Shown piece by piece: positions 1-64,000 of a stretch of DNA of 64,000 nt. Positions within the stretch are counted from its first letter, which is position 1, and each line of letters starts with the position of its first letter. Source of the DNA: Niabella sp. (GTDB lineage: Bacteria; Bacteroidota; Bacteroidia; Chitinophagales; Chitinophagaceae). The position numbers and the translations under genes were made by a program. The DNA lies in contig JAGIAQ010000006.1 of NCBI GenBank assembly GCA_017744795.1, forward strand, positions 10,809 through 74,808, written 5' to 3'. Below the pieces are notes generated by a model. The model worked only from the letters and a program-made list of their open reading frames with translations, made no database searches and was not told the DNA's origin.

Positions 1-1
1 A

Positions 2-412
2 ATAAACAACAACATTATTAATACAAAAAATACGTTCTCCGGGCAAGAACGGCTAAAGAGCCGAAAAAAATTACAGGCGGTTTTTAAGACCGGAAAACGG
101 GTTTATTCGGGCCAGATAAAGTTGCTTTTTATTGAAGAGCGAGGTGAGCAGGGAACAGTACAATGCGGTGTGGGCGCCAATAGCCGTTATTTTAAAAAGG
201 CGGTAGACCGTAATCGCATCAAGCGCCTGTTGCGGGAGGCCTACCGGTTACAGCAACATCCATTGAAAGCTGCTGTTCAGCAAAGGCAATCAAACATTTG
301 CCTGTTTTTATTGTTTACAGGAAAAGAGCTGCCGGCCTTTGACGAAATATATAAGCAGGTTGGAAAAGGGTTACAAAAAATAATTACCACCACCAGTGAA
401 AGGATTTCTTAA
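2..412 (+). CDS. rnpA: Ribonuclease P protein component, 5' end missing
   Basis: Protein subunit of RNase P, which helps the catalytic RNA trim the 5' leader of pre-tRNAs in the cytoplasm. The reading frame is open from base 2 with no ATG inside the window, and translation gives the family's typical N-terminus ([13 protein letters not shown]) before the TTG at 122, so the true start lies just upstream of the window. The hallmark basic helix is visible as [12 protein letters not shown], preceded by FKKAVDRN. The stop overlaps the start of the next gene (yidD), the usual rnpA-yidD arrangement. Normally rpmH precedes rnpA, but that part is outside the window. Confidence 0.95.
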
Positions 413-626
413 AATATTAAGCTTGCCGTTTGTGCTGCTGATCCGTTTTTATCAGCTGGCGATCTCTCCCTGGCTGGGTCCCAAATGCCGTTACACGCCC
501 ACCTGCAGCCATTATGCGCTGGAAGCATTTAAAAAATACGGTCCGTTTAAGGGATTGTGGCTATCAATAAAAAGGATTTCCCGCTGCCATCCCTGGGGGG
601 GAAGCGGTTACGATCCGATACCCTAG
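396..626 (+). CDS. yidD: Membrane protein insertion efficiency factor YidD
   Basis: Small membrane-associated protein thought to assist YidC-dependent insertion of inner-membrane proteins. The 76-residue product has the family signature almost complete: an N-terminal hydrophobic/amphipathic segment, then [20 protein letters not shown] and a C-terminal [11 protein letters not shown]. It starts with GTG at 396 and overlaps the 3' end of rnpA by 17 bp, suggesting translational coupling. Length and three conserved cysteines match the family. Confidence 0.95.
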
Positions 627-708
627 GCCCGTAGGGCCGGTTCAAGGTTTCATGTTTAACGTTTGAAGGAAACCTGGAACTTTGAACCTGAAACCTGAAA
701 CAAAAAAT

Positions 709-1083
709 ATGATCACGGGAGTCGGATTAGACGTAATAGAAACAGAACGCGTTGCGGAAAAAATTCAAAAGGAGCAGGGATTTCGTGAGTTGATCTTTGC
801 TCCTGAAGAAATTGATTACTGCGAGCCCAAGACGCATAAATACGAACATTATGCGGCACGCTTTGCGGCCAAGGAGGCCTTTTTTAAGGCATTGGGCACC
901 GGCTGGACCAGTGGCACGTCGTTTAATGAAATAATCGTCCTGGGGGATGAAAGCGGCAGGCCGGAGCTAAAACTCACCGGACAAACCGCGGCAACCTTGC
1001 AGCACCTTTCACTGGATAAAGTGAAAATATCCCTCAGTCATTTAAAAAACATTGCGGCTGCGGTGGTGGTTATTGAAGGTTGA
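709..1083 (+). CDS. acpS: Holo-[acyl-carrier-protein] synthase (4'-phosphopantetheinyl transferase)
   Basis: Transfers 4'-phosphopantetheine from CoA to a serine of acyl carrier protein, needed for fatty acid and polyketide-type synthesis. The 124-residue AcpS-type protein shows the magnesium-binding GVGLDVIETERV near the N-terminus and FAAKEAFFKALGTG in the middle, and ends with SLSHLKNIAAAVVV. The ATG at 709 is chosen because the protein then begins MITGVGLDV, as in the family; an upstream TTG at 682 in the same frame is unlikely. The next gene, an AMP-forming ligase, follows after 21 bp, so the two are probably cotranscribed. It may serve both primary metabolism and the pigment genes of this window. 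Confidence 0.93.
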   Translation: MITGVGLDVIETERVAEKIQKEQGFRELIFAPEEIDYCEPKTHKYEHYAARFAAKEAFFKALGTGWTSGTSFNEIIVLGDESGRPELKLTGQTAATLQHLSLDKVKISLSHLKNIAAAVVVIEG

Positions 1084-1104
1084 TAAATCCTACTTTTGAT
1101 CCAA

Positions 1105-2400
1105 ATGAACGAATTACCTTCTTTATCCTTTCAAGCTGCGCAGCAGATCAAAGCCTATCAGGAGAATAAACTGGCAAACCTGCTGGCATATCTTAATTTA
1201 AATTCGCCGTTTTATAAGCGGTTGTTTAAGGAAAACGGAATTGTTCCCGATGCGATCCGCAGTATCGAAGACCTTGCAAAGATCCCGCCCACGGAGAAAG
1301 AACATTTGCAGCAATATAACAGTGATTTTTTATGCGTGCCCCGGTACCAGGTGGTGGAATATATGGCTACCTCCGGCACGGTGGGCAGCCCGGTTACGAT
1401 TGCGCTTACCGAAAATGACCTGCAACGCCTGGCGTATAACGAATACAGCTCCTTTGTCTGCGCGGATGGCAGTGCCTCGGATGTGTACCAGCTCATGCTG
1501 ACGCTCGACCGGCAGTTTATGGCGGGGATTGCCTACTATTTAGGCATCCGGAAATTAGGAGCGGGGTTGGTGCGCGTGGGGCCCGGAGTGCCTTCGCTGC
1601 AGTGGGAGGTTATAGAGCGGTTGAAACCCACGTCAATTGTTGCGGTGCCCTCATTTATTGTAAAACTGATCCAGTATGCAAAGGAAAACGGGATTGATCC
1701 CAATAAGTCCTCCGTAAAAAAGGCGATCTGTATTGGAGAGAACCTGCGCCAGGAAGATCTGTCGCTTAACATACTGGGTACAAAAATTACAGAGGACTGG
1801 AATATCCGGCTTTTCTCTACCTATGCTTCAACGGAAATGCAAACGGCCTTTACCGAGTGCAGTGCCGGAAGAGGTGGGCACCTGAACCCCGAACTGGTTA
1901 TCCTGGAACTAATTGATGACGAGGGTCTGCCCGTGGCTCCGGGCGAGATCGGCGAAGTAACGATCACCACGCTGGGTGTGGAAGGCATGCCGCTGCTCCG
2001 TTATAAAACGGGCGATCTGTGCCGCGCGTATGATGCGCCCTGCAGCTGTGGCCGTCATACCACACGTCTGTCGCCGGTTATTGGGCGCAAAAAACAAATG
2101 ATCAAATTTAAAGGCACCACGCTTTTTGCGCCGGCCCTGTTTGAGATCATTCATAAAATAGATGCGATTAAAGAATATGTAGCTGAAGTGTACAGTAACG
2201 AAATTGGGACGGACGAAGTATTGCTATACCTTGTTCCGGTCAATACTTCTGAGGATACCTCTAACCGGATCAAATCTTATTTACAGGCGCGCCTGCGGGT
2301 AATGCCGCATATAAAATACCTTACCAAAGAAGAAATGCAGCAACTGCAGTTTCCGGATGGCGCCCGCAAGCCGGTGCGGTTTATTGATAAGAGGATATAG
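1105..2400 (+). CDS. AMP-forming ligase of the phenylacetate-CoA ligase family
   Basis: Predicted to activate an aryl or acyl carboxylate with ATP and load it on CoA or a carrier protein. The 431-residue protein has the A3 phosphate loop TSGTVGSP near residue 93, the STYASTEM segment, YKTGDLC, and the hinge-like IGRKKQMIKFKG, all in the PaaK order. A cysteine set (C-x6-C-S-C) before the hinge resembles the metal-binding cysteines seen in some PaaK relatives. Start ATG 1105 rather than the TTG at 1096. It follows acpS closely. Flexirubin gene clusters carry a ligase of this family, so activation of coumarate or a related starter is a reasonable inference given the ammonia-lyase 3 kb downstream; substrate cannot be read from sequence. 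Confidence 0.85.
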   Translation: MNELPSLSFQAAQQIKAYQENKLANLLAYLNLNSPFYKRLFKENGIVPDAIRSIEDLAKIPPTEKEHLQQYNSDFLCVPRYQVVEYMATSGTVGSPVTIALTENDLQRLAYNEYSSFVCADGSASDVYQLMLTLDRQFMAGIAYYLGIRKLGAGLVRVGPGVPSLQWEVIERLKPTSIVAVPSFIVKLIQYAKENGIDPNKSSVKKAICIGENLRQEDLSLNILGTKITEDWNIRLFSTYASTEMQTAFTECSAGRGGHLNPELVILELIDDEGLPVAPGEIGEVTITTLGVEGMPLLRYKTGDLCRAYDAPCSCGRHTTRLSPVIGRKKQMIKFKGTTLFAPALFEIIHKIDAIKEYVAEVYSNEIGTDEVLLYLVPVNTSEDTSNRIKSYLQARLRVMPHIKYLTKEEMQQLQFPDGARKPVRFIDKRI

Positions 2401-2462
2401 TAGTGCTAAAGCTGATTAGTAAGGGCCGACTAAAAAGTGTTTTTTTGTGTAGCAAAGTGGCG

Positions 2463-2479
2463 AATGACAAACCATTAAG
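2463..2479 (+). repeat. Dispersed 17-nt repeat, copy 1
   Basis: AATGACAAACCATTAAG. The exact reverse complement is found at 7630-7646. It overlaps the left arm of the hairpin that follows. Confidence 0.7.
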
Positions 2480-2524
2480 GATTAAGATGCTCATTAAGCC
2501 GTTTTCTTAATGAATCTTAATGGT
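2471..2524. terminator. Long intergenic hairpin (possible bidirectional terminator)
   Basis: Outer arms ACCATTAAG (2471-2479) and CTTAATGGT (2516-2524), with an inner CATTAAG/CTTAATG pair around a CCGTTTT loop. It lies between two convergent genes, the ligase (+) and the histidine kinase (-). There is no clean T tract, so the terminator role is uncertain. Confidence 0.5.
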
Positions 2525-2574
2525 TGAAAAAACTTTCCTTGTACTGCTTTTTGGTTCCGGGCACATAATAAGTA

Positions 2575-3834
2575 CTACATCGCAATCTCAAGTGGCGATG
2601 GCTGTTTCCGGGGCAGGGAAAAATAAAAAGTGGCGCCTTCGCCGGGTTTGCCTTCCGCCCATATTTTACCATTGTATCGCGAAATGATCCGTTCCACCAG
2701 CGAAAGCCCGATACCGTTGCCTTCAAAATCGGCCTCAGAATGCAGGCGTTGAAAAGCCCCAAAAAGCTTGTCGTAATACTGCATATCAAAACCACTGCCT
2801 TTATCTGCTACAAAATAGGTAATGTTTTCCGGCGTGCTCTCGAACCCTATGTTAATAACAGTTCTGTCTTTTTTACGGCTGTATTTTATGGCATTGCTCA
2901 AAAGATTCAGCCATACGTGTTTGATAAGTGACGCGTCTACCGGGGCATTGGGGAGGTCCGCAATGGAAAAGTCAAATATTCTGTCGGCTGGTTCCAGTTG
3001 CTTCAGCTCGTTAAAATATTCAATTGCCATATTTTTCATCGAGGTGTCGCCGGCCTTCAGTTCCTTTTGTGAGGTGGTGAAAAACACCAGCAGGTCGTCA
3101 ATCAGCTGCGTCATATTGGTTACGCTTTTTGTGATCAGCCCGGTTAGCTCATTGCCGGTTTCGTCAAACAGGTCTTTGTAATCCTCCTGTAACAATTGGG
3201 TAAGCCCCTGGATACCGGCTAAGGGCGATCTTAAGTCATGCGAAACAGAATAGGCAAAGGTTTCCAATTGTTTATTGGCCACTTCCAGCTCAGCGGTACG
3301 CAGTTTAACACGTTCTTCCAGTTCCTCGTAGATCTGCACATTCTCCAGCGTAACTGCGGTAATATCGGCCAGGGATTGCAGGATCTGGGCTTCATCTTCT
3401 GTGGCTTCGTGTTCATGCGCCCAATAATTACCGATGGCGCCGATGGGCGCCATGGTGCGGATAGGCACCATCACCAGGCTTTTTACAAAAGTGGGGCGGT
3501 AGGCTTCGGTTGGAATGCGGTCGTCTACATAAATATCGGGGATAATAACGTGTTGTTTATTAAGCATTGCCCAGCCGCTGATACAGCGCTCTATCGGGAA
3601 CCGGCTGCCCTTCCACAAAGGGCTGATGGCGTCTTCATCCACATAAAAACATTTGTCCTTATCGCGCAAAACAAAAGTAGCTCCGTCGGCCCCGGTAAGT
3701 TGCCGGGCGGCTGTACGAACGATCCGGGTAACTGATTCCAGGTTCCGGGCGAGGGACAGCTCCTGTACGGTATCTACAAGTTTTTGCAATCTTTTATCGG
3801 GTACGATCGCTGCAGCCTTTAGAGACGCTTCCAT
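2575..3834 (-). CDS. GAF-domain sensor histidine kinase
   Basis: Cytoplasmic (no membrane segment from the chosen start) two-component kinase of 419 residues. Order: GAF domain (about residues 20-175), short linker helix, HisKA dimerisation domain with the H-box VSHDLRSPLAG (about 205), and HATPase with N-box WLNLLSNAIKYS, G1 DKGSGFD and G2 GIGLSLV. The start MEASLKAAA at 3834 is preferred over upstream ATGs because the extra 21 residues would overlay the promoter-like region; a TATATTCG element lies just upstream on this strand. No response regulator is adjacent, so the partner is unknown. The architecture resembles bacteriophytochrome-like kinases but no PAS/PHY domain is seen. Confidence 0.9.
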   Translation of the reverse strand: MEASLKAAAIVPDKRLQKLVDTVQELSLARNLESVTRIVRTAARQLTGADGATFVLRDKDKCFYVDEDAISPLWKGSRFPIERCISGWAMLNKQHVIIPDIYVDDRIPTEAYRPTFVKSLVMVPIRTMAPIGAIGNYWAHEHEATEDEAQILQSLADITAVTLENVQIYEELEERVKLRTAELEVANKQLETFAYSVSHDLRSPLAGIQGLTQLLQEDYKDLFDETGNELTGLITKSVTNMTQLIDDLLVFFTTSQKELKAGDTSMKNMAIEYFNELKQLEPADRIFDFSIADLPNAPVDASLIKHVWLNLLSNAIKYSRKKDRTVINIGFESTPENITYFVADKGSGFDMQYYDKLFGAFQRLHSEADFEGNGIGLSLVERIISRYNGKIWAEGKPGEGATFYFSLPRKQPSPLEIAM

Positions 3835-3967
3835 TGAATAGATTTTACAAGCGAATATAAAAAAATAGCATAAGATCCGGGGGAGCAAGGCCATCAAATT
3901 AATAAAACAATTCCTGATATTTTAACCGGTATTAATATGAGTTGTTTTTTTGCTTAAATTGGTCTTT

Positions 3968-5074
3968 ATGAGAACTATTGTTTTGTTTGTTTGCTGTTTA
4001 TTGTTTTTACGATCCGGCGCCCAAACCAGCCCCGACAGCCTGTTGCCGGTTCGCGGCTTTTGCATTGAAGCCCCGCGGCCATCGGGCGTAGATTCGTTTA
4101 TAACGTTTATTAATAATGAGCTGGCACCGAGAAAAGTAAATACATTGGTGCTGCGTGTTGATTTTAACTACCAGTTCATGAGCCACCCGGAGCTGCGGGA
4201 TTCTATAGCGTTATCGCAGCAGGATGTAAAAAAAATGGTGGCCGCCTGCAGGAATAACCATATCAGGATCATTCCGCAGATCAACCTCCTGGGGCATCAG
4301 TCCTGGGCCAATAAGACCTATAACCTGCTGAAACGGTACCCTGAATTTGATGAAACTCCCTGGGTAAAAATGCCCGAAAAATATGCCTGGCCCAATGCGG
4401 ACGGTTTGTACTGCAAAAGTTATTGCTCCCGGCATCCGGACGTGCACAAAATAGTATTTGCGCTGGTAGATGAAATATGCGATGCATTTGAAGCCGATGC
4501 GTTTCATGCAGGCATGGATGAAGTGTTTTATATCGGCGAGGCCGGATGCAGGCGCTGCCGCAAAAAAGATAAGGCCGTTTTATTTGCCGATGAGGTGCGG
4601 CGGATCAGGGATCATCTGGCACAGTCCAAAAGAACGCTTTGGATCTGGGGCGACCGGATGCTGGATGCCGCTACCACCGGTTTGGGTATTTGGGAGGCCA
4701 GCCAGAACCATACGCAAGCCGCTATTGACCTGGTGCCTAAGGATATTGTGATTTGCGACTGGCATTATGACCGTGCGGATAAGACGCCTGTGTATTTTGC
4801 CATGAAAGGGCTTAAGGTCATTACCTGCCCCTGGCGCAACCCGGGTGTTGCCGTGCAACAACTGAATGATATGGTCAATTTCAGAAATACGGCTACTCCG
4901 CAACTAAAACCTCTTTTTTACGGCATGATGCAAACGATCTGGTCGCATAACGCCGACTTTTTGAAGGAATTCTACAGTAAGCGCCCCGATGCCTCCGGCC
5001 AGAATAAGACTCAATGGGCCTGTTTTACCGAATTGTATGAGGGCATTCAAAACCTGCAGGCGGGGGTAAAATGA
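3968..5074 (+). CDS. Exported glycoside hydrolase family 20-like protein (beta-N-acetylhexosaminidase-like)
   Basis: Predicted to hydrolyse terminal N-acetylhexosamine residues outside the cytoplasm. The 368-residue protein starts with a signal peptide (MRTIVLFVCCLLFLRSGAQ). The TIM-barrel region contains HAGMDEVFYIGE, whose D184-E185 pair corresponds to the catalytic Asp-Glu of GH20, which uses the substrate acetamido group. An upstream in-frame TTG at 3950 is rejected because it would put extra residues before the signal peptide. Shorter than typical multi-domain GH20 enzymes: the N-terminal accessory domain appears to be missing. Stands alone between a kinase and the ammonia-lyase. Confidence 0.78.
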   Translation: MRTIVLFVCCLLFLRSGAQTSPDSLLPVRGFCIEAPRPSGVDSFITFINNELAPRKVNTLVLRVDFNYQFMSHPELRDSIALSQQDVKKMVAACRNNHIRIIPQINLLGHQSWANKTYNLLKRYPEFDETPWVKMPEKYAWPNADGLYCKSYCSRHPDVHKIVFALVDEICDAFEADAFHAGMDEVFYIGEAGCRRCRKKDKAVLFADEVRRIRDHLAQSKRTLWIWGDRMLDAATTGLGIWEASQNHTQAAIDLVPKDIVICDWHYDRADKTPVYFAMKGLKVITCPWRNPGVAVQQLNDMVNFRNTATPQLKPLFYGMMQTIWSHNADFLKEFYSKRPDASGQNKTQWACFTELYEGIQNLQAGVK

Positions 5075-5211
5075 TTTTTAAAACAGGGTTTATTAAAGTT
5101 GCGATGAAAGAATGAGCCGTAAACGGCTGTAAGTCAGTCGGAACAATTATTTTGATACCCGCGATATATTTCGTTTTTTTGCCGCTTGTTTAACCAATTT
5201 TTAAATAGAAA

Positions 5212-6747
5212 ATGATCAAAGTAGGAGGAGAACGGCTTTCACTGCAGGATTTTAATGCTGTTATTATCGAAGGCCAGCCTATTACATTGGATGCAGATGC
5301 TTTACAACGCGTAAACACCAGTTTTGAGTTTTTAAAACAATTTTCCAGCAATAAACTGATTTACGGTATTAACACCGGCTTTGGGCCCATGGCGCAATAT
5401 AAGATCAGCGAGGAAAATATTTTGGAACTGCAATATAATCTGATCCGCAGTCATAGCAGCGGCGGGGGAAACATCCTGAAGCCCCTGCTGGGCAAGGCGG
5501 TGCTGCTGGCACGGTTAAATAATTTAATGCAGGGCTATTCCGGCATTGATCCCAAACTACCACAGCTGATCGCGGGTATGATCAATAATGACCTGATCCC
5601 CTGTGTTTTTGAGCACGGCGGCGTGGGCGCCAGCGGCGATCTGGTTCAATTGGCTCATTTGGCGCTGGGTATTATTGGCGAAGGAGAAGTGTGGTTTGAA
5701 GGCGCCATACAACCGGCAGCAGCGGCCTTTCAGAAAGCCGGGCTGGAGCCGTTAAAAGTACAGGTGCGCGAAGGCCTGGCCCTGATCAACGGTACCTCAG
5801 CCATGACCGGTGTAGGCCTGTTGAATTTACTGGGGGCGCAGCAGTTGCTGAATTGGGCAGTATTGCTTTCGGCGATGACCAATGAGCTCATGGAAGTATA
5901 TGATGATCATTACTCACATGAGCTGAATAGTGTAAAGCACCATACCGGGCAACAGCATATTGCGCGGATGATGCGCAGCCTCCTCAGCGACAGTAAACTG
6001 ATCCGCAGCCGCTCCGAACATTTATATAATCCTGATAATATCCAGCACGATGTATTTGAAGATAAAGTGCAGGAATATTATTCACTGCGCTGCATTACGC
6101 AGGTGCTGGGCCCCGTGTATGATACCCTGGCACATGCAGAAGAAACCGTAGTAAACGAGTTGAACTCTGTTAACGATAACCCGGTAGTAGATGTGGCGAA
6201 TCATAATATTTTTCATGGCGGTAATTTCCATGGCGATTATGTTTCCTTTGAGATGGATAAAATAAAGATCGCCATTACCAAATTGACGATGCTGAGCGAA
6301 CGGCAGTTGAATTATTTATTAAACGCACGGCTGAACCAAAAATTCCCGCCGTTTGTGAACCTTGGGGTGCTGGGACTTAATTTTGGTATGCAGGGCATAC
6401 AATTTACAGCTACTTCCACAACCGCAGAAAATCAAACCCTTTCGTTCCCTATGTATGTGCACAGTATTCCTAACAATAATGATAACCAGGATATTGTAAG
6501 TATGGGCTACAACAGTGCAGAACTGGCCAAAAAGGTGATCGACAACGCCTATGAAGTGCTGGCGATACAGGCCATGACCGTTTTGCAGGCCATTGATTTC
6601 CTTGATAAAAAGGAGCTGATGGCGGTTAAGACCAAGACGGTTTACGAAACCCTGCGCGCCATTTTCCCCGAATATATAGAAGATCGTCCGCTGTATAAGG
6701 ATCTTGCGAACGTACGTGATTTTATGAAAGCGCAGCAGCCATTTTAA
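5212..6747 (+). CDS. Aromatic amino acid ammonia-lyase, probably tyrosine ammonia-lyase
   Basis: Removes ammonia from an aromatic amino acid, most likely tyrosine to p-coumarate, the starter for aryl polyenes. The MIO cofactor triad is A140-S141-G142 in GGVGASGDL; the catalytic Tyr is Y51. The selectivity position reads S80-H81, the pair classically linked to histidine ammonia-lyase, yet this stretch (LQYNLIRSHSSG) and the segment MYVHSIPNNNDNQDIVSMG match, from memory, the well-studied Flavobacterium johnsoniae tyrosine ammonia-lyase. No hut genes (hutU, hutI, hutG) are nearby, arguing against histidine degradation. A FabG-like gene follows after 65 bp. Length 511 residues is normal for the family. 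Confidence 0.88.
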   Translation: MIKVGGERLSLQDFNAVIIEGQPITLDADALQRVNTSFEFLKQFSSNKLIYGINTGFGPMAQYKISEENILELQYNLIRSHSSGGGNILKPLLGKAVLLARLNNLMQGYSGIDPKLPQLIAGMINNDLIPCVFEHGGVGASGDLVQLAHLALGIIGEGEVWFEGAIQPAAAAFQKAGLEPLKVQVREGLALINGTSAMTGVGLLNLLGAQQLLNWAVLLSAMTNELMEVYDDHYSHELNSVKHHTGQQHIARMMRSLLSDSKLIRSRSEHLYNPDNIQHDVFEDKVQEYYSLRCITQVLGPVYDTLAHAEETVVNELNSVNDNPVVDVANHNIFHGGNFHGDYVSFEMDKIKIAITKLTMLSERQLNYLLNARLNQKFPPFVNLGVLGLNFGMQGIQFTATSTTAENQTLSFPMYVHSIPNNNDNQDIVSMGYNSAELAKKVIDNAYEVLAIQAMTVLQAIDFLDKKELMAVKTKTVYETLRAIFPEYIEDRPLYKDLANVRDFMKAQQPF

Positions 6748-6754
6748 ATTATTT

Positions 6755-6804
6755 GTTTATGGTTTTTCGTTTATCGTTCAAACCATAAACCAGGAACGAT
6801 AAAC
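6755..6804. repeat. Interlocked inverted repeats between the ammonia-lyase and fabG-like genes
   Basis: Four 11-nt blocks: a GTTTATGGTTT (6755-6765), b GTTTATCGTTC (6769-6779), a' (6780-6790) and b' (6794-6804). a pairs with a' and b with b', in the order a-b-a'-b'. Confidence 0.7.
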
Positions 6805-6812
6805 TGAAAATT

Positions 6813-7541
6813 ATGAACTGGGCATTAGTTACTGGTGGGTCCCGCGGCATTGGCAGAGCTGTTTGCATACAGCTGGCCCGGCAGGGATTCAATATTCTCA
6901 TCAATTATAAAGGCAATAAAGAAAAGGCAGAAGAAACATTGGCTGAAGTAAAAAATGCGGGCGCCGATGGCGAACTGCTGGCTTTTGATGTTGCCGATCG
7001 CGACGCGGTTCAAAAAATACTGGGCGGGTGGATGGAAGCGAATACGGATAAGACGATTGAGGTACTGGTGAACAACGCAGGCATTAAAGATGATGTATTG
7101 CTTATGTGGATGAAAGACGAGCAATGGGACGGGGTGCTGGATACCAGCCTGGGTGGCTTTTTTAACGTAACCCGTTTGGTAGTGAACAGCATGCTGCGCC
7201 AGCGCTACGGTCGTATTGTTAACGTGGTATCCCTTTCGGGGTTAAAAGGCCTGGCAGGCCAAACCAATTATTCTGCTGCTAAGGGCGGCGTTATTGCCGC
7301 CACCAAGGCATTGGCGCAGGAAGTAGGCAAAAGAAATATAACGGTAAACGCCGTGGCGCCCGGATTTATAAAAACGGATATGACCGGGGATATCGATGAA
7401 AGCCAGATGAAACAACTGATTCCTGCCAATCGTTTTGGAACACCGGAAGAAGTGGCCCATGCAGTTGGATTTTTTGCCACCAAAGAAGCGGCCTATATTA
7501 CGGGGCAGGTACTGTCTATTAACGGGGGCTTGTACACATAA
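6813..7541 (+). CDS. 3-oxoacyl-[ACP] reductase (FabG-like SDR), flexirubin-type
   Basis: NADPH-dependent reduction of a beta-ketoacyl carrier-protein intermediate, predicted from the classical short-chain dehydrogenase fold. Visible: TGGSRGIG cofactor loop at residues 7-14, NNAG at 87-90, Ser140/Ser142, Tyr153 and Lys157 (YSAAK), and a GG-rich C-terminus. The Asn of the usual N-S-Y-K tetrad (E. coli FabG TNL) is replaced by Ser112 (DTSLGG). The gene directly follows the ammonia-lyase in the same direction, suggesting a joint role in aryl-polyene chain building. It is 242 residues, normal length. A housekeeping FabG role is possible but less likely given the neighbour. Confidence 0.85.
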   Translation: MNWALVTGGSRGIGRAVCIQLARQGFNILINYKGNKEKAEETLAEVKNAGADGELLAFDVADRDAVQKILGGWMEANTDKTIEVLVNNAGIKDDVLLMWMKDEQWDGVLDTSLGGFFNVTRLVVNSMLRQRYGRIVNVVSLSGLKGLAGQTNYSAAKGGVIAATKALAQEVGKRNITVNAVAPGFIKTDMTGDIDESQMKQLIPANRFGTPEEVAHAVGFFATKEAAYITGQVLSINGGLYT

Positions 7542-7552
7542 CCGCTGCCAAT

Positions 7553-7599
7553 ATCGCCGGAGGCGATAAAATAATGATGCGAGGCTGCAAGCCTCGCAT
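7553..7599. repeat. Paired-hairpin repeat, copy 1
   Basis: Hairpin 1: ATCGCC (7553-7558) / GGCGAT (7562-7567). Hairpin 2: ATGCGAGGC (7577-7585) / GCCTCGCAT (7591-7599), loop TGCAA. It lies 12 bp after the fabG-like stop. A second copy with the same spacing lies at 63250-63296. Confidence 0.8.
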
Positions 7600-7629
7600 A
7601 GCTGGATTATTAGGAAACCGCCTAATGGG

Positions 7630-7646
7630 CTTAATGGTTTGTCATT
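7630..7646 (-). repeat. Dispersed 17-nt repeat, copy 2
   Basis: CTTAATGGTTTGTCATT, the exact reverse complement of 2463-2479. Confidence 0.7.
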
Positions 7647-7738
7647 TACCGCCTCACCGCCTTACCGGCAGGGAAATACTTCTTAACGATTTGTTTTTAT
7701 CTCAATTCGTTTGTATTTTTAAAACAAAACGAACTGCT

Positions 7739-8236
7739 ATGTATCCGGAACAAACTGCTGCCCCTGAGTTTTCTTTATTTGAAGATCATTTTGAATATAC
7801 GCGTGCCAGTACCGGCAAACGGCTGGCAAATTATATAATAGACCTGATCGTCTTTTATGTTTTTATGTTTCTTTTAGGCGTGGTATTGGCTTTGCTGCTC
7901 ACCCCTGAGGTAATTTATTCGATGGATGAAAATGGTTGGACCCTATTAGACAGATTGCTGATACTTATTTTATATGCACTGTATATGGGAACGATGGAGG
8001 CTATTTTCAGAGGCCGATCCGTAGGCAAATTTATTACCAGAACCAAGGCGGTGAATTTAGATGGTACGCCTATATCCGCCGGAACGGCCTTCTTGCGCGG
8101 GTTGAGCAGAGCAGTGCCCTTTTGCTTGTTTAGTGCCTTTGGAACGCCCTGCGATCCCTGGCAGGACCGGTGGACAAAGACCATGGTCATTGATCAAAAT
8201 ACCGGCGCCGTAATAGTTAATGAAGAGGTTCTTTAG
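7739..8236 (+). CDS. RDD family membrane protein
   Basis: Small integral membrane protein of unknown precise function. The 165-residue product has the RDD signature: GKRLANYIIDLIV at the first membrane helix (Arg and Asp of the family name), a second hydrophobic segment around LLILILYALYMGTMEAIF, followed by GRSVGKFITRTKAVNLDG, typical of RDD proteins. ATG 7739 is chosen; an upstream start at 7574 would translate through the paired-hairpin repeat. Stop lies 3' to 3' with the next minus-strand gene, overlapping it by 20 bp. Confidence 0.85.
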   Translation: MYPEQTAAPEFSLFEDHFEYTRASTGKRLANYIIDLIVFYVFMFLLGVVLALLLTPEVIYSMDENGWTLLDRLLILILYALYMGTMEAIFRGRSVGKFITRTKAVNLDGTPISAGTAFLRGLSRAVPFCLFSAFGTPCDPWQDRWTKTMVIDQNTGAVIVNEEVL

Positions 8237-8492
8237 CTGGCATCACTTTTTTTAATAACGGTACCGCCATCATGCCCGGCGCGTCCCGGTAATCGATCTT
8301 TTGCACCTGGTTGGGGTGACTGAAATAATAACGCTTTCCGGTGATACCGCCGGTAACCACTAACGAGGTTTTTCCCATATACTCAAATGCTACAGGCTCC
8401 CACATGTTTTTGGGAATGGCATTCACACGCAAAGTGCCTGGCTGGCTTATCTCCTGGTGAAATTGTTGTCGTTTTTGTCCGCAATTGCACAT
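8217..8492 (-). CDS. Small conserved protein with N-terminal MCNCG motif, unknown function
   Basis: 91 residues starting MCNCGQKRQQ, then a compact domain with FEYMGKTSLVVTGGITGKRYYF and a charged YRDAPGM segment. I recall phage-like and uncharacterised bacterial proteins with the same layout (two N-terminal cysteines, a TGxxTGxxY/F stretch, then DPRDA-like residues), but no function is known to me. It is the last gene of a minus-strand set with a DUF1360-like membrane protein and a large cysteine-rich protein. Its 3' end overlaps the convergent RDD gene. Confidence 0.65.
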   Translation of the reverse strand: MCNCGQKRQQFHQEISQPGTLRVNAIPKNMWEPVAFEYMGKTSLVVTGGITGKRYYFSHPNQVQKIDYRDAPGMMAVPLLKKVMPAKEPLH

Positions 8493-8501
8493 AAAACAAA
8501 T

Positions 8502-8813
8502 TTATTCTTCTGTATAGTCCGGAATATCCGGTGGCTTATTTTTTGAATTCGTGGTGCCTTGCTCCAGCAGACAGGCAGCACCCGACAAGGCGATCCAGTA
8601 TAAAAATTGTTCCGGTACATCATGGCCTAACCAGATCCCAAAAGGGAGTGATACCCATATGCTCAGGCAGTAAAAGCAATCCAGCAGGTGTCCCCAGAAA
8701 CCGTTACCCATTTTCACTCGTAACCGGTATACCCAGTCAAAAGGTCCGTCTTCCTTTGCCAACAGATGTGTAATACGCCAAACTGCTAATATGGACAGGG
8801 TCAAATGAAGCAT
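8502..8813 (-). CDS. DUF1360-like membrane protein
   Basis: 103 residues from ATG 8813, with a first hydrophobic helix (LTLSILAVWRITHLLA), then KEDGPFDWVYRLR and CFYCLSIWVSLPFGIWLG, and a third hydrophobic segment. The order, an acidic Glu-Asp-Gly-Pro-Phe turn followed by an Arg-x-Arg and a Cys-x-x-Cys at the head of the next helix, matches the DUF1360 family, whose function is unknown. The longer frame to 8870 would add about 19 residues and is not needed. It lies 9 bp upstream of the MCNCG gene in the same direction and about 85 bp downstream of the large cysteine-rich gene. Confidence 0.7.
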   Translation of the reverse strand: MLHLTLSILAVWRITHLLAKEDGPFDWVYRLRVKMGNGFWGHLLDCFYCLSIWVSLPFGIWLGHDVPEQFLYWIALSGAACLLEQGTTNSKNKPPDIPDYTEE

Positions 8814-8898
8814 TCGTTGTAATAAAAATGGTGGCTGAAGATGAGGTAATATAAAGGACCGGTTACCCACTTCCTGCAGCCACCCGCTGTTTTATATT

Positions 8899-11190
8899 TT
8901 ATGGTTCCAGTGCAAATGCAGCCACCCTATAAGGTGCATCTTTACTGGTTTGGCGGTACGTGCCATCTGTTGCCATAGCAATTACAGAAAGGGTTTCGGC
9001 AAAAGCCGCCTTACCCTCGCCGTTTCCATAACAGCTACCCAGCAACTGGGCGGGTGTAAAATGCTTTTTATACGTTCCGCCCGACAGTGTGTAGCCTGAT
9101 GCACTGTCAATAACCATTCCTGTTGCGTCCGCTAAGGACGTCAATGTATCGTCAACGCACGTACCCCTGGTCACCCCGAAGCTAAACACGGCAAAATTAT
9201 TGGGATGAGTAGCCAGGAAACTGAGATCGAGGTCTGCCTCCACACCTTCGGGTTTGTAATTCACAAAACCACAGCAATCGGATGCTGCGGGCACCCCGTT
9301 TACATCTACGGTAAAGATCTGGGAGTTACAGCTGCTGTTATCTACCCGAACGGACATGCTGAAGGCGTTGGCCGTTGTTGGGGTTACACCTGCCAGCAAT
9401 TCATCCGGCGCATTCACACTGGTGTCAGCATCCTCAAACTTGGGCACTTTAAATGTTGTTTTGGGGATGTTGGAAAGCAGGGTTCCCGCCTGGTCAAATA
9501 ATTCCAGGGTAAATTCATACAATCCGTCCCCCTGCAGTTGTGAGGAGTCAAACCCAATTGTATGCATGTTATGCGTCCGTTCGTACCACTGCGGATCGGT
9601 CTTCGTAATATTAAAAGGCGCCTGGTTGGGACTTGAAGGAGGTATGATATACAAATTGTTTTGCATGCCAACGGGAAAGGGCCCCAGTTTTACCTGGTCA
9701 TGCCCGATCTGCAGATCGCCCATGCCATCTATATATTCAAAATCATACCCTTTAAATTCCGGAGTATCCAGCTGTAGGGTTGTACCGGTTACCGGACTAA
9801 GATCGGCGTTGTTGAGTTTTTTATAACTCCATCGGTAGTAATAGATATTGTTATTGGGCAGTCCTTGTCCAAAGCCCATATAAAAGCCCAGGCTGCCACC
9901 AAAAGGACGTTTATAGTCTCCGATACTTGTAGTAAAGAACTCATCATAAATAGCTGCCGAATCTGTAAGGCCGATGCGACTATAAGAAATAGATTGCCCG
10001 GGAGGCGGCTCTAAAAGCGGCTGTTCCCCGGGATGACTAACCTGTTGCCGGATATGGGAAACACTGGTGCTTCCAATGCTTCTGATCATCACCAGGTCTC
10101 CCGGCAGCGGGCAGTTACAGCAACAATCTACCGAAACCCTTGGGTCGGTGATATGGATCGCCACATTAGTGCCACAGGCATAATCCCAATAAGTATTACA
10201 GGGCTTGGGCGGGGCGTAAACAGTGGTCCAAACACCGTTGATTAAATATTCAACCCAAAAATACAGATCAGGCCGGTCGCCAAAGCAATAATAGGATACG
10301 GCAGTGTCAAACCTTCCATTAGCATCCGTATATACTACTTTTCTTTCGGTGCAGCGGTAAAACCACCACCACCACCAGGGCCATAAACAAAACCAGGGAT
10401 GCAGTTCAGCATAATGATCCACGATAGTCCTGCGGATGAGGTTTAAATTTCCAGAGGCCATATTTTGCCTTATTTCATAACTCAGCTCCGGAAGCCTGGC
10501 AGCTGCTTGCATTTGCAGGTCGTCCGCAGACAATGTCCTAAAAATATTGGCCGCCGCGCTTTGCCGTATTCCGGTAGTTGCAGCCATAAAAGGCGGAGGA
10601 TCCGGAACAGGGATCGGAAATTTGATCACTTCCTGCGGGTTTAAAATAACCTGCGGGATCTTTGCAATGACGGTATCCGGGATCTTGTCGATCCAGAACA
10701 GTATAGGGTCTATTTCGCAAATATGCACCCGGGCGCGGCATACAGGCCTGTCGCTCCATGAGCCTCCGCGGTTCAGCCATTTAGACACTTTTCCCGTTAC
10801 ACGGCAGGAACATAAGGGCCAAAAACGGCTGACAAAGGACGGAATAGGTAAAATAGATACCGAGGCATCATTTTCCACATTCAAGATAGCTTCATAGGGC
10901 TTGAAGGGTTCGAGCGCTTCAATAGACGTTACTTTTGTTATGTTCTGGTCGGTGCCGGGTGCAATGAAAAGCCGCAGTTCCCTCGAATCTATCGGAGTGA
11001 ATTGATGCTCCATTTCCGCAGCTGCAAAGGAAGGCGTATTGTAGAGATCAAATTCAAGCAGATTTTCATAAACGGGTTGCTGGCGCAATAACAACCCATT
11101 GCAATTAAAAAGAAAGCCAATTAGGGAGATGGCTTCTTTGGGCGGCTGTTCAAAATTAACCGTCACCGATATTTTTTTTAAGATTGCCAT
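8899..11190 (-). CDS. Large Cys/Trp-rich protein of unknown function with a transthyretin-like segment
   Basis: 763 residues from ATG 11190 (MAILKKISV), no signal peptide and no membrane helix. About 20 cysteines occur in clusters (CSC, VDCCCNC, SDCCG). A run of five tryptophans sits in PWFCLWPWWWWWFYRC, directly followed by VVYTDANGRFDTAVSYYC, which looks like a transthyretin/carboxypeptidase regulatory-like beta sandwich with its DxNGxF turn. The region before it (RPVCRARVHICEID) and the C-terminal 400 residues look beta-rich. I do not recognise the family. It heads a three-gene minus-strand set. Codon use looks like that of its neighbours, so recent transfer is not evident. Confidence 0.75.
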   Translation of the reverse strand: MAILKKISVTVNFEQPPKEAISLIGFLFNCNGLLLRQQPVYENLLEFDLYNTPSFAAAEMEHQFTPIDSRELRLFIAPGTDQNITKVTSIEALEPFKPYEAILNVENDASVSILPIPSFVSRFWPLCSCRVTGKVSKWLNRGGSWSDRPVCRARVHICEIDPILFWIDKIPDTVIAKIPQVILNPQEVIKFPIPVPDPPPFMAATTGIRQSAAANIFRTLSADDLQMQAAARLPELSYEIRQNMASGNLNLIRRTIVDHYAELHPWFCLWPWWWWWFYRCTERKVVYTDANGRFDTAVSYYCFGDRPDLYFWVEYLINGVWTTVYAPPKPCNTYWDYACGTNVAIHITDPRVSVDCCCNCPLPGDLVMIRSIGSTSVSHIRQQVSHPGEQPLLEPPPGQSISYSRIGLTDSAAIYDEFFTTSIGDYKRPFGGSLGFYMGFGQGLPNNNIYYYRWSYKKLNNADLSPVTGTTLQLDTPEFKGYDFEYIDGMGDLQIGHDQVKLGPFPVGMQNNLYIIPPSSPNQAPFNITKTDPQWYERTHNMHTIGFDSSQLQGDGLYEFTLELFDQAGTLLSNIPKTTFKVPKFEDADTSVNAPDELLAGVTPTTANAFSMSVRVDNSSCNSQIFTVDVNGVPAASDCCGFVNYKPEGVEADLDLSFLATHPNNFAVFSFGVTRGTCVDDTLTSLADATGMVIDSASGYTLSGGTYKKHFTPAQLLGSCYGNGEGKAAFAETLSVIAMATDGTYRQTSKDAPYRVAAFALEP

Positions 11191-11928
11191 AGTTTTTTTA
11201 TTTGTAGGTTTAAAAAATAAATAGTGAATCGTATGTGGATGGTGCGCCCCTCTCATAACGGGCAACACTATCGTTCCTGTCTTTTCGCGGGATTCAGCTT
11301 TTTAGCACGGAAGATCGGTTTCTGATGACTGCTTTTCATTTATGCCCGCTTATAAACAGGCAATCATTTAAATAGCCTATTGCAATAAATAAAAGTGTAG
11401 ACGGTAAAAGCGCCAGTTCGATACAGGGCGCAATTTACTTCATCGCCCATCTGATCTTTCCATACAATCCTGCGGACAATCGTTTTATATATATCCGCCG
11501 AACAAAATGGTATGAACGGTTCCATACCAGTAATACTATTGTTATTATTTGTTTAAAGAGCGCTAATCGGAAAAACACAGTTAGCTCAACAACAAAATCT
11601 ATCCTGCCGGTTACATCTTCTTTTCTAAATCGTATCTGTTACAAAATTAACCCCGGCGCAAAGGGAAGTCAATCGCCAAATAAAGGGATGATGCGGGTTT
11701 TTGTAGATAGTAAGGCGGTGCATGGTATCGGCTGAGATGAATCGAGAAATGTGAGCTCCTTTCGTTTCACAATTGGCAAAACAATAGTTGTATTTTGAAA
11801 TAATACCAATGCTGACAGGGATGATTTTTGAAACCGGGTTACAATAAAATACCGGCTTCTGCAACATGGTTTTAATAATACCGGTTGCTATAAATCAATC
11901 CATTTCAGGGTTGTTTTAATTTTGCATT
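11191..11928. other. 738-bp intergenic region between divergent genes
   Basis: Holds the upstream regions of the large Cys-rich gene (-) and the P-type ATPase (+). A short hairpin GGTATG/CATACC occurs near 11510-11530. A 80-residue minus-strand frame at 11625-11867 has no credible start context or homology. Nothing else recognised. Confidence 0.5.
11917..11924 (+). promoter_or_regulatory. Bacteroidota -7 element of the copper ATPase gene
   Basis: TAATTTTG fits TAnnTTTG and ends 4 bp before the ATG at 11929, so transcripts would be leaderless or nearly so. No good -33 TTTG at standard spacing was found. Confidence 0.5.
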
Positions 11929-14088
11929 ATGGAAACTGCAGAAAAAATTAAATGGAAGGTAGAAGGAATGGACTGTCCCACCTGTGCGCTAACCATCAAT
12001 AAATACCTGGAAAAGGAAGGTATGGAAAATGTTAAAGTGAACTTCGCCACCGGCGATGTCAGCTTTGATCTGAGGGGGGTGAAGCATGAAGCAGACTTGT
12101 CCAAAGGCTTGTCTGGCCTGGGCTACAGTATTGTTGATGATCAGGAAGTACATGCGCATTCACATAACCACGCACACGAACATGATCATGGCAGGCAGGG
12201 AGGCTGGTTAAAGACGAATATGCAGCGGTTCTGGTTCTGTTTGCCGTTTACACTGGTGCTGTTGTTGCATATGGTGCCGGCGTTGCAACATTCCTGGCTG
12301 ATGCAACCCTGGATACAATTTGGTTTAACGCTGCCGGTACTGCTTGTGGGCATGTCTTATTTTGGCGTAAGTGCTTTTAAAAGCATCCGTAACCGCATGC
12401 CGAATATGAATGTGCTGGTGACAATTGGTGCATTAGCTGCTTTTGTATACAGCTTGTATGGAACACTGACCAACCAGCACGACTATATCTTTTATGAAAC
12501 CGCAGTTACAGTGATTACATTAGTGTTCCTCGGCAATTATATGGAAGAACATACAGTGTCCTCCACACAGGCACAATTAAAAAAACTGGCGCAAACGCAG
12601 GTGGTCATGGCCAATATGATCGCCTATGATCATGAGCATAACGAAAATGTTTTCCCGGTAGAAAGTACTGCGTTACGAACCGGTGATCTGGTTTTAATTA
12701 AAAGCGGGGAGCAGGTGCCTGCCGACTGTAAAATATTATGGGGGGATGCCCAGGTGAACGAAGCCATTATTACCGGCGAAAGTGTTCCGGTGGCAAAGCA
12801 ATCAAAAGATAAACTGATCGGTGGTAGTATTATGGTGGATGGCACTGTGAAGGCCCAGGTAACAGCCGTTGGTAAAGACAGCGTGCTGGCCGGCATTATC
12901 AATATGGTGAATGAAGCCCAGGGAGAAAAGCCGCCGGTACAGCAACTGGCCGATAAGATCAGCGCCGTTTTTGTTCCGGTTGTTTTATTGATCGCCCTGG
13001 CAGCATTATTGATTAACTGGGCGATCTTAAAAGATTTTACACCCGCCCTGATGCGCGCTATTGCTGTGCTGGTTATTGCCTGTCCCTGCGCTATGGGACT
13101 GGCCACACCAGCTGCTATTGCTGTGGGTTTGGGCCGCGGGGCGCGGAATGGTGTCCTGTTTCGTAATGCCACCACCCTGGAGAATTTTAAAGACATTAAA
13201 CAAATTGTTTTTGATAAAACAGGAACCTTAACCACCGGGAATTTTTCTGTTGCTGACTTTAGGATTCTGGACGCCACTATTAGCGAGGAAACATTTAAAA
13301 CATTGGTGTATTCGCTGGAAAAATACTCCAATCACCCCATTGCAAAGAGCCTGGCCGGGGCCTGGAAAATGAATAAAGAGATCCGCTGGAAAACGATCCG
13401 GGAAGAAAAAGGGCAAGGGCTGTTTGCCACCGATAAGGAAGGAATTGAATATGCTGCCGGTTCGTATGATATTATTAGCGATCCTGCTATTCCCGCAGCG
13501 CACAATATCTACATCACCAAAAATAACCAGCTCATTGGGACCATTGATCTGAAAGATGAATTACGGCCCGAGGCGCGAACCGTTATCAATTACTTCCACA
13601 GCAAGAATATCAAAACGATTTTGCTCAGCGGCGACCGGCAGTCGAAGGCGCAGCAAATCGCCAATGAATTGGGTATTGATGAGGTGATCGCTGAAAAAAA
13701 GCCCGAAGAGAAACTGGCCATCATTGCTGAAAAAAATGCGCAGGTCCCCACGGCCATGGTGGGCGATGGTATTAATGATGCACCGGCATTGGCGAAAGCT
13801 ACCATTGGGATCAGTATGAGCGATGCATCACAAATAGCGATGCAAACCGCCCAGGTGGTGCTCACGAATCATGGGTTAAAGAATCTGCCCCTGGCCATGG
13901 GTTTGGGCAAGCATACCTATAAAACGATCAAAGAAAATCTTTTCTGGGCCTTTGCCTATAATATTGTGGCGCTGCCTATTGCTGCTTTTGGCTTATTAAC
14001 CCCCATGTTTGGCGCGCTGGTTATGGCTTTCAGCGATGTGGTACTGGCGCTAAACAGCGGCCGGTTGGTAGTGAAAAAAGTAGTTTGA
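11929..14088 (+). CDS. Copper-type P1B-ATPase with one N-terminal heavy-metal domain
   Basis: ATP-driven export of a soft metal ion, most likely Cu(I), across the inner membrane. Order in 719 residues: HMA domain with GMDCPTC (C16, C19), a histidine-rich linker (HAHSHNHAHEHDHG, about 75-88), membrane helices, actuator TGES (282-285), transport-site CPC (385-387), phosphorylation DKTGT (D429), SNHPIAKS (HP motif), GDGIND hinge, and two last helices. The last helices carry YN and M-x-x-S as expected for Cu(I) enzymes, although the second serine of the usual MSxSS is replaced (MAFSDVV). Zinc is the alternative because of the His-rich linker, but CPC plus YN favours copper. A terminator follows. 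Confidence 0.92.
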   Translation: METAEKIKWKVEGMDCPTCALTINKYLEKEGMENVKVNFATGDVSFDLRGVKHEADLSKGLSGLGYSIVDDQEVHAHSHNHAHEHDHGRQGGWLKTNMQRFWFCLPFTLVLLLHMVPALQHSWLMQPWIQFGLTLPVLLVGMSYFGVSAFKSIRNRMPNMNVLVTIGALAAFVYSLYGTLTNQHDYIFYETAVTVITLVFLGNYMEEHTVSSTQAQLKKLAQTQVVMANMIAYDHEHNENVFPVESTALRTGDLVLIKSGEQVPADCKILWGDAQVNEAIITGESVPVAKQSKDKLIGGSIMVDGTVKAQVTAVGKDSVLAGIINMVNEAQGEKPPVQQLADKISAVFVPVVLLIALAALLINWAILKDFTPALMRAIAVLVIACPCAMGLATPAAIAVGLGRGARNGVLFRNATTLENFKDIKQIVFDKTGTLTTGNFSVADFRILDATISEETFKTLVYSLEKYSNHPIAKSLAGAWKMNKEIRWKTIREEKGQGLFATDKEGIEYAAGSYDIISDPAIPAAHNIYITKNNQLIGTIDLKDELRPEARTVINYFHSKNIKTILLSGDRQSKAQQIANELGIDEVIAEKKPEEKLAIIAEKNAQVPTAMVGDGINDAPALAKATIGISMSDASQIAMQTAQVVLTNHGLKNLPLAMGLGKHTYKTIKENLFWAFAYNIVALPIAAFGLLTPMFGALVMAFSDVVLALNSGRLVVKKVV

Positions 14089-14104
14089 TGCTAAGAAAAT
14101 CGAT

Positions 14105-14134
14105 AAAAAAACCAGCCGTTGAGCTGGTTTTTTT
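14105..14134 (+). terminator. Rho-independent terminator after the copper ATPase
   Basis: AAAAAACCAGC (14106-14116) / GCTGGTTTTTT (14123-14133) with loop CGTTGA and a T tract. Confidence 0.9.
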
Positions 14135-14385
14135 GTGTTCAGGGGGTCCTCCTGCGGCGAAGTGTAGAAAACCCTGCTCTTTTGCGGGCATCAGCGCATT
14201 CGGCTGTATATTTTTTTCAGGATTTGTGCTTCTTCAGATTTTTTATCAAATTGAGGTTAAAATACAATCCTGTTTTGTACAGAAACAAAAACGGTCTTAA
14301 TTTTGAGTAACAAATAACAAACTCTTGATCAGCGGTTTAATCATGAGGTCGTCCTTCAAATGTAAATAAAAGGAGTAGAAGTGTT

Positions 14386-16305
14386 ATGGATCAGGCGCTG
14401 CAGGAAACGTTAAAAAGTTATTTTGGCTTCGACCAGTTCCGTCCGTTGCAGCTCGATATTATCCGCGCGGCAATGGAGGGGAAGGATGTTTTGGCGCTGA
14501 TGCCCACGGGCGGCGGTAAGTCGCTTTGCTACCAGGTTCCCGGGCTATTTAAGGAAGGCCTGTGCCTGGTTATTTCCCCACTGATCGCTTTGATGAACGA
14601 CCAGGTGCAAAACCTGCGAAAAAAGAATATCACTGCCTTTGCCATACACACGGGTATGGCGCGTAAAGAAGTGATCAATGTGCTCAAAACCGCAGCGCAC
14701 AGTAATTGTAAGTTTTTGTATGTTTCGCCCGAGCGGCTGGAAACAAATCTTTTTAAAGAATACCTTCCGGCATTACATGTAAATTTCATTGCAGTAGATG
14801 AAGCGCATTGTATCTCGCAATGGGGCTATGATTTCCGGCCACCGTACCTGCGCATTGCCCGCCTGCGCGAAGAATTGCCTGGCGTACCAGTGATAGCGCT
14901 TACGGCCTCGGCCACACCAAAAGTACAGGAAGATATCTGCCAGAAATTATCACCCGAAGGGGAAAATAATTTCGTTGTTTTTAGGCAGTCTTTTGAGCGG
15001 CCTAATCTCTCTTTCAGCGTTTTTAAAGTAGCCAGCCGCATTCATAAGATCATAGAGGTGCTCAAAAATGTTCCCGGTTCGGCGATTATTTATTGTAAAA
15101 CCCGGAAACATACCAAGGAGATCAAAGACCTGCTCTCGTTGGAAGAGATTGCTGCTGATTATTACAATGCCGGCCTGCCGGCCGAAGAGCGCACCCAAAA
15201 ACAACGGGACTGGGTCCAGAATAAGACCCGGGTGATCGTTTGCACCAACGCATTTGGAATGGGCATCGACAAGCCGGATGTGCGCACAGTGATCCATGCC
15301 GATGTGCCGGATTGCCTGGAAAACTATTACCAGGAAGCCGGGCGTGCAGGGCGGGATGGGCAAAAGTCGTACGCCGTGTTGTTATACAACGAGGCCGATA
15401 TGGATGCCTTGCAGCAGTTGCCGGAGCAGCGTTTTCCGTCAATGGAAACGATTCGTACTATTTACAACGGCGTGGTCAGTTACCTGCAATTACCTGAAGG
15501 TGAGGCACCGGGTGAGTTTTACGATTTCGATCTGAAAGATTTTATCAAGAAATTCGGACTGGATGTAACGGCGGCTATTTACAGTTTAAAGGCACTGGAG
15601 CAGGATGGCTGGCTTACTTTTAATGAACAGATTTTTATACCCGCCACCGTGCGTTTTACCGCGTACAAGGAAAGTCTTTACGAATATGAGGCTACCCACG
15701 CGGATCTGGAACCTCTTATTAAAACGCTTTTACGAACCTATGAAGGGATCTATGATTACCCGATCGGTATCTCGGAAAGTTATATCGCCTATCTCATGAA
15801 AACAGATGCTTCTATTGTAAAAGAGCAATTGTTCCGGGTGCATGTGGATGGGATTATCGATTATCAGCCGCGCAAGGAAGATCCGCAACTGATGCTGACC
15901 CGGACGCGGATCCGGATCAGCGAATTGCAGCTCAATATGAAAAATTATACTGCCAGGAAACGGTTGTTTACGGAACGGGTAACTCAAATGCGGGACTATA
16001 CCCTCAACGAAAGAGAATGCCGGAGTAAAATCATCGGCAATTATTTTGGTGACACCGATATTAAAGATTGCGGTGTTTGCGATAATTGCCTGAAACGACG
16101 AAATAACCAACTGACCCGCGAAGCCTTTGAATTGATCCAAACGACTATCAGGGAAACGTTAACAGAACCCTGTACTGTTCCCCAGCTGATGGCACAATTG
16201 CAGGGCACGGACAAAGAGCATATCTGGACGGTGATCAACTTTCTTACGCGCGAAGAAAAGATACAGATGCTCGAAGACGGGAAGATCAGCTGGCGGAAAG
16301 GGTAG
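14386..16305 (+). CDS. recQ: ATP-dependent DNA helicase RecQ
   Basis: 3'-5' DNA helicase in recombination and fork repair. 639 residues: motif I PTGGGKSLCYQ near residue 45, motif II DEAHCISQWGYDFRP, motif VI QEAGRAGRDG, then the RecQ C-terminal zinc site (C-x n-CGVCDNC) and a winged-helix region. The C-terminal HRDC domain of E. coli RecQ is not obvious; the last 90 residues are short and end at KISWRKG. Start ATG 14386. Stands alone. Confidence 0.95.
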   Translation: MDQALQETLKSYFGFDQFRPLQLDIIRAAMEGKDVLALMPTGGGKSLCYQVPGLFKEGLCLVISPLIALMNDQVQNLRKKNITAFAIHTGMARKEVINVLKTAAHSNCKFLYVSPERLETNLFKEYLPALHVNFIAVDEAHCISQWGYDFRPPYLRIARLREELPGVPVIALTASATPKVQEDICQKLSPEGENNFVVFRQSFERPNLSFSVFKVASRIHKIIEVLKNVPGSAIIYCKTRKHTKEIKDLLSLEEIAADYYNAGLPAEERTQKQRDWVQNKTRVIVCTNAFGMGIDKPDVRTVIHADVPDCLENYYQEAGRAGRDGQKSYAVLLYNEADMDALQQLPEQRFPSMETIRTIYNGVVSYLQLPEGEAPGEFYDFDLKDFIKKFGLDVTAAIYSLKALEQDGWLTFNEQIFIPATVRFTAYKESLYEYEATHADLEPLIKTLLRTYEGIYDYPIGISESYIAYLMKTDASIVKEQLFRVHVDGIIDYQPRKEDPQLMLTRTRIRISELQLNMKNYTARKRLFTERVTQMRDYTLNERECRSKIIGNYFGDTDIKDCGVCDNCLKRRNNQLTREAFELIQTTIRETLTEPCTVPQLMAQLQGTDKEHIWTVINFLTREEKIQMLEDGKISWRKG

Positions 16306-16413
16306 GCTGGAAACAGGATGCTGGTTGCCTCTTCATAATAAACCGGAATCAAAACTATTTCTCTTTGTGGTTGGTAAAGACATCGAATCGGGCGGGGCCA
16401 TAAGTTTAAAAGT

Positions 16414-16432
16414 TGCCACAAATACACGAATG
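16414..16432 (+). repeat. Dispersed TGCCACnAATnCACGAA repeat, copy 1
   Basis: TGCCACAAATACACGAATG. Relatives at 23410-23428 (same strand) and 43279-43296 (opposite strand). Confidence 0.65.
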
Positions 16433-16460
16433 AATTATTTGTTTTTCCTTCTTTAAAAAT

Positions 16461-16518
16461 GGACACGAATCAAAATGCGCCGCTGGCGCATATTTGTGTC
16501 CCGATGATTCTATCGGGA
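16461..16518. repeat. Two adjacent intergenic hairpins
   Basis: Hairpin 1 spans 16461-16501: GGACAC/GTGTCC outer arms and ATGCGCC/GGCGCAT inner arms around GCT. Hairpin 2 spans 16499-16518: TCCCGAT/ATCGGGA around GATTCT, a degenerate relative of the palindrome at 21748-21765. Confidence 0.65.
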
Positions 16519-16643
16519 TGGCATTCGGCAAATAGTATAAACAGGCATTAAAAGCCTGTCATTTGAATAATTACAACTACATTTTTACTAAAATTGATTC
16601 CGGATCTTTATCAAATACTCTTTTTCGGATTGTTGTTTTTTAA

Positions 16644-16675
16644 TTTGTCTACCTACTAATAGGTAGGTATCTTTG
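16644..16675 (+). promoter_or_regulatory. Promoter and likely autoregulatory operator of the tetR-ketosynthase operon
   Basis: -33 TTTG (16644-16647), 20-bp spacer, -7 TATCTTTG (16668-16675). Between them is an imperfect palindrome, ACCTACTAATAGGTAGGT, at 16651-16668, a plausible TetR-family operator. The ATG (16680) is 5 bp after the -7 element, predicting a leaderless or near-leaderless message. Confidence 0.7.
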
Positions 16676-16679
16676 TTAT

Positions 16680-17258
16680 ATGGATACCCGGGCCGCGATC
16701 ATACATATTGGAGATACCTTGTTGAGGGAGCGGGGTTATAATGCGTTTAGTTTTACTGATATTTCGCGTGAACTGGATATTAAAAACGCTTCTGTTCATT
16801 ATCATTTTCCCACCAAGGCTTCACTAGGGGTGGCTATTATAAGTGAATATGAAAAGGCTTTTGAAGACCTTCGTAAAGAAAGTGCCGGTGCGCCCGCTTT
16901 GGCAAAACTACGTACTTTTTTAAAGGTTTATATTGCTGCCCGGGGCCAGAATAAAATTTGTCTGGTGGGCTCCCTTGCCACCGACCTGTACACGGTTGAC
17001 GAAGCTATGCAGCAGGCGCTGGGCCGCCTGGTGCGTCAGATATTGAGTTGGCTGACGGCGATATTGGAGGAGGGACGGAGTGAAGGCATGTTTTTTTTCA
17101 GCGGTTCCGCGCGTACGAAGGCGCTGCTCGTCATTACCAATATGATGGCTGCACTGCAGTTAACACGGGTAACCGGGAAAAAGGATTTCCAGGAAATAAA
17201 AGGGGCGATAATAGCCGATCTGATAGGGTCGGGTAAACGGATAAAACAAAAAAATTAA
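16680..17258 (+). CDS. TetR/AcrR family transcriptional regulator
   Basis: 192-residue repressor-type protein: N-terminal helix-turn-helix (about residues 5-50, FSFTDISRELDIKNASVHYHFPTKASLG, the classic TetR recognition helix followed by Y-x-F/HF) and an all-helical ligand-binding C-terminus. It probably binds the palindrome in its own promoter. The FabF-type ketosynthase starts 12 bp downstream, so it likely controls that gene; acyl-CoA or acyl-ACP type effectors would be logical but this is inference. Confidence 0.9.
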   Translation: MDTRAAIIHIGDTLLRERGYNAFSFTDISRELDIKNASVHYHFPTKASLGVAIISEYEKAFEDLRKESAGAPALAKLRTFLKVYIAARGQNKICLVGSLATDLYTVDEAMQQALGRLVRQILSWLTAILEEGRSEGMFFFSGSARTKALLVITNMMAALQLTRVTGKKDFQEIKGAIIADLIGSGKRIKQKN

Positions 17259-17270
17259 AAAAATAGACAG

Positions 17271-18515
17271 ATGAAAAGAGTTGTTATAACCGGACTGGGT
17301 GCTTTAACGCCCATTGGAAATAATGTACCTGATCTTTGGCAATCGATGATAAACGGAGCCAGCGGTGCAGCGCCGATCACTCGTTTTGATGCTTCGAAAT
17401 TTAAAACCCGTTTCGCCTGTGAGCTGAAAAACTTCGACCCGCTCAATCATATAGAAAAGGCAGAAGCCCGGCGCTATGATGTCTATACTCAATATGCGCT
17501 CATTACTGTTGCCGAGGCTGTAAAAAATGCAGGCATCCGTTTTGAACAGCTGAACCGGGACCGTATCGGTGTGATCTGGGGATCAGGGAATGGCGGTATA
17601 CAAACCTTTCAGCAACAGGTAATGGAGTTTGCACATGGGGATGGTACTCCCCGGTTCAACCCGTTTTTTATTCCGAAGATGATCGTGGATATCGCCTCCG
17701 GCGTGATCTCTATAAAGTACGGCTTACGCGGCATCAATTTTACAACAGTTTCCGCCTGCGCCACCTCCAATACGGCACTTATCGATGCCTTCAATTATAT
17801 CCGCTGGGGAAAAGCTGACATGATCATTTCCGGCGGTTCCGAAGCGGCGATCAATGAATGTGGCATTGGCGGTTTTAATGCGGCAAAAGCATTGTCCACC
17901 AATAACGACCAGGCGGCTACAGCCTCCCGGCCCTTTGATGTTTCGCGGGACGGCTTTGTAATGGGCGAGGGCGCGGGAGCCTTAATACTCGAAGAGCTGG
18001 AGCATGCTAAAAGGCGCGGGGCGCCGATCATTGCCGAGATCGTTGGTGGCGGCATGGCGGCTGATGCGTATCATCTTACCGGTACCCACCCCGAAGGAGA
18101 AGGCGCGCGGCTGGGGATGCTGGCGGCGCTGGACGATGCGGGCATTACTGCAAAAGATATTGATTACCTGAATGCCCACGCTACGTCCACCCACCAGGGC
18201 GACTTAAGTGAGCTGAAAGCGGCTGAACGCGTATTTGGGCGGGAGGGTTCTATCAACATCAGCGCCACCAAATCCATGACGGGGCATTTGCTGGGGGCGG
18301 CGGGCGCTGTGGAAGCCATTGCCTGTATTAAGGCTGTGGAAAAGAATATAGTGCCGCCCACTATCAATGCGGTGGATATTGAACCGGAGTATAAAGACGT
18401 GTTTAATCTTACGCTGCACCATGCACAGCACAAAAAAGTGCTATATGCCATGAGCAATACTTTTGGTTTTGGGGGGCATATTGCAACCGCTGTTTTTAAA
18501 AAATACGTTGAATAG
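17271..18515 (+). CDS. Beta-ketoacyl-[ACP] synthase II (FabF-type)
   Basis: Condenses an acyl thioester with malonyl-ACP. 414 residues with intact catalytic Cys163 (VSACATS), His303 (NAHATSTHQGD) and His339 (TKSMTGHLLGAAG). Pairing with a TetR regulator rather than with acpP points to a specialised role, for example polyene or branched-chain synthesis, instead of the housekeeping fabF; this is inference. It begins 12 bp after the regulator and is followed by a strong terminator, so the operon has two genes. Nearby DarA/DarB and the ammonia-lyase support a pigment role. Confidence 0.9.
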   Translation: MKRVVITGLGALTPIGNNVPDLWQSMINGASGAAPITRFDASKFKTRFACELKNFDPLNHIEKAEARRYDVYTQYALITVAEAVKNAGIRFEQLNRDRIGVIWGSGNGGIQTFQQQVMEFAHGDGTPRFNPFFIPKMIVDIASGVISIKYGLRGINFTTVSACATSNTALIDAFNYIRWGKADMIISGGSEAAINECGIGGFNAAKALSTNNDQAATASRPFDVSRDGFVMGEGAGALILEELEHAKRRGAPIIAEIVGGGMAADAYHLTGTHPEGEGARLGMLAALDDAGITAKDIDYLNAHATSTHQGDLSELKAAERVFGREGSINISATKSMTGHLLGAAGAVEAIACIKAVEKNIVPPTINAVDIEPEYKDVFNLTLHHAQHKKVLYAMSNTFGFGGHIATAVFKKYVE

Positions 18516-18546
18516 CCGGAGATCCGGCAGCTTAAAGACTGGTACG

Positions 18547-18585
18547 GACCCATAAGGTTTTCAAAACCTTATGGGTCTTTTTTTG
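18547..18585 (+). terminator. Strong terminator after the ketosynthase
   Basis: Perfect 15-bp arms, GACCCATAAGGTTTT (18547-18561) and its complement (18563-18577), followed by T8. Confidence 0.95.
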
Positions 18586-18901
18586 TTATAAAGTGCTGAC
18601 TATAAAATAAGAAAATTATAGGGAAGGAGCCGGGGAATGCCTCAATACCGGAGGTAAAATATTTCCACAGCCTGTGTATAACAACTTTATACTGTCTGGA
18701 TTTTATATGATTAATTTGTAGTCGGCTTTTTTGATAAACCAGTGCGCTGGTTTACTGCCAAAGAGCCTTTCCAGTATCTCATTTGTGATGCTTTCAGGGT
18801 GAAAAGCAGTGGGTTGTCCCGGAGGGGTGTGAGGTTTCTCCGGCGGCATATCGTCGCCTCTATAACCCTTTAAAAAACTGATTTTTAAAGAACAATATAT
18901 T
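18586..18901 (+). promoter_or_regulatory. Upstream/leader region of nrdB
   Basis: 316 bp without a gene. Two DnaA-box-like 9-mers face each other: ATTTCCACA (18661-18669) and TGTGTATAA (18673-18681, one mismatch to TGTGGATAA), forming CACAG-C-CTGTG at the centre. An inverted repeat GTATAA/TTATAC follows, then an 8-bp hairpin TAAACCAG-tgcg-CTGGTTTA (18735-18754). This suggests protein-bound or RNA-level control of ribonucleotide reductase, but no known riboswitch was matched. Confidence 0.45.
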
Positions 18902-19876
18902 ATGGGCTTATTTGATAAACGTATTAATTATAAACCTTTCGAGTATCCGGAAGTGCTGAAATTTACCGAGGCGATCAACAAATCGTTCTGGGTACACTCT
19001 GAAGTGGATTTTACAGCGGATGTGCAGGATTTTCACAGCCATTTGAACGTAGCGCAGCGCAATGCCATTAAAAACAGTTTGTTAGCCATTGCGCAGATCG
19101 AGGTGGCCGTAAAATCGTTCTGGGGCAATTTGTACAACCATATGCCCAAACCGGAATTGAATGGGCTGGGCAGCACGTTTGCGGAATGTGAGTTTCGCCA
19201 TTCAGAGGCTTATTCGCGCCTGCTGGAAGTGCTGGGGTATAATGATGAGTTTTCGAAACTGATCCATGAGCCGGTGATCGCAGAGCGGATCCAGTATCTT
19301 TCAGAAGCATTGAAAGATGCCAAATCTTCCGACCCCCGGGAATATACCCTGTCGCTGATCCTGTTTTCGATCCTCATCGAAAATGTATCCCTGTTCAGCC
19401 AGTTTGCCATCATTCTTTCCTTTACCCGTTTTCGCGGACTGATGAAGAATGTGAGCAATATCATTGCCTGGACCTCTGTGGATGAGCAAATTCATGCCAA
19501 TGCAGGCGTGTATCTGATCAATAAAATAAAAGAAGAATACCCCCAACTGATCGATGAAGCCATGCAATACCGTATTATGGCCCTGGTACGGGATTCGATT
19601 GAAGTGGAAAGCAAGATCATCGACTGGATCTTTAGCGAAGGCGAAATTGATACCATTAATAAAACCGACCTGTTGAACTTTATGAAGTTTCGCGTGGATG
19701 AAAGTTTTGAAAAGCTGGGCTTTCCCAAACAGTTCAATGTGACGTTAGAGCAATACCGCCCGATGCAGTGGTTTGAAGAAGAAGTATTTGCCAACAGTCT
19801 GGACGACTTTTTTGCCAAACGCCCGGTAGAATATACCAAGCACGACAAGAGCATTACCTACAACGATCTTTTTTAA
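18901..19876 (+). CDS. nrdB: Class I ribonucleotide reductase, small (radical) subunit
   Basis: Holds the di-metal/tyrosyl radical that starts reduction of ribonucleotides. 324 residues. All metal ligands are visible: E67, E97, H100 (EFRH), E160, E195 and H198 (DEQIH), with the radical tyrosine Y104 (SEAY), so this is a tyrosyl-radical class I subunit, not a Y-less type. No N-terminal ATP-cone is present. The ATG codon starts at 18901-18903 in sequence context TATATTATGGGC. The large-subunit gene follows after 139 bp. Confidence 0.93.
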
Positions 19877-19877
19877 G

Positions 19878-19946
19878 ATGCAGTGGGTTTGATGCCCTGT
19901 GACCGGAACGATGAAGAGTGCGACGCAACCGGGATGCCATCTGCAT
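19878..19946 (+). other. Structured spacer between nrdB and nrdA
   Basis: ATGCAGTGG (19878-19886) can pair with CCATCTGCAT (19937-19946) with one bulge, and CCGG at 19903-19906 with CCGG at 19929-19932. Could be an RNA processing or attenuation structure; no T tract follows. Confidence 0.4.
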
Positions 19947-20015
19947 TACAGCTGGGATAAAAAATAAAAGTGCAGGGCAACAAGAAACAATAAACCTCAA
20001 ACAAGAAATTTATAT

Positions 20016-21662
20016 ATGGAAAGGCTTTGGTGGAAAAACGAAGAAAGTGAGCAGATACTGAACAGGGGCTACCTGTTGAACGGAGAAACGGTGGAGAAAG
20101 CGATTGACCGGGTGTGTACCGCGGCGGCGCAGCGCCTGTATAAGCCGGAACTGAAGGACGCCTTTAAAGAAATGGTGGAGAACGGCTGGATGAGCTTCAG
20201 CTCGCCCATTTGGGCTAATATGGGTACGGAAAGGGGATTGCCCATTTCCTGCTTTAATGTGCATATGCCGGATCATATTGAAGGCATTACCCACAAACTG
20301 GGCGAAGTGATCATGCAGACCAAGATCGGGGGCGGTACTTCTGCTTATTTTGGCTCCCTGCGCGGACGGGGCAGTGCAGTTACCGATAACGGAAAAAGCA
20401 GCGGTGCGGTAAGTTTTATGCGCCTGTTTGACACGGCGATGGACACTATTTCACAGGGAGGGGTGCGTCGTGGGGCCTTTGCCGCCTACCTGGATATCGA
20501 CCATCCGGATATTTCTGAGTTTTTAAATATTAAAGATATCGGGCATCCCATCCAGAACCTGTTTACCGGGGTTTGCGTGTCGGACTACTGGATGCAGGAA
20601 ATGATCGATGGCGATATTGCTAAGCGCGAAATATGGGCGCGGGTACTGGAAAGCCGCCAGCAGAAAGGATTGCCTTATATTTTTTATACGGACAATGTGA
20701 ACCGCAATAAACCTCAGGTATATAAGGACCAGAACCTTACCGTGCACGGAAGCAACCTGTGCTCGGAGATCATGCTGCCTTCTACAGAGGACGAATCGTT
20801 TATTTGCTGTCTTTCTTCTCTTAACCTGGAATTATATGATGAGTGGAAAGATACTGATGCCATTAAACTGGCCGTATTCTTTTTAGATGCCGTATTGCAG
20901 GAATTTATTGCCAAAACAGAAGGCAACCACTACCTGGCCAATGCCAACCGTTTTGCAAAACGGCACCGGGCGTTGGGACTTGGTGTTTTGGGCTGGCACT
21001 CTTATTTGCAGCGCAATATGATCGCTTTTGAAAGCATGAAGGCAAAGCAATTAACACACTCGATCTTTGCCGAATTACAGGAGAAAACAGAAAAAGCCAC
21101 CATGGAGCTGGCGCGCATTTATGGGGAACCGGACCTGCTTAAAGGTTATGGCCGTCGCAATACTACCGTAATGGCCATTGCACCTACCACTTCTTCCTCG
21201 GCTATTTTAGGACAATCGTCTCCCGGTATTGAGCCCTTTGTAAGCAACTATTACAAAGCGGGTTTGTCAAAAGGAAACTTTATCCGCAAAAACAAATACC
21301 TGAAAGCTTTGCTGGAAGAAAAAGGATTGGATACCGAAGACGTATGGCGCAGTATTATGCTGAACCATGGCAGCGTGCAGCATGTAGAGGGTTTAACGGA
21401 GCATGAAAAAGATGTGTTCAAAACCTTCCGCGAGATCAGTCAGCTGGAGATCATTCAGCAGGCTTCCATCCGCCAGAAGTTTGTAGACCAGGGGCAGAGC
21501 CTGAATCTGAACATTCCTCCGGGATTGCCTGTGAAGGAAGTAAACAAGCTGCTGATCGAAGCCTGGAAGCTGGGCGTAAAGACCCTGTACTATCAGCGCA
21601 GTCAGTCGGTTTCCAAAGAACTGGTGAACACGCTTACCGTGTGCAGCAGCTGTGAATCGTAA
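20016..21662 (+). CDS. nrdA: Class I ribonucleotide reductase, large (catalytic) subunit, short form
   Basis: Reduces ribonucleoside diphosphates to deoxyribonucleotides. 548 residues, much shorter than the about 760 of E. coli NrdA: the N-terminal ATP-cone and part of the N-terminal helical domain are absent. The active-site N247-x-C249-x-E251 (NLCSEIMLP), a redox Cys79 (PISCFN), the TTSSSAILGQSSPGIEP region and the C-terminal redox pair C543-x-x-C546 (CSSCES) are present. Order nrdB then nrdA, with a structured 139-bp spacer. Lack of a cone in both subunits predicts no dATP-dependent overall activity control of the known type. A terminator follows at 21809. Confidence 0.93.
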   Translation: MERLWWKNEESEQILNRGYLLNGETVEKAIDRVCTAAAQRLYKPELKDAFKEMVENGWMSFSSPIWANMGTERGLPISCFNVHMPDHIEGITHKLGEVIMQTKIGGGTSAYFGSLRGRGSAVTDNGKSSGAVSFMRLFDTAMDTISQGGVRRGAFAAYLDIDHPDISEFLNIKDIGHPIQNLFTGVCVSDYWMQEMIDGDIAKREIWARVLESRQQKGLPYIFYTDNVNRNKPQVYKDQNLTVHGSNLCSEIMLPSTEDESFICCLSSLNLELYDEWKDTDAIKLAVFFLDAVLQEFIAKTEGNHYLANANRFAKRHRALGLGVLGWHSYLQRNMIAFESMKAKQLTHSIFAELQEKTEKATMELARIYGEPDLLKGYGRRNTTVMAIAPTTSSSAILGQSSPGIEPFVSNYYKAGLSKGNFIRKNKYLKALLEEKGLDTEDVWRSIMLNHGSVQHVEGLTEHEKDVFKTFREISQLEIIQQASIRQKFVDQGQSLNLNIPPGLPVKEVNKLLIEAWKLGVKTLYYQRSQSVSKELVNTLTVCSSCES

Positions 21663-21723
21663 AGGAAGGCTTTGCATTATGCTAAGTGCAAAGTAGCGGT
21701 TGTATCGGGAGATCTGAGACGAT

Positions 21724-21784
21724 AAACGTGAGAAGCTCACGTTTCACTCCCGATAGCTATCGGGATGACTTTTCACGATTGACT
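21724..21784 (-). repeat. Composite intergenic repeat, copy with embedded palindrome
   Basis: Read on the minus strand it begins AAGTCAATCGTGAAA and ends ACGTTTATC, matching 29037-29092 on the plus strand. A perfect 18-bp palindrome, TCCCGATAGCTATCGGGA (21748-21765), sits inside. A 9-bp hairpin AAACGTGAG/CTCACGTTT is at 21724-21744. Confidence 0.75.
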
Positions 21785-21808
21785 TAACACTGGGTATAAA
21801 AATTATTT

Positions 21809-21841
21809 AAAAGTGCAGGATCTGGGTTCTGCACTTTTTTT
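21809..21841 (+). terminator. Terminator after nrdA
   Basis: AAAAGTGCAG (21809-21818) / CTGCACTTTT (21829-21838) with a 10-nt loop and T7. Confidence 0.85.
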
Positions 21842-22002
21842 GTGCGGGTAAGCGGCAATCTTATGTGTCGCCGTTGTCCCATAGTCCCACCCAGTTAGCT
21901 TGTGGGACAAAGGCGACTTGTGTGACTATAAGGATGAGATCCTTCACTTCGTTCAGGATGACGTTTTACATTCAACATTTCTCATTCTTTATTTTACATT
22001 CC

Positions 22003-23379
22003 TTATTTCTTATTCTTCTCCTTCCACTGTTCGTTAAAGGATTGTTTGGGAAATTCCAGTTTGCTGTGGTTCTTGGTCCAGGCGCCGGCAACGGCATTGA
22101 TAAAGGTGGTTTTTATATTGCCATTCGCCACATTCATCATACCGCGTTTCAGCATTGCGGTTTTCCAGAGCTTCCAGGATATTTTTTCTACCACAGGCGC
22201 GTAGCCGTCATCCACTGCTTCGTGGCGGTTTTCCAGCAGGAGTTCGTGCAGATTGATCTTTACCGCGCAAACTTCCGTGCAGTTGCCGCAAAGGGAAGAG
22301 GCATGGCTCAGGTGTTTCCACTCTTTCATATCCTTTAAATGCGGAGTGATCACCGAACCAATAGGGCCGCTATAGGTGGTGTTATAGGTATGCCCGCCAA
22401 TATTTTTATACACCGGGCAGGCATTTAAGCAGGCGCCGCAGCGGATACAGTATAAGGCCTCCCGTGCTTTTTCGTTGGCCAGCATTTTGGTGCGGCCATT
22501 ATCTAAAAGGATAATATACATTTCATCAGGGCCGTCCACCTCGCCCTCCTGCCGGGGGCCGGTAACAACGGTGCTGTAGGAAGTAATGCGCTGGCCGGTT
22601 CCGAAACTGCTGAGCAGCGGCCAAAACAGCGCCAGGTCCGTCATAGAAGGGATCACTTTTTCGATGCCCGCTACCACAATATGGGTTTTAGGCATCGAAC
22701 AACTCAGCCGGGCGTTTCCTTCGTTTTCGGTAATGGCAATACCACCGATATCGGCAATTAAGAAATTGGCCCCGGTAACACCCACCTCGGCATCCATATA
22801 TTTCTGTCGTAGTTTTTCGCGCGCGGTAAGTGTCAGTTGCTCGGCGCTGTCGTTAGGGTTGGTGCCTAATTTTTCAGCAAAAAGCTGTGCAATTTGCTCC
22901 CGGCTTTTATGCATGGCGGGAGTTACAATATGGTAAGGTGGTTCACCGTCCAGTTGCTGAATATATTCACCCAGGTCGGTTTCCACGCTTTCGATATTAT
23001 GTTTGGCCAGGTGATCATTCAGGTGCAGTTCTTCGGTAACCATGCTTTTGCTTTTTACCAGGGTCCTGCAATTTTTTTCTTTACAGATCTCCAGGATCGC
23101 TTCATTGGCCTGTTTGGCATCTTCGCACCAGATCACTTTAGCGCCGCGTTGGGTAATATTGGCTTCAAAGTTTTCCAGCGTTTGGTCCAGCACTTCAATG
23201 GCCTTCCATTTTAAATTTTTAGCCCGCTCGCGTGCCAGGTTAAGATCTGCAAATTGTTGCTGCCCGCCCGGAACGGCGGCATTATACTTAGCGATATTAA
23301 AATTGATCACTTTGCGATGATCCCGGTCGAACGCTTTTTCTTTGCTTTTCTTCTGAAAGGTGGAGGATGATTGCGACAT
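22003..23379 (-). CDS. LutB-type iron-sulfur protein (LUD domain, lactate utilisation)
   Basis: 458-residue electron-transfer protein, related to LutB/YkgF, which with LutA and LutC oxidises L-lactate to pyruvate. N-terminal LUD domain (about 60-290), then two [4Fe-4S] motifs, CIRCGACLNACP and CGNCTEVC, and a C-terminal helical tail. Start ATG 23379 (MSQSSSTFQ). No lutA or lutC is next to it within the window, so it would need partners elsewhere. It converges on nrdA. Confidence 0.87.
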   Translation of the reverse strand: MSQSSSTFQKKSKEKAFDRDHRKVINFNIAKYNAAVPGGQQQFADLNLARERAKNLKWKAIEVLDQTLENFEANITQRGAKVIWCEDAKQANEAILEICKEKNCRTLVKSKSMVTEELHLNDHLAKHNIESVETDLGEYIQQLDGEPPYHIVTPAMHKSREQIAQLFAEKLGTNPNDSAEQLTLTAREKLRQKYMDAEVGVTGANFLIADIGGIAITENEGNARLSCSMPKTHIVVAGIEKVIPSMTDLALFWPLLSSFGTGQRITSYSTVVTGPRQEGEVDGPDEMYIILLDNGRTKMLANEKAREALYCIRCGACLNACPVYKNIGGHTYNTTYSGPIGSVITPHLKDMKEWKHLSHASSLCGNCTEVCAVKINLHELLLENRHEAVDDGYAPVVEKISWKLWKTAMLKRGMMNVANGNIKTTFINAVAGAWTKNHSKLEFPKQSFNEQWKEKNKK

Positions 23380-23409
23380 AATATTTCATTGCAGCAAATT
23401 TAATCTAAA

Positions 23410-23428
23410 TGCCACTAATGCACGAATG
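23410..23428 (+). repeat. Dispersed TGCCACnAATnCACGAA repeat, copy 2
   Basis: TGCCACTAATGCACGAATG, in the short gap between the lutB-like and BtrH-like genes. Next to it (23455-23535) are repeated words of the type ACAGGT/AACCTGAAACCTG, also present near 672-700 and 36315-36345. Confidence 0.6.
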
Positions 23429-23533
23429 GGAAAGCGTTAAATTCTATTTCCGGTTACAGGTTGATGGTTACAGGTAGGACCCATTCAGACAATGGGTTTT
23501 CAGCCTGGAACTTGTAACCTGAAACCTGCAACC

Positions 23534-24565
23534 TCACTTCGCTTTTTTGATCAGCGCTTTCAATTGCTGAAATGCCTGTTTTTCCAGCGCCGATATTTCG
23601 ATCAGGCGATCGCCCATATTATCATAGTCGGCCTGTGTATTTAACCGGCCTTTATAAATACCCGAAGCCTGTATTGCCGCATCGCGCCATTTATCGCCGG
23701 CAGCGGTAAATTGTTTCGACAGATCCAGCAATTCATCCATATGCAGGTACTGCCTTGCCTGTTGCAGAAAAGCGCCGTAGATAAAACGGAAGCCGCCGCC
23801 GCCCGTGCCAATTTCTTCCTGCATGCGTACTAATTGTGCCAGGTAACTGCGGGCCTTTTGATCCCCCAGTTTTTCTTTCCATTTTTTTATTTGTTTGCCG
23901 GTATAAGCAATGCCGCTGACGCCGCCAAAGTTCCCCGGAATGTGGAGCATATCCCGGCAATTGCGTTTAATGCCGGTAATAATGGCCCTGCGTAATTGTT
24001 CATCTGTGGCTTCTTTCAGGTTATCGCCCGGATAATACATTTGTCCGCGCGGGGCAAATGCGCCCCTGGCAAAACGAACCCGCTCCAGCTCGTAGCTATT
24101 CAGGGTCACCAGTCCTTCCATAATCGGATCGCTGATGATATAATCGTCTTCTTTTTTACCCACCGCGATGAGGTTATGCGCGTTGAAATGAAAGCGGTAT
24201 TCTTTTGGGAAATAGGTTAGATAAAAAACACCTACCTGGCAGGCAGTGGGTTTGCCGGCCTGCAGTCGTTCATCCAGTTCAGCCATTGCTTTTTCGTGGG
24301 AGCGGTATTTCTTCCGGGTTACCGGAATGCCCAGGGATTTGCAGGTACGCTTAAAGATCATTCCCGGCATGGTGCGAAAAGATATTGCCGGTCCGCCGTT
24401 TACCTTCATAAAAGGTAACTGAACATAAAATAATCCGGACCCGATACCAAAAACAAGGGGTTCGGTCAATTTGTGCACGCCATAATGAGCCAGTAAAGCA
24501 GTGGTAACGCCATTTTCACAATGGGCAGCCTGTAGGTGGTTGAAATTTGTTGTTTGAGATTCCAA
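23534..24565 (-). CDS. BtrH-like acyltransferase/peptidase-fold protein
   Basis: 343 residues. The N-terminal half matches the butirosin BtrH N-terminal domain, a papain-like fold that in BtrH moves an acyl group from a carrier protein to an acceptor. Likely catalytic residues: C16 (HCENGVTTALL), H130 (FNAHNLIAVG) and D146 (YIISDP). The C-terminal half is helical, like the DUF4872 part of such proteins. I recall BtrH-domain genes in flexirubin clusters of other Bacteroidota. Given DarA/DarB 2.5 kb upstream, it could join the aryl-polyene acid to the dialkylresorcinol; this is inference. The small gene at 24643-25044 precedes it. Confidence 0.8.
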   Translation of the reverse strand: MESQTTNFNHLQAAHCENGVTTALLAHYGVHKLTEPLVFGIGSGLFYVQLPFMKVNGGPAISFRTMPGMIFKRTCKSLGIPVTRKKYRSHEKAMAELDERLQAGKPTACQVGVFYLTYFPKEYRFHFNAHNLIAVGKKEDDYIISDPIMEGLVTLNSYELERVRFARGAFAPRGQMYYPGDNLKEATDEQLRRAIITGIKRNCRDMLHIPGNFGGVSGIAYTGKQIKKWKEKLGDQKARSYLAQLVRMQEEIGTGGGGFRFIYGAFLQQARQYLHMDELLDLSKQFTAAGDKWRDAAIQASGIYKGRLNTQADYDNMGDRLIEISALEKQAFQQLKALIKKAK

Positions 24566-24597
24566 GTTATATCGTTTATGGTTTATAGTTTATAGCT

Positions 24598-24626
24598 CAT
24601 AGTTCATAGCCGTACTATGAACTATG
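24598..24626. repeat. 12-bp perfect hairpin between the 133-residue gene and the BtrH-like gene
   Basis: CATAGTTCATAG (24598-24609) / CTATGAACTATG (24615-24626), loop CCGTA. Preceded by GTTTATxGTTTATAG words similar to those at 6755-6804. Confidence 0.7.
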
Positions 24627-24642
24627 AACCATTAACCATGAC

Positions 24643-25044
24643 CTATTTATTAAAAGGATTTTTCAGTTCTTCCACGGATACTTCAAAAAGTGCCGCGTAT
24701 TTTTTTAAATTTTCTTCTGAAAGTTTTTGAAAGCCGGAGGGTTTTAAATGTTTTTTTATGGTCCATTTCCAATGGCCGGTATAAGAGGCTAAAATGCCGG
24801 GATCCATGATCTTTTTCTCCATAAAATAAAGCAGGGGGCTGGCCTCGCCTTTTAATACTTTTTGTTTGGCTGTTTCTATTTTTTCCTCCACATCATGCCA
24901 GGCCACGTTCAGCGCTTCGGTTTTTACTTCCCAGCCGGTGCTTTGCGCGGTGGCATAATTGCCCTGCTCGTCCACTATATAAGTTACTTCTTTGGCAATT
25001 TTGCCCAAAGCGCCATCGTCCTGCGGTATTTCTTCTTTTTTCAT
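24643..25044 (-). CDS. 133-residue conserved protein next to the BtrH-like gene
   Basis: Soluble, highly charged protein (MKKEEIPQDDGALGKIAKEVTY) with no signal peptide or recognised domain. The middle carries ALNVAWHDVEEKIETAKQKVLKGEASPLLYFMEKK, and the C-terminus (LSEENLKKYAALFEVSVEELKNP) looks like a small helix-turn-helix-type fold. It sits 77 bp upstream of the BtrH-like gene in the same direction, with a hairpin between. From memory, a gene of this kind accompanies BtrH genes in flexirubin loci; function unknown. Confidence 0.7.
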   Translation of the reverse strand: MKKEEIPQDDGALGKIAKEVTYIVDEQGNYATAQSTGWEVKTEALNVAWHDVEEKIETAKQKVLKGEASPLLYFMEKKIMDPGILASYTGHWKWTIKKHLKPSGFQKLSEENLKKYAALFEVSVEELKNPFNK

Positions 25045-25119
25045 TTTTATTTTTGATCGGGCTTTTGAATTACTATCAGCGCCTGTTGTGTCACTCCCTG
25101 CATCGTCCCGTAATCCTGC

Positions 25120-25422
25120 TCAGCTTTTTTTATATTTTCTTTTGGGGTTTCGTTTAGTGTGGAAAACAGCAGCAATGACTATCTCTTTTTCTATTTCGTC
25201 AAAACTGTAGACGATGAGATACGGATATTTGTTGATCGGGCACTCTCTATACAATTTCTTTCTTACCGGAAACCGGCCGGGATGTTGTTTTATAATATTG
25301 ATTCTTTTCTGAAATTCAGATTCAAATTTTTCTCCAAGGCCCGGCGATTGCTCTTCATACCACTCATGGGCGTCAGCAAAGTTCTGACGAGCGGTATCTG
25401 AAAAAATAAGAGTATAACTCAT
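25120..25422 (-). CDS. RelE/ParE-type toxin-like protein
   Basis: 100 residues with the ParE/RelE layout: N-terminal beta strand (YTLIFSDTARQNFADAHEWYEEQ), two helices, HPGRFPVRKKLYRECPINKYPYLIVYSF beta hairpins, and a basic end (HTKRNPKRKYKK). Toxins of this fold act on the ribosome (RelE) or gyrase (ParE); which applies is not readable. The start overlaps the stop of the gene upstream by 4 bp (ATGA), typical for antitoxin-toxin operons. Confidence 0.8.
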   Translation of the reverse strand: MSYTLIFSDTARQNFADAHEWYEEQSPGLGEKFESEFQKRINIIKQHPGRFPVRKKLYRECPINKYPYLIVYSFDEIEKEIVIAAVFHTKRNPKRKYKKS

Positions 25423-25673
25423 TTCTGATCATACCTTTTTGTCCGAAGACGCTTTGTTTCGGCCTGTACTTCTTCCCAGGTGTATGTTTTACTTTTGCCG
25501 CTCTTTATATCTGCCATTTCGCGATCCAGCTGTGCCACGAAATCCTCATCCTCCCACCAATTATACTCAGTGGATATTTCTCTTTCCAGGATGGTGTAAA
25601 TCGCTTTTACCTTCCTTTCATCAGCCTGCTGAATATACTCCACCAATTTTTCGCGTTTTAATGCTATTGTCAT
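25419..25673 (-). CDS. Antitoxin-like partner of the RelE/ParE-type toxin
   Basis: 84 residues, acidic N-terminal helices (REKLVEYIQQADERKVKAIYTILE) then WWEDEDFVAQLDREMADIKSGKSKTYTWEEV and a basic tail. This pattern, with a D-ExxxxxxGKSKTYTWEE stretch, is common in Bacteroidota genes paired with RelE/ParE toxins. It precedes and overlaps the toxin gene by 4 bp. It contains no classical DNA-binding domain, so autoregulation is not predicted from sequence. Confidence 0.75.
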   Translation of the reverse strand: MTIALKREKLVEYIQQADERKVKAIYTILEREISTEYNWWEDEDFVAQLDREMADIKSGKSKTYTWEEVQAETKRLRTKRYDQK

Positions 25674-25825
25674 AAAAACTGATTTCCTACAAATTTAAGC
25701 AATTTTGAAACGGTATTTAGTGTATCAAAATAGGAAGTACAGGGCTCACAGATGGCGCAGATTTACACAGATTTAAGAAGCCTCACGCCCTGGCTCCTTC
25801 GCGGTTAAATAGTTCCTTAAACAAA

Positions 25826-25858
25826 AAAAGTGAAAAACCCAGCTGGCTTTTCACTTTT
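25826..25858 (-). terminator. Terminator of the darB operon
   Basis: AAAAGTGAAAA (25826-25836) / TTTTCACTTTT (25848-25858). On the minus strand it is followed by T7, so transcripts from darB end here, ahead of the toxin-antitoxin pair. Confidence 0.85.
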
Positions 25859-25879
25859 CACCATTGCCCATTCACTTCT

Positions 25880-27022
25880 CTACACCGCCGTCAGCAATGC
25901 ATACATATAGCTGAAACGGGAACTTTCAGGCACCAGTAAAAACACTTTATCGCCTTTTTTCAGTTTACCGCTGTTAAACAGCTCGTCCACCATAAAATAA
26001 ACGGAGGCGGCGCCCACATTGCCCACACTGCTGAGGTTTACAAACCATTTTTCATAAGGGATATGATGCCCCAGTTTGATATGCTCGTCGTAGATCTTGT
26101 CTTTAAAGAAATTACTGCTCATGTGCGGGAGGTACCAGGTAATATCATCCGGGTTCAGGCCACGGCGTTCAAACAATTCTGGTAAAATCTTTCCACCCAG
26201 CGGTACAATATTCGGACTTAACAGTTTTACATCCTGCTTAATACTTAGGACAGAATGCTCGTTTTGTTCCTCATGACCAAATTCCAGCCAGCTTTTCAGA
26301 TGGCCGTCGGGCTGCTTTTCGGCGCCCATATACATACAGGACTCCATATGGTCGGCATAGGAAATGCCTTCCATCCATTCAATTTTAAGACTTAGCCCCT
26401 CGTCATTCTTTTTATCGGATAATAAAAAGGCCGCTGCACCATCAGACAGCATCCAGCGTAAAAACTCTTTATCAAAGCTGATATAAGGATTCTCCTCCAG
26501 CGCTTCCAGTTTATGCACTTCATCTTCAAACTGATTGGCCACCAATGAGGCGGAAAAACGTTCGGAACCGGTAGCAATAGCCGTTTGGGCGTCGCCGCCT
26601 TTTATGGTCATGTAGGCATATTTTAACGCATGCATGCCGGCGCAGCAAACCCCTGCGGGCGATACTACTTCAATGGAGCCCAACTCCGGCAGCCAGCCAT
26701 GTACCATACAGCCATGCGAGGGCATCATCTGGTCGGGTGAGGAGGTGCCACAGGAAAGCACATCTATATGTTTGATCCCTTCAGGATCATTTTTAAAAAG
26801 CTCTTTCACCGCCTCCGCTGTCAGCTGCGCGTTGGTATGGGTTATTTTTCCGCCTTTTTCCAGGGCATAATACCGGTTGGTAATAGCATTATTTCTTAAT
26901 ACAATTCTTCTTGACTTTGAGGGTTTTCCATTGATATAGCCCAGGTATTCCTCCATTTCATCATTGGATACCGGGTTGTTAGGGAAGTAATGCGAAGTAC
27001 GGTTAATAAAAACGTCGTTCAT
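25880..27022 (-). CDS. darB: DarB-type ketosynthase (KAS III fold) for dialkylresorcinol synthesis
   Basis: Condenses two acyl chains into a cyclohexanedione, the precursor of dialkylresorcinols (known from DarB of Xenorhabdus and flexirubin producers). 380 residues with a KAS III triad: Cys127 (AGVCCAGMHAL), His300 (YLPHMSSNFF) and Asn335 (SSVGNVGAAS). A second cysteine (126) is adjacent. The start codon overlaps the stop of darA by 4 bp, so the two are translationally coupled. A terminator lies 22 bp beyond the stop. Assignment rests on the darA neighbour and the KAS III signature. Confidence 0.9.
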   Translation of the reverse strand: MNDVFINRTSHYFPNNPVSNDEMEEYLGYINGKPSKSRRIVLRNNAITNRYYALEKGGKITHTNAQLTAEAVKELFKNDPEGIKHIDVLSCGTSSPDQMMPSHGCMVHGWLPELGSIEVVSPAGVCCAGMHALKYAYMTIKGGDAQTAIATGSERFSASLVANQFEDEVHKLEALEENPYISFDKEFLRWMLSDGAAAFLLSDKKNDEGLSLKIEWMEGISYADHMESCMYMGAEKQPDGHLKSWLEFGHEEQNEHSVLSIKQDVKLLSPNIVPLGGKILPELFERRGLNPDDITWYLPHMSSNFFKDKIYDEHIKLGHHIPYEKWFVNLSSVGNVGAASVYFMVDELFNSGKLKKGDKVFLLVPESSRFSYMYALLTAV

Positions 27023-27936
27023 ATGTTCGGATTATAATCTACGCTTGAATAATAGCTTAATTGCTGCCTTATCTTTTTTTGGTTAAATGGTCGCATCAAT
27101 ATCAAATCTACTAATAATATTATAGGAGAAGCCAATAACAGTGCCACCGCAAGATAATATTTATATGCAACAAGAATGTTTTTCCTTTTTTGCGGGTGTT
27201 TGTTAATGATATTCACCCATTTCTGAAAAATTTTCCCTGCTTTTCTTTCAATAAACATCAGGGAATATTTAACGTTTACCGCTTTTTGATCCCGCAGCGT
27301 TGCCTGCAGGTTTTCCCAGTTCCCGGCTGCCAGGAAATCGTTCACGGTAGCTCCGAAAACGGCTGCGCCGGCAATGTCTTTATCAGACACGCCCGGCAGG
27401 GGGAAAATGCGCCATTTGCGATCCTTTTTGCCGGTGCCCAGCCAGTGAAAAATAGTGATGTAGCTGAGGTGGTTCAGGTGCCGGTCAACTAAAGCGATAT
27501 TGCCCACATGCCGTGTTCCGGCCGCTGCAAATAGTTTTTTGTTTTTCTCCATCGCGTTGATCCACATGTTCCGGCAGCCGCAAATGCTTACCAGGGGTGT
27601 GTCTTTTATGATCGCTTTAAACCGTTCGTCCTGCAAAATAGAATTCATGGGAATACTGGGCGAAAGGTTCCAGGGCTGCCAGGCCAGTACTACCAGGTCG
27701 TACCGGTCGTATCTTGTGGTCCAGGGTTGTAAAGGCGTCGGGATCACTTCAACCGATTCGGGCACCGTATCAAAAAAAACGGGAATGCTCCAGGGGAAAG
27801 GGAATGTGTGTTGCGTGCGCACCTGCAGGTAATCGATCTCTGCTCCCTGAGCGATCATTGGCTGCAGGAAAGAGTCCAGAATTTGCCTGGTTTGCCCGGA
27901 TTGTGTGTAATAAACCGCTAATATCCTTTTATTCAT
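27019..27936 (-). CDS. darA: DarA, dialkylresorcinol condensing enzyme/aromatase
   Basis: 305 residues. N-terminal flavodoxin-like domain with a phosphate-binding loop YYTQSGQTRQIL (about residues 10-20); C-terminal hydrophobic segment (YYLAVALLLASPIILLVDLILM, about 255-278) suggests membrane attachment. In known systems DarA aromatises the DarB product to a dialkylresorcinol, probably with FMN. Tightly coupled to darB (4-bp overlap) and to the exported 158-residue gene upstream (no gap). Confidence 0.9.
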   Translation of the reverse strand: MNKRILAVYYTQSGQTRQILDSFLQPMIAQGAEIDYLQVRTQHTFPFPWSIPVFFDTVPESVEVIPTPLQPWTTRYDRYDLVVLAWQPWNLSPSIPMNSILQDERFKAIIKDTPLVSICGCRNMWINAMEKNKKLFAAAGTRHVGNIALVDRHLNHLSYITIFHWLGTGKKDRKWRIFPLPGVSDKDIAGAAVFGATVNDFLAAGNWENLQATLRDQKAVNVKYSLMFIERKAGKIFQKWVNIINKHPQKRKNILVAYKYYLAVALLLASPIILLVDLILMRPFNQKKIRQQLSYYSSVDYNPNI

Positions 27937-28413
27937 TTAATTAAATCCAGCTAGTGATTTTGATATTTTACTATAATTTTTAATGCTTTGCCGGGCGGCG
28001 GGCGGCAGGGAAGCATACTGCTCCTTTACCATTTTGCTGTCTTCCGCAATATTCTTGGAATAACCCAGGTTTTTTGGCGCGTTTTCCTGTATCATAAGGC
28101 GCAATAACCGGAACTCCCCGTTTTGAGGACTGGCAGCAATGGCTGCCTCCAGTTTTTTATGCCCCTGTTTAAAAACCGAAAGTTTTTTTGCCGGTATGCT
28201 CAGCAGCCCGGCTTTGCGCATCTCCAGGGCACCGGCAAATGCCTGTTTTTCAGCGCCGCCGGTATAGCTTTCCAGCTGGCGCAGCTGGGCATCGATGGCA
28301 GTCGCGGATTTACCGGCAAAAGCTTCATAAAACGCTGTTTTTGACTGCGCTGTAGCCCTGATGCCTGTCAATAAAATCGCCAGGATACTGATAAAGGATA
28401 AAAATCGGTTCAT
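27937..28413 (-). CDS. Exported conserved protein upstream of darA
   Basis: 158 residues with a signal peptide (MNRFLSFISILAILLTGIRATAQ). The mature part is helical: KTAFYEAFAGKSATAIDAQLRQLESYTG and a repeated-helix pattern, with RLLRLMIQENAPKNLGYSKNIAEDSKMV resembling a TPR-like or small helical bundle. I do not know its function. Its stop abuts the darA start (position 27937/27936), so the three genes form one operon, which implies a periplasmic task linked to the pigment, such as transport or positioning. Confidence 0.75.
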   Translation of the reverse strand: MNRFLSFISILAILLTGIRATAQSKTAFYEAFAGKSATAIDAQLRQLESYTGGAEKQAFAGALEMRKAGLLSIPAKKLSVFKQGHKKLEAAIAASPQNGEFRLLRLMIQENAPKNLGYSKNIAEDSKMVKEQYASLPPAARQSIKNYSKISKSLAGFN

Positions 28414-28544
28414 GCTAAAACTAAGTTTGCGAAAATAACGGATTATTTTATGGTACAGGCTACTTTTCTGGTTGAATGCAGCGTTGGGATAAGGATGCTT
28501 TTTAGGGGGTCAGGGTTTGGTAGAAGATGTTAAAATATCACGAT

Positions 28545-28892
28545 TCAGACACCCATTGGCGCCGGTGTTTCATTTTTCCGGAAAAGATATTTTACGGACC
28601 AGGTGGCCAGGGCCTGTGCCATGGGCAGCAGGTCTATCGCTTTTTGTGTAGGCAGATAATGGTACACCAGCCGGTTGGTGGTGCTTTGCTGGCGGGTTAC
28701 CAGTTTCTCTTTGGTGAGCTTCTCCAGGCGGTCCGCAAGAATATTGCTGGCGATGCCTTCCTTCATTTGCGCCATCTCTTTAAAAGTGGTGTGCCGGAAA
28801 GCCACAATTTCCCGCAACACCAATAAAGTCCACTTGTCTCCCACGATGTCAAGCGAGCGGGCGAGTGGGCAATTTGACCTGTACTTGCTCAT
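28545..28892 (-). CDS. HxlR-type winged-helix regulator
   Basis: 115 residues beginning MSKYRSNCPLARSLDIVGDKWTLLVLREI, the typical HxlR opening with the conserved Cys, followed by TTFKEMAQMKEGIASNILADRLEKL and the wing VYHYLPTQKAIDLLP. Members often respond to reactive aldehydes or redox state. The longer frame to 28943 is rejected because the family starts at the Cys motif. A -7 element TATATTTG lies just upstream at 28898-28905. Divergent from the YciI-like gene at 29181, a common regulator-target layout. Confidence 0.9.
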   Translation of the reverse strand: MSKYRSNCPLARSLDIVGDKWTLLVLREIVAFRHTTFKEMAQMKEGIASNILADRLEKLTKEKLVTRQQSTTNRLVYHYLPTQKAIDLLPMAQALATWSVKYLFRKNETPAPMGV

Positions 28893-28897
28893 TGTTC

Positions 28898-28905
28898 CAA
28901 ATATA
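28898..28905 (-). promoter_or_regulatory. -7 element of the HxlR gene
   Basis: TATATTTG on the minus strand, ending 5 bp before the ATG; leaderless or near-leaderless transcript expected. The -33 element is not clear. Confidence 0.5.
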
Positions 28906-29036
28906 CTTAAAATAGATTTTTTTCGTTTTAAAAAGTTGTACATTTATACTTGCAAAATGAAAGTAAAGTGAGCAGGCGGCGCCTACTTTTAGCTAGGGTG
29001 TATATTCTGGCAGAAGGGCATTAAGACAAATGAAGG

Positions 29037-29092
29037 ATAAGTCAATCGTGAAATGTCAAAGGGGAAACGTGAGGACCTGACGTTTATCGTTT
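29037..29092 (+). repeat. Composite intergenic repeat, copy without the embedded palindrome
   Basis: Starts AAGTCAATCGTGAAA and contains AAACGTGAGGACCTGACGTT and ATCGTTTCC. It aligns to the reverse complement of 21724-21784, but without the 18-bp palindrome found there. Confidence 0.7.
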
Positions 29093-29180
29093 CCTTTCAC
29101 ACAATACCGTACGCTACTTGCCCATTAGAAAAAGGCTGGCCGGAGGCCTGAAATAGTTTACCCTTAATTAAATCATAAAA

Positions 29181-29522
29181 ATGAAAAAGTATCTGGTATT
29201 GTACAAAGCGCCGGTCAGTGCTTCAAAAAGAATGGCCGAAGTTCCGGCCGAGCAGCAGGCCGAGGGAATGAAGGCCTGGATGACCTGGGCACAAAATTGC
29301 GGAGATAAGTTGTCAGATCTGGGTCAGCCGCTTGCCAATGGCATCAACATTATTTCAGGTGCTGCCGCGGAAAGCGCAGAAAGCGAAATCGGCGGGTTCT
29401 CTATTCTTCAGGCTGCAGACAGGGAGGAAGCGCTGCAATTGTTGAAGAATCATCCGCACCTGCAATGGAATGAAGCCTGTACTATTGAGTTGCATGAGGC
29501 AATGCCCATCCCTGGGATGTAA
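29181..29522 (+). CDS. YciI-related small protein
   Basis: 113 residues with a YCII-like ferredoxin-type fold: MKKYLVLYKAP opening, a central ISGAAAESAESEIGGFSILQAADREEALQLLKNHPHL, the DREEA and NHPH segments typical for the family. Function unknown; members are found with sigma factors or HxlR regulators. Divergent from the HxlR gene, 288 bp away. A terminator follows at 29551. Confidence 0.85.
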   Translation: MKKYLVLYKAPVSASKRMAEVPAEQQAEGMKAWMTWAQNCGDKLSDLGQPLANGINIISGAAAESAESEIGGFSILQAADREEALQLLKNHPHLQWNEACTIELHEAMPIPGM

Positions 29523-29550
29523 TTTTTCTTGTTGCTTTTTGTCTTGATGT

Positions 29551-29577
29551 AAAGATCCGGAGCCCCCGGGTCTTTTT
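29551..29577 (+). terminator. Terminator after the YciI-like gene
   Basis: AAAGATCCGG (29551-29560) / CCGGGTCTTT (29566-29575) with one G-U pair, followed by T6. Confidence 0.85.
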
Positions 29578-29686
29578 TATTTAAAGGAGCTGATCACGCT
29601 TCGCTGATAAAAATTACAGGGCCCCTTTGAATATATATTGCAAATACTGTTAAATTTGATTGAATTATTGATAAAAAGAAGATCGT

Positions 29687-29953
29687 ATGTTCGAAAATTT
29701 GATTCCAAAAGAAGAGATAGAAAATTATCAGATAATCCATTCAGAAGAAGACCGCAGCAATTATTGGAAAGAGCGCCTGGAGTACGCGGTGCGCCTGGGC
29801 AATGAATTTAAAAGCAAAACGACGATAACGTTTAATACTACAGAAGGTCCAAAATCTATTGAAACGACGGTTTGGTCATTGGCAGAAAGATATCTTTCAA
29901 TTAAAGGCGGCGTTCTGATCCCGTTAAACAGCCTTATTGATGTGCATTTCTAA
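29687..29953 (+). CDS. Small conserved protein of unknown function
   Basis: 88 residues, acidic start (MFENLIPKEEIENYQII), then a mixed helix/strand region ending LIPLNSLIDVHF. No signal peptide, no motif recognised. Codon use and a purine-rich stretch before the ATG (AAAAAGAAGATCGT) support a real gene. It stands 52 bp before the response regulator but is not obviously cotranscribed, because a promoter-like CACCTTTG lies between them. Confidence 0.6.
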   Translation: MFENLIPKEEIENYQIIHSEEDRSNYWKERLEYAVRLGNEFKSKTTITFNTTEGPKSIETTVWSLAERYLSIKGGVLIPLNSLIDVHF

Positions 29954-30005
29954 GGAGCAGTAAAATTCAGCTTTCATTCAATTTTATTAGTCACCTTTGC
30001 AGGTG

Positions 30006-30683
30006 ATGAAGATTCTTATAGTTGAAGATGAAGCTGCGCTTAGCAAAAGCATAACTACCTACCTGAAGCAGGAAAACTATTCCTGCGAGGTGGCTACTAC
30101 CTATGCCGAAGCCATTGAAAAAACGGATACGTTTGATTATGATTGCATCCTGCTGGACATTATGCTCCCGGATGGAAATGGACTGGATGTGTTGAAGGCA
30201 CTGAAGCAGGATAAACGCACCGATGGTGTAATTGTAATTTCTGCCAAGGACTCCATGACTGATAAAATTGCCGGATTACAACTGGGGGCGGATGATTACC
30301 TGGCCAAGCCTTTTTTCCTGCCCGAGCTGAGCGCAAGGGTGGCGGCAGTGATCCGGCGCAGAAGATTTGAAGGCAGCAGTGAATTAGTGCTCAATGAAAT
30401 AAAGGTGGACGTTGCCTCCCGCATTGTTACGGTTAGTGATACGGTGGTGGAGCTGACGAAAAAAGAATTTGACCTGCTGGTGTATTTTATCGTGAACAAA
30501 AACCGCGTACTTTCCAAAACGGCGATCGCTGAACATTTATCCGGAGCAGATGCTGACCTGTTTGATAGTTTTGATTTCATCTATGCTCATATAAAGAATC
30601 TGAAAAAAAAGCTGGCGGCATCGGGGTGCGATAACTATTTTAAATCGGTTTACGGTATGGGGTATAAACTGGAGGTTTTGTGA
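30006..30683 (+). CDS. OmpR-family response regulator
   Basis: 225 residues: receiver domain with phosphoacceptor D51 (CILLDIMLPDGNG), an acidic pocket E7/D8 and the Lys of LAKPFF, then a C-terminal winged helix (about 130-225). Start ATG 30006 (MKILIVEDE); the 30-bp longer frame is not used. The sensor kinase starts with GTG at 30680, overlapping the stop by 4 bp. The promoter region holds CACCTTTGCAGGTG, an inverted repeat CACCT/AGGTG that overlaps the -7-like element and ends at the start codon. Confidence 0.93.
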   Translation: MKILIVEDEAALSKSITTYLKQENYSCEVATTYAEAIEKTDTFDYDCILLDIMLPDGNGLDVLKALKQDKRTDGVIVISAKDSMTDKIAGLQLGADDYLAKPFFLPELSARVAAVIRRRRFEGSSELVLNEIKVDVASRIVTVSDTVVELTKKEFDLLVYFIVNKNRVLSKTAIAEHLSGADADLFDSFDFIYAHIKNLKKKLAASGCDNYFKSVYGMGYKLEVL

Positions 30684-31930
30684 AACTGCTCTCTTACATA
30701 TCATCGCGGTATGCCCTGTTTACTTTTTTACTGGCATTATTATCGGTTCCCTTGTTTTATCTGCTGGTAAAACATATCATGTATAATAACCTGGATGAAT
30801 CACTTACCTACCAGAAATACTGGGTTGCCCAGACAATGAACCGTGATACATCGATCAATTTTACTTCCTATAATAATAGTGTAATTATTAAGCCGACGGC
30901 GCTCAAAACCGGGTCTGACAGTTTTTATAGTAAAAAAGTATACATACCGGAAGATGATGAGCGGGTAAAACACCGCATTCTGCACACCATTATTAATGTG
31001 CATGGTCGCAATTATGAGCTGGAAATTCAAAAATCGATGCTAGAAGATGATGATCTTTTTGCAAGCGTGTTTACCATACAGCTCTTTGTGATCATGCTAT
31101 TATTTACCGGCCTCTTTTATATGAACCGCTGGTTCTCGAAAAAGATGCTGCAGCCGTTTCAGGATACGTTGTTGAAACTGACCCATTACCGGATCGATAA
31201 GCACGAGGTTCCCGGTTTTGCCCGAACGAACATAACCGAGTTCAGGAGCCTTAATGAAGCGTTGCGACAATTGCTGCAGCGTAATGTTTCGCTTTACAAA
31301 GCACAAAAAGAATTTACAGAAAACGCATCGCATGAAATGCAAACGCCGTTGGCTGTAATACAAAGCAAACTGGATCTGCTATTACAGACCCCGGTAAACC
31401 ATGAACAGGCCGGGCTGGTTGAGGAACTGACCACTGCGGTCCGGAAATTACAGCGGCTGAACCGGAGCCTGCTGCTGCTTACTAAAATTGAAAATAAGCA
31501 GTTTCCGGAAACCGAGTTGATTGCGCTAAAGGAAGTTATCGGGAATCAGTTGGATCAGTTTTCCGATATGGCGCAGGAAAAAAATATCCGGCTGGAGCCC
31601 GGGACTATGGACGCGCTGACGATCCGCGGGAATGGTTCCCTGATCGATATTCTTATCGGTAATCTTTTTTCCAATGCACTACGGCATTCCGTTCGGGACG
31701 GCGCTGTGTACATCAGTCTTAAGGGAAATATATTTTCTATTGCCAACACGGCAAGCGCCGGGGCGTTAAATCCCGCTTATATTTTTGATCGGTTCAATAA
31801 ACAATCGGCCAATGCAAAAAGCATGGGCCTTGGACTGGAGATCTGCAAACAGATTACTGCATTATATGGCTACAAACTGAACTATGATTTTGCTGACAAC
31901 AAACATTGTTTTTCTGTAACCTTTCATTAG
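30680..31930 (+). CDS. Membrane sensor histidine kinase
   Basis: 416 residues, partner of the response regulator. Two membrane helices (about 12-35 and 135-155) flank a periplasmic sensor region of about 100 residues; then HisKA with H-box ENASHEMQTPLAV, and a compact HATPase with N-box ILIGNLFSNALRHS and G2 SMGLGLEICKQ. The G1 box is short (SIANTAS), which is unusual. Starts with GTG at 30680. Downstream PepSY-like, TonB receptor and PAP2 genes may be its targets, as in other Bacteroidota loci with this order. Confidence 0.92.
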   Translation: MKLLSYISSRYALFTFLLALLSVPLFYLLVKHIMYNNLDESLTYQKYWVAQTMNRDTSINFTSYNNSVIIKPTALKTGSDSFYSKKVYIPEDDERVKHRILHTIINVHGRNYELEIQKSMLEDDDLFASVFTIQLFVIMLLFTGLFYMNRWFSKKMLQPFQDTLLKLTHYRIDKHEVPGFARTNITEFRSLNEALRQLLQRNVSLYKAQKEFTENASHEMQTPLAVIQSKLDLLLQTPVNHEQAGLVEELTTAVRKLQRLNRSLLLLTKIENKQFPETELIALKEVIGNQLDQFSDMAQEKNIRLEPGTMDALTIRGNGSLIDILIGNLFSNALRHSVRDGAVYISLKGNIFSIANTASAGALNPAYIFDRFNKQSANAKSMGLGLEICKQITALYGYKLNYDFADNKHCFSVTFH

Positions 31931-32445
31931 TGTGCTTTTTTACAACGAGCTTGTTTTAATTGCTTAGAAACTGAAGTTGTTTAAACTTTTTATAGAAAGA
32001 ATGTTGAATCGGGCTTTCCCGCTGATTTTAAGCAGATCTAATACTCCGCAGATACCCGCAGATTGATTTTCTGCGATCCCGATAGCTATCCAGGATCTGC
32101 GCAAAAAAATCGGCGTCATCTGCGGAAAATGTAATCTGAAAGCCTAAACAACTTCACTGTTTGAATGTGAATAGAATAAAAAGACTTGTTCAGGGATTGA
32201 GATTCATTAAGTAAAAGAACGGCTAAACGATTCTTAATGCCTGAATGGTTTAATGGTATTCTATTTCTGAACAGCTTCTTAGCTCTTTATGAATTCTGAA
32301 TTTAGTATCGTTTCAAACAGAATTACTAAGCAGATGTATTTTCTTATTATCTGCATTGCAGCCTTTAAAAATTCCTTTTTCCTTCAACATCCCTTTTCAT
32401 TTTTGCATTGTTAAATTTTATTGCTTCATTTTAATTTTTAAAACA
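31931..32445. other. Intergenic region with MITE-like element
   Basis: 515 bp. Holds element A (31973-32155) and, at 32170-32280, a further imperfect inverted repeat (TTGTTCAG/CTGAACAG around CATTAAG/CTTAATG). No gene seen. Confidence 0.6.
31973..32155 (+). mobile_element. MITE-like element, copy A
   Basis: 183 bp with terminal inverted repeats GAAGTTGTTTAAACTTT (left) and its near complement ending CAACTTC (right, 2 mismatches in 16). Both sides are flanked by ACT (31970-31972, 32156-32158), a possible 3-bp target duplication. Core 32018-32049 matches copy B (41022-41053, reverse) with 2 mismatches in 32. A degenerate GATAGCTATC palindrome (32081-32090) is inside a segment missing in copy B. 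Confidence 0.7.
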
Positions 32446-32871
32446 ATGAAAACAGTTATCGTAATGACCAGCCTTTTCCTGGGAATAGCCGCCACCGGCT
32501 TTGCACAGGACAAACAAGTAAAAACACCTCCTGCTCCGGTTAAAGCAGCTTTTCAAAAACAATACCCCGGAGTAAAAGCTAAATGGGAACTGGAAGATGG
32601 CAATTATGAAGCTTCCTTTACCAACAAAAATGTAAAGACGAGTGCCATATATGATGAAAAAGGCAACTTGCAGGAAACCGAAACGGCCATACCCGGGCAG
32701 GAATTCCCAAAGGCCGCAAAAGATTTTATAACATCGAAAAAGCTGGGGCCTATTAAAGAAACAGCCAAAATTGTAAAGCCCGATGGTACCATCCAGTATG
32801 AGGCCGAAATAAAAAAGATGGATTATTTATTTGATGCGAAAGGAGCCTTCCTGCGCGCGCAAAAAGATTAA
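32446..32871 (+). CDS. Exported PepSY-like domain protein
   Basis: 141 residues, signal peptide MKTVIVMTSLFLGIAATGFAQ, mature part with the BT0923/PepSY-like pattern: VKAAFQKQYPGVKAKWELEDGNYEASF, KTSAIYDEKGNLQETE, then a repeat of the same kind. Such proteins bind or shield unknown periplasmic partners. ATG 32446 gives a proper signal peptide; the longer frame is rejected. Lies between the two-component system and the TonB receptor, 14 bp before the latter. Confidence 0.83.
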   Translation: MKTVIVMTSLFLGIAATGFAQDKQVKTPPAPVKAAFQKQYPGVKAKWELEDGNYEASFTNKNVKTSAIYDEKGNLQETETAIPGQEFPKAAKDFITSKKLGPIKETAKIVKPDGTIQYEAEIKKMDYLFDAKGAFLRAQKD

Positions 32872-32885
32872 ACGGAGTTGAAGAG

Positions 32886-35051
32886 ATGTATAAGATTTTA
32901 GTTTTGTTGATGAGTTGTGGTGTGGTTATTGGAGTACAGGCGCAGTCACGGGTACAGTTTCGGTTTCAAAACCCTGTTTCCCATAAATCCGTTCCGGGTG
33001 TTACCGTATTGGAAAATGCAAAGACCGTTGCCGTTGCGGATACCAGTGGCCATGCCTCCTTATCGCTGCAGGCGGGCATTCACAGCTTTTCGTTTTCCGC
33101 AGTGGGGTATGAACGGGAAAAATTGATGATCAATATCACCGGTGATACGATCCTGGCGGTAAAAATGGATGCCGACGAAAAAGAATTGGAAGAAGTAGTG
33201 GTGTCTACCACGCGGAATAATCAGCCGATAGAAAATGCGCCCATAAAAGTGGAAGTGCTGGGGAAGGAAGAGATGGGAGAAGAAAACACCATCCGGCCGT
33301 CCAATATTGCCAGTGTTCTTGCCGACATAAGTGGCGTGCAAATACAGCAAACGAGCGCGGTGTCTGGTAACTCCAATGTGCGGATCCAGGGGCTGGATGG
33401 CCGGTATACGCAAATTCTGCGCGATGGAATGCCTTTATACGATGGGTTTAGCGGGGGCTTTGGTCTTTTAACCATTCCGCCATTAGATCTGCAGCAGATC
33501 GAACTGGTAAAAGGCTCTGCATCCACCTTATACGGCGGAGGCGCCATCGGCGGGTTGGTGAATATTATTTCACGGCGCCCTACTACAGAACAGGAAGGGG
33601 TAATAACATTGAACCAGACAACCTTAAAAGAAAGTGACGCAAACCTCTACCTCGCCAAACGTTATAAAGGCATGGGGTATACATTCTTTGGCGGATATAC
33701 GCATCAAAATCCCGTGGATGTTAACAAGGACGGTTTTTCCGATGTGCCGCGTTTAGACAATTATAATATTCATCCCCGTTTGTTTTTTTATCCAAAGAAT
33801 ACTACTGTCATTTTAGGATATAGCGCCACAATGAATAATACAAAGGGCGGCGATATGCAGGTTTTGGATGGACATGCCGACAATATTCATCAATATTTTG
33901 AGCAGAATAATACACTGCGGCAAACCGGAGAGTTTGTGGTGGAGCATCATTTAAACGATGGTAAGAACCTGTATTTTAAAAATACAGTAAGCAACTTTAC
34001 CAACAATTATTCGGATGCGCAATTGAATTACAGGGGCAATCAGCTAAGCTATTATAGCGAGCTGTCCACCCTGATTCCCTATGGCAACAAAAATAGCTTT
34101 GTAGCCGGGGTGAACGTAACGGGAGATCAGTTTAAGGCCAGCCGCCAGAATTTAGTGATACCGATCCCTGCGCTGAATAATAACACCGTTGGTGCTTTTG
34201 CCCAGAACACCTGGAGCATTAATGACGTGGCTACATTAGAACTGGGTCTGCGCGATGATATTCACCAGAAATACGGAAACTTCTTTTTGCCGCGACTGGC
34301 GTTTTTCAGCAAATTAGGCGAACATTGGGCCACACGCCTGGGCATCGGATGGGGTTATAAAGTGCCGAATCCGTTTACACCCTGGTACATGGATTATACG
34401 CCGGACCGCATAGCAGCGCTGCCGGATAATATTACTCCGGAAAAATCGATCGGGTATAATGCAGAAGTGAATTATAAAAAACGTTGGGAGAACGGGAACC
34501 GGATCTTTGTTAACCAAGCGTTCTTTTTAACACAAATTGCCGATCCTATTTACGGCGCAGTGGATGCGAATAATTATCTGCATTACCAAAATGGCGATAA
34601 AAATGTGGTAAGCCGCGGCTTCGACACGTACATCAAGGCCGTTATTCATGAATGGGAACTATATGCGGGATATACATACACGGTGGTTACGCGGAATTAT
34701 TTAGCACAAAACCAGTTTATGCCGCTGACACCCAGAAACCGGATGGCTTTTACGCTGGTGCGTGATTTTGATGAAGACGGCTGGATGGTAGGGCTCGAGG
34801 GTTCTTATACCGGAAGTCAGAAACGGCTGGATGCTACTAATACGCCGGGGTATATGTTTATGGCAGCGATGGTGCGAAAAGATATCGGGAAACATGTAAG
34901 TTTGGTATTAAATTGCGAAAATCTGCTAAATTACCGTCAAAGCAAAGCGGAGGCCCTGTACACCGGTTCCATAACAGACCCGCAGTTTCAGCCCTTATGG
35001 GCCCCGATTGAAGGACGTGTGGCCAATTTGTCCGTCAGGCTTCATTTGTAG
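32886..35051 (+). CDS. TonB-dependent outer membrane receptor
   Basis: 721-residue outer-membrane beta barrel importing an unknown ligand with TonB energy. Order: signal peptide (to about residue 20), carboxypeptidase-regulatory-like domain (20-95, ending EKELEEVVVSTTRN), plug domain (VEVLGKEEM to VNIISRRP, about 120-235) and barrel, ending with an aromatic-type C-terminal strand (RVANLSVRLHL). Starts with ATG 32886, 14 bp after the PepSY-like gene; the downstream PAP2 gene starts 43 bp after its stop. No SusD partner, so not a polysaccharide system; iron, heme, copper or vitamin uptake is possible. Confidence 0.92.
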   Translation: MYKILVLLMSCGVVIGVQAQSRVQFRFQNPVSHKSVPGVTVLENAKTVAVADTSGHASLSLQAGIHSFSFSAVGYEREKLMINITGDTILAVKMDADEKELEEVVVSTTRNNQPIENAPIKVEVLGKEEMGEENTIRPSNIASVLADISGVQIQQTSAVSGNSNVRIQGLDGRYTQILRDGMPLYDGFSGGFGLLTIPPLDLQQIELVKGSASTLYGGGAIGGLVNIISRRPTTEQEGVITLNQTTLKESDANLYLAKRYKGMGYTFFGGYTHQNPVDVNKDGFSDVPRLDNYNIHPRLFFYPKNTTVILGYSATMNNTKGGDMQVLDGHADNIHQYFEQNNTLRQTGEFVVEHHLNDGKNLYFKNTVSNFTNNYSDAQLNYRGNQLSYYSELSTLIPYGNKNSFVAGVNVTGDQFKASRQNLVIPIPALNNNTVGAFAQNTWSINDVATLELGLRDDIHQKYGNFFLPRLAFFSKLGEHWATRLGIGWGYKVPNPFTPWYMDYTPDRIAALPDNITPEKSIGYNAEVNYKKRWENGNRIFVNQAFFLTQIADPIYGAVDANNYLHYQNGDKNVVSRGFDTYIKAVIHEWELYAGYTYTVVTRNYLAQNQFMPLTPRNRMAFTLVRDFDEDGWMVGLEGSYTGSQKRLDATNTPGYMFMAAMVRKDIGKHVSLVLNCENLLNYRQSKAEALYTGSITDPQFQPLWAPIEGRVANLSVRLHL

Positions 35052-35094
35052 CACATCGCATTTGCTCCAAAAATGGACGACAAAAAATATATTG

Positions 35095-35886
35095 ATGAAA
35101 AAAATTATGCTGATCGTTCTGTTGCTTTCCGGCAACCCTGCGCTTTTCGCTCAGGATACTGCTGTTGCAAAAGAGCCACCTTCCGCGGCCGATGCAGATA
35201 CAATAAGAACCACAGCGCCCGCTTCGGGCTATGAGATCAGGATAAAACAATTTATAGCGCCCGCTGCATTCATTGCAGCGGGTTCGCTATTAGATGGAAC
35301 CGGCTTGAAAAGCTGGAATGAAAGGCTGAAGGATAAAATCACACAAAGCAGTCCGGGATTCAAAACCCGTGTGGATAATGTGTTACAGTTTGCTCCGGGT
35401 GCAACCGTTTTCGGGTTGCAGGCATTGGGTATAAAAGGAAAGAATACGGTAGGTCATGAAGCAATATTGTATGCAATGGCCCTCGGCATTAACGCGGCCC
35501 TGGTAACACCGCTGAAGCATCTTACAAAAGTGGAACGCCCTGACGGCAGCAGTAATTTAGCCTATCCTTCGGGGCATACATCGACCGCTTTTGCTTCCGC
35601 TGAATTTTTAAGGCGGGAATATAAAGATTTATCGCCCTGGTATGGTGTAGGAGGGTATATTGCAGCAACGGCAACCGGAGTGTTGCGTATGTACAAGAAC
35701 CGGCACTGGCTGGGGGATGTGGTTGCCGGTGCAGGATTTGGGATTGCATCTACCAACCTGTCGTACCTGATCTACAACAAACTGCGTATCGGAACTAAGA
35801 AGAACAAAGAAAATAAAACAACTTATTTTTACCCGCAGGTAGCCGATCATTCCTATGGATTGGGCTTTGTTAAATTGTTACCTTAA
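35095..35886 (+). CDS. Exported PAP2-family phosphatase
   Basis: 263 residues. Signal peptide MKKIMLIVLLLSGNPALFAQ, then a membrane-associated PAP2 domain with all three motifs: KHLTKVERP (about 145), PSGHTS (about 160) and RMYKNRHWLGDV (about 200). Acts on lipid pyrophosphates or phosphates such as undecaprenyl pyrophosphate or lipid A. ATG 35095 gives a clean signal peptide; an earlier frame overlapping the TonB gene is rejected. Confidence 0.88.
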   Translation: MKKIMLIVLLLSGNPALFAQDTAVAKEPPSAADADTIRTTAPASGYEIRIKQFIAPAAFIAAGSLLDGTGLKSWNERLKDKITQSSPGFKTRVDNVLQFAPGATVFGLQALGIKGKNTVGHEAILYAMALGINAALVTPLKHLTKVERPDGSSNLAYPSGHTSTAFASAEFLRREYKDLSPWYGVGGYIAATATGVLRMYKNRHWLGDVVAGAGFGIASTNLSYLIYNKLRIGTKKNKENKTTYFYPQVADHSYGLGFVKLLP

Positions 35887-35895
35887 ATTTTTAGT

Positions 35896-36312
35896 ATGTG
35901 GTGGTATTACGCTTTGTTATCCGCTTTCTTCGCAGCCCTCACCGCTGTTTTCTCAAAAATAGGCGTTGAAAATGTGAACTCCAACCTGGCCACTGCCATC
36001 CGAACGGTGGTAATATTGATCATTGCCTGGAGTATTGTTTTTGTAAAGCAGGAACAAAAAGGACTTTCCTCTATATCAAAGCACTCGCTTGTTTTTTTAG
36101 TAATATCTGCTGTGGCAACCGGTCTTTCCTGGTTGTGTTATTTCCGCGCGCTGCAATTGGGCCGGGCTTCCCAGGTTGCAGCGGTAGATAAATTAAGTGT
36201 TCCCTTTGTATTTATTTTATCGCTTCTGTTTCTGAGCGAATCCTTTAACTGGAAAATTCTTCTTGGTGTGGTGCTGATCGCAGCAGGTTCTGTTTTGATG
36301 ATCAAAGCCTGA
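35896..36312 (+). CDS. Half-size EamA/DMT transporter-like protein
   Basis: 138 residues with four or five membrane helices and a single EamA unit (ALLSAFFAALTAVFSKIGVEN at the start, LSVPFVFILSLLFLSESFNWKILLGVVLIAAG at the end). Typical DMT transporters have two units, so this one probably forms dimers. Substrate unknown. It starts 9 bp after the PAP2 gene and could be cotranscribed. Confidence 0.85.
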   Translation: MWWYYALLSAFFAALTAVFSKIGVENVNSNLATAIRTVVILIIAWSIVFVKQEQKGLSSISKHSLVFLVISAVATGLSWLCYFRALQLGRASQVAAVDKLSVPFVFILSLLFLSESFNWKILLGVVLIAAGSVLMIKA

Positions 36313-36480
36313 TTTAGTTGCAGGTTACAAGTTACAGGTTCAAGAGTTTCAAGTTTATCATCTGATGTTTGAGGTTGGCCATTCATTTCAAACCCCTCCC
36401 TGCGCTCTGCGTTTAGCATTTTGCATTATGCATTCAGCATTCCCCCTTGGAATATTGCCGGTTTTCGATAATTTCACAGC

Positions 36481-37443
36481 ATGGCACTAGGCAGAAAACG
36501 CAATATGGGTACCACCGTTGATAATACGGGGCTGAATACGGCCGTGAGCTCTAAATTCGCCCGCTTTATCAATAAGGACGGATCCGCAAATGTTATTAAT
36601 AAGACGGGTTCTGTTTTTGATAAATACAGTATTTATAACTACCTCATCAACCTGGGAAATGTGAAATTTGTGCTGCTGATCCTTGGCTTCTACACTACCA
36701 TTAATTTTTTGTTTGCAACGGTCTATTATTTTTTTTGTATCCCCCATTTGCAGGGATTGGTGAAAGGAACGCCCCTGGAAACTTTTGAAGAGGCCTATTT
36801 TTTCTCATCCCAAACATTAACAACGGTCGGCTACGGACGCATTAGTCCGGTGGGATTTATAACAAATACTATTGCGTCGATCGAAGCGCTGGTGGGAATA
36901 TTAACACTGGCAATCATCACCGGCCTGCTGTATGGACGCTTTGTAAAACCCAGGGCCTATATCCGGTTCAGCAAGCATGCGGTCATTGCACCTTTTCGCG
37001 GAGGCAAGTCCATCATGTTTCGCCTGGCACCCATAAAAAATGCAACGCTGAGCGAAGTTTCCATACAGGTAACCATAAGTATGCTGGTGAATACGAACGG
37101 AGACTCCAATTACAAATATTATTCATTGCCGCTGCAATTCAATACCATCAATACCTTGCATATTACCTGGACGGTAGTGCATCCTATTAATGAAGACAGT
37201 CCGATTTACAACATGACAATGGAAGAACTGGAAGCGGCAGATTTTGAAATGATGGTTTACCTGAAGGCATTTGATGAGGATTTTTCCAATACCGTTATAG
37301 CCCGCACCAGTTACACTTTTGATGAGTTTGTAAATGGTGCAAAATTTGTTCCCGTATATTACGAATCACCGGAGGGGAAAGGTACCGTAGTAGAGCTTTC
37401 CAAATTGAATGATTACACACAGTACGGCGATTCAGCTATTTAA
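36481..37443 (+). CDS. Inward-rectifier-type (Kir) potassium channel
   Basis: 320-residue membrane channel. Two membrane helices (about 62-85 and 125-147) flank a pore loop with the K+ selectivity filter TTVGYG (114-119). The C-terminal about 170 residues form the immunoglobulin-like cytoplasmic domain of KirBac proteins (FVKPRAYIRFSKHAVIAPFRGGKSIMFRLAP). Lets K+ pass in response to unknown signals. The ATG 36481 is preceded by a 168-bp spacer with repeated words. Confidence 0.92.
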   Translation: MALGRKRNMGTTVDNTGLNTAVSSKFARFINKDGSANVINKTGSVFDKYSIYNYLINLGNVKFVLLILGFYTTINFLFATVYYFFCIPHLQGLVKGTPLETFEEAYFFSSQTLTTVGYGRISPVGFITNTIASIEALVGILTLAIITGLLYGRFVKPRAYIRFSKHAVIAPFRGGKSIMFRLAPIKNATLSEVSIQVTISMLVNTNGDSNYKYYSLPLQFNTINTLHITWTVVHPINEDSPIYNMTMEELEAADFEMMVYLKAFDEDFSNTVIARTSYTFDEFVNGAKFVPVYYESPEGKGTVVELSKLNDYTQYGDSAI

Positions 37444-37475
37444 GGACGATAACCGATCTTTTTTAAAAATAATAA

Positions 37476-38045
37476 ATGACAATAAGAAATCTTTCCGCCG
37501 CAATATTTTCAGCGTTGCTGCTGACGGCCGCCTGTAAAAATAAAGACGGAAAAAAAACGACGGAGCCGGAAACTATTGTTGCAACGCCTGTTCCGGGCGA
37601 TACCACACAGCAACCTGTGGCTGCCGATAGTACCGGCACCGCAGCAACTCTTCCACATTTTAAGATGATGGATGAGCAGGGGCGTACAGTTGCGCTGGAT
37701 GCATTGAAGGGTAAAAAAGTATTTGTAAATATATGGGCTTCCTGGTGCCCGCCCTGCCGGGCTGAAATGCCGTCTATTCAAAAACTATCAAAAAAAACCG
37801 ATAAGAATAAAGTTGCGTTTGTATTGTTATCGGTTGACGATGACCCTGCGGCCGGTGCCGGATTTAAGAAAGCACAGAAGATTGAGCTGCCGGTATTCTT
37901 TCCCGGAGAGCAGTTACCCCCACTATTTAACGTAGAGGGGATTCCGGCTACTTTTATTTTTGACGAAAAGGGTACGCTGATAAAAAGTATGGTGGGTATG
38001 GAAAATTACGATACGCAGGAATATGTTGATCTGCTGGAGCATTAA
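37476..38045 (+). CDS. TlpA-like thioredoxin-fold lipoprotein
   Basis: 189 residues. Lipoprotein signal with lipid-attachment Cys20 (LLTAAC), a low-complexity linker rich in Thr, Pro and Asp (about 22-60), then a thioredoxin fold with the redox site WCPPC (C91, C94) and a cis-Pro region (GIPATFIF). Likely periplasmic disulfide reductase. It starts 32 bp after the channel gene. Confidence 0.9.
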   Translation: MTIRNLSAAIFSALLLTAACKNKDGKKTTEPETIVATPVPGDTTQQPVAADSTGTAATLPHFKMMDEQGRTVALDALKGKKVFVNIWASWCPPCRAEMPSIQKLSKKTDKNKVAFVLLSVDDDPAAGAGFKKAQKIELPVFFPGEQLPPLFNVEGIPATFIFDEKGTLIKSMVGMENYDTQEYVDLLEH

Positions 38046-38057
38046 CATCAGTTACCA

Positions 38058-39188
38058 CTATTGAATGAGATCCCGGTAAAGAAGATTTATCGCGTCATAC
38101 AATAAGGCTACCACCGACTGTTTATATTGGAGGAGGTAGCCATTAGTGATGACTACAAACCCGAATTTATCTTCGGGTTGGAAGAACATGCTGCTGTACA
38201 ATCCATAAGCATCTCCCGTATGTCCTACCATCCGTTTTCCGGTGATCAGGCTGTCAGTATAGTATAAGGCCAAGCCGTAATGCTCTTTATCAGAAAGCTT
38301 GGTTTGCATAGCCTTACTGCTTTGTTCTGAAATGATCCGTACGCCATTACTGGTGCCATAATTCATATGCAGCATCATGTACTTTGCCAGGTCCAGCGCA
38401 GATATTTTCATGCCGCCTGTAGGCGAAAAAACAGGTGTGCTATAGCCCATAATATAATGTGCCAATGTTGCTTTAGGCGATGCATAAGCGCGGGGCGCTA
38501 TCGCGAAGCTTTTAGTTGAGTCGTTATATTCGTACAGCGGTACCAGGCGGTTCCGGTCGAGCGAATTAACATTATACCCACCGTAAAGATGCAGGGGCTG
38601 CAGGATATGTTGTTTTACATATTGATCAAAGCGCACGCCCGTTGTCTTTTCAAGAATACTTCCGGCAAGATTAAAGTTCAGGTTGCAGTATTCATAACCT
38701 GTTCCCGGCTTATAATCATTGTAACACCGGGCCCAGTCAGGGTTTTTATCCGGGTTGACCACATCCAGGTTGAAGTAGCCGCTCTTGTCGTTCAGGCTCG
38801 AGGTGTGTGACAGGAGCATGCGTAAGGTGATCGGGACATCGGGGAATTTTGGGTTATTGATTTTAAAACCGATCAGTTTGGACACTTCGTCATCTAAACT
38901 GATCCTTCCCGCATCAACCAGCTGCATCAATGAGGTTGCGGTAAAAGATTTGGAGATCGATGTAATACGGAATATATCGGTATTTTGGATCAGGGTTTTA
39001 TCTTCCCTGTTTTTATAACCATAGGATCTGTTATAAATAATTTTATTGTCCTTTACAACGGCAACAGAGAGCCCGATTGCCTGATATTGATCCATCAGTT
39101 TCAGAACAGCTGCATCAACACCATTCTGCGCGCGGGCCGGCAATATTATATTGCAGGCCAGCAGCCAAACAAAAAAACAATATTTCAT
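38058..39188 (-). CDS. Exported serine hydrolase (class C beta-lactamase family)
   Basis: 376 residues. Signal peptide MKYCFFVWLLACNIILPARAQ. Serine-active motifs: SISK (S-x-x-K, about residue 75), YCN (Y-x-N), and HTGDAYG (equivalent to KTG). Family members include beta-lactamases, DD-peptidases and esterases; this one lacks special features that would choose. ATG 39188 is preferred over the longer frame because of the signal peptide. Convergent with the TlpA-like gene. Confidence 0.9.
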   Translation of the reverse strand: MKYCFFVWLLACNIILPARAQNGVDAAVLKLMDQYQAIGLSVAVVKDNKIIYNRSYGYKNREDKTLIQNTDIFRITSISKSFTATSLMQLVDAGRISLDDEVSKLIGFKINNPKFPDVPITLRMLLSHTSSLNDKSGYFNLDVVNPDKNPDWARCYNDYKPGTGYEYCNLNFNLAGSILEKTTGVRFDQYVKQHILQPLHLYGGYNVNSLDRNRLVPLYEYNDSTKSFAIAPRAYASPKATLAHYIMGYSTPVFSPTGGMKISALDLAKYMMLHMNYGTSNGVRIISEQSSKAMQTKLSDKEHYGLALYYTDSLITGKRMVGHTGDAYGLYSSMFFQPEDKFGFVVITNGYLLQYKQSVVALLYDAINLLYRDLIQ

Positions 39189-39321
39189 TAGCAAACCATT
39201 CTTATAAGAAAGATACGATAATACAGAACATTGGTCAAACATTGTTTTTTGAACGTTGCAAAACTATAGCGTAATTTTAATAGTGTAAAATGTTGATCCT
39301 TCACCACAAAAATGAAATGCA

Positions 39322-39888
39322 ATGGCTACACAAATGTTGCAGGAGCGATTGAAGAATTGGTGGTTGCTCCTGGTTTCGGGTATCTTATTTATTTTATTAG
39401 GATTTTATATTTTAAATCAACCGCTGGCTTCTTACCTGGCCTTGTCTGTTTTCTTTGCAGCGGCCTTTTTAGTGTCCGGTATTTTTGAGGTATTGTATGC
39501 GGCAAGTAGTAAAAAACATGATGCGGGCTGGGGCTGGGCGCTTTTTGGAGGCATTGTTGATACCGTGTTTGGTATCTTCCTTATTGCATCGCCCGTGCTT
39601 ACAATGGCGGTGTTGCCGATGTATATTGGGTTTGTGATCCTCTTCCGGTCTGTGTTGGGGATTATGCACGCATTCGCTTTGAAAAAGCTGGGCATATCGG
39701 GCTGGGGTTGGGCTTTGGCTGCGGCAATATTGGGTGTTCTTTTTGCACTGATGATGATCTCAAACCCTGTATTCGGCGGTCTTACTATCGTAGTATACAC
39801 TGCTGTGGCCGTGCTGATGCTGGGGATTGCCCAGGTGGCGCTTTCGTTGCGACTTAAAAGCATCAGGAACCGGCTGCAGGCGTTATAG
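39322..39888 (+). CDS. HdeD-like membrane protein (DUF308)
   Basis: 188 residues with six membrane helices and the repeated SGILFILLGFYILNQP / GIVDTVFGIFLIASPVLTM pattern of DUF308. HdeD is linked to acid resistance in enterobacteria; role here unknown. Alone; divergent from the serine hydrolase. Confidence 0.88.
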   Translation: MATQMLQERLKNWWLLLVSGILFILLGFYILNQPLASYLALSVFFAAAFLVSGIFEVLYAASSKKHDAGWGWALFGGIVDTVFGIFLIASPVLTMAVLPMYIGFVILFRSVLGIMHAFALKKLGISGWGWALAAAILGVLFALMMISNPVFGGLTIVVYTAVAVLMLGIAQVALSLRLKSIRNRLQAL

Positions 39889-39915
39889 AAAAAAAATCGC
39901 CCCGCTAAATTTTGA

Positions 39916-40935
39916 TCAGCGCCCCCGGAACAGATCGCTGATCAGGGAATAGGAATGCAATTTCTTTTGCTGATCAAAAACCTGGGAAATGAGCATTAAT
40001 TCTTTAACGCCGGTTGTGGTAACAAAGTCTGCAAGTTCTTCTCCGATCTTTTCTTTGGTGCCGATAAAGCTTTCAGACAACATATGTTTGACGCCATATT
40101 TCTGTTCGGGTGTCCACAGCTGCTCCATTTCCTCATAAGGGATCGGCGCCTGCAGCAGTGAACGGCTATTGGTAAAAATCCCAAGGAACATTCGATACAA
40201 AGAAGTAGAGAGAGCTGCCGCTTCAGCCGTGCTGTCAGCGGCAATAACATTCACACAGGCCATTGCATAAGGCTCTTCTAACACGGCGGATGGTTGAAAA
40301 CGGTTATGATAAATTTCCATAGCAGCTTTTAGCTGATGAGGTGCGAAATGGGCGGCAAAGGCGTACGGCAGCCCCATTTCAGCGGCGAGGAAGGCGCTAT
40401 CCGTACTGGAACCTAAAACCCAAATGGGAAGATCAACACCTTCCCCCGGCAACGCCCGCACTTTTGCCGTTTTATTTTCTGTACTGAAATATTGTTGTAA
40501 CGTCTCAATAGCGCCCTTAAAATCATAGGGCATATTGATGGGTGCCTGCCGGATGGTCATGGCCGTAAGCGCATCCGTACCCGGTGCGCGGCCCAAGCCA
40601 AGGTCGATGCGGTGGGGGTACAAGGTTCCCAATGTTCCAAATTGTTCAGCAATGATGAGTGGCGAATGATTGGGCAGCATAATACCGCCGGAGCCAACCC
40701 GAATGGTGTGGGTACCGCCGGCTACATACCCGATCAGCAGCGAGGTGGCGGCACTGGCTACACTTTCCATATTATGGTGCTCCGAAAACCAGTAGCGGGT
40801 GTACCCCAGTGCTTCGGCATGTCGTGCAGTGTCTAAACTGCGCTCAAAGGTTTGCTGAACGGTATCGCCTTTGCAAACTGTTGCAAGGTCAAGGATAGAA
40901 TACTTTATATTTTGTAAAATATTACTGACAGACAT
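39916..40935 (-). CDS. Luciferase-like flavin-dependent oxidoreductase (LLM class)
   Basis: 339 residues of the bacterial luciferase-like monooxygenase fold (MsnO8/YvbT type): RYWFSEHHNMESVASAA, RVGSGGIMLPNHSPLIIAEQFGTLGTLYPHRIDLGLGRAPGTD, then a 150-residue barrel end. Uses reduced flavin; substrate unknown. Start ATG 40935. Its 5' side carries MITE-like element B. Confidence 0.9.
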   Translation of the reverse strand: MSVSNILQNIKYSILDLATVCKGDTVQQTFERSLDTARHAEALGYTRYWFSEHHNMESVASAATSLLIGYVAGGTHTIRVGSGGIMLPNHSPLIIAEQFGTLGTLYPHRIDLGLGRAPGTDALTAMTIRQAPINMPYDFKGAIETLQQYFSTENKTAKVRALPGEGVDLPIWVLGSSTDSAFLAAEMGLPYAFAAHFAPHQLKAAMEIYHNRFQPSAVLEEPYAMACVNVIAADSTAEAAALSTSLYRMFLGIFTNSRSLLQAPIPYEEMEQLWTPEQKYGVKHMLSESFIGTKEKIGEELADFVTTTGVKELMLISQVFDQQKKLHSYSLISDLFRGR

Positions 40936-41245
40936 GAATCGGAGTTTAAATTATAATACAAAGTTGTTTAAACTTTCAGGTTCCTTTGCATTTCCTGTAG
41001 AAAATCAATCTGCGTATATCAGCGGTGTATTAGATCTGCCTAAAATCAGCGGGAAAACCAAAGTCATATTGTTTCTATAAAAAGTTTAAACAACTTCTGT
41101 AATTAATAACTTATGAGAACAATCAGCCGGCTAAAAAGTTTGGAGTAAATCCTGTAAGGATTACAACGAATTGTGTAACTACCATTTTTTTAAATAGACT
41201 GAACTTTGTGCCGGAATTGAATTGATCAATTAAAACAGAAACACT
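40936..41245. other. Intergenic region with MITE-like element B
   Basis: 310 bp between divergent genes; element B fills most of its left half (40961-41097). Only the promoter regions of the flavin oxidoreductase and the HMA peptide are expected beside it. Confidence 0.6.
40961..41097 (-). mobile_element. MITE-like element, copy B
   Basis: 137 bp with terminal inverted repeats AAGTTGTTTAAACTTT (40961-40976) and AAAGTTTAAACAACTT (41081-41096), a perfect 16-bp pair. On the minus strand it aligns with copy A at 31973-32155, including the first 26 nt; the right-hand part is about 46 bp shorter. No clear target duplication. Confidence 0.72.
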
Positions 41246-41458
41246 ATGGATATTGTAAAATTTAAAACGAACCTGAAATGCGAAGGATGTGTAAGCAAAG
41301 TAACCCCTGCGCTGAACCACCTGAACGGAGTAAAAGAATGGACTGTTGACCTGAAGGATACCGACCGAACGCTGACCGTAACCGGTGATGGCGTTGGCGA
41401 AGCGGCCGTTATTAAGGCGCTGCTTCAGAACGGATATAAGGCCGAAAAAATGGGTTAA
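41246..41458 (+). CDS. Heavy-metal-associated domain peptide (copper chaperone-like)
   Basis: 70 residues, one HMA fold with the metal site CEGC (Cys14 and Cys17; LKCEGCVSKVTPAL). Lacks a Met before the CxxC, unlike CopZ (MxCxxC), so metal preference is uncertain. Works in the cytoplasm as a soft-metal carrier, possibly for the ATPase at 11929, which is 27 kb away. A terminator follows. Confidence 0.85.
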   Translation: MDIVKFKTNLKCEGCVSKVTPALNHLNGVKEWTVDLKDTDRTLTVTGDGVGEAAVIKALLQNGYKAEKMG

Positions 41459-41477
41459 TTTAAAAAATCGTACCTTT

Positions 41478-41516
41478 GCACCTGCGGCGCTTCCTTGTGA
41501 GGTGCCGTATTTTTTT
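41478..41516 (+). terminator. Terminator after the HMA peptide
   Basis: GCACCT (41478-41483) / AGGTGC (41500-41505) followed by CGTAT7. Its left edge overlaps TACCTTTG (41471-41478), which also fits a -7 promoter element. Confidence 0.7.
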
Positions 41517-41549
41517 GCAGATCGTACTGCAAAATACTAATTGTTTAAA

Positions 41550-41570
41550 AATGTGTACTTTATACACATT
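41550..41570 (+). promoter_or_regulatory. Palindrome upstream of the MFS gene (operator-like)
   Basis: AATGTGTA / TACACATT with loop CTTTA, 12 bp before the start codon. Confidence 0.5.
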
Positions 41571-41582
41571 AAATCGACTTGA

Positions 41583-42812
41583 ATGAATAAAAAATTATTT
41601 CCATTGGCGTTAGGCGGCCTGGGGATTGGCACAACGGAATTCGTGATCATGGGTCTGTTGCCGGATGTAGCCGCTTCACTGAATATATCCATACCCGCCG
41701 CGGGCTACCTTATTTCGGCCTATGCGCTGGGGGTAGTGGTGGGCGCTCCATTATTGGTGGCGCTGTCCGCTAAATATCAGCCCAAAAGAATTTTGATAGG
41801 GTTAATGATACTGTTTACTTTATTTAACGGGTTATCGGCGTTGGCCCCGGGCTTCTATACGTTGTTTTTAGCACGCTTTTTTGCCGGGCTGCCCCATGGC
41901 GCTTTTTTTGGTGTGGGATCCATTGTGGCTTCCCGTTTGGCAAAAGAAGGCAAACAGGCACAGGCAATTTCCATGATGTTTGCAGGGTTAACCGTTGCAA
42001 ACCTGGCGATGGTACCGCTGGTTACCTTTATCGGGCATCATTTGAACTGGCGCTACGCGTTTGGTGTAGTGTCGGCAATTGGCCTGCTGACCATTGTCTT
42101 TCTGCATTTCTGGCTTCCGGCTCTTCCCAGCCAGAAAGCAACCAGTCTTAAAGAAGATATGCAGTTCCTGATGACGAAGCGGTCCTGGCTCATTATAGCC
42201 ATTACCGGGATCGGCTTTGGCGGGCTCTTTGCCTGGTTTAGTTATATAGCCCCCCTGATGACCCATGTGGCGGGATTTAGCGAAAACGCGATGTCATCCA
42301 TTATGATCCTCGCAGGCGGCGGTATGGTGGTCGGCAATCTTATTGGCGGCTATATGGCAGATCATATGCGCCCGGCAAAGGCATCGGCTATTTTATTGGG
42401 ATTGATGGTAGTAGGGTTGGTGGGCGTATTTCTCTTTTCAGGCAATCAGCCGGTTTCCCTGGCCCTTACCTTTATTTGCGGAGCGTTGTCCATGTCCTTG
42501 GGCACGCCCGTTAACATTATGATGATCCGCTCCGCGAAAAAATCAGAAATGATGGCAGCTGCAATCATGCAGGCGGCTTTTAATATTGCTAATTCTCTCG
42601 GCGCCTTTTTAGGCGGGGTTCCGTTGAAACAGGGATACAGCTATAATTACCCTTCATTAGTTGGGGCGCTGCTGGCATTAACAGGATTAGGACTGTGTAT
42701 CGTTTTTATTGTGCGTTATAAAAACGTACCGGCAGTAGAAACAAAACAAAAAAAGGGTTCTGTAAAAATAGTGCTTACTGCTCCAGAAAATTGCGAAGCG
42801 ACTTGTTCATGA
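41583..42812 (+). CDS. MFS transporter of the DHA1/AraJ type
   Basis: 409 residues with 12 membrane helices: LPLALGGLGIGTTEFVIMGLLPDVAASL opening, LFLARFFAGLPHGAFFGVGSIVA in helix 4-5, and a repeat of the fold in the second half. Related to E. coli AraJ/YdhP-type exporters of sugars, purines or drugs. Possible control through the palindrome 12 bp upstream. Its 3' end overlaps the convergent SRPBCC gene by 38 bp; the C-terminus beyond about residue 390 is polar (KQKKGSVKIVLTAPENCEATCS). Confidence 0.9.
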   Translation: MNKKLFPLALGGLGIGTTEFVIMGLLPDVAASLNISIPAAGYLISAYALGVVVGAPLLVALSAKYQPKRILIGLMILFTLFNGLSALAPGFYTLFLARFFAGLPHGAFFGVGSIVASRLAKEGKQAQAISMMFAGLTVANLAMVPLVTFIGHHLNWRYAFGVVSAIGLLTIVFLHFWLPALPSQKATSLKEDMQFLMTKRSWLIIAITGIGFGGLFAWFSYIAPLMTHVAGFSENAMSSIMILAGGGMVVGNLIGGYMADHMRPAKASAILLGLMVVGLVGVFLFSGNQPVSLALTFICGALSMSLGTPVNIMMIRSAKKSEMMAAAIMQAAFNIANSLGAFLGGVPLKQGYSYNYPSLVGALLALTGLGLCIVFIVRYKNVPAVETKQKKGSVKIVLTAPENCEATCS

Positions 42813-43200
42813 TCTGCTCCCAGCCCTGCTCATAATTTTCTTTTGCAAAGGCAGGACCTCCGTCTGCGAGCTGCTCCAGGCCGGAGTGCACCAGGCGCAC
42901 GCGGGTTTGATCGCCTTCGGGAAACAGTTCCCAGGTGAGTAGAGAACTGCCTTTGCTTTTGTCAGGATGCGTCCAGGTGTGCTGCAGTTTTTGAAGGGGG
43001 ATACACTCCGTAATAGTGCCCCGGTGCAGGTATTGCTTTTCCGGACCTTCATAGAAATCAAAACGGCTTCCGGGGCTGGTGTCAAAATCAGGGATGTCGA
43101 AATACCATTGGTGCATCTGGTCTTTGCTGGTAAGCGCCTGCCACACTTTTTCAACAGGCGCACCGTAACTAAATTCCTTTACTACTGTTTGCGGTTCCAT
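42775..43200 (-). CDS. SRPBCC (AHSA1-like) lipid/ligand-binding protein
   Basis: 141 residues with the AHSA1 pattern: EFSYGAPVEKVWQALTSKDQMHQWY at the start, RFDFYEGPEKQY in the middle, and a C-terminal helix (GWEQIMNKSLRNFLEQ). Binds a hydrophobic ligand; partner unknown. Convergent with the MFS gene, overlapping by 38 bp. Confidence 0.87.
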   Translation of the reverse strand: MEPQTVVKEFSYGAPVEKVWQALTSKDQMHQWYFDIPDFDTSPGSRFDFYEGPEKQYLHRGTITECIPLQKLQHTWTHPDKSKGSSLLTWELFPEGDQTRVRLVHSGLEQLADGGPAFAKENYEQGWEQIMNKSLRNFLEQ

Positions 43201-43278
43201 ACCATTCGTTTTTTATGACACAAAACTAAGTGCTTAGGCCACAAAGGCACTAAGCCACTGATTTATTATTCTTGGAGG

Positions 43279-43296
43279 CTTCGTGTATTCGTGGCA
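43279..43296 (-). repeat. Dispersed TGCCACnAATnCACGAA repeat, copy 3
   Basis: Reads TGCCACGAATACACGAAG on the minus strand. Next to it (43214-43262) lie CACAAA/ACTAAG words of another low-complexity repeat. Confidence 0.6.
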
Positions 43297-43322
43297 TCAG
43301 ACATTATATACTTGACTTAGCA

Positions 43323-43826
43323 CTAGGATATAGCAGCAAGATACATGCCGCCTTCCTGGTACACAGATCTTTTTGTGCTCAACAGGCTGAAGTTTTTAAA
43401 CCCCGTTCCGGTAGCCAGCGTTCTCGCCCTTTGCGACGGAACAGGATAAGGCACCCAGGGGTTGGCCTCCTGTGTATCGTATTCTATCAGGGCAATAATG
43501 CCGTCAGGCTGCAGCAAAGATTTTAGCCGGCCAATGAGTTTTAACTGATCACCGATATAGTGCAAAGAATTAGCCATTAAAATACCTGATAAGGGCGGTA
43601 CGGGAAGTGTATTTCTTTCAAAATCGAGTTGAAAAAAATGTATGCCCGGGTCATTAAAAACCTGCGGGCTTTTATCAAATGCGTAAACGGTACTCCTGGA
43701 CGGAAGCAAACTGATCAATGCACGGGTGAACAGGCCGCTGCCGCAACCCAGGTCTGCCCACAGTTGGGGGACCGTTTTGGAAAGAGGCAGCGCCCGGATC
43801 ATATTTTTTGCTTCCCCGATATCCAT
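43323..43826 (-). CDS. Class I SAM-dependent methyltransferase
   Basis: 167 residues. SAM-binding motif I LGCGSGLFTRAL (about residues 25-36), acidic turn in AFDKSPQVF and motif IV-like region GILMANSLHYIG. Short for the family: the usual C-terminal cap is minimal. Substrate unknown. Upstream DUF1569 gene ends 9 bp away, so cotranscription is likely. Confidence 0.85.
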   Translation of the reverse strand: MDIGEAKNMIRALPLSKTVPQLWADLGCGSGLFTRALISLLPSRSTVYAFDKSPQVFNDPGIHFFQLDFERNTLPVPPLSGILMANSLHYIGDQLKLIGRLKSLLQPDGIIALIEYDTQEANPWVPYPVPSQRARTLATGTGFKNFSLLSTKRSVYQEGGMYLAAIS

Positions 43827-43835
43827 TACTATCTT

Positions 43836-44288
43836 TTAAACGCCAAACTGCCGGAGGTGATGATCCAGGTGTTTGGCAAAAAGGTTGTTCCACTCCTCCT
43901 GGGTCAGCGGCCCGAAAGAATGTGATTCTTTCCCTTCAAAATGAGCACCGCCTAACTGCTGTGTTTGCTGAATATAACCGATCAAACGGGCCTGCTCTTT
44001 TTCAAAATCACGCGCGCCGGTGATCAGGAAAAAAGGTGCTGTTTTCATATTGTGCTTATAAGGCGTTTCATTCACTACTGTTTTTTTCACAAAGGTTTTC
44101 AGAATCCATTTTACAAACTTGCCGGGTTGGGGGTGTTTATCAGTGTATACCAACTCGTACATAACAGATAAATGCGCCAACATTTGATCCACACTCATTT
44201 TGCCCCATTGCGGCTGGCTTTTGGGCGTCAATAACTCAATACGCTTTATAAATGCCCCGGCTCCCTCCGGTGAAAAAATATTTGTCAT
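43836..44288 (-). CDS. DUF1569 domain protein
   Basis: 150 residues of the DinB-like helical fold: MTNIFSPEGAGAFIKRIELLTPKSQPQWGKMSVDQMLAHL at the start, His residues in AHL and HLDHHLRQ at the end that could bind a metal. ATG 44288 is preferred over the frame to 44315. Function unknown; the adjacent methyltransferase may share a pathway. Confidence 0.82.
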   Translation of the reverse strand: MTNIFSPEGAGAFIKRIELLTPKSQPQWGKMSVDQMLAHLSVMYELVYTDKHPQPGKFVKWILKTFVKKTVVNETPYKHNMKTAPFFLITGARDFEKEQARLIGYIQQTQQLGGAHFEGKESHSFGPLTQEEWNNLFAKHLDHHLRQFGV

Positions 44289-44378
44289 AAGAAGACTGTT
44301 TGATTTTGGTTGCAATATAAAAGTAAAATTTTTTATAATAACTCAGCAGGTGCTATTATTTTCCAGATTGCTTGTTGA

Positions 44379-47300
44379 CTATTGATCCGCATCCTCCTCT
44401 AAATCTTCGAGGTTGGAATACAGCTGGTTGTCTTTCACAAAATTGCACCAATGACAATCTTCCTTTCCGCAGCCTTTATAAAACTCACGGTTTTGAATAT
44501 GCTGCCAGGTAGACGCGATCTGTTGTTTTACGATTTCAGCGTGTTCGGGCAGCAATACCATTTTTTCCCGGACGAATTGTTTCTTTTCATCCGGCTCAAT
44601 GAAATCAAAGGCCACACTGGCTACCTGCCAGTTCTTTAATTCATAATGTTCTACCAGTAATTTATAAAATACTGCCTGCCGCCAATAATCGCCCCCCAAT
44701 GGTTCTTTATCATTCGGCGCCTTTAGTTTTTTCTGGGCATAGCTCACGTTCCCGGTTTTATAATCCACCACATTCACTTCCCTGCCGTTAAATTCCAGTT
44801 TATCCAGTTTCCCTTTCAGTGGCACGCCGTCCAGCACAACATTTTTTATATTCAGCTCTACCACTACGACTTTATTCCAGGAATCAATATAGTTGTTGTA
44901 ATATTCCGGTAGAATGATAGCTCCCTGTTCCATCCTGCGGGTAAATGCTTCTTTCGTGAAGTTTTGCCGGTGACGCTGCATGTACCATTTGAAATCTTCA
45001 TAGAGGGTTGCTGCCGGCGGAAAATTATTATCCTTGTCCTCTTTCATTTTCCGGAAAAGGCGTTCCAATGCAAAGTGGATGGCGCTCCCAAATTCTGTAT
45101 TTTCATTTTTGCCCGAAGGGATGCGCAGTAAATTCTGATAATAGAATTTCAGCGGACAATCCAGGTAACTATTCAGCGCCGTTACATTCATTACAAATTT
45201 ATCGAGTAGCGGTGTAATGAATTCCTCCTCATTAGCTGCGATTGTGGGCGCCTGTGCAGTAAATTGCAACTGGCGGAAGGCCGTCATCGCATCGTTGTCA
45301 ATGGCGCGATAGTTTACGGCGATCTCATGCTGTTCCTGTATCTCTGCAATAAACCGCGAAGGCTCTAATTCTTTTCCGGCATTGTTCATTTTAGACCAGG
45401 AGATATATAAATATTTTTCCGCGCGTGTAATGGCTACATAAAACACCCGGCGCAATTCCTCAAGGGCATCACCTTCGGGCTGAGAGCTAAAAACGGTATC
45501 GGGCAATTTGAAGATCACCGGCATCGACCGCTTTTTTTCCCAGTAGCTGGCATTGGTTCCTGCAAGGAATACATATTCAAATTCCAGCCCTTTACTTCCA
45601 TGCGCCGTTAACAGGTTTACGCCTTTGTCATTGCCAATGGTGCGCATTAGCGAAAGCGGGATCTTTTCTTTCTCCATTGTGCTGATGATACTGATCAGCT
45701 CCGGAAGATTCAGGGACGGGTTGCGACTGTTTTCCTCCTTGATAAAATCAAAAAAAGAAGCCAGCAATTGCATCAGCAGGGCTTTTTCAGAGTGGTGCAA
45801 AATATAGGGTAATACGCCCGCATAGCGGATGATATTCTCTGTTAATTGTTGCAGGGTTACATTAGATACATCGCCGATCAGCTGCTCAAAAGCAAGGCTG
45901 AAATTTTTTAATCCATTGTGAATACCTGTGTCAAATAAATCGGCCGCAGGCGCATTGGTTTTTTCGGATAACAATTGTCGCAAAGAAGTTGCCGCTCCCT
46001 TGTATTGCAGCCGGTTGACCTCCGTATTCAATTTTGCAATTTCTATGGGCGGGATCTTATAAAAATCGTAATGCAATATTTCGAATAACAATTCATCACC
46101 TCCATAGGGAATATCGTGCTCCTCATCAAGGTATCTTAAAATAGTGATGATCTTTTTTATAAAAGGATGCTGCAACAGGTTGATGGGCCGCTTGCTGAAA
46201 ACCGGAATGTCCATCAGCCGGAAATAGTTGGCTAATTCCTCCCCGTATTTATTCTCTTTATAAATTACCGCGATGCGCCCCGGGGAGACGCCCTGTTTGA
46301 GGAGTTGCTCCACACTCAGGCAAATGCCCGCCATTTCTTCCTTCTCACTGTTGTATTCTATTAATTCAGGTGGGATGGTAAGCTGGTTAATGGTGGCATT
46401 GGCTGCGATCAGTTCCTTGCTTAATCCGGGAAGCTGGGTCACCAGCCGTTCGGCATTTTTTGAGATCACCGATTTTGATACATCCAATATAGGCTGAATG
46501 CTGCGGTAGTTATTAGTGAGTATCACGGTTTTCAGTTCCTGCTGATATTGCTGCGCAAAATCAAGCATATTCTGCACATTTGCGCCCTGGAAGCGGTAGA
46601 TGCTTTGGTCATCATCCCCCACAACAAATACATTGGGTTGTTCCCAGAAACTGATGAGCAGCTGCACGATCCGGTTCTGCGTACCGCTCGTATCCTGGAA
46701 CTCATCTACCAGGATGTAATGATACCGCTCCTGGTAATCGCGCAGCAGCGATTCATTTTCTTCAAAGGCGCGGATGACCCAGTTGATCATGTCGTCAAAA
46801 TCGTAGCGCCGTTCTTCATTCATCAGTTTTTGAAACCGGCTGAACTCATTAACCGCAGCGCGCACCCGTTCTACCTTTTCGGTTGCCTCCGCTATCTGAT
46901 CGGTTCGCAGATCTCCTTTTTTAAAATCCTTTACTGCCCGTTTGGCGATATATTCTGAACGGTTGGGCAGATCGCCGATATACTCGTCAATTTTTTGATT
47001 GATAAACTCCGGCGTCCAGCCTTCCCGTTTCATAGCCGAGAACAGGTTCTGGAGGTGCTGCGCATCAAAATAAACATCCCCGCGGTAGCGCTTTAAAGGA
47101 TGATTCTTAGGAAAGCTGTCGATCAGCCGTTTAAAATATTCAATGCGCTCCAGTTCAGAAACCGGGTCCAGTGCGGTTTTCTCAAACAGGGAAAGATTGT
47201 CCTGGATAACATCGTTGCAAAACGCATGAAAGGTGTAAATATTCACCTTATAGGCATCTGCGCCAATAAATTGCTGCAGGCGTTTGCGCATGGCCACCAC

Positions 47301-47525
47301 ACCTGCGTCCGTATAGGTAAGACAAAGAATATTTTCGGGCAGCGCATCCGTGTCCAGCAGGATCTTCCCGATGCGGGCCGCCAGGATCTGTGTTTTGCCG
47401 GTACCGGGGCCGGCAATAACCATAACTGGTCCTTCCAGGGTGTCTACCGCTATTCGCTGTTGCTCGTTCAGGCGTTGATAAGTCTCTTTAAATTTTTCTT
47501 CTATTTTCTGTTTGGGAAACGACAT
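44379..47525 (-). CDS. UvrD/RecB-type helicase fused to a PD-(D/E)XK nuclease with a cysteine cluster
   Basis: 1048 residues. N-terminal superfamily I helicase: Walker A GPGTGKTQ (about residue 37), Walker B VDEFQDTS, motif VI VAITRAEKYLYISW. C-terminal nuclease: DCPLKFYY, VDYKTGN (catalytic D-x n-K-T), and cysteines in CGKEDCHWC, the pattern of an AddB-like [4Fe-4S] site (first Cys in DCPLKF). Probably a double-strand break processing enzyme. The start at 47525 (MSFPKQKIEEKF) avoids 36 residues that precede the helicase fold. Stands alone. Confidence 0.9.
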   Translation of the reverse strand: MSFPKQKIEEKFKETYQRLNEQQRIAVDTLEGPVMVIAGPGTGKTQILAARIGKILLDTDALPENILCLTYTDAGVVAMRKRLQQFIGADAYKVNIYTFHAFCNDVIQDNLSLFEKTALDPVSELERIEYFKRLIDSFPKNHPLKRYRGDVYFDAQHLQNLFSAMKREGWTPEFINQKIDEYIGDLPNRSEYIAKRAVKDFKKGDLRTDQIAEATEKVERVRAAVNEFSRFQKLMNEERRYDFDDMINWVIRAFEENESLLRDYQERYHYILVDEFQDTSGTQNRIVQLLISFWEQPNVFVVGDDDQSIYRFQGANVQNMLDFAQQYQQELKTVILTNNYRSIQPILDVSKSVISKNAERLVTQLPGLSKELIAANATINQLTIPPELIEYNSEKEEMAGICLSVEQLLKQGVSPGRIAVIYKENKYGEELANYFRLMDIPVFSKRPINLLQHPFIKKIITILRYLDEEHDIPYGGDELLFEILHYDFYKIPPIEIAKLNTEVNRLQYKGAATSLRQLLSEKTNAPAADLFDTGIHNGLKNFSLAFEQLIGDVSNVTLQQLTENIIRYAGVLPYILHHSEKALLMQLLASFFDFIKEENSRNPSLNLPELISIISTMEKEKIPLSLMRTIGNDKGVNLLTAHGSKGLEFEYVFLAGTNASYWEKKRSMPVIFKLPDTVFSSQPEGDALEELRRVFYVAITRAEKYLYISWSKMNNAGKELEPSRFIAEIQEQHEIAVNYRAIDNDAMTAFRQLQFTAQAPTIAANEEEFITPLLDKFVMNVTALNSYLDCPLKFYYQNLLRIPSGKNENTEFGSAIHFALERLFRKMKEDKDNNFPPAATLYEDFKWYMQRHRQNFTKEAFTRRMEQGAIILPEYYNNYIDSWNKVVVVELNIKNVVLDGVPLKGKLDKLEFNGREVNVVDYKTGNVSYAQKKLKAPNDKEPLGGDYWRQAVFYKLLVEHYELKNWQVASVAFDFIEPDEKKQFVREKMVLLPEHAEIVKQQIASTWQHIQNREFYKGCGKEDCHWCNFVKDNQLYSNLEDLEEDADQ

Positions 47526-47661
47526 GCTTATAATAGTTAACAGTTTAAACCCGTAATGGGCGAACAAGTTAACAAATTCCGGATTATTTAGTTGCGAAGA
47601 AGCTACGAATTCCAGCGTTCTGCGTTGCAGCATGATTTAAGGATATAACGAAATGTAAAGG

Positions 47662-47768
47662 TAAACCACAGAGAATAATGCAGAGAAGGCGCAGAGATTA
47701 CAGAGGCGGACCATTGACTAGCAGGGTGCTGTGTTCTCTGTGTTAAAGCTCTGTTTCCCCTGTGGTTA
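47662..47768. repeat. Imperfect long hairpin with CACAGAGAA words
   Basis: AACCACA (about 47664-47670) / TGTGGTT (47761-47767) outer arms, with CACAGAGAA / TTCTCTGTG pairing inside. Confidence 0.6.
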
Positions 47769-47827
47769 AAACAATTTAGTTGTACAGAATACGCGAATGA
47801 GTTGTTTTGCATGACTTAAAAGAATGA

Positions 47828-47916
47828 CTCACAGATTCCACGGATTTTCACAGAAAAGATCAGTGATTGTGCAGAAAATACAAACCACTTCTGTGAAAAT
47901 CTGAGCAATCTGTGAG
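47828..47916. repeat. Long inverted repeat upstream of tadA
   Basis: Outer arms CTCACAGATT (47828-47837) / AATCTGTGAG (47907-47916), inner arms GATTTTCACAGAA (47843-47855) / TTCTGTGAAAATC (47889-47901); all perfect. A related single unit lies near 25747-25780. Confidence 0.8.
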
Positions 47917-47992
47917 ATACCAAAAATGTTCATACTCTATAATTTTCTTCTGTGTGTTTTTAATTTTTGCGTTCTTTGTTAAAACAAATCTG

Positions 47993-48430
47993 GTGAGCGA
48001 CGAATATTTTATGCAGCTGGCGCTAAAAGAAGCGCAACGGGCGTTTGAAGAGGAGGAGATACCGATTGGGGCAGTTGTGGTTGCTCAAGACCGTGTAATT
48101 GCGCGGGGCTATAACATGACTGAAAAGCTCAATGACCCTACAGCTCATGCAGAAATGATCGCCCTTACATCTGCGTTTAATCACCTGGGCGCAAAATACC
48201 TACCGGATGCTACCCTTTATGTTACCGTAGAGCCCTGCGTTATGTGTGCGGGGGCTTTGTATTGGAGCAAGATCAGCCGGGTGGTTTGGGGCGCCTCAGA
48301 CAGCAAGAACGGCTTTAGCCGCGTGCATCCCGGCGTTTCACCCTTTCATCCCAAAACGCAGCTCACCACGGGTATTCTTGAAGCCGAGTGCGCCGCTTTG
48401 ATGAAAGAATTTTTCAGAAATAAAAGATAA
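47993..48430 (+). CDS. tadA: tRNA adenosine(34) deaminase (TadA-type nucleoside deaminase)
   Basis: 145 residues. Zinc deaminase site: HAEMIAL (H-x-E) and PCVMC (PCxxC), with the usual EALKEAQ-like first helix (FMQLALKEAQRAFEEEEIPIGAVVV). GTG 47993 (VSDEYFM) is chosen because TadA proteins open this way; the longer frame to 47912 would translate into a repeat. Converts wobble adenosine to inosine in tRNA-Arg, though other nucleoside deaminases share the fold. Confidence 0.88.
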   Translation: MSDEYFMQLALKEAQRAFEEEEIPIGAVVVAQDRVIARGYNMTEKLNDPTAHAEMIALTSAFNHLGAKYLPDATLYVTVEPCVMCAGALYWSKISRVVWGASDSKNGFSRVHPGVSPFHPKTQLTTGILEAECAALMKEFFRNKR

Positions 48431-48757
48431 GTATCGCACCATTGAAAATGTGTCAGGGCATTCTTTGCCAGCGATAAACCCTACTAAAAACAAACCTGCC
48501 CGGCTTTCCGGCGGCCTTTGACCATTCCCATTATCACTATTCTTTATAAAATTCCGGCGTAGTTTTTATGCTAACATAGGATCAATCGGGTAAATCCGGC
48601 ACTATATATTAATATATTAAATTATCAATATATTAATTATTCTATTTATCGATTCTCCTTTACTAATTATTTCGTATATTGTTTGTATCATTTTGTAGTT
48701 ATAAAACAGAACAAGATCGTTTTAACAATATAATAAAATATAATTAAAATATTAAAT
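48431..48757. other. AT-rich intergenic region upstream of the orphan gene
   Basis: 327 bp, right half strongly AT-rich. A perfect 11-bp inverted repeat ATTAATATATT (48608-48618) / AATATATTAAT (48627-48637) is present. No gene found. Confidence 0.6.
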
Positions 48758-49336
48758 ATGAATAAGACGCAGCTTGTAAAAAATGTATATTTCTATTATC
48801 CGAAAGGAGTGAACCCGGCAGCAGATCCAACCGGGTACGACAGGGCTTATTCAAGAAGGAAGCGTTCCGCCCGGATCCTGAAGGAACGGCTCAGTGATCA
48901 GTGGGAAGCATTTGTGCAGGCGCTAAAAGAACAAGTGCCACAGCACCAGCTAAAAGATCAAACCGGGCTTTATCTTAATAAGTTTTGCTTTTACCTGGAT
49001 TATTCTTCCAACGAAAACCGCGGGTTGTTTAAAGTACACATCCTCTTAAGCGTATTAATGCCCTGGCACAGTATCGTAGTGACCGACTTTATGGACTATA
49101 ATGGAGCGATGTTACTGGATCATGACCAGTTTTGTTTGAATAATGAAGCAGGCTACCGGCGCTACCAGGAAGAAATGCGGGTTGTTGATCACCTGTTGCA
49201 AATCCATTTTAACTCAGAGCTAGTGCTGTACCGGGATCTTAATAAAATAATGATGCCCGGGGCTTATTTAAAAACGAAAAAAGCAAACGTAAATATGTTC
49301 GACCTAGTTTTTGCTAATTATTTTACTAACTTTTAA
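48758..49336 (+). CDS. Orphan 192-residue protein, unknown function
   Basis: Basic protein with no signal peptide, beginning MNKTQLVKNVYFYYPKGVNPAADPTGYDRAYSRRKRS. The middle contains NKFCFYLDYSSNENRGLFKVHILLSVLMPWHSIVVTDFMDYNG, a beta-rich segment; the end is RDLNKIMMPGAYLKTKKANVNMFDLVFANYF. No domain recognised. The upstream region is unusually AT-rich, hinting at a transferred or specially regulated gene. Followed by the superoxide dismutase gene 127 bp on. Confidence 0.6.
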   Translation: MNKTQLVKNVYFYYPKGVNPAADPTGYDRAYSRRKRSARILKERLSDQWEAFVQALKEQVPQHQLKDQTGLYLNKFCFYLDYSSNENRGLFKVHILLSVLMPWHSIVVTDFMDYNGAMLLDHDQFCLNNEAGYRRYQEEMRVVDHLLQIHFNSELVLYRDLNKIMMPGAYLKTKKANVNMFDLVFANYFTNF

Positions 49337-49380
49337 ATAACTTCTGTTAAAGGCCTGTGGCTGAATTTTTGTTGTATTTG

Positions 49381-49413
49381 TTTGTGTTACACAACTATAA
49401 TAGGCTACTTTTG
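49381..49413 (+). promoter_or_regulatory. Promoter of the superoxide dismutase gene
   Basis: -33 TTTG (49381-49384), 21-bp spacer, -7 TACTTTTG (49406-49413). Predicted start about 49419, giving a 45-nt leader. A small inverted repeat TGTGTTACACA sits next to the -33 element. Confidence 0.7.
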
Positions 49414-49463
49414 TTATAGTTACAAAGCAAAAGATTTAATCACAAATAAAAAATAATAAGATC

Positions 49464-50066
49464 ATGGCATTTACACTACCAGCCCTCCCTTATGCGTTTG
49501 ATGCACTGGAGCCGCACATTGACAAGGAAACAATGGAAATCCATCACGACAGGCACCATAAAGCGTATGTTGATAATTTGAATAAGGCGATTGAAGGGAC
49601 CGAGAACGAAAATAAATCGCTGGATGAATTAGTAAAAAATGCGGGCACTATTTCTGCTGCGGTTCGTAATAACGGCGGCGGTCACTGGAACCACTCTTTT
49701 TTCTGGGAGATTCTTGGCCCCAACGGCGGCGGCGCACCCTCTGGTAAATTGGCCGAAGCAATTGATGCAACTTTTGGTTCACTGGACGGATTAAAAGAAA
49801 AAATAAATACAGCCGGTGCTACGCGTTTTGGAAGCGGCTGGGCCTGGCTGATCGTTAAAGATGGCAAGCTGGAAGTAACTTCAACCCCCAACCAGGACAA
49901 CCCTTTGATGGATGTGGCTGAAGTAAAAGGCACACCCATTTTAGGAGTAGATGTATGGGAACATGCGTACTACCTGAAATACCAGAACAAACGCCCCGAT
50001 TATTTAAAAGCGTTCTGGAATGCGGTGAACTGGAAGAAGGTAGAAGCGCATTTTGAAGCTGCTTAA
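49464..50066 (+). CDS. Superoxide dismutase (Fe/Mn type)
   Basis: Disproportionates superoxide. 200 residues with the metal-binding His27 ([13 protein letters not shown]), His77 (WNHSFFW) and the Asp and His of DVWEHAYYL. The NQDNP segment with its Gln resembles manganese enzymes, but metal choice is hard to call in Bacteroidota and cambialistic use is common. Own promoter and terminator: a single-gene unit. Confidence 0.95.
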
Positions 50067-50181
50067 AAAACATTAAGGTTGGGTTAAGAAGTTAAGGGTC
50101 ATTAAGATTTGCTGATGCCTTTATGACTTTCGAAGGCCTTTTTTAAAAGCTGTTTAAAAATAATCGTACTGAAGAAATAGA

Positions 50182-50212
50182 AAAAGCCCGGTATTGCGCC
50201 GGGCTTTTCTTT
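50182..50212. terminator. Bidirectional terminator between sodA-like and Gfo/Idh genes
   Basis: AAAAGCCCGG (50182-50191) / CCGGGCTTTT (50199-50208) with loop TATTGCG; T tract on the plus side, A tract on the other. Confidence 0.9.
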
Positions 50213-50236
50213 TTAAAACACCTAAAGTACTTCTTA

Positions 50237-51568
50237 CTAAAAATATTTTGTTTTACCAGGCATCGCAATGGGGTAGAAACCATCTGCATCGGGCAATACC
50301 GGCGGCGTGGCTGTAAAGCTGTATTCTTTGGGCATAATATCGATGCCGGAATTGATCGCCTTATCCCATTCGATCACCTGGCCGCTATAAGTAGCCATCC
50401 GTCCCATAATAGACGTCATGGTGCTGGTAGCGCCGTAGTCGGCATTCGAAAATTTATACTCGCCTTTGGCCACCGCCTCAAATAATTCGTCGTGTTCCGT
50501 TTGGTAGGGGTTGCGTTCGCCTCCCTTTTTGTCGAAGCTGAACAGCACTTTTCCCGAGCGGTCTTTGATTACAGACGCATCTCCAAATATCGAGCCTTTT
50601 GTGCCAACGATCAATTCATCCACCTTGCTCATGGTGCCCGGAATATGGCGGCACTGGCTGTTCAGAATGGTTCCATCGGCATAATGGAACTCTACGTAAT
50701 GGTGGTCATAAATTTCCCCGTATTGTTTTCCGGTTCTTACCTGGCGGCCGCCCATTCCCTGTGCCTTAACGGGATGCCCCTCCATAAACCAGTTCATTAC
50801 ATCAATATTATGGATGTGCTGTTCGTTGATATGATCTCCGCAAAGCCAGTTAAAATAATACCAGTTGCGCATCTGGTATTCCATTTCCGTTTGCTGGGGC
50901 TCACGTTGTTTTACCCAAACGCCGGAATTATTCCACCACACCTGCCCGGAAATAATATCTCCTATCAGGTCTTTGCGTTTAAATAATTCGCGGTAAGAGT
51001 CCTGGTAGCGGCGTTGCAGTCCCACCACCACATTCAGTTTTTTCTGTTTGGCAATGGCCGCTGCATCCATTACTTTTTTAATACCAGCGGGATCGGTAGC
51101 CATTGGTTTTTCAGAAAAAATATGTTTGTTCTGTTTTACCGCCTCTTCAAAATGGATGGGTCGAAAACCCGGCGGTGTGGTAAGAATAACCACATCAGCC
51201 AATGCTATTGCCTTTTTATAGGCATCGAATCCTACAAATTTATTTTCTTCAGGTACATTGATCTTGCTGAGCAGGTTACCCTTCAAGCCGCTGTCCGACA
51301 TATCTTTTGCGGTAATAGTTTTATAACATCCGTCCAGCCGGTCCCGGAACGCATCGGCCATGGCCACTAATTTTACGTTCTGTTTGGTAGACAGGGCCTG
51401 CGTTACAGCTCCGGTACCCCGGCCGCCGCAGCCGATCAGGGCAATTTTTATTTCTCCTTTGGCTCCGGAAAAAAAGTTGATGTTACCCAGGGATGGGGCA
51501 GCCAAAAGACCGCCGGCAATCAGCGATCCGTTCTTTACAAAATCTCTTCTTGTTGTTTTGTTGCTCAT
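50237..51568 (-). CDS. Exported Gfo/Idh/MocA-family oxidoreductase
   Basis: 443 residues. Twin-arginine type signal (TTRRDFVKNGSLIAGGLLAAP), then an NAD(P)-binding fold (IALIGCGGRGTGAV, Gly-rich) and the C-terminal beta sheet with EKPMATDPAGIKK (catalytic Lys). Exported oxidoreductases of this kind take part in 3-keto sugar pathways of Bacteroidota. Runs with the SUMF1-like gene on the same strand. Confidence 0.9.
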   Translation of the reverse strand: MSNKTTRRDFVKNGSLIAGGLLAAPSLGNINFFSGAKGEIKIALIGCGGRGTGAVTQALSTKQNVKLVAMADAFRDRLDGCYKTITAKDMSDSGLKGNLLSKINVPEENKFVGFDAYKKAIALADVVILTTPPGFRPIHFEEAVKQNKHIFSEKPMATDPAGIKKVMDAAAIAKQKKLNVVVGLQRRYQDSYRELFKRKDLIGDIISGQVWWNNSGVWVKQREPQQTEMEYQMRNWYYFNWLCGDHINEQHIHNIDVMNWFMEGHPVKAQGMGGRQVRTGKQYGEIYDHHYVEFHYADGTILNSQCRHIPGTMSKVDELIVGTKGSIFGDASVIKDRSGKVLFSFDKKGGERNPYQTEHDELFEAVAKGEYKFSNADYGATSTMTSIMGRMATYSGQVIEWDKAINSGIDIMPKEYSFTATPPVLPDADGFYPIAMPGKTKYF

Positions 51569-51622
51569 GATGTTATGATATTTAATCGCTAAAAATTAGA
51601 CTTGCTTAGACTTTTTAAATTT

Positions 51623-51748
51623 AACCGCATAGGAACATAGAATTATGATAGCAGAAAAAGGGAACATAAAAACACATCAGCTATGTTCGCCTCTGGCAAA
51701 GTCTATATTGCCTTGCGGGCTATGAGCTCTACTGAATCTATGTGGTTT
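51623..51748. repeat. Short element with terminal inverted repeats, between the oxidoreductase and SUMF1 genes
   Basis: Left end AACCGCATAGG (51623-51633), right end CTATGTGGTT (51738-51747), 9 of 11 bases complementary. No open reading frame; a smaller inner ATAGAA/TCTAT pairing. Confidence 0.5.
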
Positions 51749-51759
51749 GAACAATTTCA

Positions 51760-52716
51760 TTATAAAATATATGTTGAGAAAAATTTTTCAATGACTTCTT
51801 TGTCGGGTTGTTTCACCGGGCGAACGAGGCGGAAACCCACGAAGGGTGCATCCGCATTCCACCATTTGCTTTTGGGTATCTGGGGATCACGGCGGTTCCA
51901 GACAGGGTCCGATTCGGTCCGGTTGGCGCTCCGTAATTCCATGGCATCGTCTTTAAAACTACCCCCCCGTACAATGCGTGGGTGGCGGGTTTCGGGAACG
52001 CGCACCGGATTAGTGGCTTCCTTTCCCAATGTGGTATAGTAATCGGCCTGGTATTGATCCAGTACCCATTCGGCAACATTGCCATAAATATCATACAGCC
52101 CCCAGGGGTTGGGTTTTTTCAGACCCACTTTGTGGTATTTGCCGTCGCTGTTTTTTTCGTACCAGGCATAGTCGCCCAATTGTTGCTCCGCCGCTCCAAA
52201 AAACCAGGGGCCTTCAGAACCTGCCCGTGCGGCATATTCCCACTCCGCTTCTGTGGGCAACCGGTAAAAGACGCCTGTTTTTGCATAGAGCCATTTGCAG
52301 TACATAATGGCCGCGCGTTGCTGCATGCTGTTGGCAGGAAAACCACCTTCTTTTCCCATGCCGAGGGTCAGATCGATATAGGGAGTGGTTGGGCGGGTAA
52401 CCGCATCTGCATCTACATTCTGGCCCAGACTTTCATCATTTAGATATAGCACATATTCATCAAAGGTGACCTCTTTTTCACCCATATAGAAAGCATCGAG
52501 TTTTACGGTTACCGGAGGCAATTCGTCGGCATCCTTGCCGGGATCTTTGGCATTGCGCCCCATTTTAAAACTTCCTGCGGGAATGGGAACCATGGTAAAT
52601 TTTACATCAGACCCGGGTATCGGTTGCTCATATTTCTGAAAAGCGGCGTCTTTTTTGTCCTGGGCATTAAGGAGGGCAGTAGTGAGGCACAAAAGTGCGG
52701 CAATCATCTGTTTCAT
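51760..52716 (-). CDS. Exported SUMF1/FGE-sulfatase-like protein without catalytic cysteines
   Basis: 318 residues. Signal peptide MKQMIAALLCLTTALLNAQ. The formylglycine-generating enzyme fold is visible (MVPIPAGSFKMGRNAKDPGKDADELPPVTVKLDAFYMGEKEVTFDEY, RLPTEAEWEYAARAG, GLYDIYGNVAEWVLD, RGGSFKDDAMELRSANR, GFRLVRP). In true FGE the segment after RGGS carries two active-site cysteines; here none is present. So it is more likely structural or regulatory (compare GldK/GldJ) than an oxidase. Convergent with nothing; divergent from the TIM-barrel gene at 52852. Confidence 0.88.
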   Translation of the reverse strand: MKQMIAALLCLTTALLNAQDKKDAAFQKYEQPIPGSDVKFTMVPIPAGSFKMGRNAKDPGKDADELPPVTVKLDAFYMGEKEVTFDEYVLYLNDESLGQNVDADAVTRPTTPYIDLTLGMGKEGGFPANSMQQRAAIMYCKWLYAKTGVFYRLPTEAEWEYAARAGSEGPWFFGAAEQQLGDYAWYEKNSDGKYHKVGLKKPNPWGLYDIYGNVAEWVLDQYQADYYTTLGKEATNPVRVPETRHPRIVRGGSFKDDAMELRSANRTESDPVWNRRDPQIPKSKWWNADAPFVGFRLVRPVKQPDKEVIEKFFSTYIL

Positions 52717-52851
52717 TGATCCGAAGATAATTAAAATTTTATTTTAATAGTTATTATGGCAATAAAATACGACAATTTGAAAATATTTGCTTTTCCCTTT
52801 TTATAAATATCAAAGTTTACTATATTTAGTTCGAAAAAATTTTTTGCCATT

Positions 52852-53766
52852 ATGAATCGCAGAAGCTTTGTAAAGAATAACGTTTTAACAGCAACCGCAT
52901 TGGGTATGGGAACAGGTGTATGGGCACGGTCTTCCGGAACCGGCGTTGCTGATAAGCCTTTTAACCTGAATTATGCCCCGCACGACGGGATGTTTGCCAA
53001 CAGTGCCGGTAAGGATTTTCTGGATCAGCTAAAATTTATATATGACAAGGGGTTCCGTTCCATTGAAGATAATGGTATGACCAGCCGCACACCGGAAATG
53101 CAGTCGAAAATAGGCGAAGCGCTGGCAAAACTGGGTATGCAGATGGGCGTTTTTGTGCTGCCCAAAGGCGGCAACGGGGCAAACACACTGGCAACAAAAA
53201 AGCAGGAGCATATTGACATATTCCTGGAAGGGTGCCGTCAATCAGTAGAAACGGCCAAGCGCTGCGGAGGTAAGTTGACTACAGTAGTGCCGGGTGATTT
53301 TGACCGCAGACTACCGCTGGATATTCAAACAGCCAATGTGGTGGAAGCGCTGCGCAAGGGCGCCGCCATCCTGGAACCGCATGGCATTACAATGGTGTTG
53401 GAACCGCTGAGCGATACGCCTGATCTCTTTTTAAGAACATCGGCACAAACCTATGCAATTTGTAAAGCTGTGAATAGTCCATCCTGCAAGATCCTGTATG
53501 ATATTTATCACATGCAGCGAAATGAGGGCAACCTGATCACCAATATGGGCCTGGCCTGGGATGAGATCGGTTATGTGCAGATCGGGGATGTTCCCGGAAG
53601 AAAAGAGCCCACCACTGGCGAGATCAATTATAAGAATGTTTTTAAATGGCTGCACGAAAAAGGATACAAAGGCATTCTGGGCATGGAACATGGAATCTCG
53701 CAGTCCGGAAAAGCCGGGGAAGACCGGCTGATCGCGGCTTACAGAGAATGTGATGCGTTTATGTAA
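52852..53766 (+). CDS. Exported TIM-barrel sugar isomerase/epimerase (hydroxypyruvate isomerase-like)
   Basis: 304 residues. Twin-arginine type signal (NRRSFVKNNVLTATALGMGTGVWA), then an AP-endonuclease-2 type TIM barrel with metal-binding residues (LEPL in 183-186, DIYH at about 222, GMEHG near the end). Isomerase or epimerase of sugars; the neighbour oxidoreductase suggests periplasmic sugar modification. Transcribed divergently from the SUMF1-like gene. Confidence 0.87.
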   Translation: MNRRSFVKNNVLTATALGMGTGVWARSSGTGVADKPFNLNYAPHDGMFANSAGKDFLDQLKFIYDKGFRSIEDNGMTSRTPEMQSKIGEALAKLGMQMGVFVLPKGGNGANTLATKKQEHIDIFLEGCRQSVETAKRCGGKLTTVVPGDFDRRLPLDIQTANVVEALRKGAAILEPHGITMVLEPLSDTPDLFLRTSAQTYAICKAVNSPSCKILYDIYHMQRNEGNLITNMGLAWDEIGYVQIGDVPGRKEPTTGEINYKNVFKWLHEKGYKGILGMEHGISQSGKAGEDRLIAAYRECDAFM

Positions 53767-53827
53767 ATAAGCAACAGCCGGGAAGTTGCGAAGTCGGCAA
53801 ACAGTGTTTATTCTGTTTCTCCTGGCG

Positions 53828-54472
53828 TCATAGGGCCCCGGCGGTTACGTGTTTTACCGGCTCTCTTAAGATCGTTTTCAATTTTTCCGGGCTGGTTCTT
53901 CTGAAATCTGATAAATAAATTTCATGATGCAGGCCGTTGCGGGCGAGTTGCTGTTCTTTTGTAAAGTCGGTAATCTTTTTCAATGATTCGGGCTCTGAGG
54001 TAAAAGGCCCCTGATGCAGCAACTGCACGCAAAGCCCTTCATTCATTTCAAATAATTCAAGATATTGAACATCGATCAGGCGCTTTTTTAGCAACACAGC
54101 TTCCTGGGCCATCTGTACCGCTTTTTTTGTAACAAACTCCGGCAACCGTATCAGCAGGCGGTATTCCCATTCGCTGCGCGGAATGACTAATGGCGTTTCT
54201 GAAGCCGCAGGTGTCCGGAACCGGTTCTCATCGAACCACCAAAGTCCTTCCAGCTTCGATACCACAAAATCTTTTCCGTTTGCCTTTGATGCAAATTTGA
54301 TGGCATAGGCTGTTGAATACAGGGCTTCGATATGTTTTTTGAAAGGATTGCCCGAAGGATCGCCCATACCGGTAATAGAAAGAAATTGTGCGGGGGCTAT
54401 CGTAATGAGTTCCGGCTGCGTAGTAGCGGTGAAATAGGACCGGTTTATTTTGGTAAGATCTGATTTTTCCAT
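53828..54472 (-). CDS. GyrI-like small-molecule-binding protein
   Basis: 214 residues, stand-alone SOUL/GyrI-like (AraC effector-binding) domain: MEKSDLTKINRSYFTATTQPELITIAPAQFLSITGMGDPSGNPF, VSKLEGLWWFDE, LYEMNEGLCVQLLHQGPF region (ELFEMNEGLCVQ in the sequence) and a basic C-terminus. No DNA-binding domain. ATG 54472 is used. Function unknown; may bind cationic drugs. Confidence 0.83.
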   Translation of the reverse strand: MEKSDLTKINRSYFTATTQPELITIAPAQFLSITGMGDPSGNPFKKHIEALYSTAYAIKFASKANGKDFVVSKLEGLWWFDENRFRTPAASETPLVIPRSEWEYRLLIRLPEFVTKKAVQMAQEAVLLKKRLIDVQYLELFEMNEGLCVQLLHQGPFTSEPESLKKITDFTKEQQLARNGLHHEIYLSDFRRTSPEKLKTILREPVKHVTAGAL

Positions 54473-54670
54473 TTTGTATTCGTTTAATGCTAGTACAAAG
54501 GAACTACCCGGTAATGACAACGGACTGTCAGCAGCCAATTAATAGCCGGAGAGAGGCAAAGGAGGGAAGCGTCTGTTTTTTACCGCTTCTGATTGATGGC
54601 TTTTCGGGCAAACACTATTTCCAATAATTTTTGCAAAATGGACGATTATTTGTCGCGCCCACGTTAAATT

Positions 54671-54706
54671 AAAAATGCCACCCATCTTATAAAATATGGG
54701 TGGCAT
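54671..54706 (-). terminator. Terminator of the OPT transporter gene
   Basis: ATGCCACCCAT (54675-54685) / ATGGGTGGCAT (54696-54706); on the minus strand T5 follows. Confidence 0.9.
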
Positions 54707-54729
54707 GTGAAAGATATTGAATGAAGTAG

Positions 54730-56775
54730 TTACTCTTTGTTCTTTGATAGTCCTACACGGTAAAGTACAAAAGCCATTACTGCAAAAGCCAGTGTTCCCA
54801 AAATATAATAACCGTCTTCATGTAAAAAACTGGTCAGTCCGTGCTCTGCGTTTACTTTAGCCAGGGCCGCGGCAGGCCCGTTAAATCCGGACAGGATCGC
54901 TATAACCACCCCGGCAACGGCACCGCCGGCAACCAGTCCGGTTGCAAAAAGGTTCCCACGGCCCAGTTCCTCTTCTTCAGCACTGGCGGCTTTGCCTTCC
55001 TTTTTATCTACAGCGCCTCTAACTAATCCACCTAAAAAAATAGGCAATGTTGTAGATAAAGGCAGGTAAGCACCTACTGCAAAACTTAATGACTTAACGC
55101 CGCAGAGTTCCAGCACTATAGAAATAAAGACGCCTACCAATACGAACTGCCAATCCAAATTGAACGACAGGATGCCGCGAGCTAAAGTGGCCATCAGTGT
55201 TCCCTGAGGGGCTGGATAATATTCGGAACCGATCGCATGTTCAGTAACGCCTTTAGCCACCATATCCGCCGTGGGCTTGTCCAGGAAATTGACGGTAAAT
55301 CCTATAACGATGGAAGCCACAATAACGCCCACAAATAAAGCTATTTGCTGATATTTGGGAGTTGCCCCAATGATGTACCCTGTTTTCAGATCCTGCGAGG
55401 TGGCACCGGCGTTAGCTGCGGCAATACAGATCAAACCTCCAACGACTAAAGCCATCGGTTCATAGGCCTTGCCGCTCCAGCCCACGGCGATGAATATTAA
55501 ACAAGTGCCCATTAATGTGGCAATGGTCATGCCGCTTACCGGGTTGTTAGTGGTGCCAATAAGCCCAACAATTCTGGAAGACACTGTAACGAAAAATGCT
55601 CCGAAAATAACTACCAGAACTCCGAGCAGTAATTTTTGAAAGATCGTATTTCCCGGTACTTGGGGTAATAATGCAATGAGGATAATTAATGCAAGACTTC
55701 CCCAGCCAACTATCTTCATGCTCAGGTCACGCTCGGTTCTTTTTACAGTGGCTTCGGTTGCTGCCGCCCCACCTTTTATAGACCCCAGGCTACCTTTAAA
55801 AGAGGCGATAATGGTGGGTATGGTTTTTAATAATGTAATAAAGCCTCCTGCGGCTACCGCACCTGCGCCGATTTGACGGATGTAAGCATAATAAATGGCC
55901 GATGAAAAATCATTGAACGTCTTTGCCGCCGGATCCCATCCGCCTTTACCACCTGCTGCTCCTATATTGGCGAGGTAGCCCAGTTTCACCTGTTGCGCGG
56001 CGATCAGTTCTGGCGAAACGACGGAGGACAATAATGGGATCAGCACTAACCAGGCCAGCACACCTCCAGCCACTAGCACTCCACAGATTTTAGGGCCAAT
56101 GATATACCCAACGCCCAGGTATTCCGGTGTAATTTCGCCACTCAGCTTAGCCGAAGGAAAGAACCGGTTGGTCTGTTTGGTGATGAATGATGGCGTTTCG
56201 GCAATGACGTGCATGATCTTTTGCAACACAGCGTACACGAAAGCAAAGCCCAGGCCCCAGAAAGCAGTTTTGGCAAAGTCACCGCCTTTTTCACCCGCCT
56301 TCAACACATCCGCGCAGGCGGTTCCTTCGGGGTAGGGAAGGGTTTTATGTTCGTTCACAATTAAAGATTTGCGCAGGGGGATCATCATCAGGGTACCCAG
56401 GATACCACCAATGATCGCCAGGGTTAAGATGGTCATGTAATTGAAGAACTGTGCCCCGCTGCCATCGCTCAGGAATAAAAATCCCGGCAGGGTAAACACC
56501 ACACCAGAGGCAATACTTTCACCCGCTGATCCCGTGGTTTGTATGATATTATTTTCCAGGACGGTGGTTTTCAAAAACTTCCGCCCCAGGGTAATAGCGA
56601 TCACGGCAATTGGGATGGAAGCGGAAACGGTCAATCCGGCTTTCAACGCCAGGTAAACCGTTGCGGCGCCAAAGATGATCCCAAAGGCAGCGCCGGTTAA
56701 TACTGATTTTAGTGTGAATTCAGCCATGCGCGCCTCATCCGGCACAAAAGGTTTGAACGATGGTTTTTCTGTCAT
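54730..56775 (-). CDS. Oligopeptide transporter, OPT family
   Basis: 681 residues with about 15 membrane helices, Gly-rich loops and the OPT signature (LTLPVLL-type repeats; GSAGESIASGVVFTLPGFLF, GTNNPVSGMTIATLMGTC). Imports oligopeptides with protons. Start ATG 56775 (MTEKPSFKPFVPDEARMAEFT). Adjacent POT gene, transcribed the same way upstream, suggests a peptide-use set, though each has its own terminator. Confidence 0.92.
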   Translation of the reverse strand: MTEKPSFKPFVPDEARMAEFTLKSVLTGAAFGIIFGAATVYLALKAGLTVSASIPIAVIAITLGRKFLKTTVLENNIIQTTGSAGESIASGVVFTLPGFLFLSDGSGAQFFNYMTILTLAIIGGILGTLMMIPLRKSLIVNEHKTLPYPEGTACADVLKAGEKGGDFAKTAFWGLGFAFVYAVLQKIMHVIAETPSFITKQTNRFFPSAKLSGEITPEYLGVGYIIGPKICGVLVAGGVLAWLVLIPLLSSVVSPELIAAQQVKLGYLANIGAAGGKGGWDPAAKTFNDFSSAIYYAYIRQIGAGAVAAGGFITLLKTIPTIIASFKGSLGSIKGGAAATEATVKRTERDLSMKIVGWGSLALIILIALLPQVPGNTIFQKLLLGVLVVIFGAFFVTVSSRIVGLIGTTNNPVSGMTIATLMGTCLIFIAVGWSGKAYEPMALVVGGLICIAAANAGATSQDLKTGYIIGATPKYQQIALFVGVIVASIVIGFTVNFLDKPTADMVAKGVTEHAIGSEYYPAPQGTLMATLARGILSFNLDWQFVLVGVFISIVLELCGVKSLSFAVGAYLPLSTTLPIFLGGLVRGAVDKKEGKAASAEEEELGRGNLFATGLVAGGAVAGVVIAILSGFNGPAAALAKVNAEHGLTSFLHEDGYYILGTLAFAVMAFVLYRVGLSKNKE

Positions 56776-56828
56776 AGTTGTTTTGCTTGAAGGGCGAAAG
56801 ATAACGAATGATAGTTTACGAAATAAAA

Positions 56829-56858
56829 AAATCATGCAATAAACCTATTGCATGATTT
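56829..56858 (-). terminator. Terminator of the POT transporter gene
   Basis: 12-bp arms AAATCATGCAAT (56829-56840) / ATTGCATGATTT (56847-56858), followed on the minus strand by T7. Confidence 0.9.
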
Positions 56859-56900
56859 CCTGAAAAGTTGTGTTATGATTTCGGAGCGAAAGAAGTGCTT

Positions 56901-58568
56901 TTAGATACTTCCCGTTTTCTCTTTAATTACAAGCGCAATTCTTTTACTCAGTATAAAAACAATAATGCCCGCTATCAGTGCCCCTATAACAAGGATCAGG
57001 AAATAATTGCTTTTGTTTTCAAAGCTGTCCCAGAAGGTGGCCATCAGTCCGGCTACCTTGCCACTCATGGAAATGATGATGAACCAGCAGCCCATCATTA
57101 AAGAGGTGACACGCGGCGGCGCCAGTTTGGAGACCATTGACAAGCCTACGGGACTTACAAATAATTCTCCTATAGTAAAAATGGCGTAAGTGCCTACGAC
57201 CCACCAGGCGGATGTTTTATTATGGTAGATATTGGTGCTCATAGCTGCAGCAACCATCAGCAATGCAGACAAGCCTGCGATCCAGGTGCCTAATCCGGCT
57301 TTAACGGGTGTATTGGGAGCGCGTCCCCGCCGCGCCAGCCAGCCCAAAAGGCCGATGATCAGGGGGGTGAAGATGACAATAAAGAAGGGGTTGATGGATT
57401 GAAATATCTCCGTAGACAACAGGTTCATTTTACCCGATGGCGGCCATTGATCTTTGGGCAGGTTATTAAAGTAAAGATCCGGCCCGGTGGTGTTCAATGC
57501 ATTTCCTTTTGCATCCGATTGTGTGCGCAGGAGACTGTCGACTTTAGCTACTTCATGCGGTTGGGTGGTTACCGTTTCCAACATTCCAAAAGGCCGCGTT
57601 GCCTTTTCCAGGTAGGTGGGCATTTCGCGTGAGGTGTATTGATCTGCCCAGATCGTAAGGCCGGTGCTGTTTTGGTTGTAGATCACCCAAAAGGCAAAAG
57701 CGCCGATAAAAAAAGTAAACAGGGCGCCCAGGCTTCTTTTGTCCTCTTTATTCGCTTTTACGTAAAGGGTTGCAAAAAAGATGATGATCGGCAAACAGGC
57801 AAACATAAAAGCGTCGTTGGATTGAGAACCAAAAATGGTATGCCCGATCATATTTTTAATAAACCAGCCAAAAATACCGGTCAGGATCGCCGGGAGAAAT
57901 ACCTGTAAAAAAATGCCGCTCATTGGAATGTCGCCTTTCTCCATCGGTTTCTTTACATCGCCGGCTTTTACATGTTTTAGCCCTGCAATGAACCAGATAA
58001 CGGAAAGAACCATGCCCACGCCGGCCGCCGCAAACGCGTACCCCCAGCCGTAGTGGTTGCGCATGTAAGCGGCAACGAAATTGCAGACAAATGCGCCAAC
58101 ATTTACGCCCATGTAAAATATATTGTAAGCTACGTCTTTCTTAGGCTTAAGATCTTCCCGGTTATAAATATTGCCCAGCAAAGTGCTGATGTTAGGCTTA
58201 AAAAAGCCATTCCCGATCATTAATAAAGGAAGGGAGATATACAGAGCCTTATCACCCGGGATCGCCAGGCAGAAGTAGCCCGCGGCTAAAAGCAGTCCAC
58301 CCAGAATTATGGCCTTCCGGTAACCCAGATACCGGTCGGCAATAAGGCCGCCGATAAAAGGTGTCAGGTAAACCATAGCAATATAGGTACCCACCAGGTC
58401 TGCTGCTTTTTGAGGCGTAAAACCCACGCCTCCATTTGCGGTGCTATCTTTTAGATACAGAAGAAAAATGCCCACCATAAGGTAGAAGCCAAATCGTTCC
58501 CACATTTCTGTGAAAAATAAAACATACAAGGCACGCGGGTGGCGGGATTTTTTTTCAATTGCATCCAT
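56901..58568 (-). CDS. Proton-dependent peptide transporter, POT/PTR2 family
   Basis: 555 residues, 12-14 membrane helices. Typical motifs: EMWERFGFYLMVGIFLLYL (E-x-x-E-R-F), GGLIADRYLGYRKAI and YNIFYMGVNVGAF. Imports di- and tripeptides with protons. Start ATG 58568 (MDAIEKKSRHPRALYVLFF). Divergent from purD. Confidence 0.93.
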   Translation of the reverse strand: MDAIEKKSRHPRALYVLFFTEMWERFGFYLMVGIFLLYLKDSTANGGVGFTPQKAADLVGTYIAMVYLTPFIGGLIADRYLGYRKAIILGGLLLAAGYFCLAIPGDKALYISLPLLMIGNGFFKPNISTLLGNIYNREDLKPKKDVAYNIFYMGVNVGAFVCNFVAAYMRNHYGWGYAFAAAGVGMVLSVIWFIAGLKHVKAGDVKKPMEKGDIPMSGIFLQVFLPAILTGIFGWFIKNMIGHTIFGSQSNDAFMFACLPIIIFFATLYVKANKEDKRSLGALFTFFIGAFAFWVIYNQNSTGLTIWADQYTSREMPTYLEKATRPFGMLETVTTQPHEVAKVDSLLRTQSDAKGNALNTTGPDLYFNNLPKDQWPPSGKMNLLSTEIFQSINPFFIVIFTPLIIGLLGWLARRGRAPNTPVKAGLGTWIAGLSALLMVAAAMSTNIYHNKTSAWWVVGTYAIFTIGELFVSPVGLSMVSKLAPPRVTSLMMGCWFIIISMSGKVAGLMATFWDSFENKSNYFLILVIGALIAGIIVFILSKRIALVIKEKTGSI

Positions 58569-58681
58569 ATAACAAATGTTTGTGTGAAAATTTGCCGGGC
58601 AAAATACATAAAAATGGGGAATCGCCATTTATTTTCATTTTATGGCTATCTTTCCCGCATAAAATTGATTTAAAGCAAAAA

Positions 58682-59956
58682 ATGAAAATATTAGTTTTAG
58701 GAAGCGGCGGCAGGGAACACGCATTGGTGTGGAATATGAAAAACCGTGGCAATCATGAATTGTTTGTTGCGCCGGGCAATCCGGGAACGGCAACACTGGG
58801 CGTTAATGTTGCCCTGGGAATTAATGATTTTGAGGGAATCGGTGCCTTTTGCCGGCAAAACCAGATTGAAATGGTAGTGGTGGGCCCCGAAGAGCCCCTG
58901 GTAAGAGGCATCCGCGATTTCTTCAGAAACGACGCTGCTTTAAACGATATATTATTTATAGGGCCCTCGCAATTGGGTGCGCAGCTGGAAGGCAGTAAGG
59001 CATTTGCCAAGGCCTTTATGGAACGGAACCAGATCCCCACGGCTGCCTACCGGGAATTTACGGAGGCCAATTTTGAAGAAGGAAAAGCCTATATCGGCAA
59101 TCATGCGTTACCAGTAGTATTAAAGGCCGACGGATTAGCCGCCGGGAAAGGAGTGGTCATCTGCCAGACCAACGAAGAGGCCGTGGCCGAGTTTGAAGCC
59201 ATGATACAGGAGGCAAAATTTGGCGAGGCGAGCCGTAAGGTAGTGGTAGAGGAGTTCTTGTCGGGGATTGAAATGAGCGTTTTTATTGTTACGGATGGCA
59301 GCGAATATGTGTTGTTGCCCCAGGCAAAAGACTATAAACGGATAGGGGAGAAGGATAGTGGTTTGAATACCGGCGGCATGGGGGCGGTAAGCCCTGTTCC
59401 TTTTGCGGATGCTGCCTTTATGCAAAAAGTAACGGACCGGGTGATTCAACCTACCGTGGCTGGCTTGCATAAAGAGCAAATCGACTACACCGGCTTTGTG
59501 TTCATCGGACTGATAAAGGTAGGTGATGATCCTTTTGTGATCGAGTACAATTGTCGCATGGGGGATCCTGAGACGGAAGTGGTCATGCCGCGACTGAAAA
59601 CGGACTTAGCGGTTATTTGTAAAGCGGCTGCTGAAAACCGGCTTGCTGAAATTATGGTTGAAGAAGATTCGCGTACTGCTGTTACGGTGATGGCTGTAAG
59701 CGGCGGTTATCCCGGCGACTATGAAAAGGGGTTTAAGATTACCGGGCTGGATCAACCCATGGGGTCATCTGTTTTATTTCATGCCGGAACCAAAGCGCAG
59801 GAAGGGCAAATTGTTACGAATGGCGGAAGGGTGCTTTGCGTTACTTCTTTCGGGGAGGGCGTTGGTGATGCCGTGAATCAATCAAAAACGATTCTGGCGA
59901 ATATTCATTTTGATGATATGTATTACCGGAGAGATATCGGGTTCGAGTTTATGTAG
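58682..59956 (+). CDS. purD: Phosphoribosylamine-glycine ligase
   Basis: ATP-grasp enzyme of purine synthesis (step 2, glycinamide ribotide formation). 424 residues: N-terminal MKILVLGSGGREHALVW, KADGLAAGKGV (ATP loop, about 140-150), FIGLIKVGDDPFVIEYNCRMGDPETEVV (Mg-binding), C-terminal domain. The ATG 58682 is chosen because the family starts MKILVLGSGG. Single-gene unit. Confidence 0.96.
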   Translation: MKILVLGSGGREHALVWNMKNRGNHELFVAPGNPGTATLGVNVALGINDFEGIGAFCRQNQIEMVVVGPEEPLVRGIRDFFRNDAALNDILFIGPSQLGAQLEGSKAFAKAFMERNQIPTAAYREFTEANFEEGKAYIGNHALPVVLKADGLAAGKGVVICQTNEEAVAEFEAMIQEAKFGEASRKVVVEEFLSGIEMSVFIVTDGSEYVLLPQAKDYKRIGEKDSGLNTGGMGAVSPVPFADAAFMQKVTDRVIQPTVAGLHKEQIDYTGFVFIGLIKVGDDPFVIEYNCRMGDPETEVVMPRLKTDLAVICKAAAENRLAEIMVEEDSRTAVTVMAVSGGYPGDYEKGFKITGLDQPMGSSVLFHAGTKAQEGQIVTNGGRVLCVTSFGEGVGDAVNQSKTILANIHFDDMYYRRDIGFEFM

Positions 59957-60046
59957 GACGTTTTTTGGAAGGAGGCTTTCATAATCATTGTAATGTAGTA
60001 ATAGCACGTGTTTAAGGGTGATAAAGCTATATTTGTTAAAAAATGT

Positions 60047-60087
60047 AACCATGAAAATTGAAAATGTAATTTTTAATTTTCATGGTT
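60047..60087. repeat. 41-bp palindrome at the 3' side of the AAA ATPase gene
   Basis: Arms AACCATGAAAATT (60047-60059) and AATTTTCATGGTT (60075-60087), inner AAAAT/ATTTT. Its right end touches the stop codon of the ATPase gene. Near-copy at 61264-61306. Confidence 0.85.
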
Positions 60088-61253
60088 TATAATTTTGGTA
60101 GTTCCGCCATCAAAAAATGTTTTAGATTACAGCGAACGGTTCCGTTTGCAGCGGGATAAGCTTCTCCTGATGGAGCAATAATAAAACTTTTAGCTGGCTT
60201 CAAGGTATCGATTGATTCATAAAAGCCACGCGAGGGCTGCGCGCTGGTATTTACTTTTATTTCTATTGCGGCGTGAGGTTTGTTTTTCTTTACCAACAGC
60301 AGATCCAGTTCAGCGCCATTATGCGTTCTGTAAAAGAAGAGCGAGAGATGAGCCGGAGCCGCCTGTGCTATTTGCTCAACCACATAACCCTCCCAGGAGG
60401 CGCCGATAAGCACATTGCCACGCAGTTCCTCCATACTGTTAACCTGAGCCAGCCGGTGCAGCAGCCCGCTGTCGCGAATGTATATTTTGGGTGAACGCAC
60501 CAAACGTTTATTGATGTTTACAAACCAGGGTTGCAGGCTCCTGATGAGATAAGCACCCTCCAGGTAATCCAGGTAGCGTTGTACTGTTGGATTGGTGATG
60601 CCCAGGGCCCGTGCAAAATTGCCCGCATTGAGGATGCCGCCATTATTATAAGCCAGCATTTGCCAGAACCGGCGTATGATGAGCGGGTTTAAAGCCACGT
60701 GAAAGAATTGGTTCAGATCCCGTTCGATATAGCTTTTAATAAAATGATCCAACCATTCAATGCTTCCGGTATTCGTTTGCGCAGTCAGCGCTGCCGGAAA
60801 GCCGCCGCGGAACCAATGCTTTTGCAGGGAAATGCTTTTAGGCAGTTCCGTGAGTCCTATGGGCGGCAGTTCAGTATAGGCAATGCGCCCGGCCAATGAT
60901 TCGGATACGCCTTTGACCAATGACGGTGATGCCGAGCCGGTAAGCAGGTACCGGCCGGGTTTTCTTTTTTCATCAATCAGGGGACGAAGAATGCTGAAAA
61001 GTTCGGGCATGTACTGCACTTCATCCAGCACAACACATTTGTCGTTTTGAAATTCCAGGTACGCTTCCGCATCTGCCAGCTTTAGCTGGTCGGTAGGCCG
61101 CTCCAGGTCCAGGTAGACATTTTTTTTCCCCGACAGCTTTAGTACCTTTTTAGCCAAGGTGGTTTTCCCCACCTGCCTTGGTCCCAGGATGGCTACAGCA
61201 GGAAACTGTTTCAGCAATTTCAGGATGGCTGCCTCCAGTTTTCTTTGTATCAT
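60087..61253 (-). CDS. AAA ATPase with DUF4143 domain
   Basis: 388 residues. N-terminal AAA fold with Walker A GPRQVGKTTL (about residue 25), Walker B VLDEVQYMPELFSILRP, and the sensor LLTGSASPSLVKG; C-terminal DUF4143 nuclease-like domain (WEGYVVEQIAQ, RTHNGAELDLLL, AIEIKVNTSAQ: D/E-x n-E-x-K restriction-type residues). Function unknown; these genes occur in many copies in some Bacteroidota. It is framed by two almost identical 41-bp palindromes, one 11 bp upstream of the ATG, one at the stop. Confidence 0.9.
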   Translation of the reverse strand: MIQRKLEAAILKLLKQFPAVAILGPRQVGKTTLAKKVLKLSGKKNVYLDLERPTDQLKLADAEAYLEFQNDKCVVLDEVQYMPELFSILRPLIDEKRKPGRYLLTGSASPSLVKGVSESLAGRIAYTELPPIGLTELPKSISLQKHWFRGGFPAALTAQTNTGSIEWLDHFIKSYIERDLNQFFHVALNPLIIRRFWQMLAYNNGGILNAGNFARALGITNPTVQRYLDYLEGAYLIRSLQPWFVNINKRLVRSPKIYIRDSGLLHRLAQVNSMEELRGNVLIGASWEGYVVEQIAQAAPAHLSLFFYRTHNGAELDLLLVKKNKPHAAIEIKVNTSAQPSRGFYESIDTLKPAKSFIIAPSGEAYPAANGTVRCNLKHFLMAELPKL

Positions 61254-61263
61254 AATGTAAAGT

Positions 61264-61306
61264 TAACCATGAAATTTGAAAATTGTATTTTTAAATTTCA
61301 TGGTTA
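61264..61306. repeat. 43-bp palindrome at the 5' side of the AAA ATPase gene
   Basis: Arms TAACCATGAAATTT (61264-61277) and AAATTTCATGGTTA (61293-61306), inner AAAAT/ATTTT. Differs from 60047-60087 at only a few positions. Confidence 0.85.
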
Positions 61307-61338
61307 TATAAACTCACTTTTGTGTGAGAATATCCGGA

Positions 61339-61545
61339 TTAGTCGGCCACATATTCCAGTAGGTCCCCCGGCTGACAATCCAGCGTCCGGCAAATAGATT
61401 CCAGCGTTTCAATGCGAATGGCTTTTGCTTTTCCGTTTTTCAGAATAGAAAGGTTGGATAGGGTAATGCCTACTTTTTCACTGAGCTCATTCAGCGACAT
61501 TTTGCGTCGCGCCATCATCACGTCCAGGTTTATAATAATCGGCAT
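61339..61545 (-). CDS. Small Xre/YozG-type helix-turn-helix regulator
   Basis: 68 residues, single Cro/C1-like HTH (RRKMSLNELSEKVGITLSNLSILKNGKAKAIRIETLESIC) ending with CQPGDLLEYV. Such small proteins often accompany DUF2975 membrane proteins. It is the last gene of the operon starting at 63097; a 34-residue ORF ends 5 bp before it. Confidence 0.9.
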   Translation of the reverse strand: MPIIINLDVMMARRKMSLNELSEKVGITLSNLSILKNGKAKAIRIETLESICRTLDCQPGDLLEYVAD

Positions 61546-61550
61546 ATATA

Positions 61551-61655
61551 CTATACAGTTAAATCATTTTCCTGTTTCGGTTCAACTCCTTTTTTTATGA
61601 TCCAGGCAGAAATGCTTAGGAGAGAGATAAAGTTTGTTTTGTATGACTTTTTCAT
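61551..61655 (-). CDS. 34-residue small ORF in the DUF2975-CPBP-Xre operon
   Basis: Starts ATG at 61655 and ends with TAG at 61551, filling exactly the gap between the CPBP stop (61660) and the Xre start (61545). The product, starting MKKSYKTNFISLLSISAW and ending DLTV, has a basic start, a short hydrophobic middle (FISLLSISAWII) and a polar tail. No homologue recognised. Support is positional fit and typical packing; no clear Shine-Dalgarno, as is usual in Bacteroidota. Confidence 0.5.
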   Translation of the reverse strand: MKKSYKTNFISLLSISAWIIKKGVEPKQENDLTV

Positions 61656-61659
61656 TCTA

Positions 61660-62463
61660 TTACAAATTGAAACGGGTGCTTATTTTATTTATTGGCAGCA
61701 ACCACAGGAAAATTATTGCGATGAGCAAAACGATCGCATAAGTGGTTAAGGTAGCTGTTTCATCTTTAATGCTGTTGCCGTATGTATTGGTATAGTGCCA
61801 AATGCCTCTGCTTCCTGTTAGCCCAAATGCCCAGCGACCAAAATTCCAGGCGCTATGCAAGCCCACCGGCAAGGCAATGCCTTTTGTTTTAATGGCTGCG
61901 ATTCCAAATAGAACACCCCCTAACCCAGACCCGATAATGGAGGTTTTCCAACTGATACCTGCAGCCCGGTGCTCAAGGATAAAAACGATCGTTACAATCA
62001 GCAAGGCTATTATGGTAGTAAAAGCGGTAGTCAGACTTTGTAAAAAATAGGAGCGGTACACTAATTCTTCTCTTATAGCTACAAAAAGAAATAACAGGAA
62101 CGCTGAGGGGACAGCGCTGATATGGGAACCTGCATTTAACGATAATTGATAAGGCGTCAGTACCAATGTCAGCAACACCCAGGCAATGATCAGAACAAGG
62201 CCCAGGATATATCCCATAAAAAAATAAGACAAACTTTTTCGTTGAAAAGAAATGCCCGCTGCTTTTAAAGAACTATTATTCCAACGGCAAAAAATAACCA
62301 GTAAGATAAAAGTAAGTACTACGGCAGTCCCGATCGTAACTAACGGCACCGGACGGAGCTTCAGCGCAGGTACTAACGCCGAAACGATTATAAACAGAAG
62401 GGTAGCGCCGCAATAAAAAAGCAGTGTGCGGAACAAGATACGGAGGGGTTTTTGGCTCGGCAT
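61660..62463 (-). CDS. CPBP-family intramembrane glutamic protease
   Basis: 267 residues with about eight membrane helices. Protease motifs EELVYRSYF (E-E-x-x-x-R), then RAAGISWKT and HSAWNFGRW (H-x-x-x-N). Cuts or processes membrane-bound substrates. Start ATG 62463 (MPSQKPLRILFR), 10 bp after the DUF2975 gene. The Xre regulator and small ORF follow closely, so one transcript is likely. Confidence 0.9.
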   Translation of the reverse strand: MPSQKPLRILFRTLLFYCGATLLFIIVSALVPALKLRPVPLVTIGTAVVLTFILLVIFCRWNNSSLKAAGISFQRKSLSYFFMGYILGLVLIIAWVLLTLVLTPYQLSLNAGSHISAVPSAFLLFLFVAIREELVYRSYFLQSLTTAFTTIIALLIVTIVFILEHRAAGISWKTSIIGSGLGGVLFGIAAIKTKGIALPVGLHSAWNFGRWAFGLTGSRGIWHYTNTYGNSIKDETATLTTYAIVLLIAIIFLWLLPINKISTRFNL

Positions 62464-62473
62464 TTCTGATCGT

Positions 62474-63097
62474 TTAAATGGTATATTCCTGCTCTTTTTG
62501 TAACTGAGTGCCCCGTGCATAAACAAATGCAACAACCCAGATGATCAGTCCCGTAACAAAACCGTTCCCGATCTCAGTCTCCAATTGAAAGTGCATACCG
62601 GGGAACTGGTTGTGCATAATACGCCCGAGGATCAGATAATCGATGCATTTGATCAGGTCGTTACTAATGAACAACAGTGCCAGCAACCTGAAGTATTTAT
62701 TAATCTCCCAATGAAAAGGCTTTTCGACACTTATCTTTTTTACGATCTGTATCAGCAACTTTAATACGGCCAAGCCAAGGCACAGATAAATCAGTTTTAT
62801 AATAACCGTATAATAACCCGCGGGTGTATTTGGATTGGTTTGAAATATATAACGATCCGTCAGTTGCCGGTAATGGGCCGTGTCAGTGTTAGTGGATTGT
62901 ATTGCGGCTTCCGGAGCAGCGTTGAACGAGCGCACAAAAAAAGTGAGCCCATGGTTCATATTATTTACCAGGTTTGTTTTAGCACCGGCAATATTCATGA
63001 TCGACAATATGAAGAACAGGACCGTGAAAACCAGCAACAGGTAAAATCCTATCTGAAAGAGAATTTTTAGAACGGCGATCGCAATTCGTGGTTTCAT
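62474..63097 (-). CDS. DUF2975 membrane protein
   Basis: 207 residues with four membrane helices: KILFQIGFYLLLVFTVLFFILSIMNIA, then a periplasmic loop, YTVIIKLIYLCLGLAVLKLLIQIVKKI, and a final pair. The DUF2975 pattern NEINKYFRLLALLFI-like (WEINKYFRLLALLF) is visible. Function unknown; typically next to a YozG-type HTH, as here. First gene of the operon 63097 to 61339. Confidence 0.87.
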   Translation of the reverse strand: MKPRIAIAVLKILFQIGFYLLLVFTVLFFILSIMNIAGAKTNLVNNMNHGLTFFVRSFNAAPEAAIQSTNTDTAHYRQLTDRYIFQTNPNTPAGYYTVIIKLIYLCLGLAVLKLLIQIVKKISVEKPFHWEINKYFRLLALLFISNDLIKCIDYLILGRIMHNQFPGMHFQLETEIGNGFVTGLIIWVVAFVYARGTQLQKEQEYTI

Positions 63098-63249
63098 CTT
63101 AAAAGTTTATTCAAAGATAAAATCATATTTGTTATATTTCAAAATAAATTTATTGTAAATCAATAAATAATTATTTCAAATCAATAATATTAAGCGATCA
63201 AATTATTCCCGTTCAATACCTTATACACTCAAAAATGGGTTATCCGGGA

Positions 63250-63296
63250 ATCGCCACAGGCGATAGAAACAGGATGCGAAGCTGCACGCTTCGCAT
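63250..63296. repeat. Paired-hairpin repeat, copy 2
   Basis: Hairpin 1: ATCGCC (63250-63255) / GGCGAT (63259-63264). Hairpin 2: ATGCGAAGC (63274-63282) / GCTTCGCAT (63288-63296), loop TGCAC. Same 9-nt spacing as copy 1 (7553-7599), with one compensatory pair change. Confidence 0.8.
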
Positions 63297-63301
63297 AGCG
63301 T

Positions 63302-64000
63302 TTAGGGGTCGATGACACCCAGTTTTTTCATGAGGTAAGAAGCGCTCAGTTTGGTGCAGACGCCGTTTTTTAGTTTATAATCAAACAGCAACTCATCATT
63401 TACAATTTCTGATTCAAATGCTTTATTAGCGATGTAGCCGGGATATTCTTTTATCAGGTCGGCTACAATCACATCGTGGGTTGCAATAATGCCAAAAGTG
63501 TCAAAGGCCGCCAGCTTACGGATCAGTCCAATGGTGCCATTACGCTTGTCGTTGCTGTTGGTACCTCTTAAAATTTCGTCGAGAATAACAAAAGTTTTAT
63601 TGCCCTGCTCCAGGTGCTGCACGATGGTTTGCAGCCGTTTGAGCTCTGCATAAAAAAACGATTCACTTTCCTGCAGCGAATCGGTAATGCGCATACTTAC
63701 AAATACATCGAAAGGATAAAATACAAACCCGGTAGCTGTTACGGCAGATCCGCTTTTGGCAAGGGCCAGGTTCATACCCACCGTACGCAGGAACGTGCTT
63801 TTGCCGCTCATATTGGAGCCGGTAAGAATAATGAATTGCTGTTCGTGAAAAGGGATATCGTTACAAATTCTTTTTCCCTTTTTAATAAGAGGGTGTCCCA
63901 GTTCGGTAGCTTGAAGATCAGGCGTGGCGCTGATTTCGGGGAAACAGTTCGCCGGATTGTTGAAGGAGAAATTGCCCAGGCTGCACAGGGCTTCCAGTTT
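63302..64000 (-). CDS. MutS-family ATPase, C-terminal part (N-terminal part outside window)
   Basis: Frame stays open from 64000 to the stop at 63302 (232 codons). Walker A GSNMSGKSTFLRT, Walker B FVILDEIL (DEILRGTNSNDK), and a final His-rich switch (ATHDV) match MutS/MSH-type ATPases. The N-terminal half lies beyond the window, so whether it is a mismatch-repair MutS or a MutS2-like or membrane-bound relative cannot be settled; the upstream residues (PELGHPLI-like ATELGHPLIKK) fit the group of MutS-related proteins in Bacteroidota. The paired-hairpin repeat lies 6 bp past the stop. Confidence 0.88.
   Translation of the reverse strand, partial: KLEALCSLGNFSFNNPANCFPEISATPDLQATELGHPLIKKGKRICNDIPFHEQQFIILTGSNMSGKSTFLRTVGMNLALAKSGSAVTATGFVFYPFDVFVSMRITDSLQESESFFYAELKRLQTIVQHLEQGNKTFVILDEILRGTNSNDKRNGTIGLIRKLAAFDTFGIIATHDVIVADLIKEYPGYIANKAFESEIVNDELLFDYKLKNGVCTKLSASYLMKKLGVIDP

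What the first reader, a model, noticed from the sequence alone, without database searches (positions are those of the whole stretch)
60047..61306. AAA/DUF4143 ATPase gene framed by two nearly identical long palindromes
A 41-bp palindrome touches the stop and a 43-bp near-copy lies 11 bp upstream of the start. Both contain AACCATGAAA and its complement. The design looks like a self-contained cassette: the repeats could be recombination ends, operator/terminator pairs, or targets of the protein itself.
Basis: seen in the sequence. Interest (0 to 1): 0.62.

Follow-up and report, generated by a model that had tools for sequence, protein, structure and literature searches.

The report
Palindrome-framed single-gene ATPase-nuclease cassette
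A widespread but uncharacterised bacterial gene, listed as a possible anti-virus defence gene, sits between two copies of a long DNA palindrome that change along with it, and sister species without the gene still carry one palindrome at the same spot.

Summary
In detail: the two palindromes (60047-60087, 61264-61306) are the strongest of the window and frame one minus-strand gene (STAND-like AAA_14 ATPase plus PD-(D/E)XK nuclease, DUF4143; PADLOC candidate PDC-S01). The layout recurs. Upstream palindromes occur in 43 of 87 related genes (1 of 702 control segments); they overlap the predicted promoter, whose -7 box would place transcription start at the ATG, so they look like operators. A second copy follows the stop in 20 of 86, all inside one subclade, and resembles that gene's own upstream copy although sequences differ between lineages. 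Among close relatives with other neighbours, the shared DNA ends near the outer edges of the palindromes. At the window's own site, three sister species have one solo palindrome where the window has palindrome-gene-palindrome; one solo joins the outer arms of the window's two copies. So palindrome-gene-palindrome behaves as a unit, gained or lost at the palindromes, which the protein probably recognises. Not shown: DNA binding, cutting, self-catalysed movement, direction of change (loss fits better). A new architecture of a known, uncharacterised gene family.

The parts
61264..61306 (.). upstream palindrome (U): 20-bp arms, 3-nt centre; proposed autoregulatory operator and cassette end
   Evidence: upstream palindrome in 43 of 87 clade genes against 1 of 702 controls
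60047..60087 (.). downstream palindrome (D): 19-bp arms, 3-nt centre, overlapping the stop codon by one base; second copy of the site
   Evidence: matching second copies at other loci
60087..61253 (-). 388-aa protein: STAND-like AAA ATPase (AAA_14), winged-helix-like region, C-terminal PD-(D/E)XK nuclease-like domain (DUF4143); PDC-S01
   Evidence: Pfam; PADLOC; structure models and fold matches; conserved Walker and nuclease residues
61258..61265 (-). TAACTTTA, one mismatch from the Bacteroidota -7 box TAnnTTTG, at -12 to -5 from the ATG
   Evidence: sequence; box at -11 to -13 in 34 of the 44 related genes that have it; published position -12 to -5 from the transcription start (passage)
58682..59956 (+). 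purD, neighbour on the downstream side; not part of the cassette, marks the orthologous site (name from the sequence, recalled)
61339..61545 (-). HTH_26 (Cro/C1-type) gene, neighbour on the upstream side; not part of the cassette; its like lies next to the solo palindrome in G008 and G012
   Evidence: Pfam

Best explanation
The two palindromes are copies of one recognition site, most likely bound by the protein they frame. The upstream copy overlaps the promoter of a gene with little or no leader and acts as its autoregulatory operator; the downstream copy is a second site that in this subclade is inherited with the gene. Palindrome-gene-palindrome (about 1.26 kb) is a unit found in unrelated surroundings that can be lost precisely, leaving one palindrome, by recombination between the copies. 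The protein is a STAND-like ATPase switch with a nuclease; a host-defence or element-maintenance role is likely. Shown by comparison: the unit and its approximate boundaries, the solo sites, agreement of the two copies. Inferred: operator role, leaderless start, binding by the protein, route of loss. Unknown: nuclease target and whether the protein helps the unit move.
For: Palindromes real. Upstream palindrome in 43 of 87 clade genes vs 1 of 702 controls; upstream-downstream match above the 99th percentile of cross-locus matches in 18 of 86 (0.86 expected). Palindrome distance tracks protein distance (Mantel r 0.40, 0 of 2000 permutations, 57 genes), as common descent alone could also give. 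All 20 paired genes of the clade lie in one 41-row group with SH-aLRT 96; 8 label changes vs 18.1 shuffled. -7 box in 44 of 87 vs 78 of 4348 controls, 34 of the 44 at -11 to -13. Shared DNA of paired relatives without shared neighbours runs from -46..-72 to +37..+57 in 12 of 12 comparisons (8 genes). Same site: window and N. drilacis filled; G008, G012, G011 solo; G008's solo has the outer arms of the window's two copies. A distant paralog in the same genome (L009) has its own, different pair.
Against: 44 of 87 clade genes miss the strict upstream cut and 66 of 86 lack a matching downstream copy. Two of the 12 boundary comparisons involve G001, whose gene lies only one gene away from purD, so that may be the same old neighbourhood; the other 10 come from 5 genes and are not independent. 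These relatives share 73-80% protein identity, so no recent move is caught. Aminobacter plasmids with and without the gene differ by a replaced stretch. Segetibacter G791 lacks gene and palindromes, and its homology with G128 stops 41 nt before and resumes 163 nt after the unit, not at the palindromes. Solo palindromes stay conserved without the gene (41 of 41 between G218 and G250), so they may have another function. The window's own -7 box has one mismatch, and leaderless mRNAs are only 5.5% in F. psychrophilum. The winged helix of STAND proteins need not bind DNA (recalled).
Confidence: 0.57

Rival explanations
1. Regulation only: the upstream palindrome is an operator, the downstream one a terminator or second operator; the gene spreads by ordinary horizontal transfer and is lost by homologous recombination between 41-bp repeats. 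There is no element in any sense.
For: Promoter overlap; apart from L009, pairs are confined to one subclade while upstream palindromes are wider; loss between direct repeats needs no special enzyme; T runs beside 12 of 18 downstream palindromes on one strand or the other, both in the window; 6 of 7 solo palindromes lie between convergent gene ends, where a hairpin could serve as terminator.
Against: A terminator need not copy the operator, yet 18 of 86 do far above chance and the pair is inherited across a deep clade. T run on the gene strand in only 6 of 18. Paired genes are not clearly enriched between convergent neighbours: 5 of 19 against 16 of 97 background pairs.
Confidence: 0.28
2. Self-mobilising element: the ATPase-nuclease acts on the palindromes to excise and insert its own gene at the palindrome centre.
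For: Unit boundaries; G008's solo switches between the two copies somewhere between the differing bases of the arms; conserved nuclease motif; patchy distribution (23 of 39 genomes, own included, 0 to 10 matches in genus mates); plasmid carriage, 382 of 72,556 records.
Against: No transposase or recombinase domain; the four DUF4143 genes of the window genome are different proteins, not copies; the palindrome has no free copies in the window genome; simple recombination explains the solos.
Confidence: 0.12
3. The palindromes are hairpins kept by mutation bias (template switching that perfects quasi-palindromes), without a binding protein.
For: Arms change together between Pedobacter orthologs, including a multi-base change on both arms.
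Against: Does not explain the place over the promoter, the matching second copy on the far side of the gene, or the tie to this gene (1 of 702 controls).
Confidence: 0.03

Closest known systems
COG1373 / AAA_14-DUF4143 proteins, PADLOC PDC-S01 (phage-defence candidate)
   Same: Same protein family: PADLOC models up to E 1.5e-88, Pfam PF13173 and PF13635.
   Different: PDC-S01 is described as an abundant single-gene candidate, validation pending for most such candidates (passages of PMC12988326). I saw no mention of palindromes, operator or cassette structure in the passages read. That COG1373 is this family is recalled.
STAND NTPases: archaeal 2qen and 2fna, Avs5, NLR and CED-4
   Same: Residues 1-270 superpose: Z 16.5 (rmsd 3.0, 246 aligned) and 16.4 (2.9, 248); Avs5 13.6 (4.6, 218).
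   Different: Here the C-terminal domain is nuclease-like; no known trigger.
McrC and Can2/Card1 PD-(D/E)XK nucleases
   Same: C-terminal 134 residues: McrC Z 8.5 (rmsd 2.8, 107 aligned), Can2 7.8 (3.6, 130); E315, D317 invariant and E331, K333 nearly so.
   Different: Fused to the ATPase in one chain; no cleavage shown.
Integron gene cassettes (attC), recalled
   Same: Single gene beside an imperfect palindrome; loss of the gene leaves one site.
   Different: No integrase gene among the window's immediate neighbours; the palindrome overlaps the gene's promoter and varies with the protein.
IS200/IS605 elements with hairpin ends, recalled
   Same: One gene between palindromic ends.
   Different: The protein is an AAA-nuclease, not a Y1 transposase.

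Membership tests
DUF4143/AAA_14 (COG1373, PDC-S01) | AAA_14 plus DUF4143 domains above the family cut-offs | tested here: met
   PF13635 144.3 bits (cut-off 28.1), PF13173 96.1 (27); PDC-S01 models
Anti-phage defence system | Protects against phage | not testable with these tools
   PDC-S01 is only a candidate; validation pending for most PDCs according to PMC12988326 passages
STAND NTPase | AAA core, helical lid and winged-helix arrangement as in 2fna/2qen | tested here: met
   Z 16.4-16.5 over residues 1-270; fold of a predicted model only
PD-(D/E)XK nuclease | Fold and E..D..ExK residues | tested here: met
   Z 8.5 to McrC (the top row, 2czr at 9.8, is not annotated as a nuclease there); residues in A1. 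Foldseek alone gave no match at E 0.001 or better. Activity not testable
Autoregulated operator | Palindrome over the gene's own promoter | tested here: met
   TAnnTTTG near the start in 44 of 87 genes, 34 of them at -11 to -13. Predicted promoter only; window box has one mismatch
Autoregulated operator | The encoded protein binds it | not testable with these tools
   Co-variation only
IS200/IS605 | Y1/HUH transposase | tested here: not met
   Only AAA_14, DUF4143 and AAA_22 found
Cut-and-paste transposon | Short target duplication outside the ends | tested here: inconclusive
   None is seen beyond the palindromes in window vs G008, but the intergenic DNA has diverged
Integron cassette | IntI-type tyrosine recombinase and attC consensus | not tested
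   Considered from memory only

The most novel reading that the evidence does not exclude
A so far undescribed kind of mobile element in one of the most abundant unexplained gene families of prokaryotes: a single gene for a STAND-ATPase-nuclease that recognises its own lineage-specific 41-bp palindrome, uses it as operator, and moves or removes its gene at the palindrome centre.
Probability: 0.14. Interest if true: 0.85.

Novelty: new variant of a known kind. Interest (0 to 1): 0.6.

Why it matters
PDC-S01 is reported as the fourth most common defence or candidate system across prokaryotes, and such candidates as unvalidated (PMC12988326, passages). A lineage-specific palindrome at the promoter, in one subclade at both ends, gives a concrete handle: a DNA ligand to test, a way to predict regulation, and natural filled and solo sites. 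It also raises the question whether these genes are defence systems, selfish cassettes, or both.

Tried and rejected
Insertion into terminators as a rule: 6 of 7 solo palindromes lie between convergent genes (not G218, where both neighbours point the same way), but paired genes are not clearly enriched there (5 of 19 against 16 of 97), so dropped. Downstream copy as a promoter for a neighbour: TAnnTTTG beside it in 3 of 22, dropped. Clean empty sites on plasmids: Aminobacter lacks the gene by replacement of about 1.4 kb with 262 bp. Dispersed MITE-like palindromes: only the two copies in the window genome; among 147 family genomes 5 had a match, 2 of them real by my judgement (G000, G009); among 298 order genomes 13 had a match, 9 judged real. 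Phages: 12 of 50,697 records, weak. NCBIfam gave nothing, PHROGs only weak matches (clamp loader, 8e-5), the sequence search of solved structures nothing convincing. Papers: searches for DUF4143 (1 paper), COG1373 (7), PDC-S01 (3), five terms with DUF4143 (0; 2 unrelated) and AAA_14 with palindrom (15, unrelated by title) listed none on palindromes of this family; I read only passages of PMC12988326, PMC13356809, PMC9723704 and PMC10782964 and section 7 of PMC4406477, the rest as listings. The library is open-access only.

Count caveats: the list of 20 paired genes was made by hand: 17 of the 18 over the 99th-percentile cut (L246 left out because its match lies far from the gene ends) plus L068, L245 and L059, which scored 27, 26 and 25, below the cut of 29. 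L009, outside the clade, is not in the 20. Arm identities cover 19 of the 20 (not L244). In one search L054 is labelled 'none' although it has a clear upstream palindrome (its start was placed downstream of the true one); its comparisons are not among the 12. In one search, 17 places matched with up to 3 mismatches; I judge 10 real and 7 chance by their unsymmetric middles (the reversed control pattern also matched in 5 genomes). The T-run count (4 of 22) measured from alignment ends; one search measured from the palindrome ends and is used instead. L042/L043, L044/G001:C126, L055/G128:C25, L054/G051:C89 and L051/G250:C273 are the same loci from two collections; identical proteins were counted once.

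Full report
Observation. The palindromes at 60047-60087 and 61264-61306 are as described. The gene is on the minus strand, so 61264-61306 lies upstream (10 bp before the ATG) and 60047-60087 overlaps the last base of the stop codon. They are the two highest-scoring palindromes of the window, and 8 resampled windows hold none of score 11 or more. AACCATGAAA occurs four times, all here (0.36 expected). In the held assembly (4.57 Mb, 241 contigs, 90% complete) the 41-nt pattern occurs only at these two places.

The protein. Pfam finds AAA_14 and DUF4143; PADLOC finds PDC-S01. An AlphaFold2 model from 35 sequences (mean pLDDT 91.8) matches archaeal ATPases 2qen and 2fna best over residues 1-270 (Z 16.5 and 16.4), then Avs5, NLR and CED-4 among others. 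The C-terminal 134 residues, modelled alone (pLDDT 83.0), match PD-(D/E)XK nucleases such as McrC (Z 8.5) and Can2/Card1 (7.8 and below); the top row, 2czr at Z 9.8, is a TBP-interacting protein, and Foldseek alone gave nothing at E 0.001 or better. Walker A and B residues and E315 and D317 are invariant, E331 and K333 nearly so, in 35 sequences. So the gene probably makes an intact ATPase-nuclease; no activity was tested.

Upstream palindrome. I collected 88 genes of the close clade (own HMM, 430 bits or more). An upstream palindrome of score 14 or more within 140 nt is present in 43 of 87 against 1 of 702 control segments of the same loci. Within 200 nt it is 45, of which 36 end within 20 nt of the start as I placed it. 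In 44 of 87 genes the Bacteroidota -7 box TAnnTTTG lies within 45 bp of the start (78 of 4348 control segments); in 34 of the 44 it begins at -11 to -13. A mapped Flavobacterium psychrophilum transcriptome places this box at -12 to -5 from the transcription start, and finds leaderless mRNAs to be only 5.5% (PMC9723704, passages). If the position holds here, transcription starts at the ATG and the palindrome lies over the -33 region, untranscribed: the layout of an operator. Upstream palindromes of score 10 or more, at or near the ATG, are also found in 7 of 14 plasmid homologs fetched, from Alphaproteobacteria, Runella, Spirosoma and Moraxella, so this part looks old.

Downstream copy. In 18 of 86 genes the upstream and downstream regions of the same gene match better than 99% of cross-locus comparisons (0.86 expected). 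With three weaker cases and one removed (see caveats) I count 20 paired genes. On the tree they all fall in one 41-row group (SH-aLRT 96, quick tree without bootstrap); the label needs 8 changes against 18.1 for shuffled labels (0 of 500 as low). The palindrome sequence differs widely between lineages (AACCATGAAAATT, AACCCCGAAAATCC, ATCCTTGAAAATC, CATCATTGAAAATCC and others), yet the two copies of one gene agree (arm identity 0.88 or more in 13 of 19; lowest 0.50, L247). In L248 and L011 the small asymmetry between arms has the same orientation in both copies; in L057 it is reversed. A distant paralog in the window genome, L009, is framed by its own unrelated pair. Palindrome distance follows protein distance (r 0.40, 0 of 2000 permutations), which common descent alone could also give.

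Unit boundaries. Among paired genes with at least 68% protein identity, 13 comparisons were made. One (window and N. drilacis) shares the purD side. In the other 12 (8 genes, 73-80% identity, not independent) the shared DNA runs from -46..-72 to +37..+57, near the outer edges of the palindromes, with no neighbour gene shared within the 1.5 kb or less held; L057 offers only 203 nt upstream. Two of the 12 set the purD-site genes against G001, whose gene lies one gene (sorbosone dehydrogenase) away from purD, so these may descend from one neighbourhood; the other 10 are among L049, L055, L056, L057 and L059. In genes with only an upstream palindrome (L053 and L066, 86% identical) the shared stretch runs from -62 to +5.

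Filled, solo and empty sites. purD was found in 17 of 17 genus genomes. Directly after purD the window genome and N. drilacis (G015) have palindrome-gene-palindrome; G008 (purD 91% identical), G012 and G011 have one palindrome and no gene; in the others no palindrome of score 11 or more was found in the 1.5 kb held, apart from the start of the G001 one. The solo of G008 has the outer left arm of the window's left copy and the outer right arm of its right copy, whereas the window's inner arms differ by one base each. The window joined at the palindrome centre aligns through with G008: 39 of 41 palindrome positions agree, 36 of 41 for G012, and 38 of 41 for G011 against joined N. drilacis, while most of the intergenic flank is poorly conserved. 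A pattern search of the 17 genomes (up to 3 mismatches) gave 17 places, 10 of them real by my judgement: those above, two around the G001 gene (between a LytTR and a sorbosone dehydrogenase gene), and one solo in G009 next to the same LytTR gene. G002 has neither gene nor palindrome between those two genes. In the order-wide search three more palindromes without a DUF4143 gene in the stretch held lie in G218, G250 and G347. In Segetibacter, G128 and G790 are filled; G791 has neither gene nor palindromes, and its homology with G128 stops 41 nt before the upstream palindrome and resumes 163 nt after the downstream one, so this difference is not shown to be palindrome-to-palindrome. Because the filled copies are each symmetric at the position where G008's solo is asymmetric, loss from a filled state is the simpler reading, but direction is not proven.

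What is not explained. Solo palindromes persist: G218 and G250 agree in 41 of 41 positions, while the 50 nt to the left agree in 35 and the 41 nt to the right in 36; their sister G239 has an ordinary terminator hairpin at that place. Six of the seven solos lie between convergent genes (not G218), and T runs lie beside 12 of 18 downstream palindromes on one strand or the other, on both in the window, so some copies may serve or have been kept as terminators. Several pairs of loci share neighbours on one side only, with the break at or near a palindrome.

Context. Homologs are patchy (23 of 39 genomes, own included) and common on plasmids (382 of 72,556 records); in 7 of the 14 plasmid loci fetched a replication, partition or site-specific recombinase gene lies within about 2.5 kb. 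A COG1373 entry stands in a list of genes shared by horizontal transfer in gut bacteria (PMC10782964, passage). A Thermus thermophilus DUF4143 gene, TT_P0211, rises 6.6-fold when a plasmid is present in wild type (PMC4406477, section 7). PDC-S01 is reported as the fourth most common defence or candidate across prokaryotes (PMC12988326, passages).

Verdict. The cassette reading is largely right as to anatomy. The palindromes are best seen as the protein's own site: operator upstream, second copy downstream, and the points at which the unit is lost or gained. Self-catalysed mobility is possible, not shown.

Noticed in passing
L009 (window genome, contig C230): A distant DUF4143 paralog is framed by its own, different palindrome pair (TTTGGACA...).
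   Followed up: partly
L208 and L209 (G250:C185, G218:C94): A solo palindrome is identical in two species in diverged intergenic DNA; a sister species (L236) has an ordinary terminator hairpin there.
   Followed up: partly
L284 vs L286; L011 vs L042; L054 vs L056: Gene neighbourhoods agree on one side of the unit only, and break at or near a palindrome, as if palindromes were rearrangement points.
   Followed up: partly
L053 and L063; L247 and L261: Two quite different DUF4143 genes (48-49% identity) with different upstream sites lie beside the same neighbour gene in different species.
   Followed up: no
L063, upstream of the gene: Two palindromes in tandem before the start codon.
   Followed up: no
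L214, L215, L216, L218, L221, L223, L227: Plasmid homologs with a replication, partition or site-specific recombinase gene within about 2.5 kb (7 of 14 plasmid loci fetched).
   Followed up: partly
L031, L033, L154; L168, L170, L171: Other DUF4143 subfamilies have other repeats before the gene (AATTCCGTCAGTATA; CAAATAGTATA).
   Followed up: no
L065:1501-2655: The Spirosoma spitsbergense homolog has an in-frame stop in the matched stretch.
   Followed up: no
G001 (Niabella MAG): Ten DUF4143 matches in one genome, against none in several genus mates.
   Followed up: no
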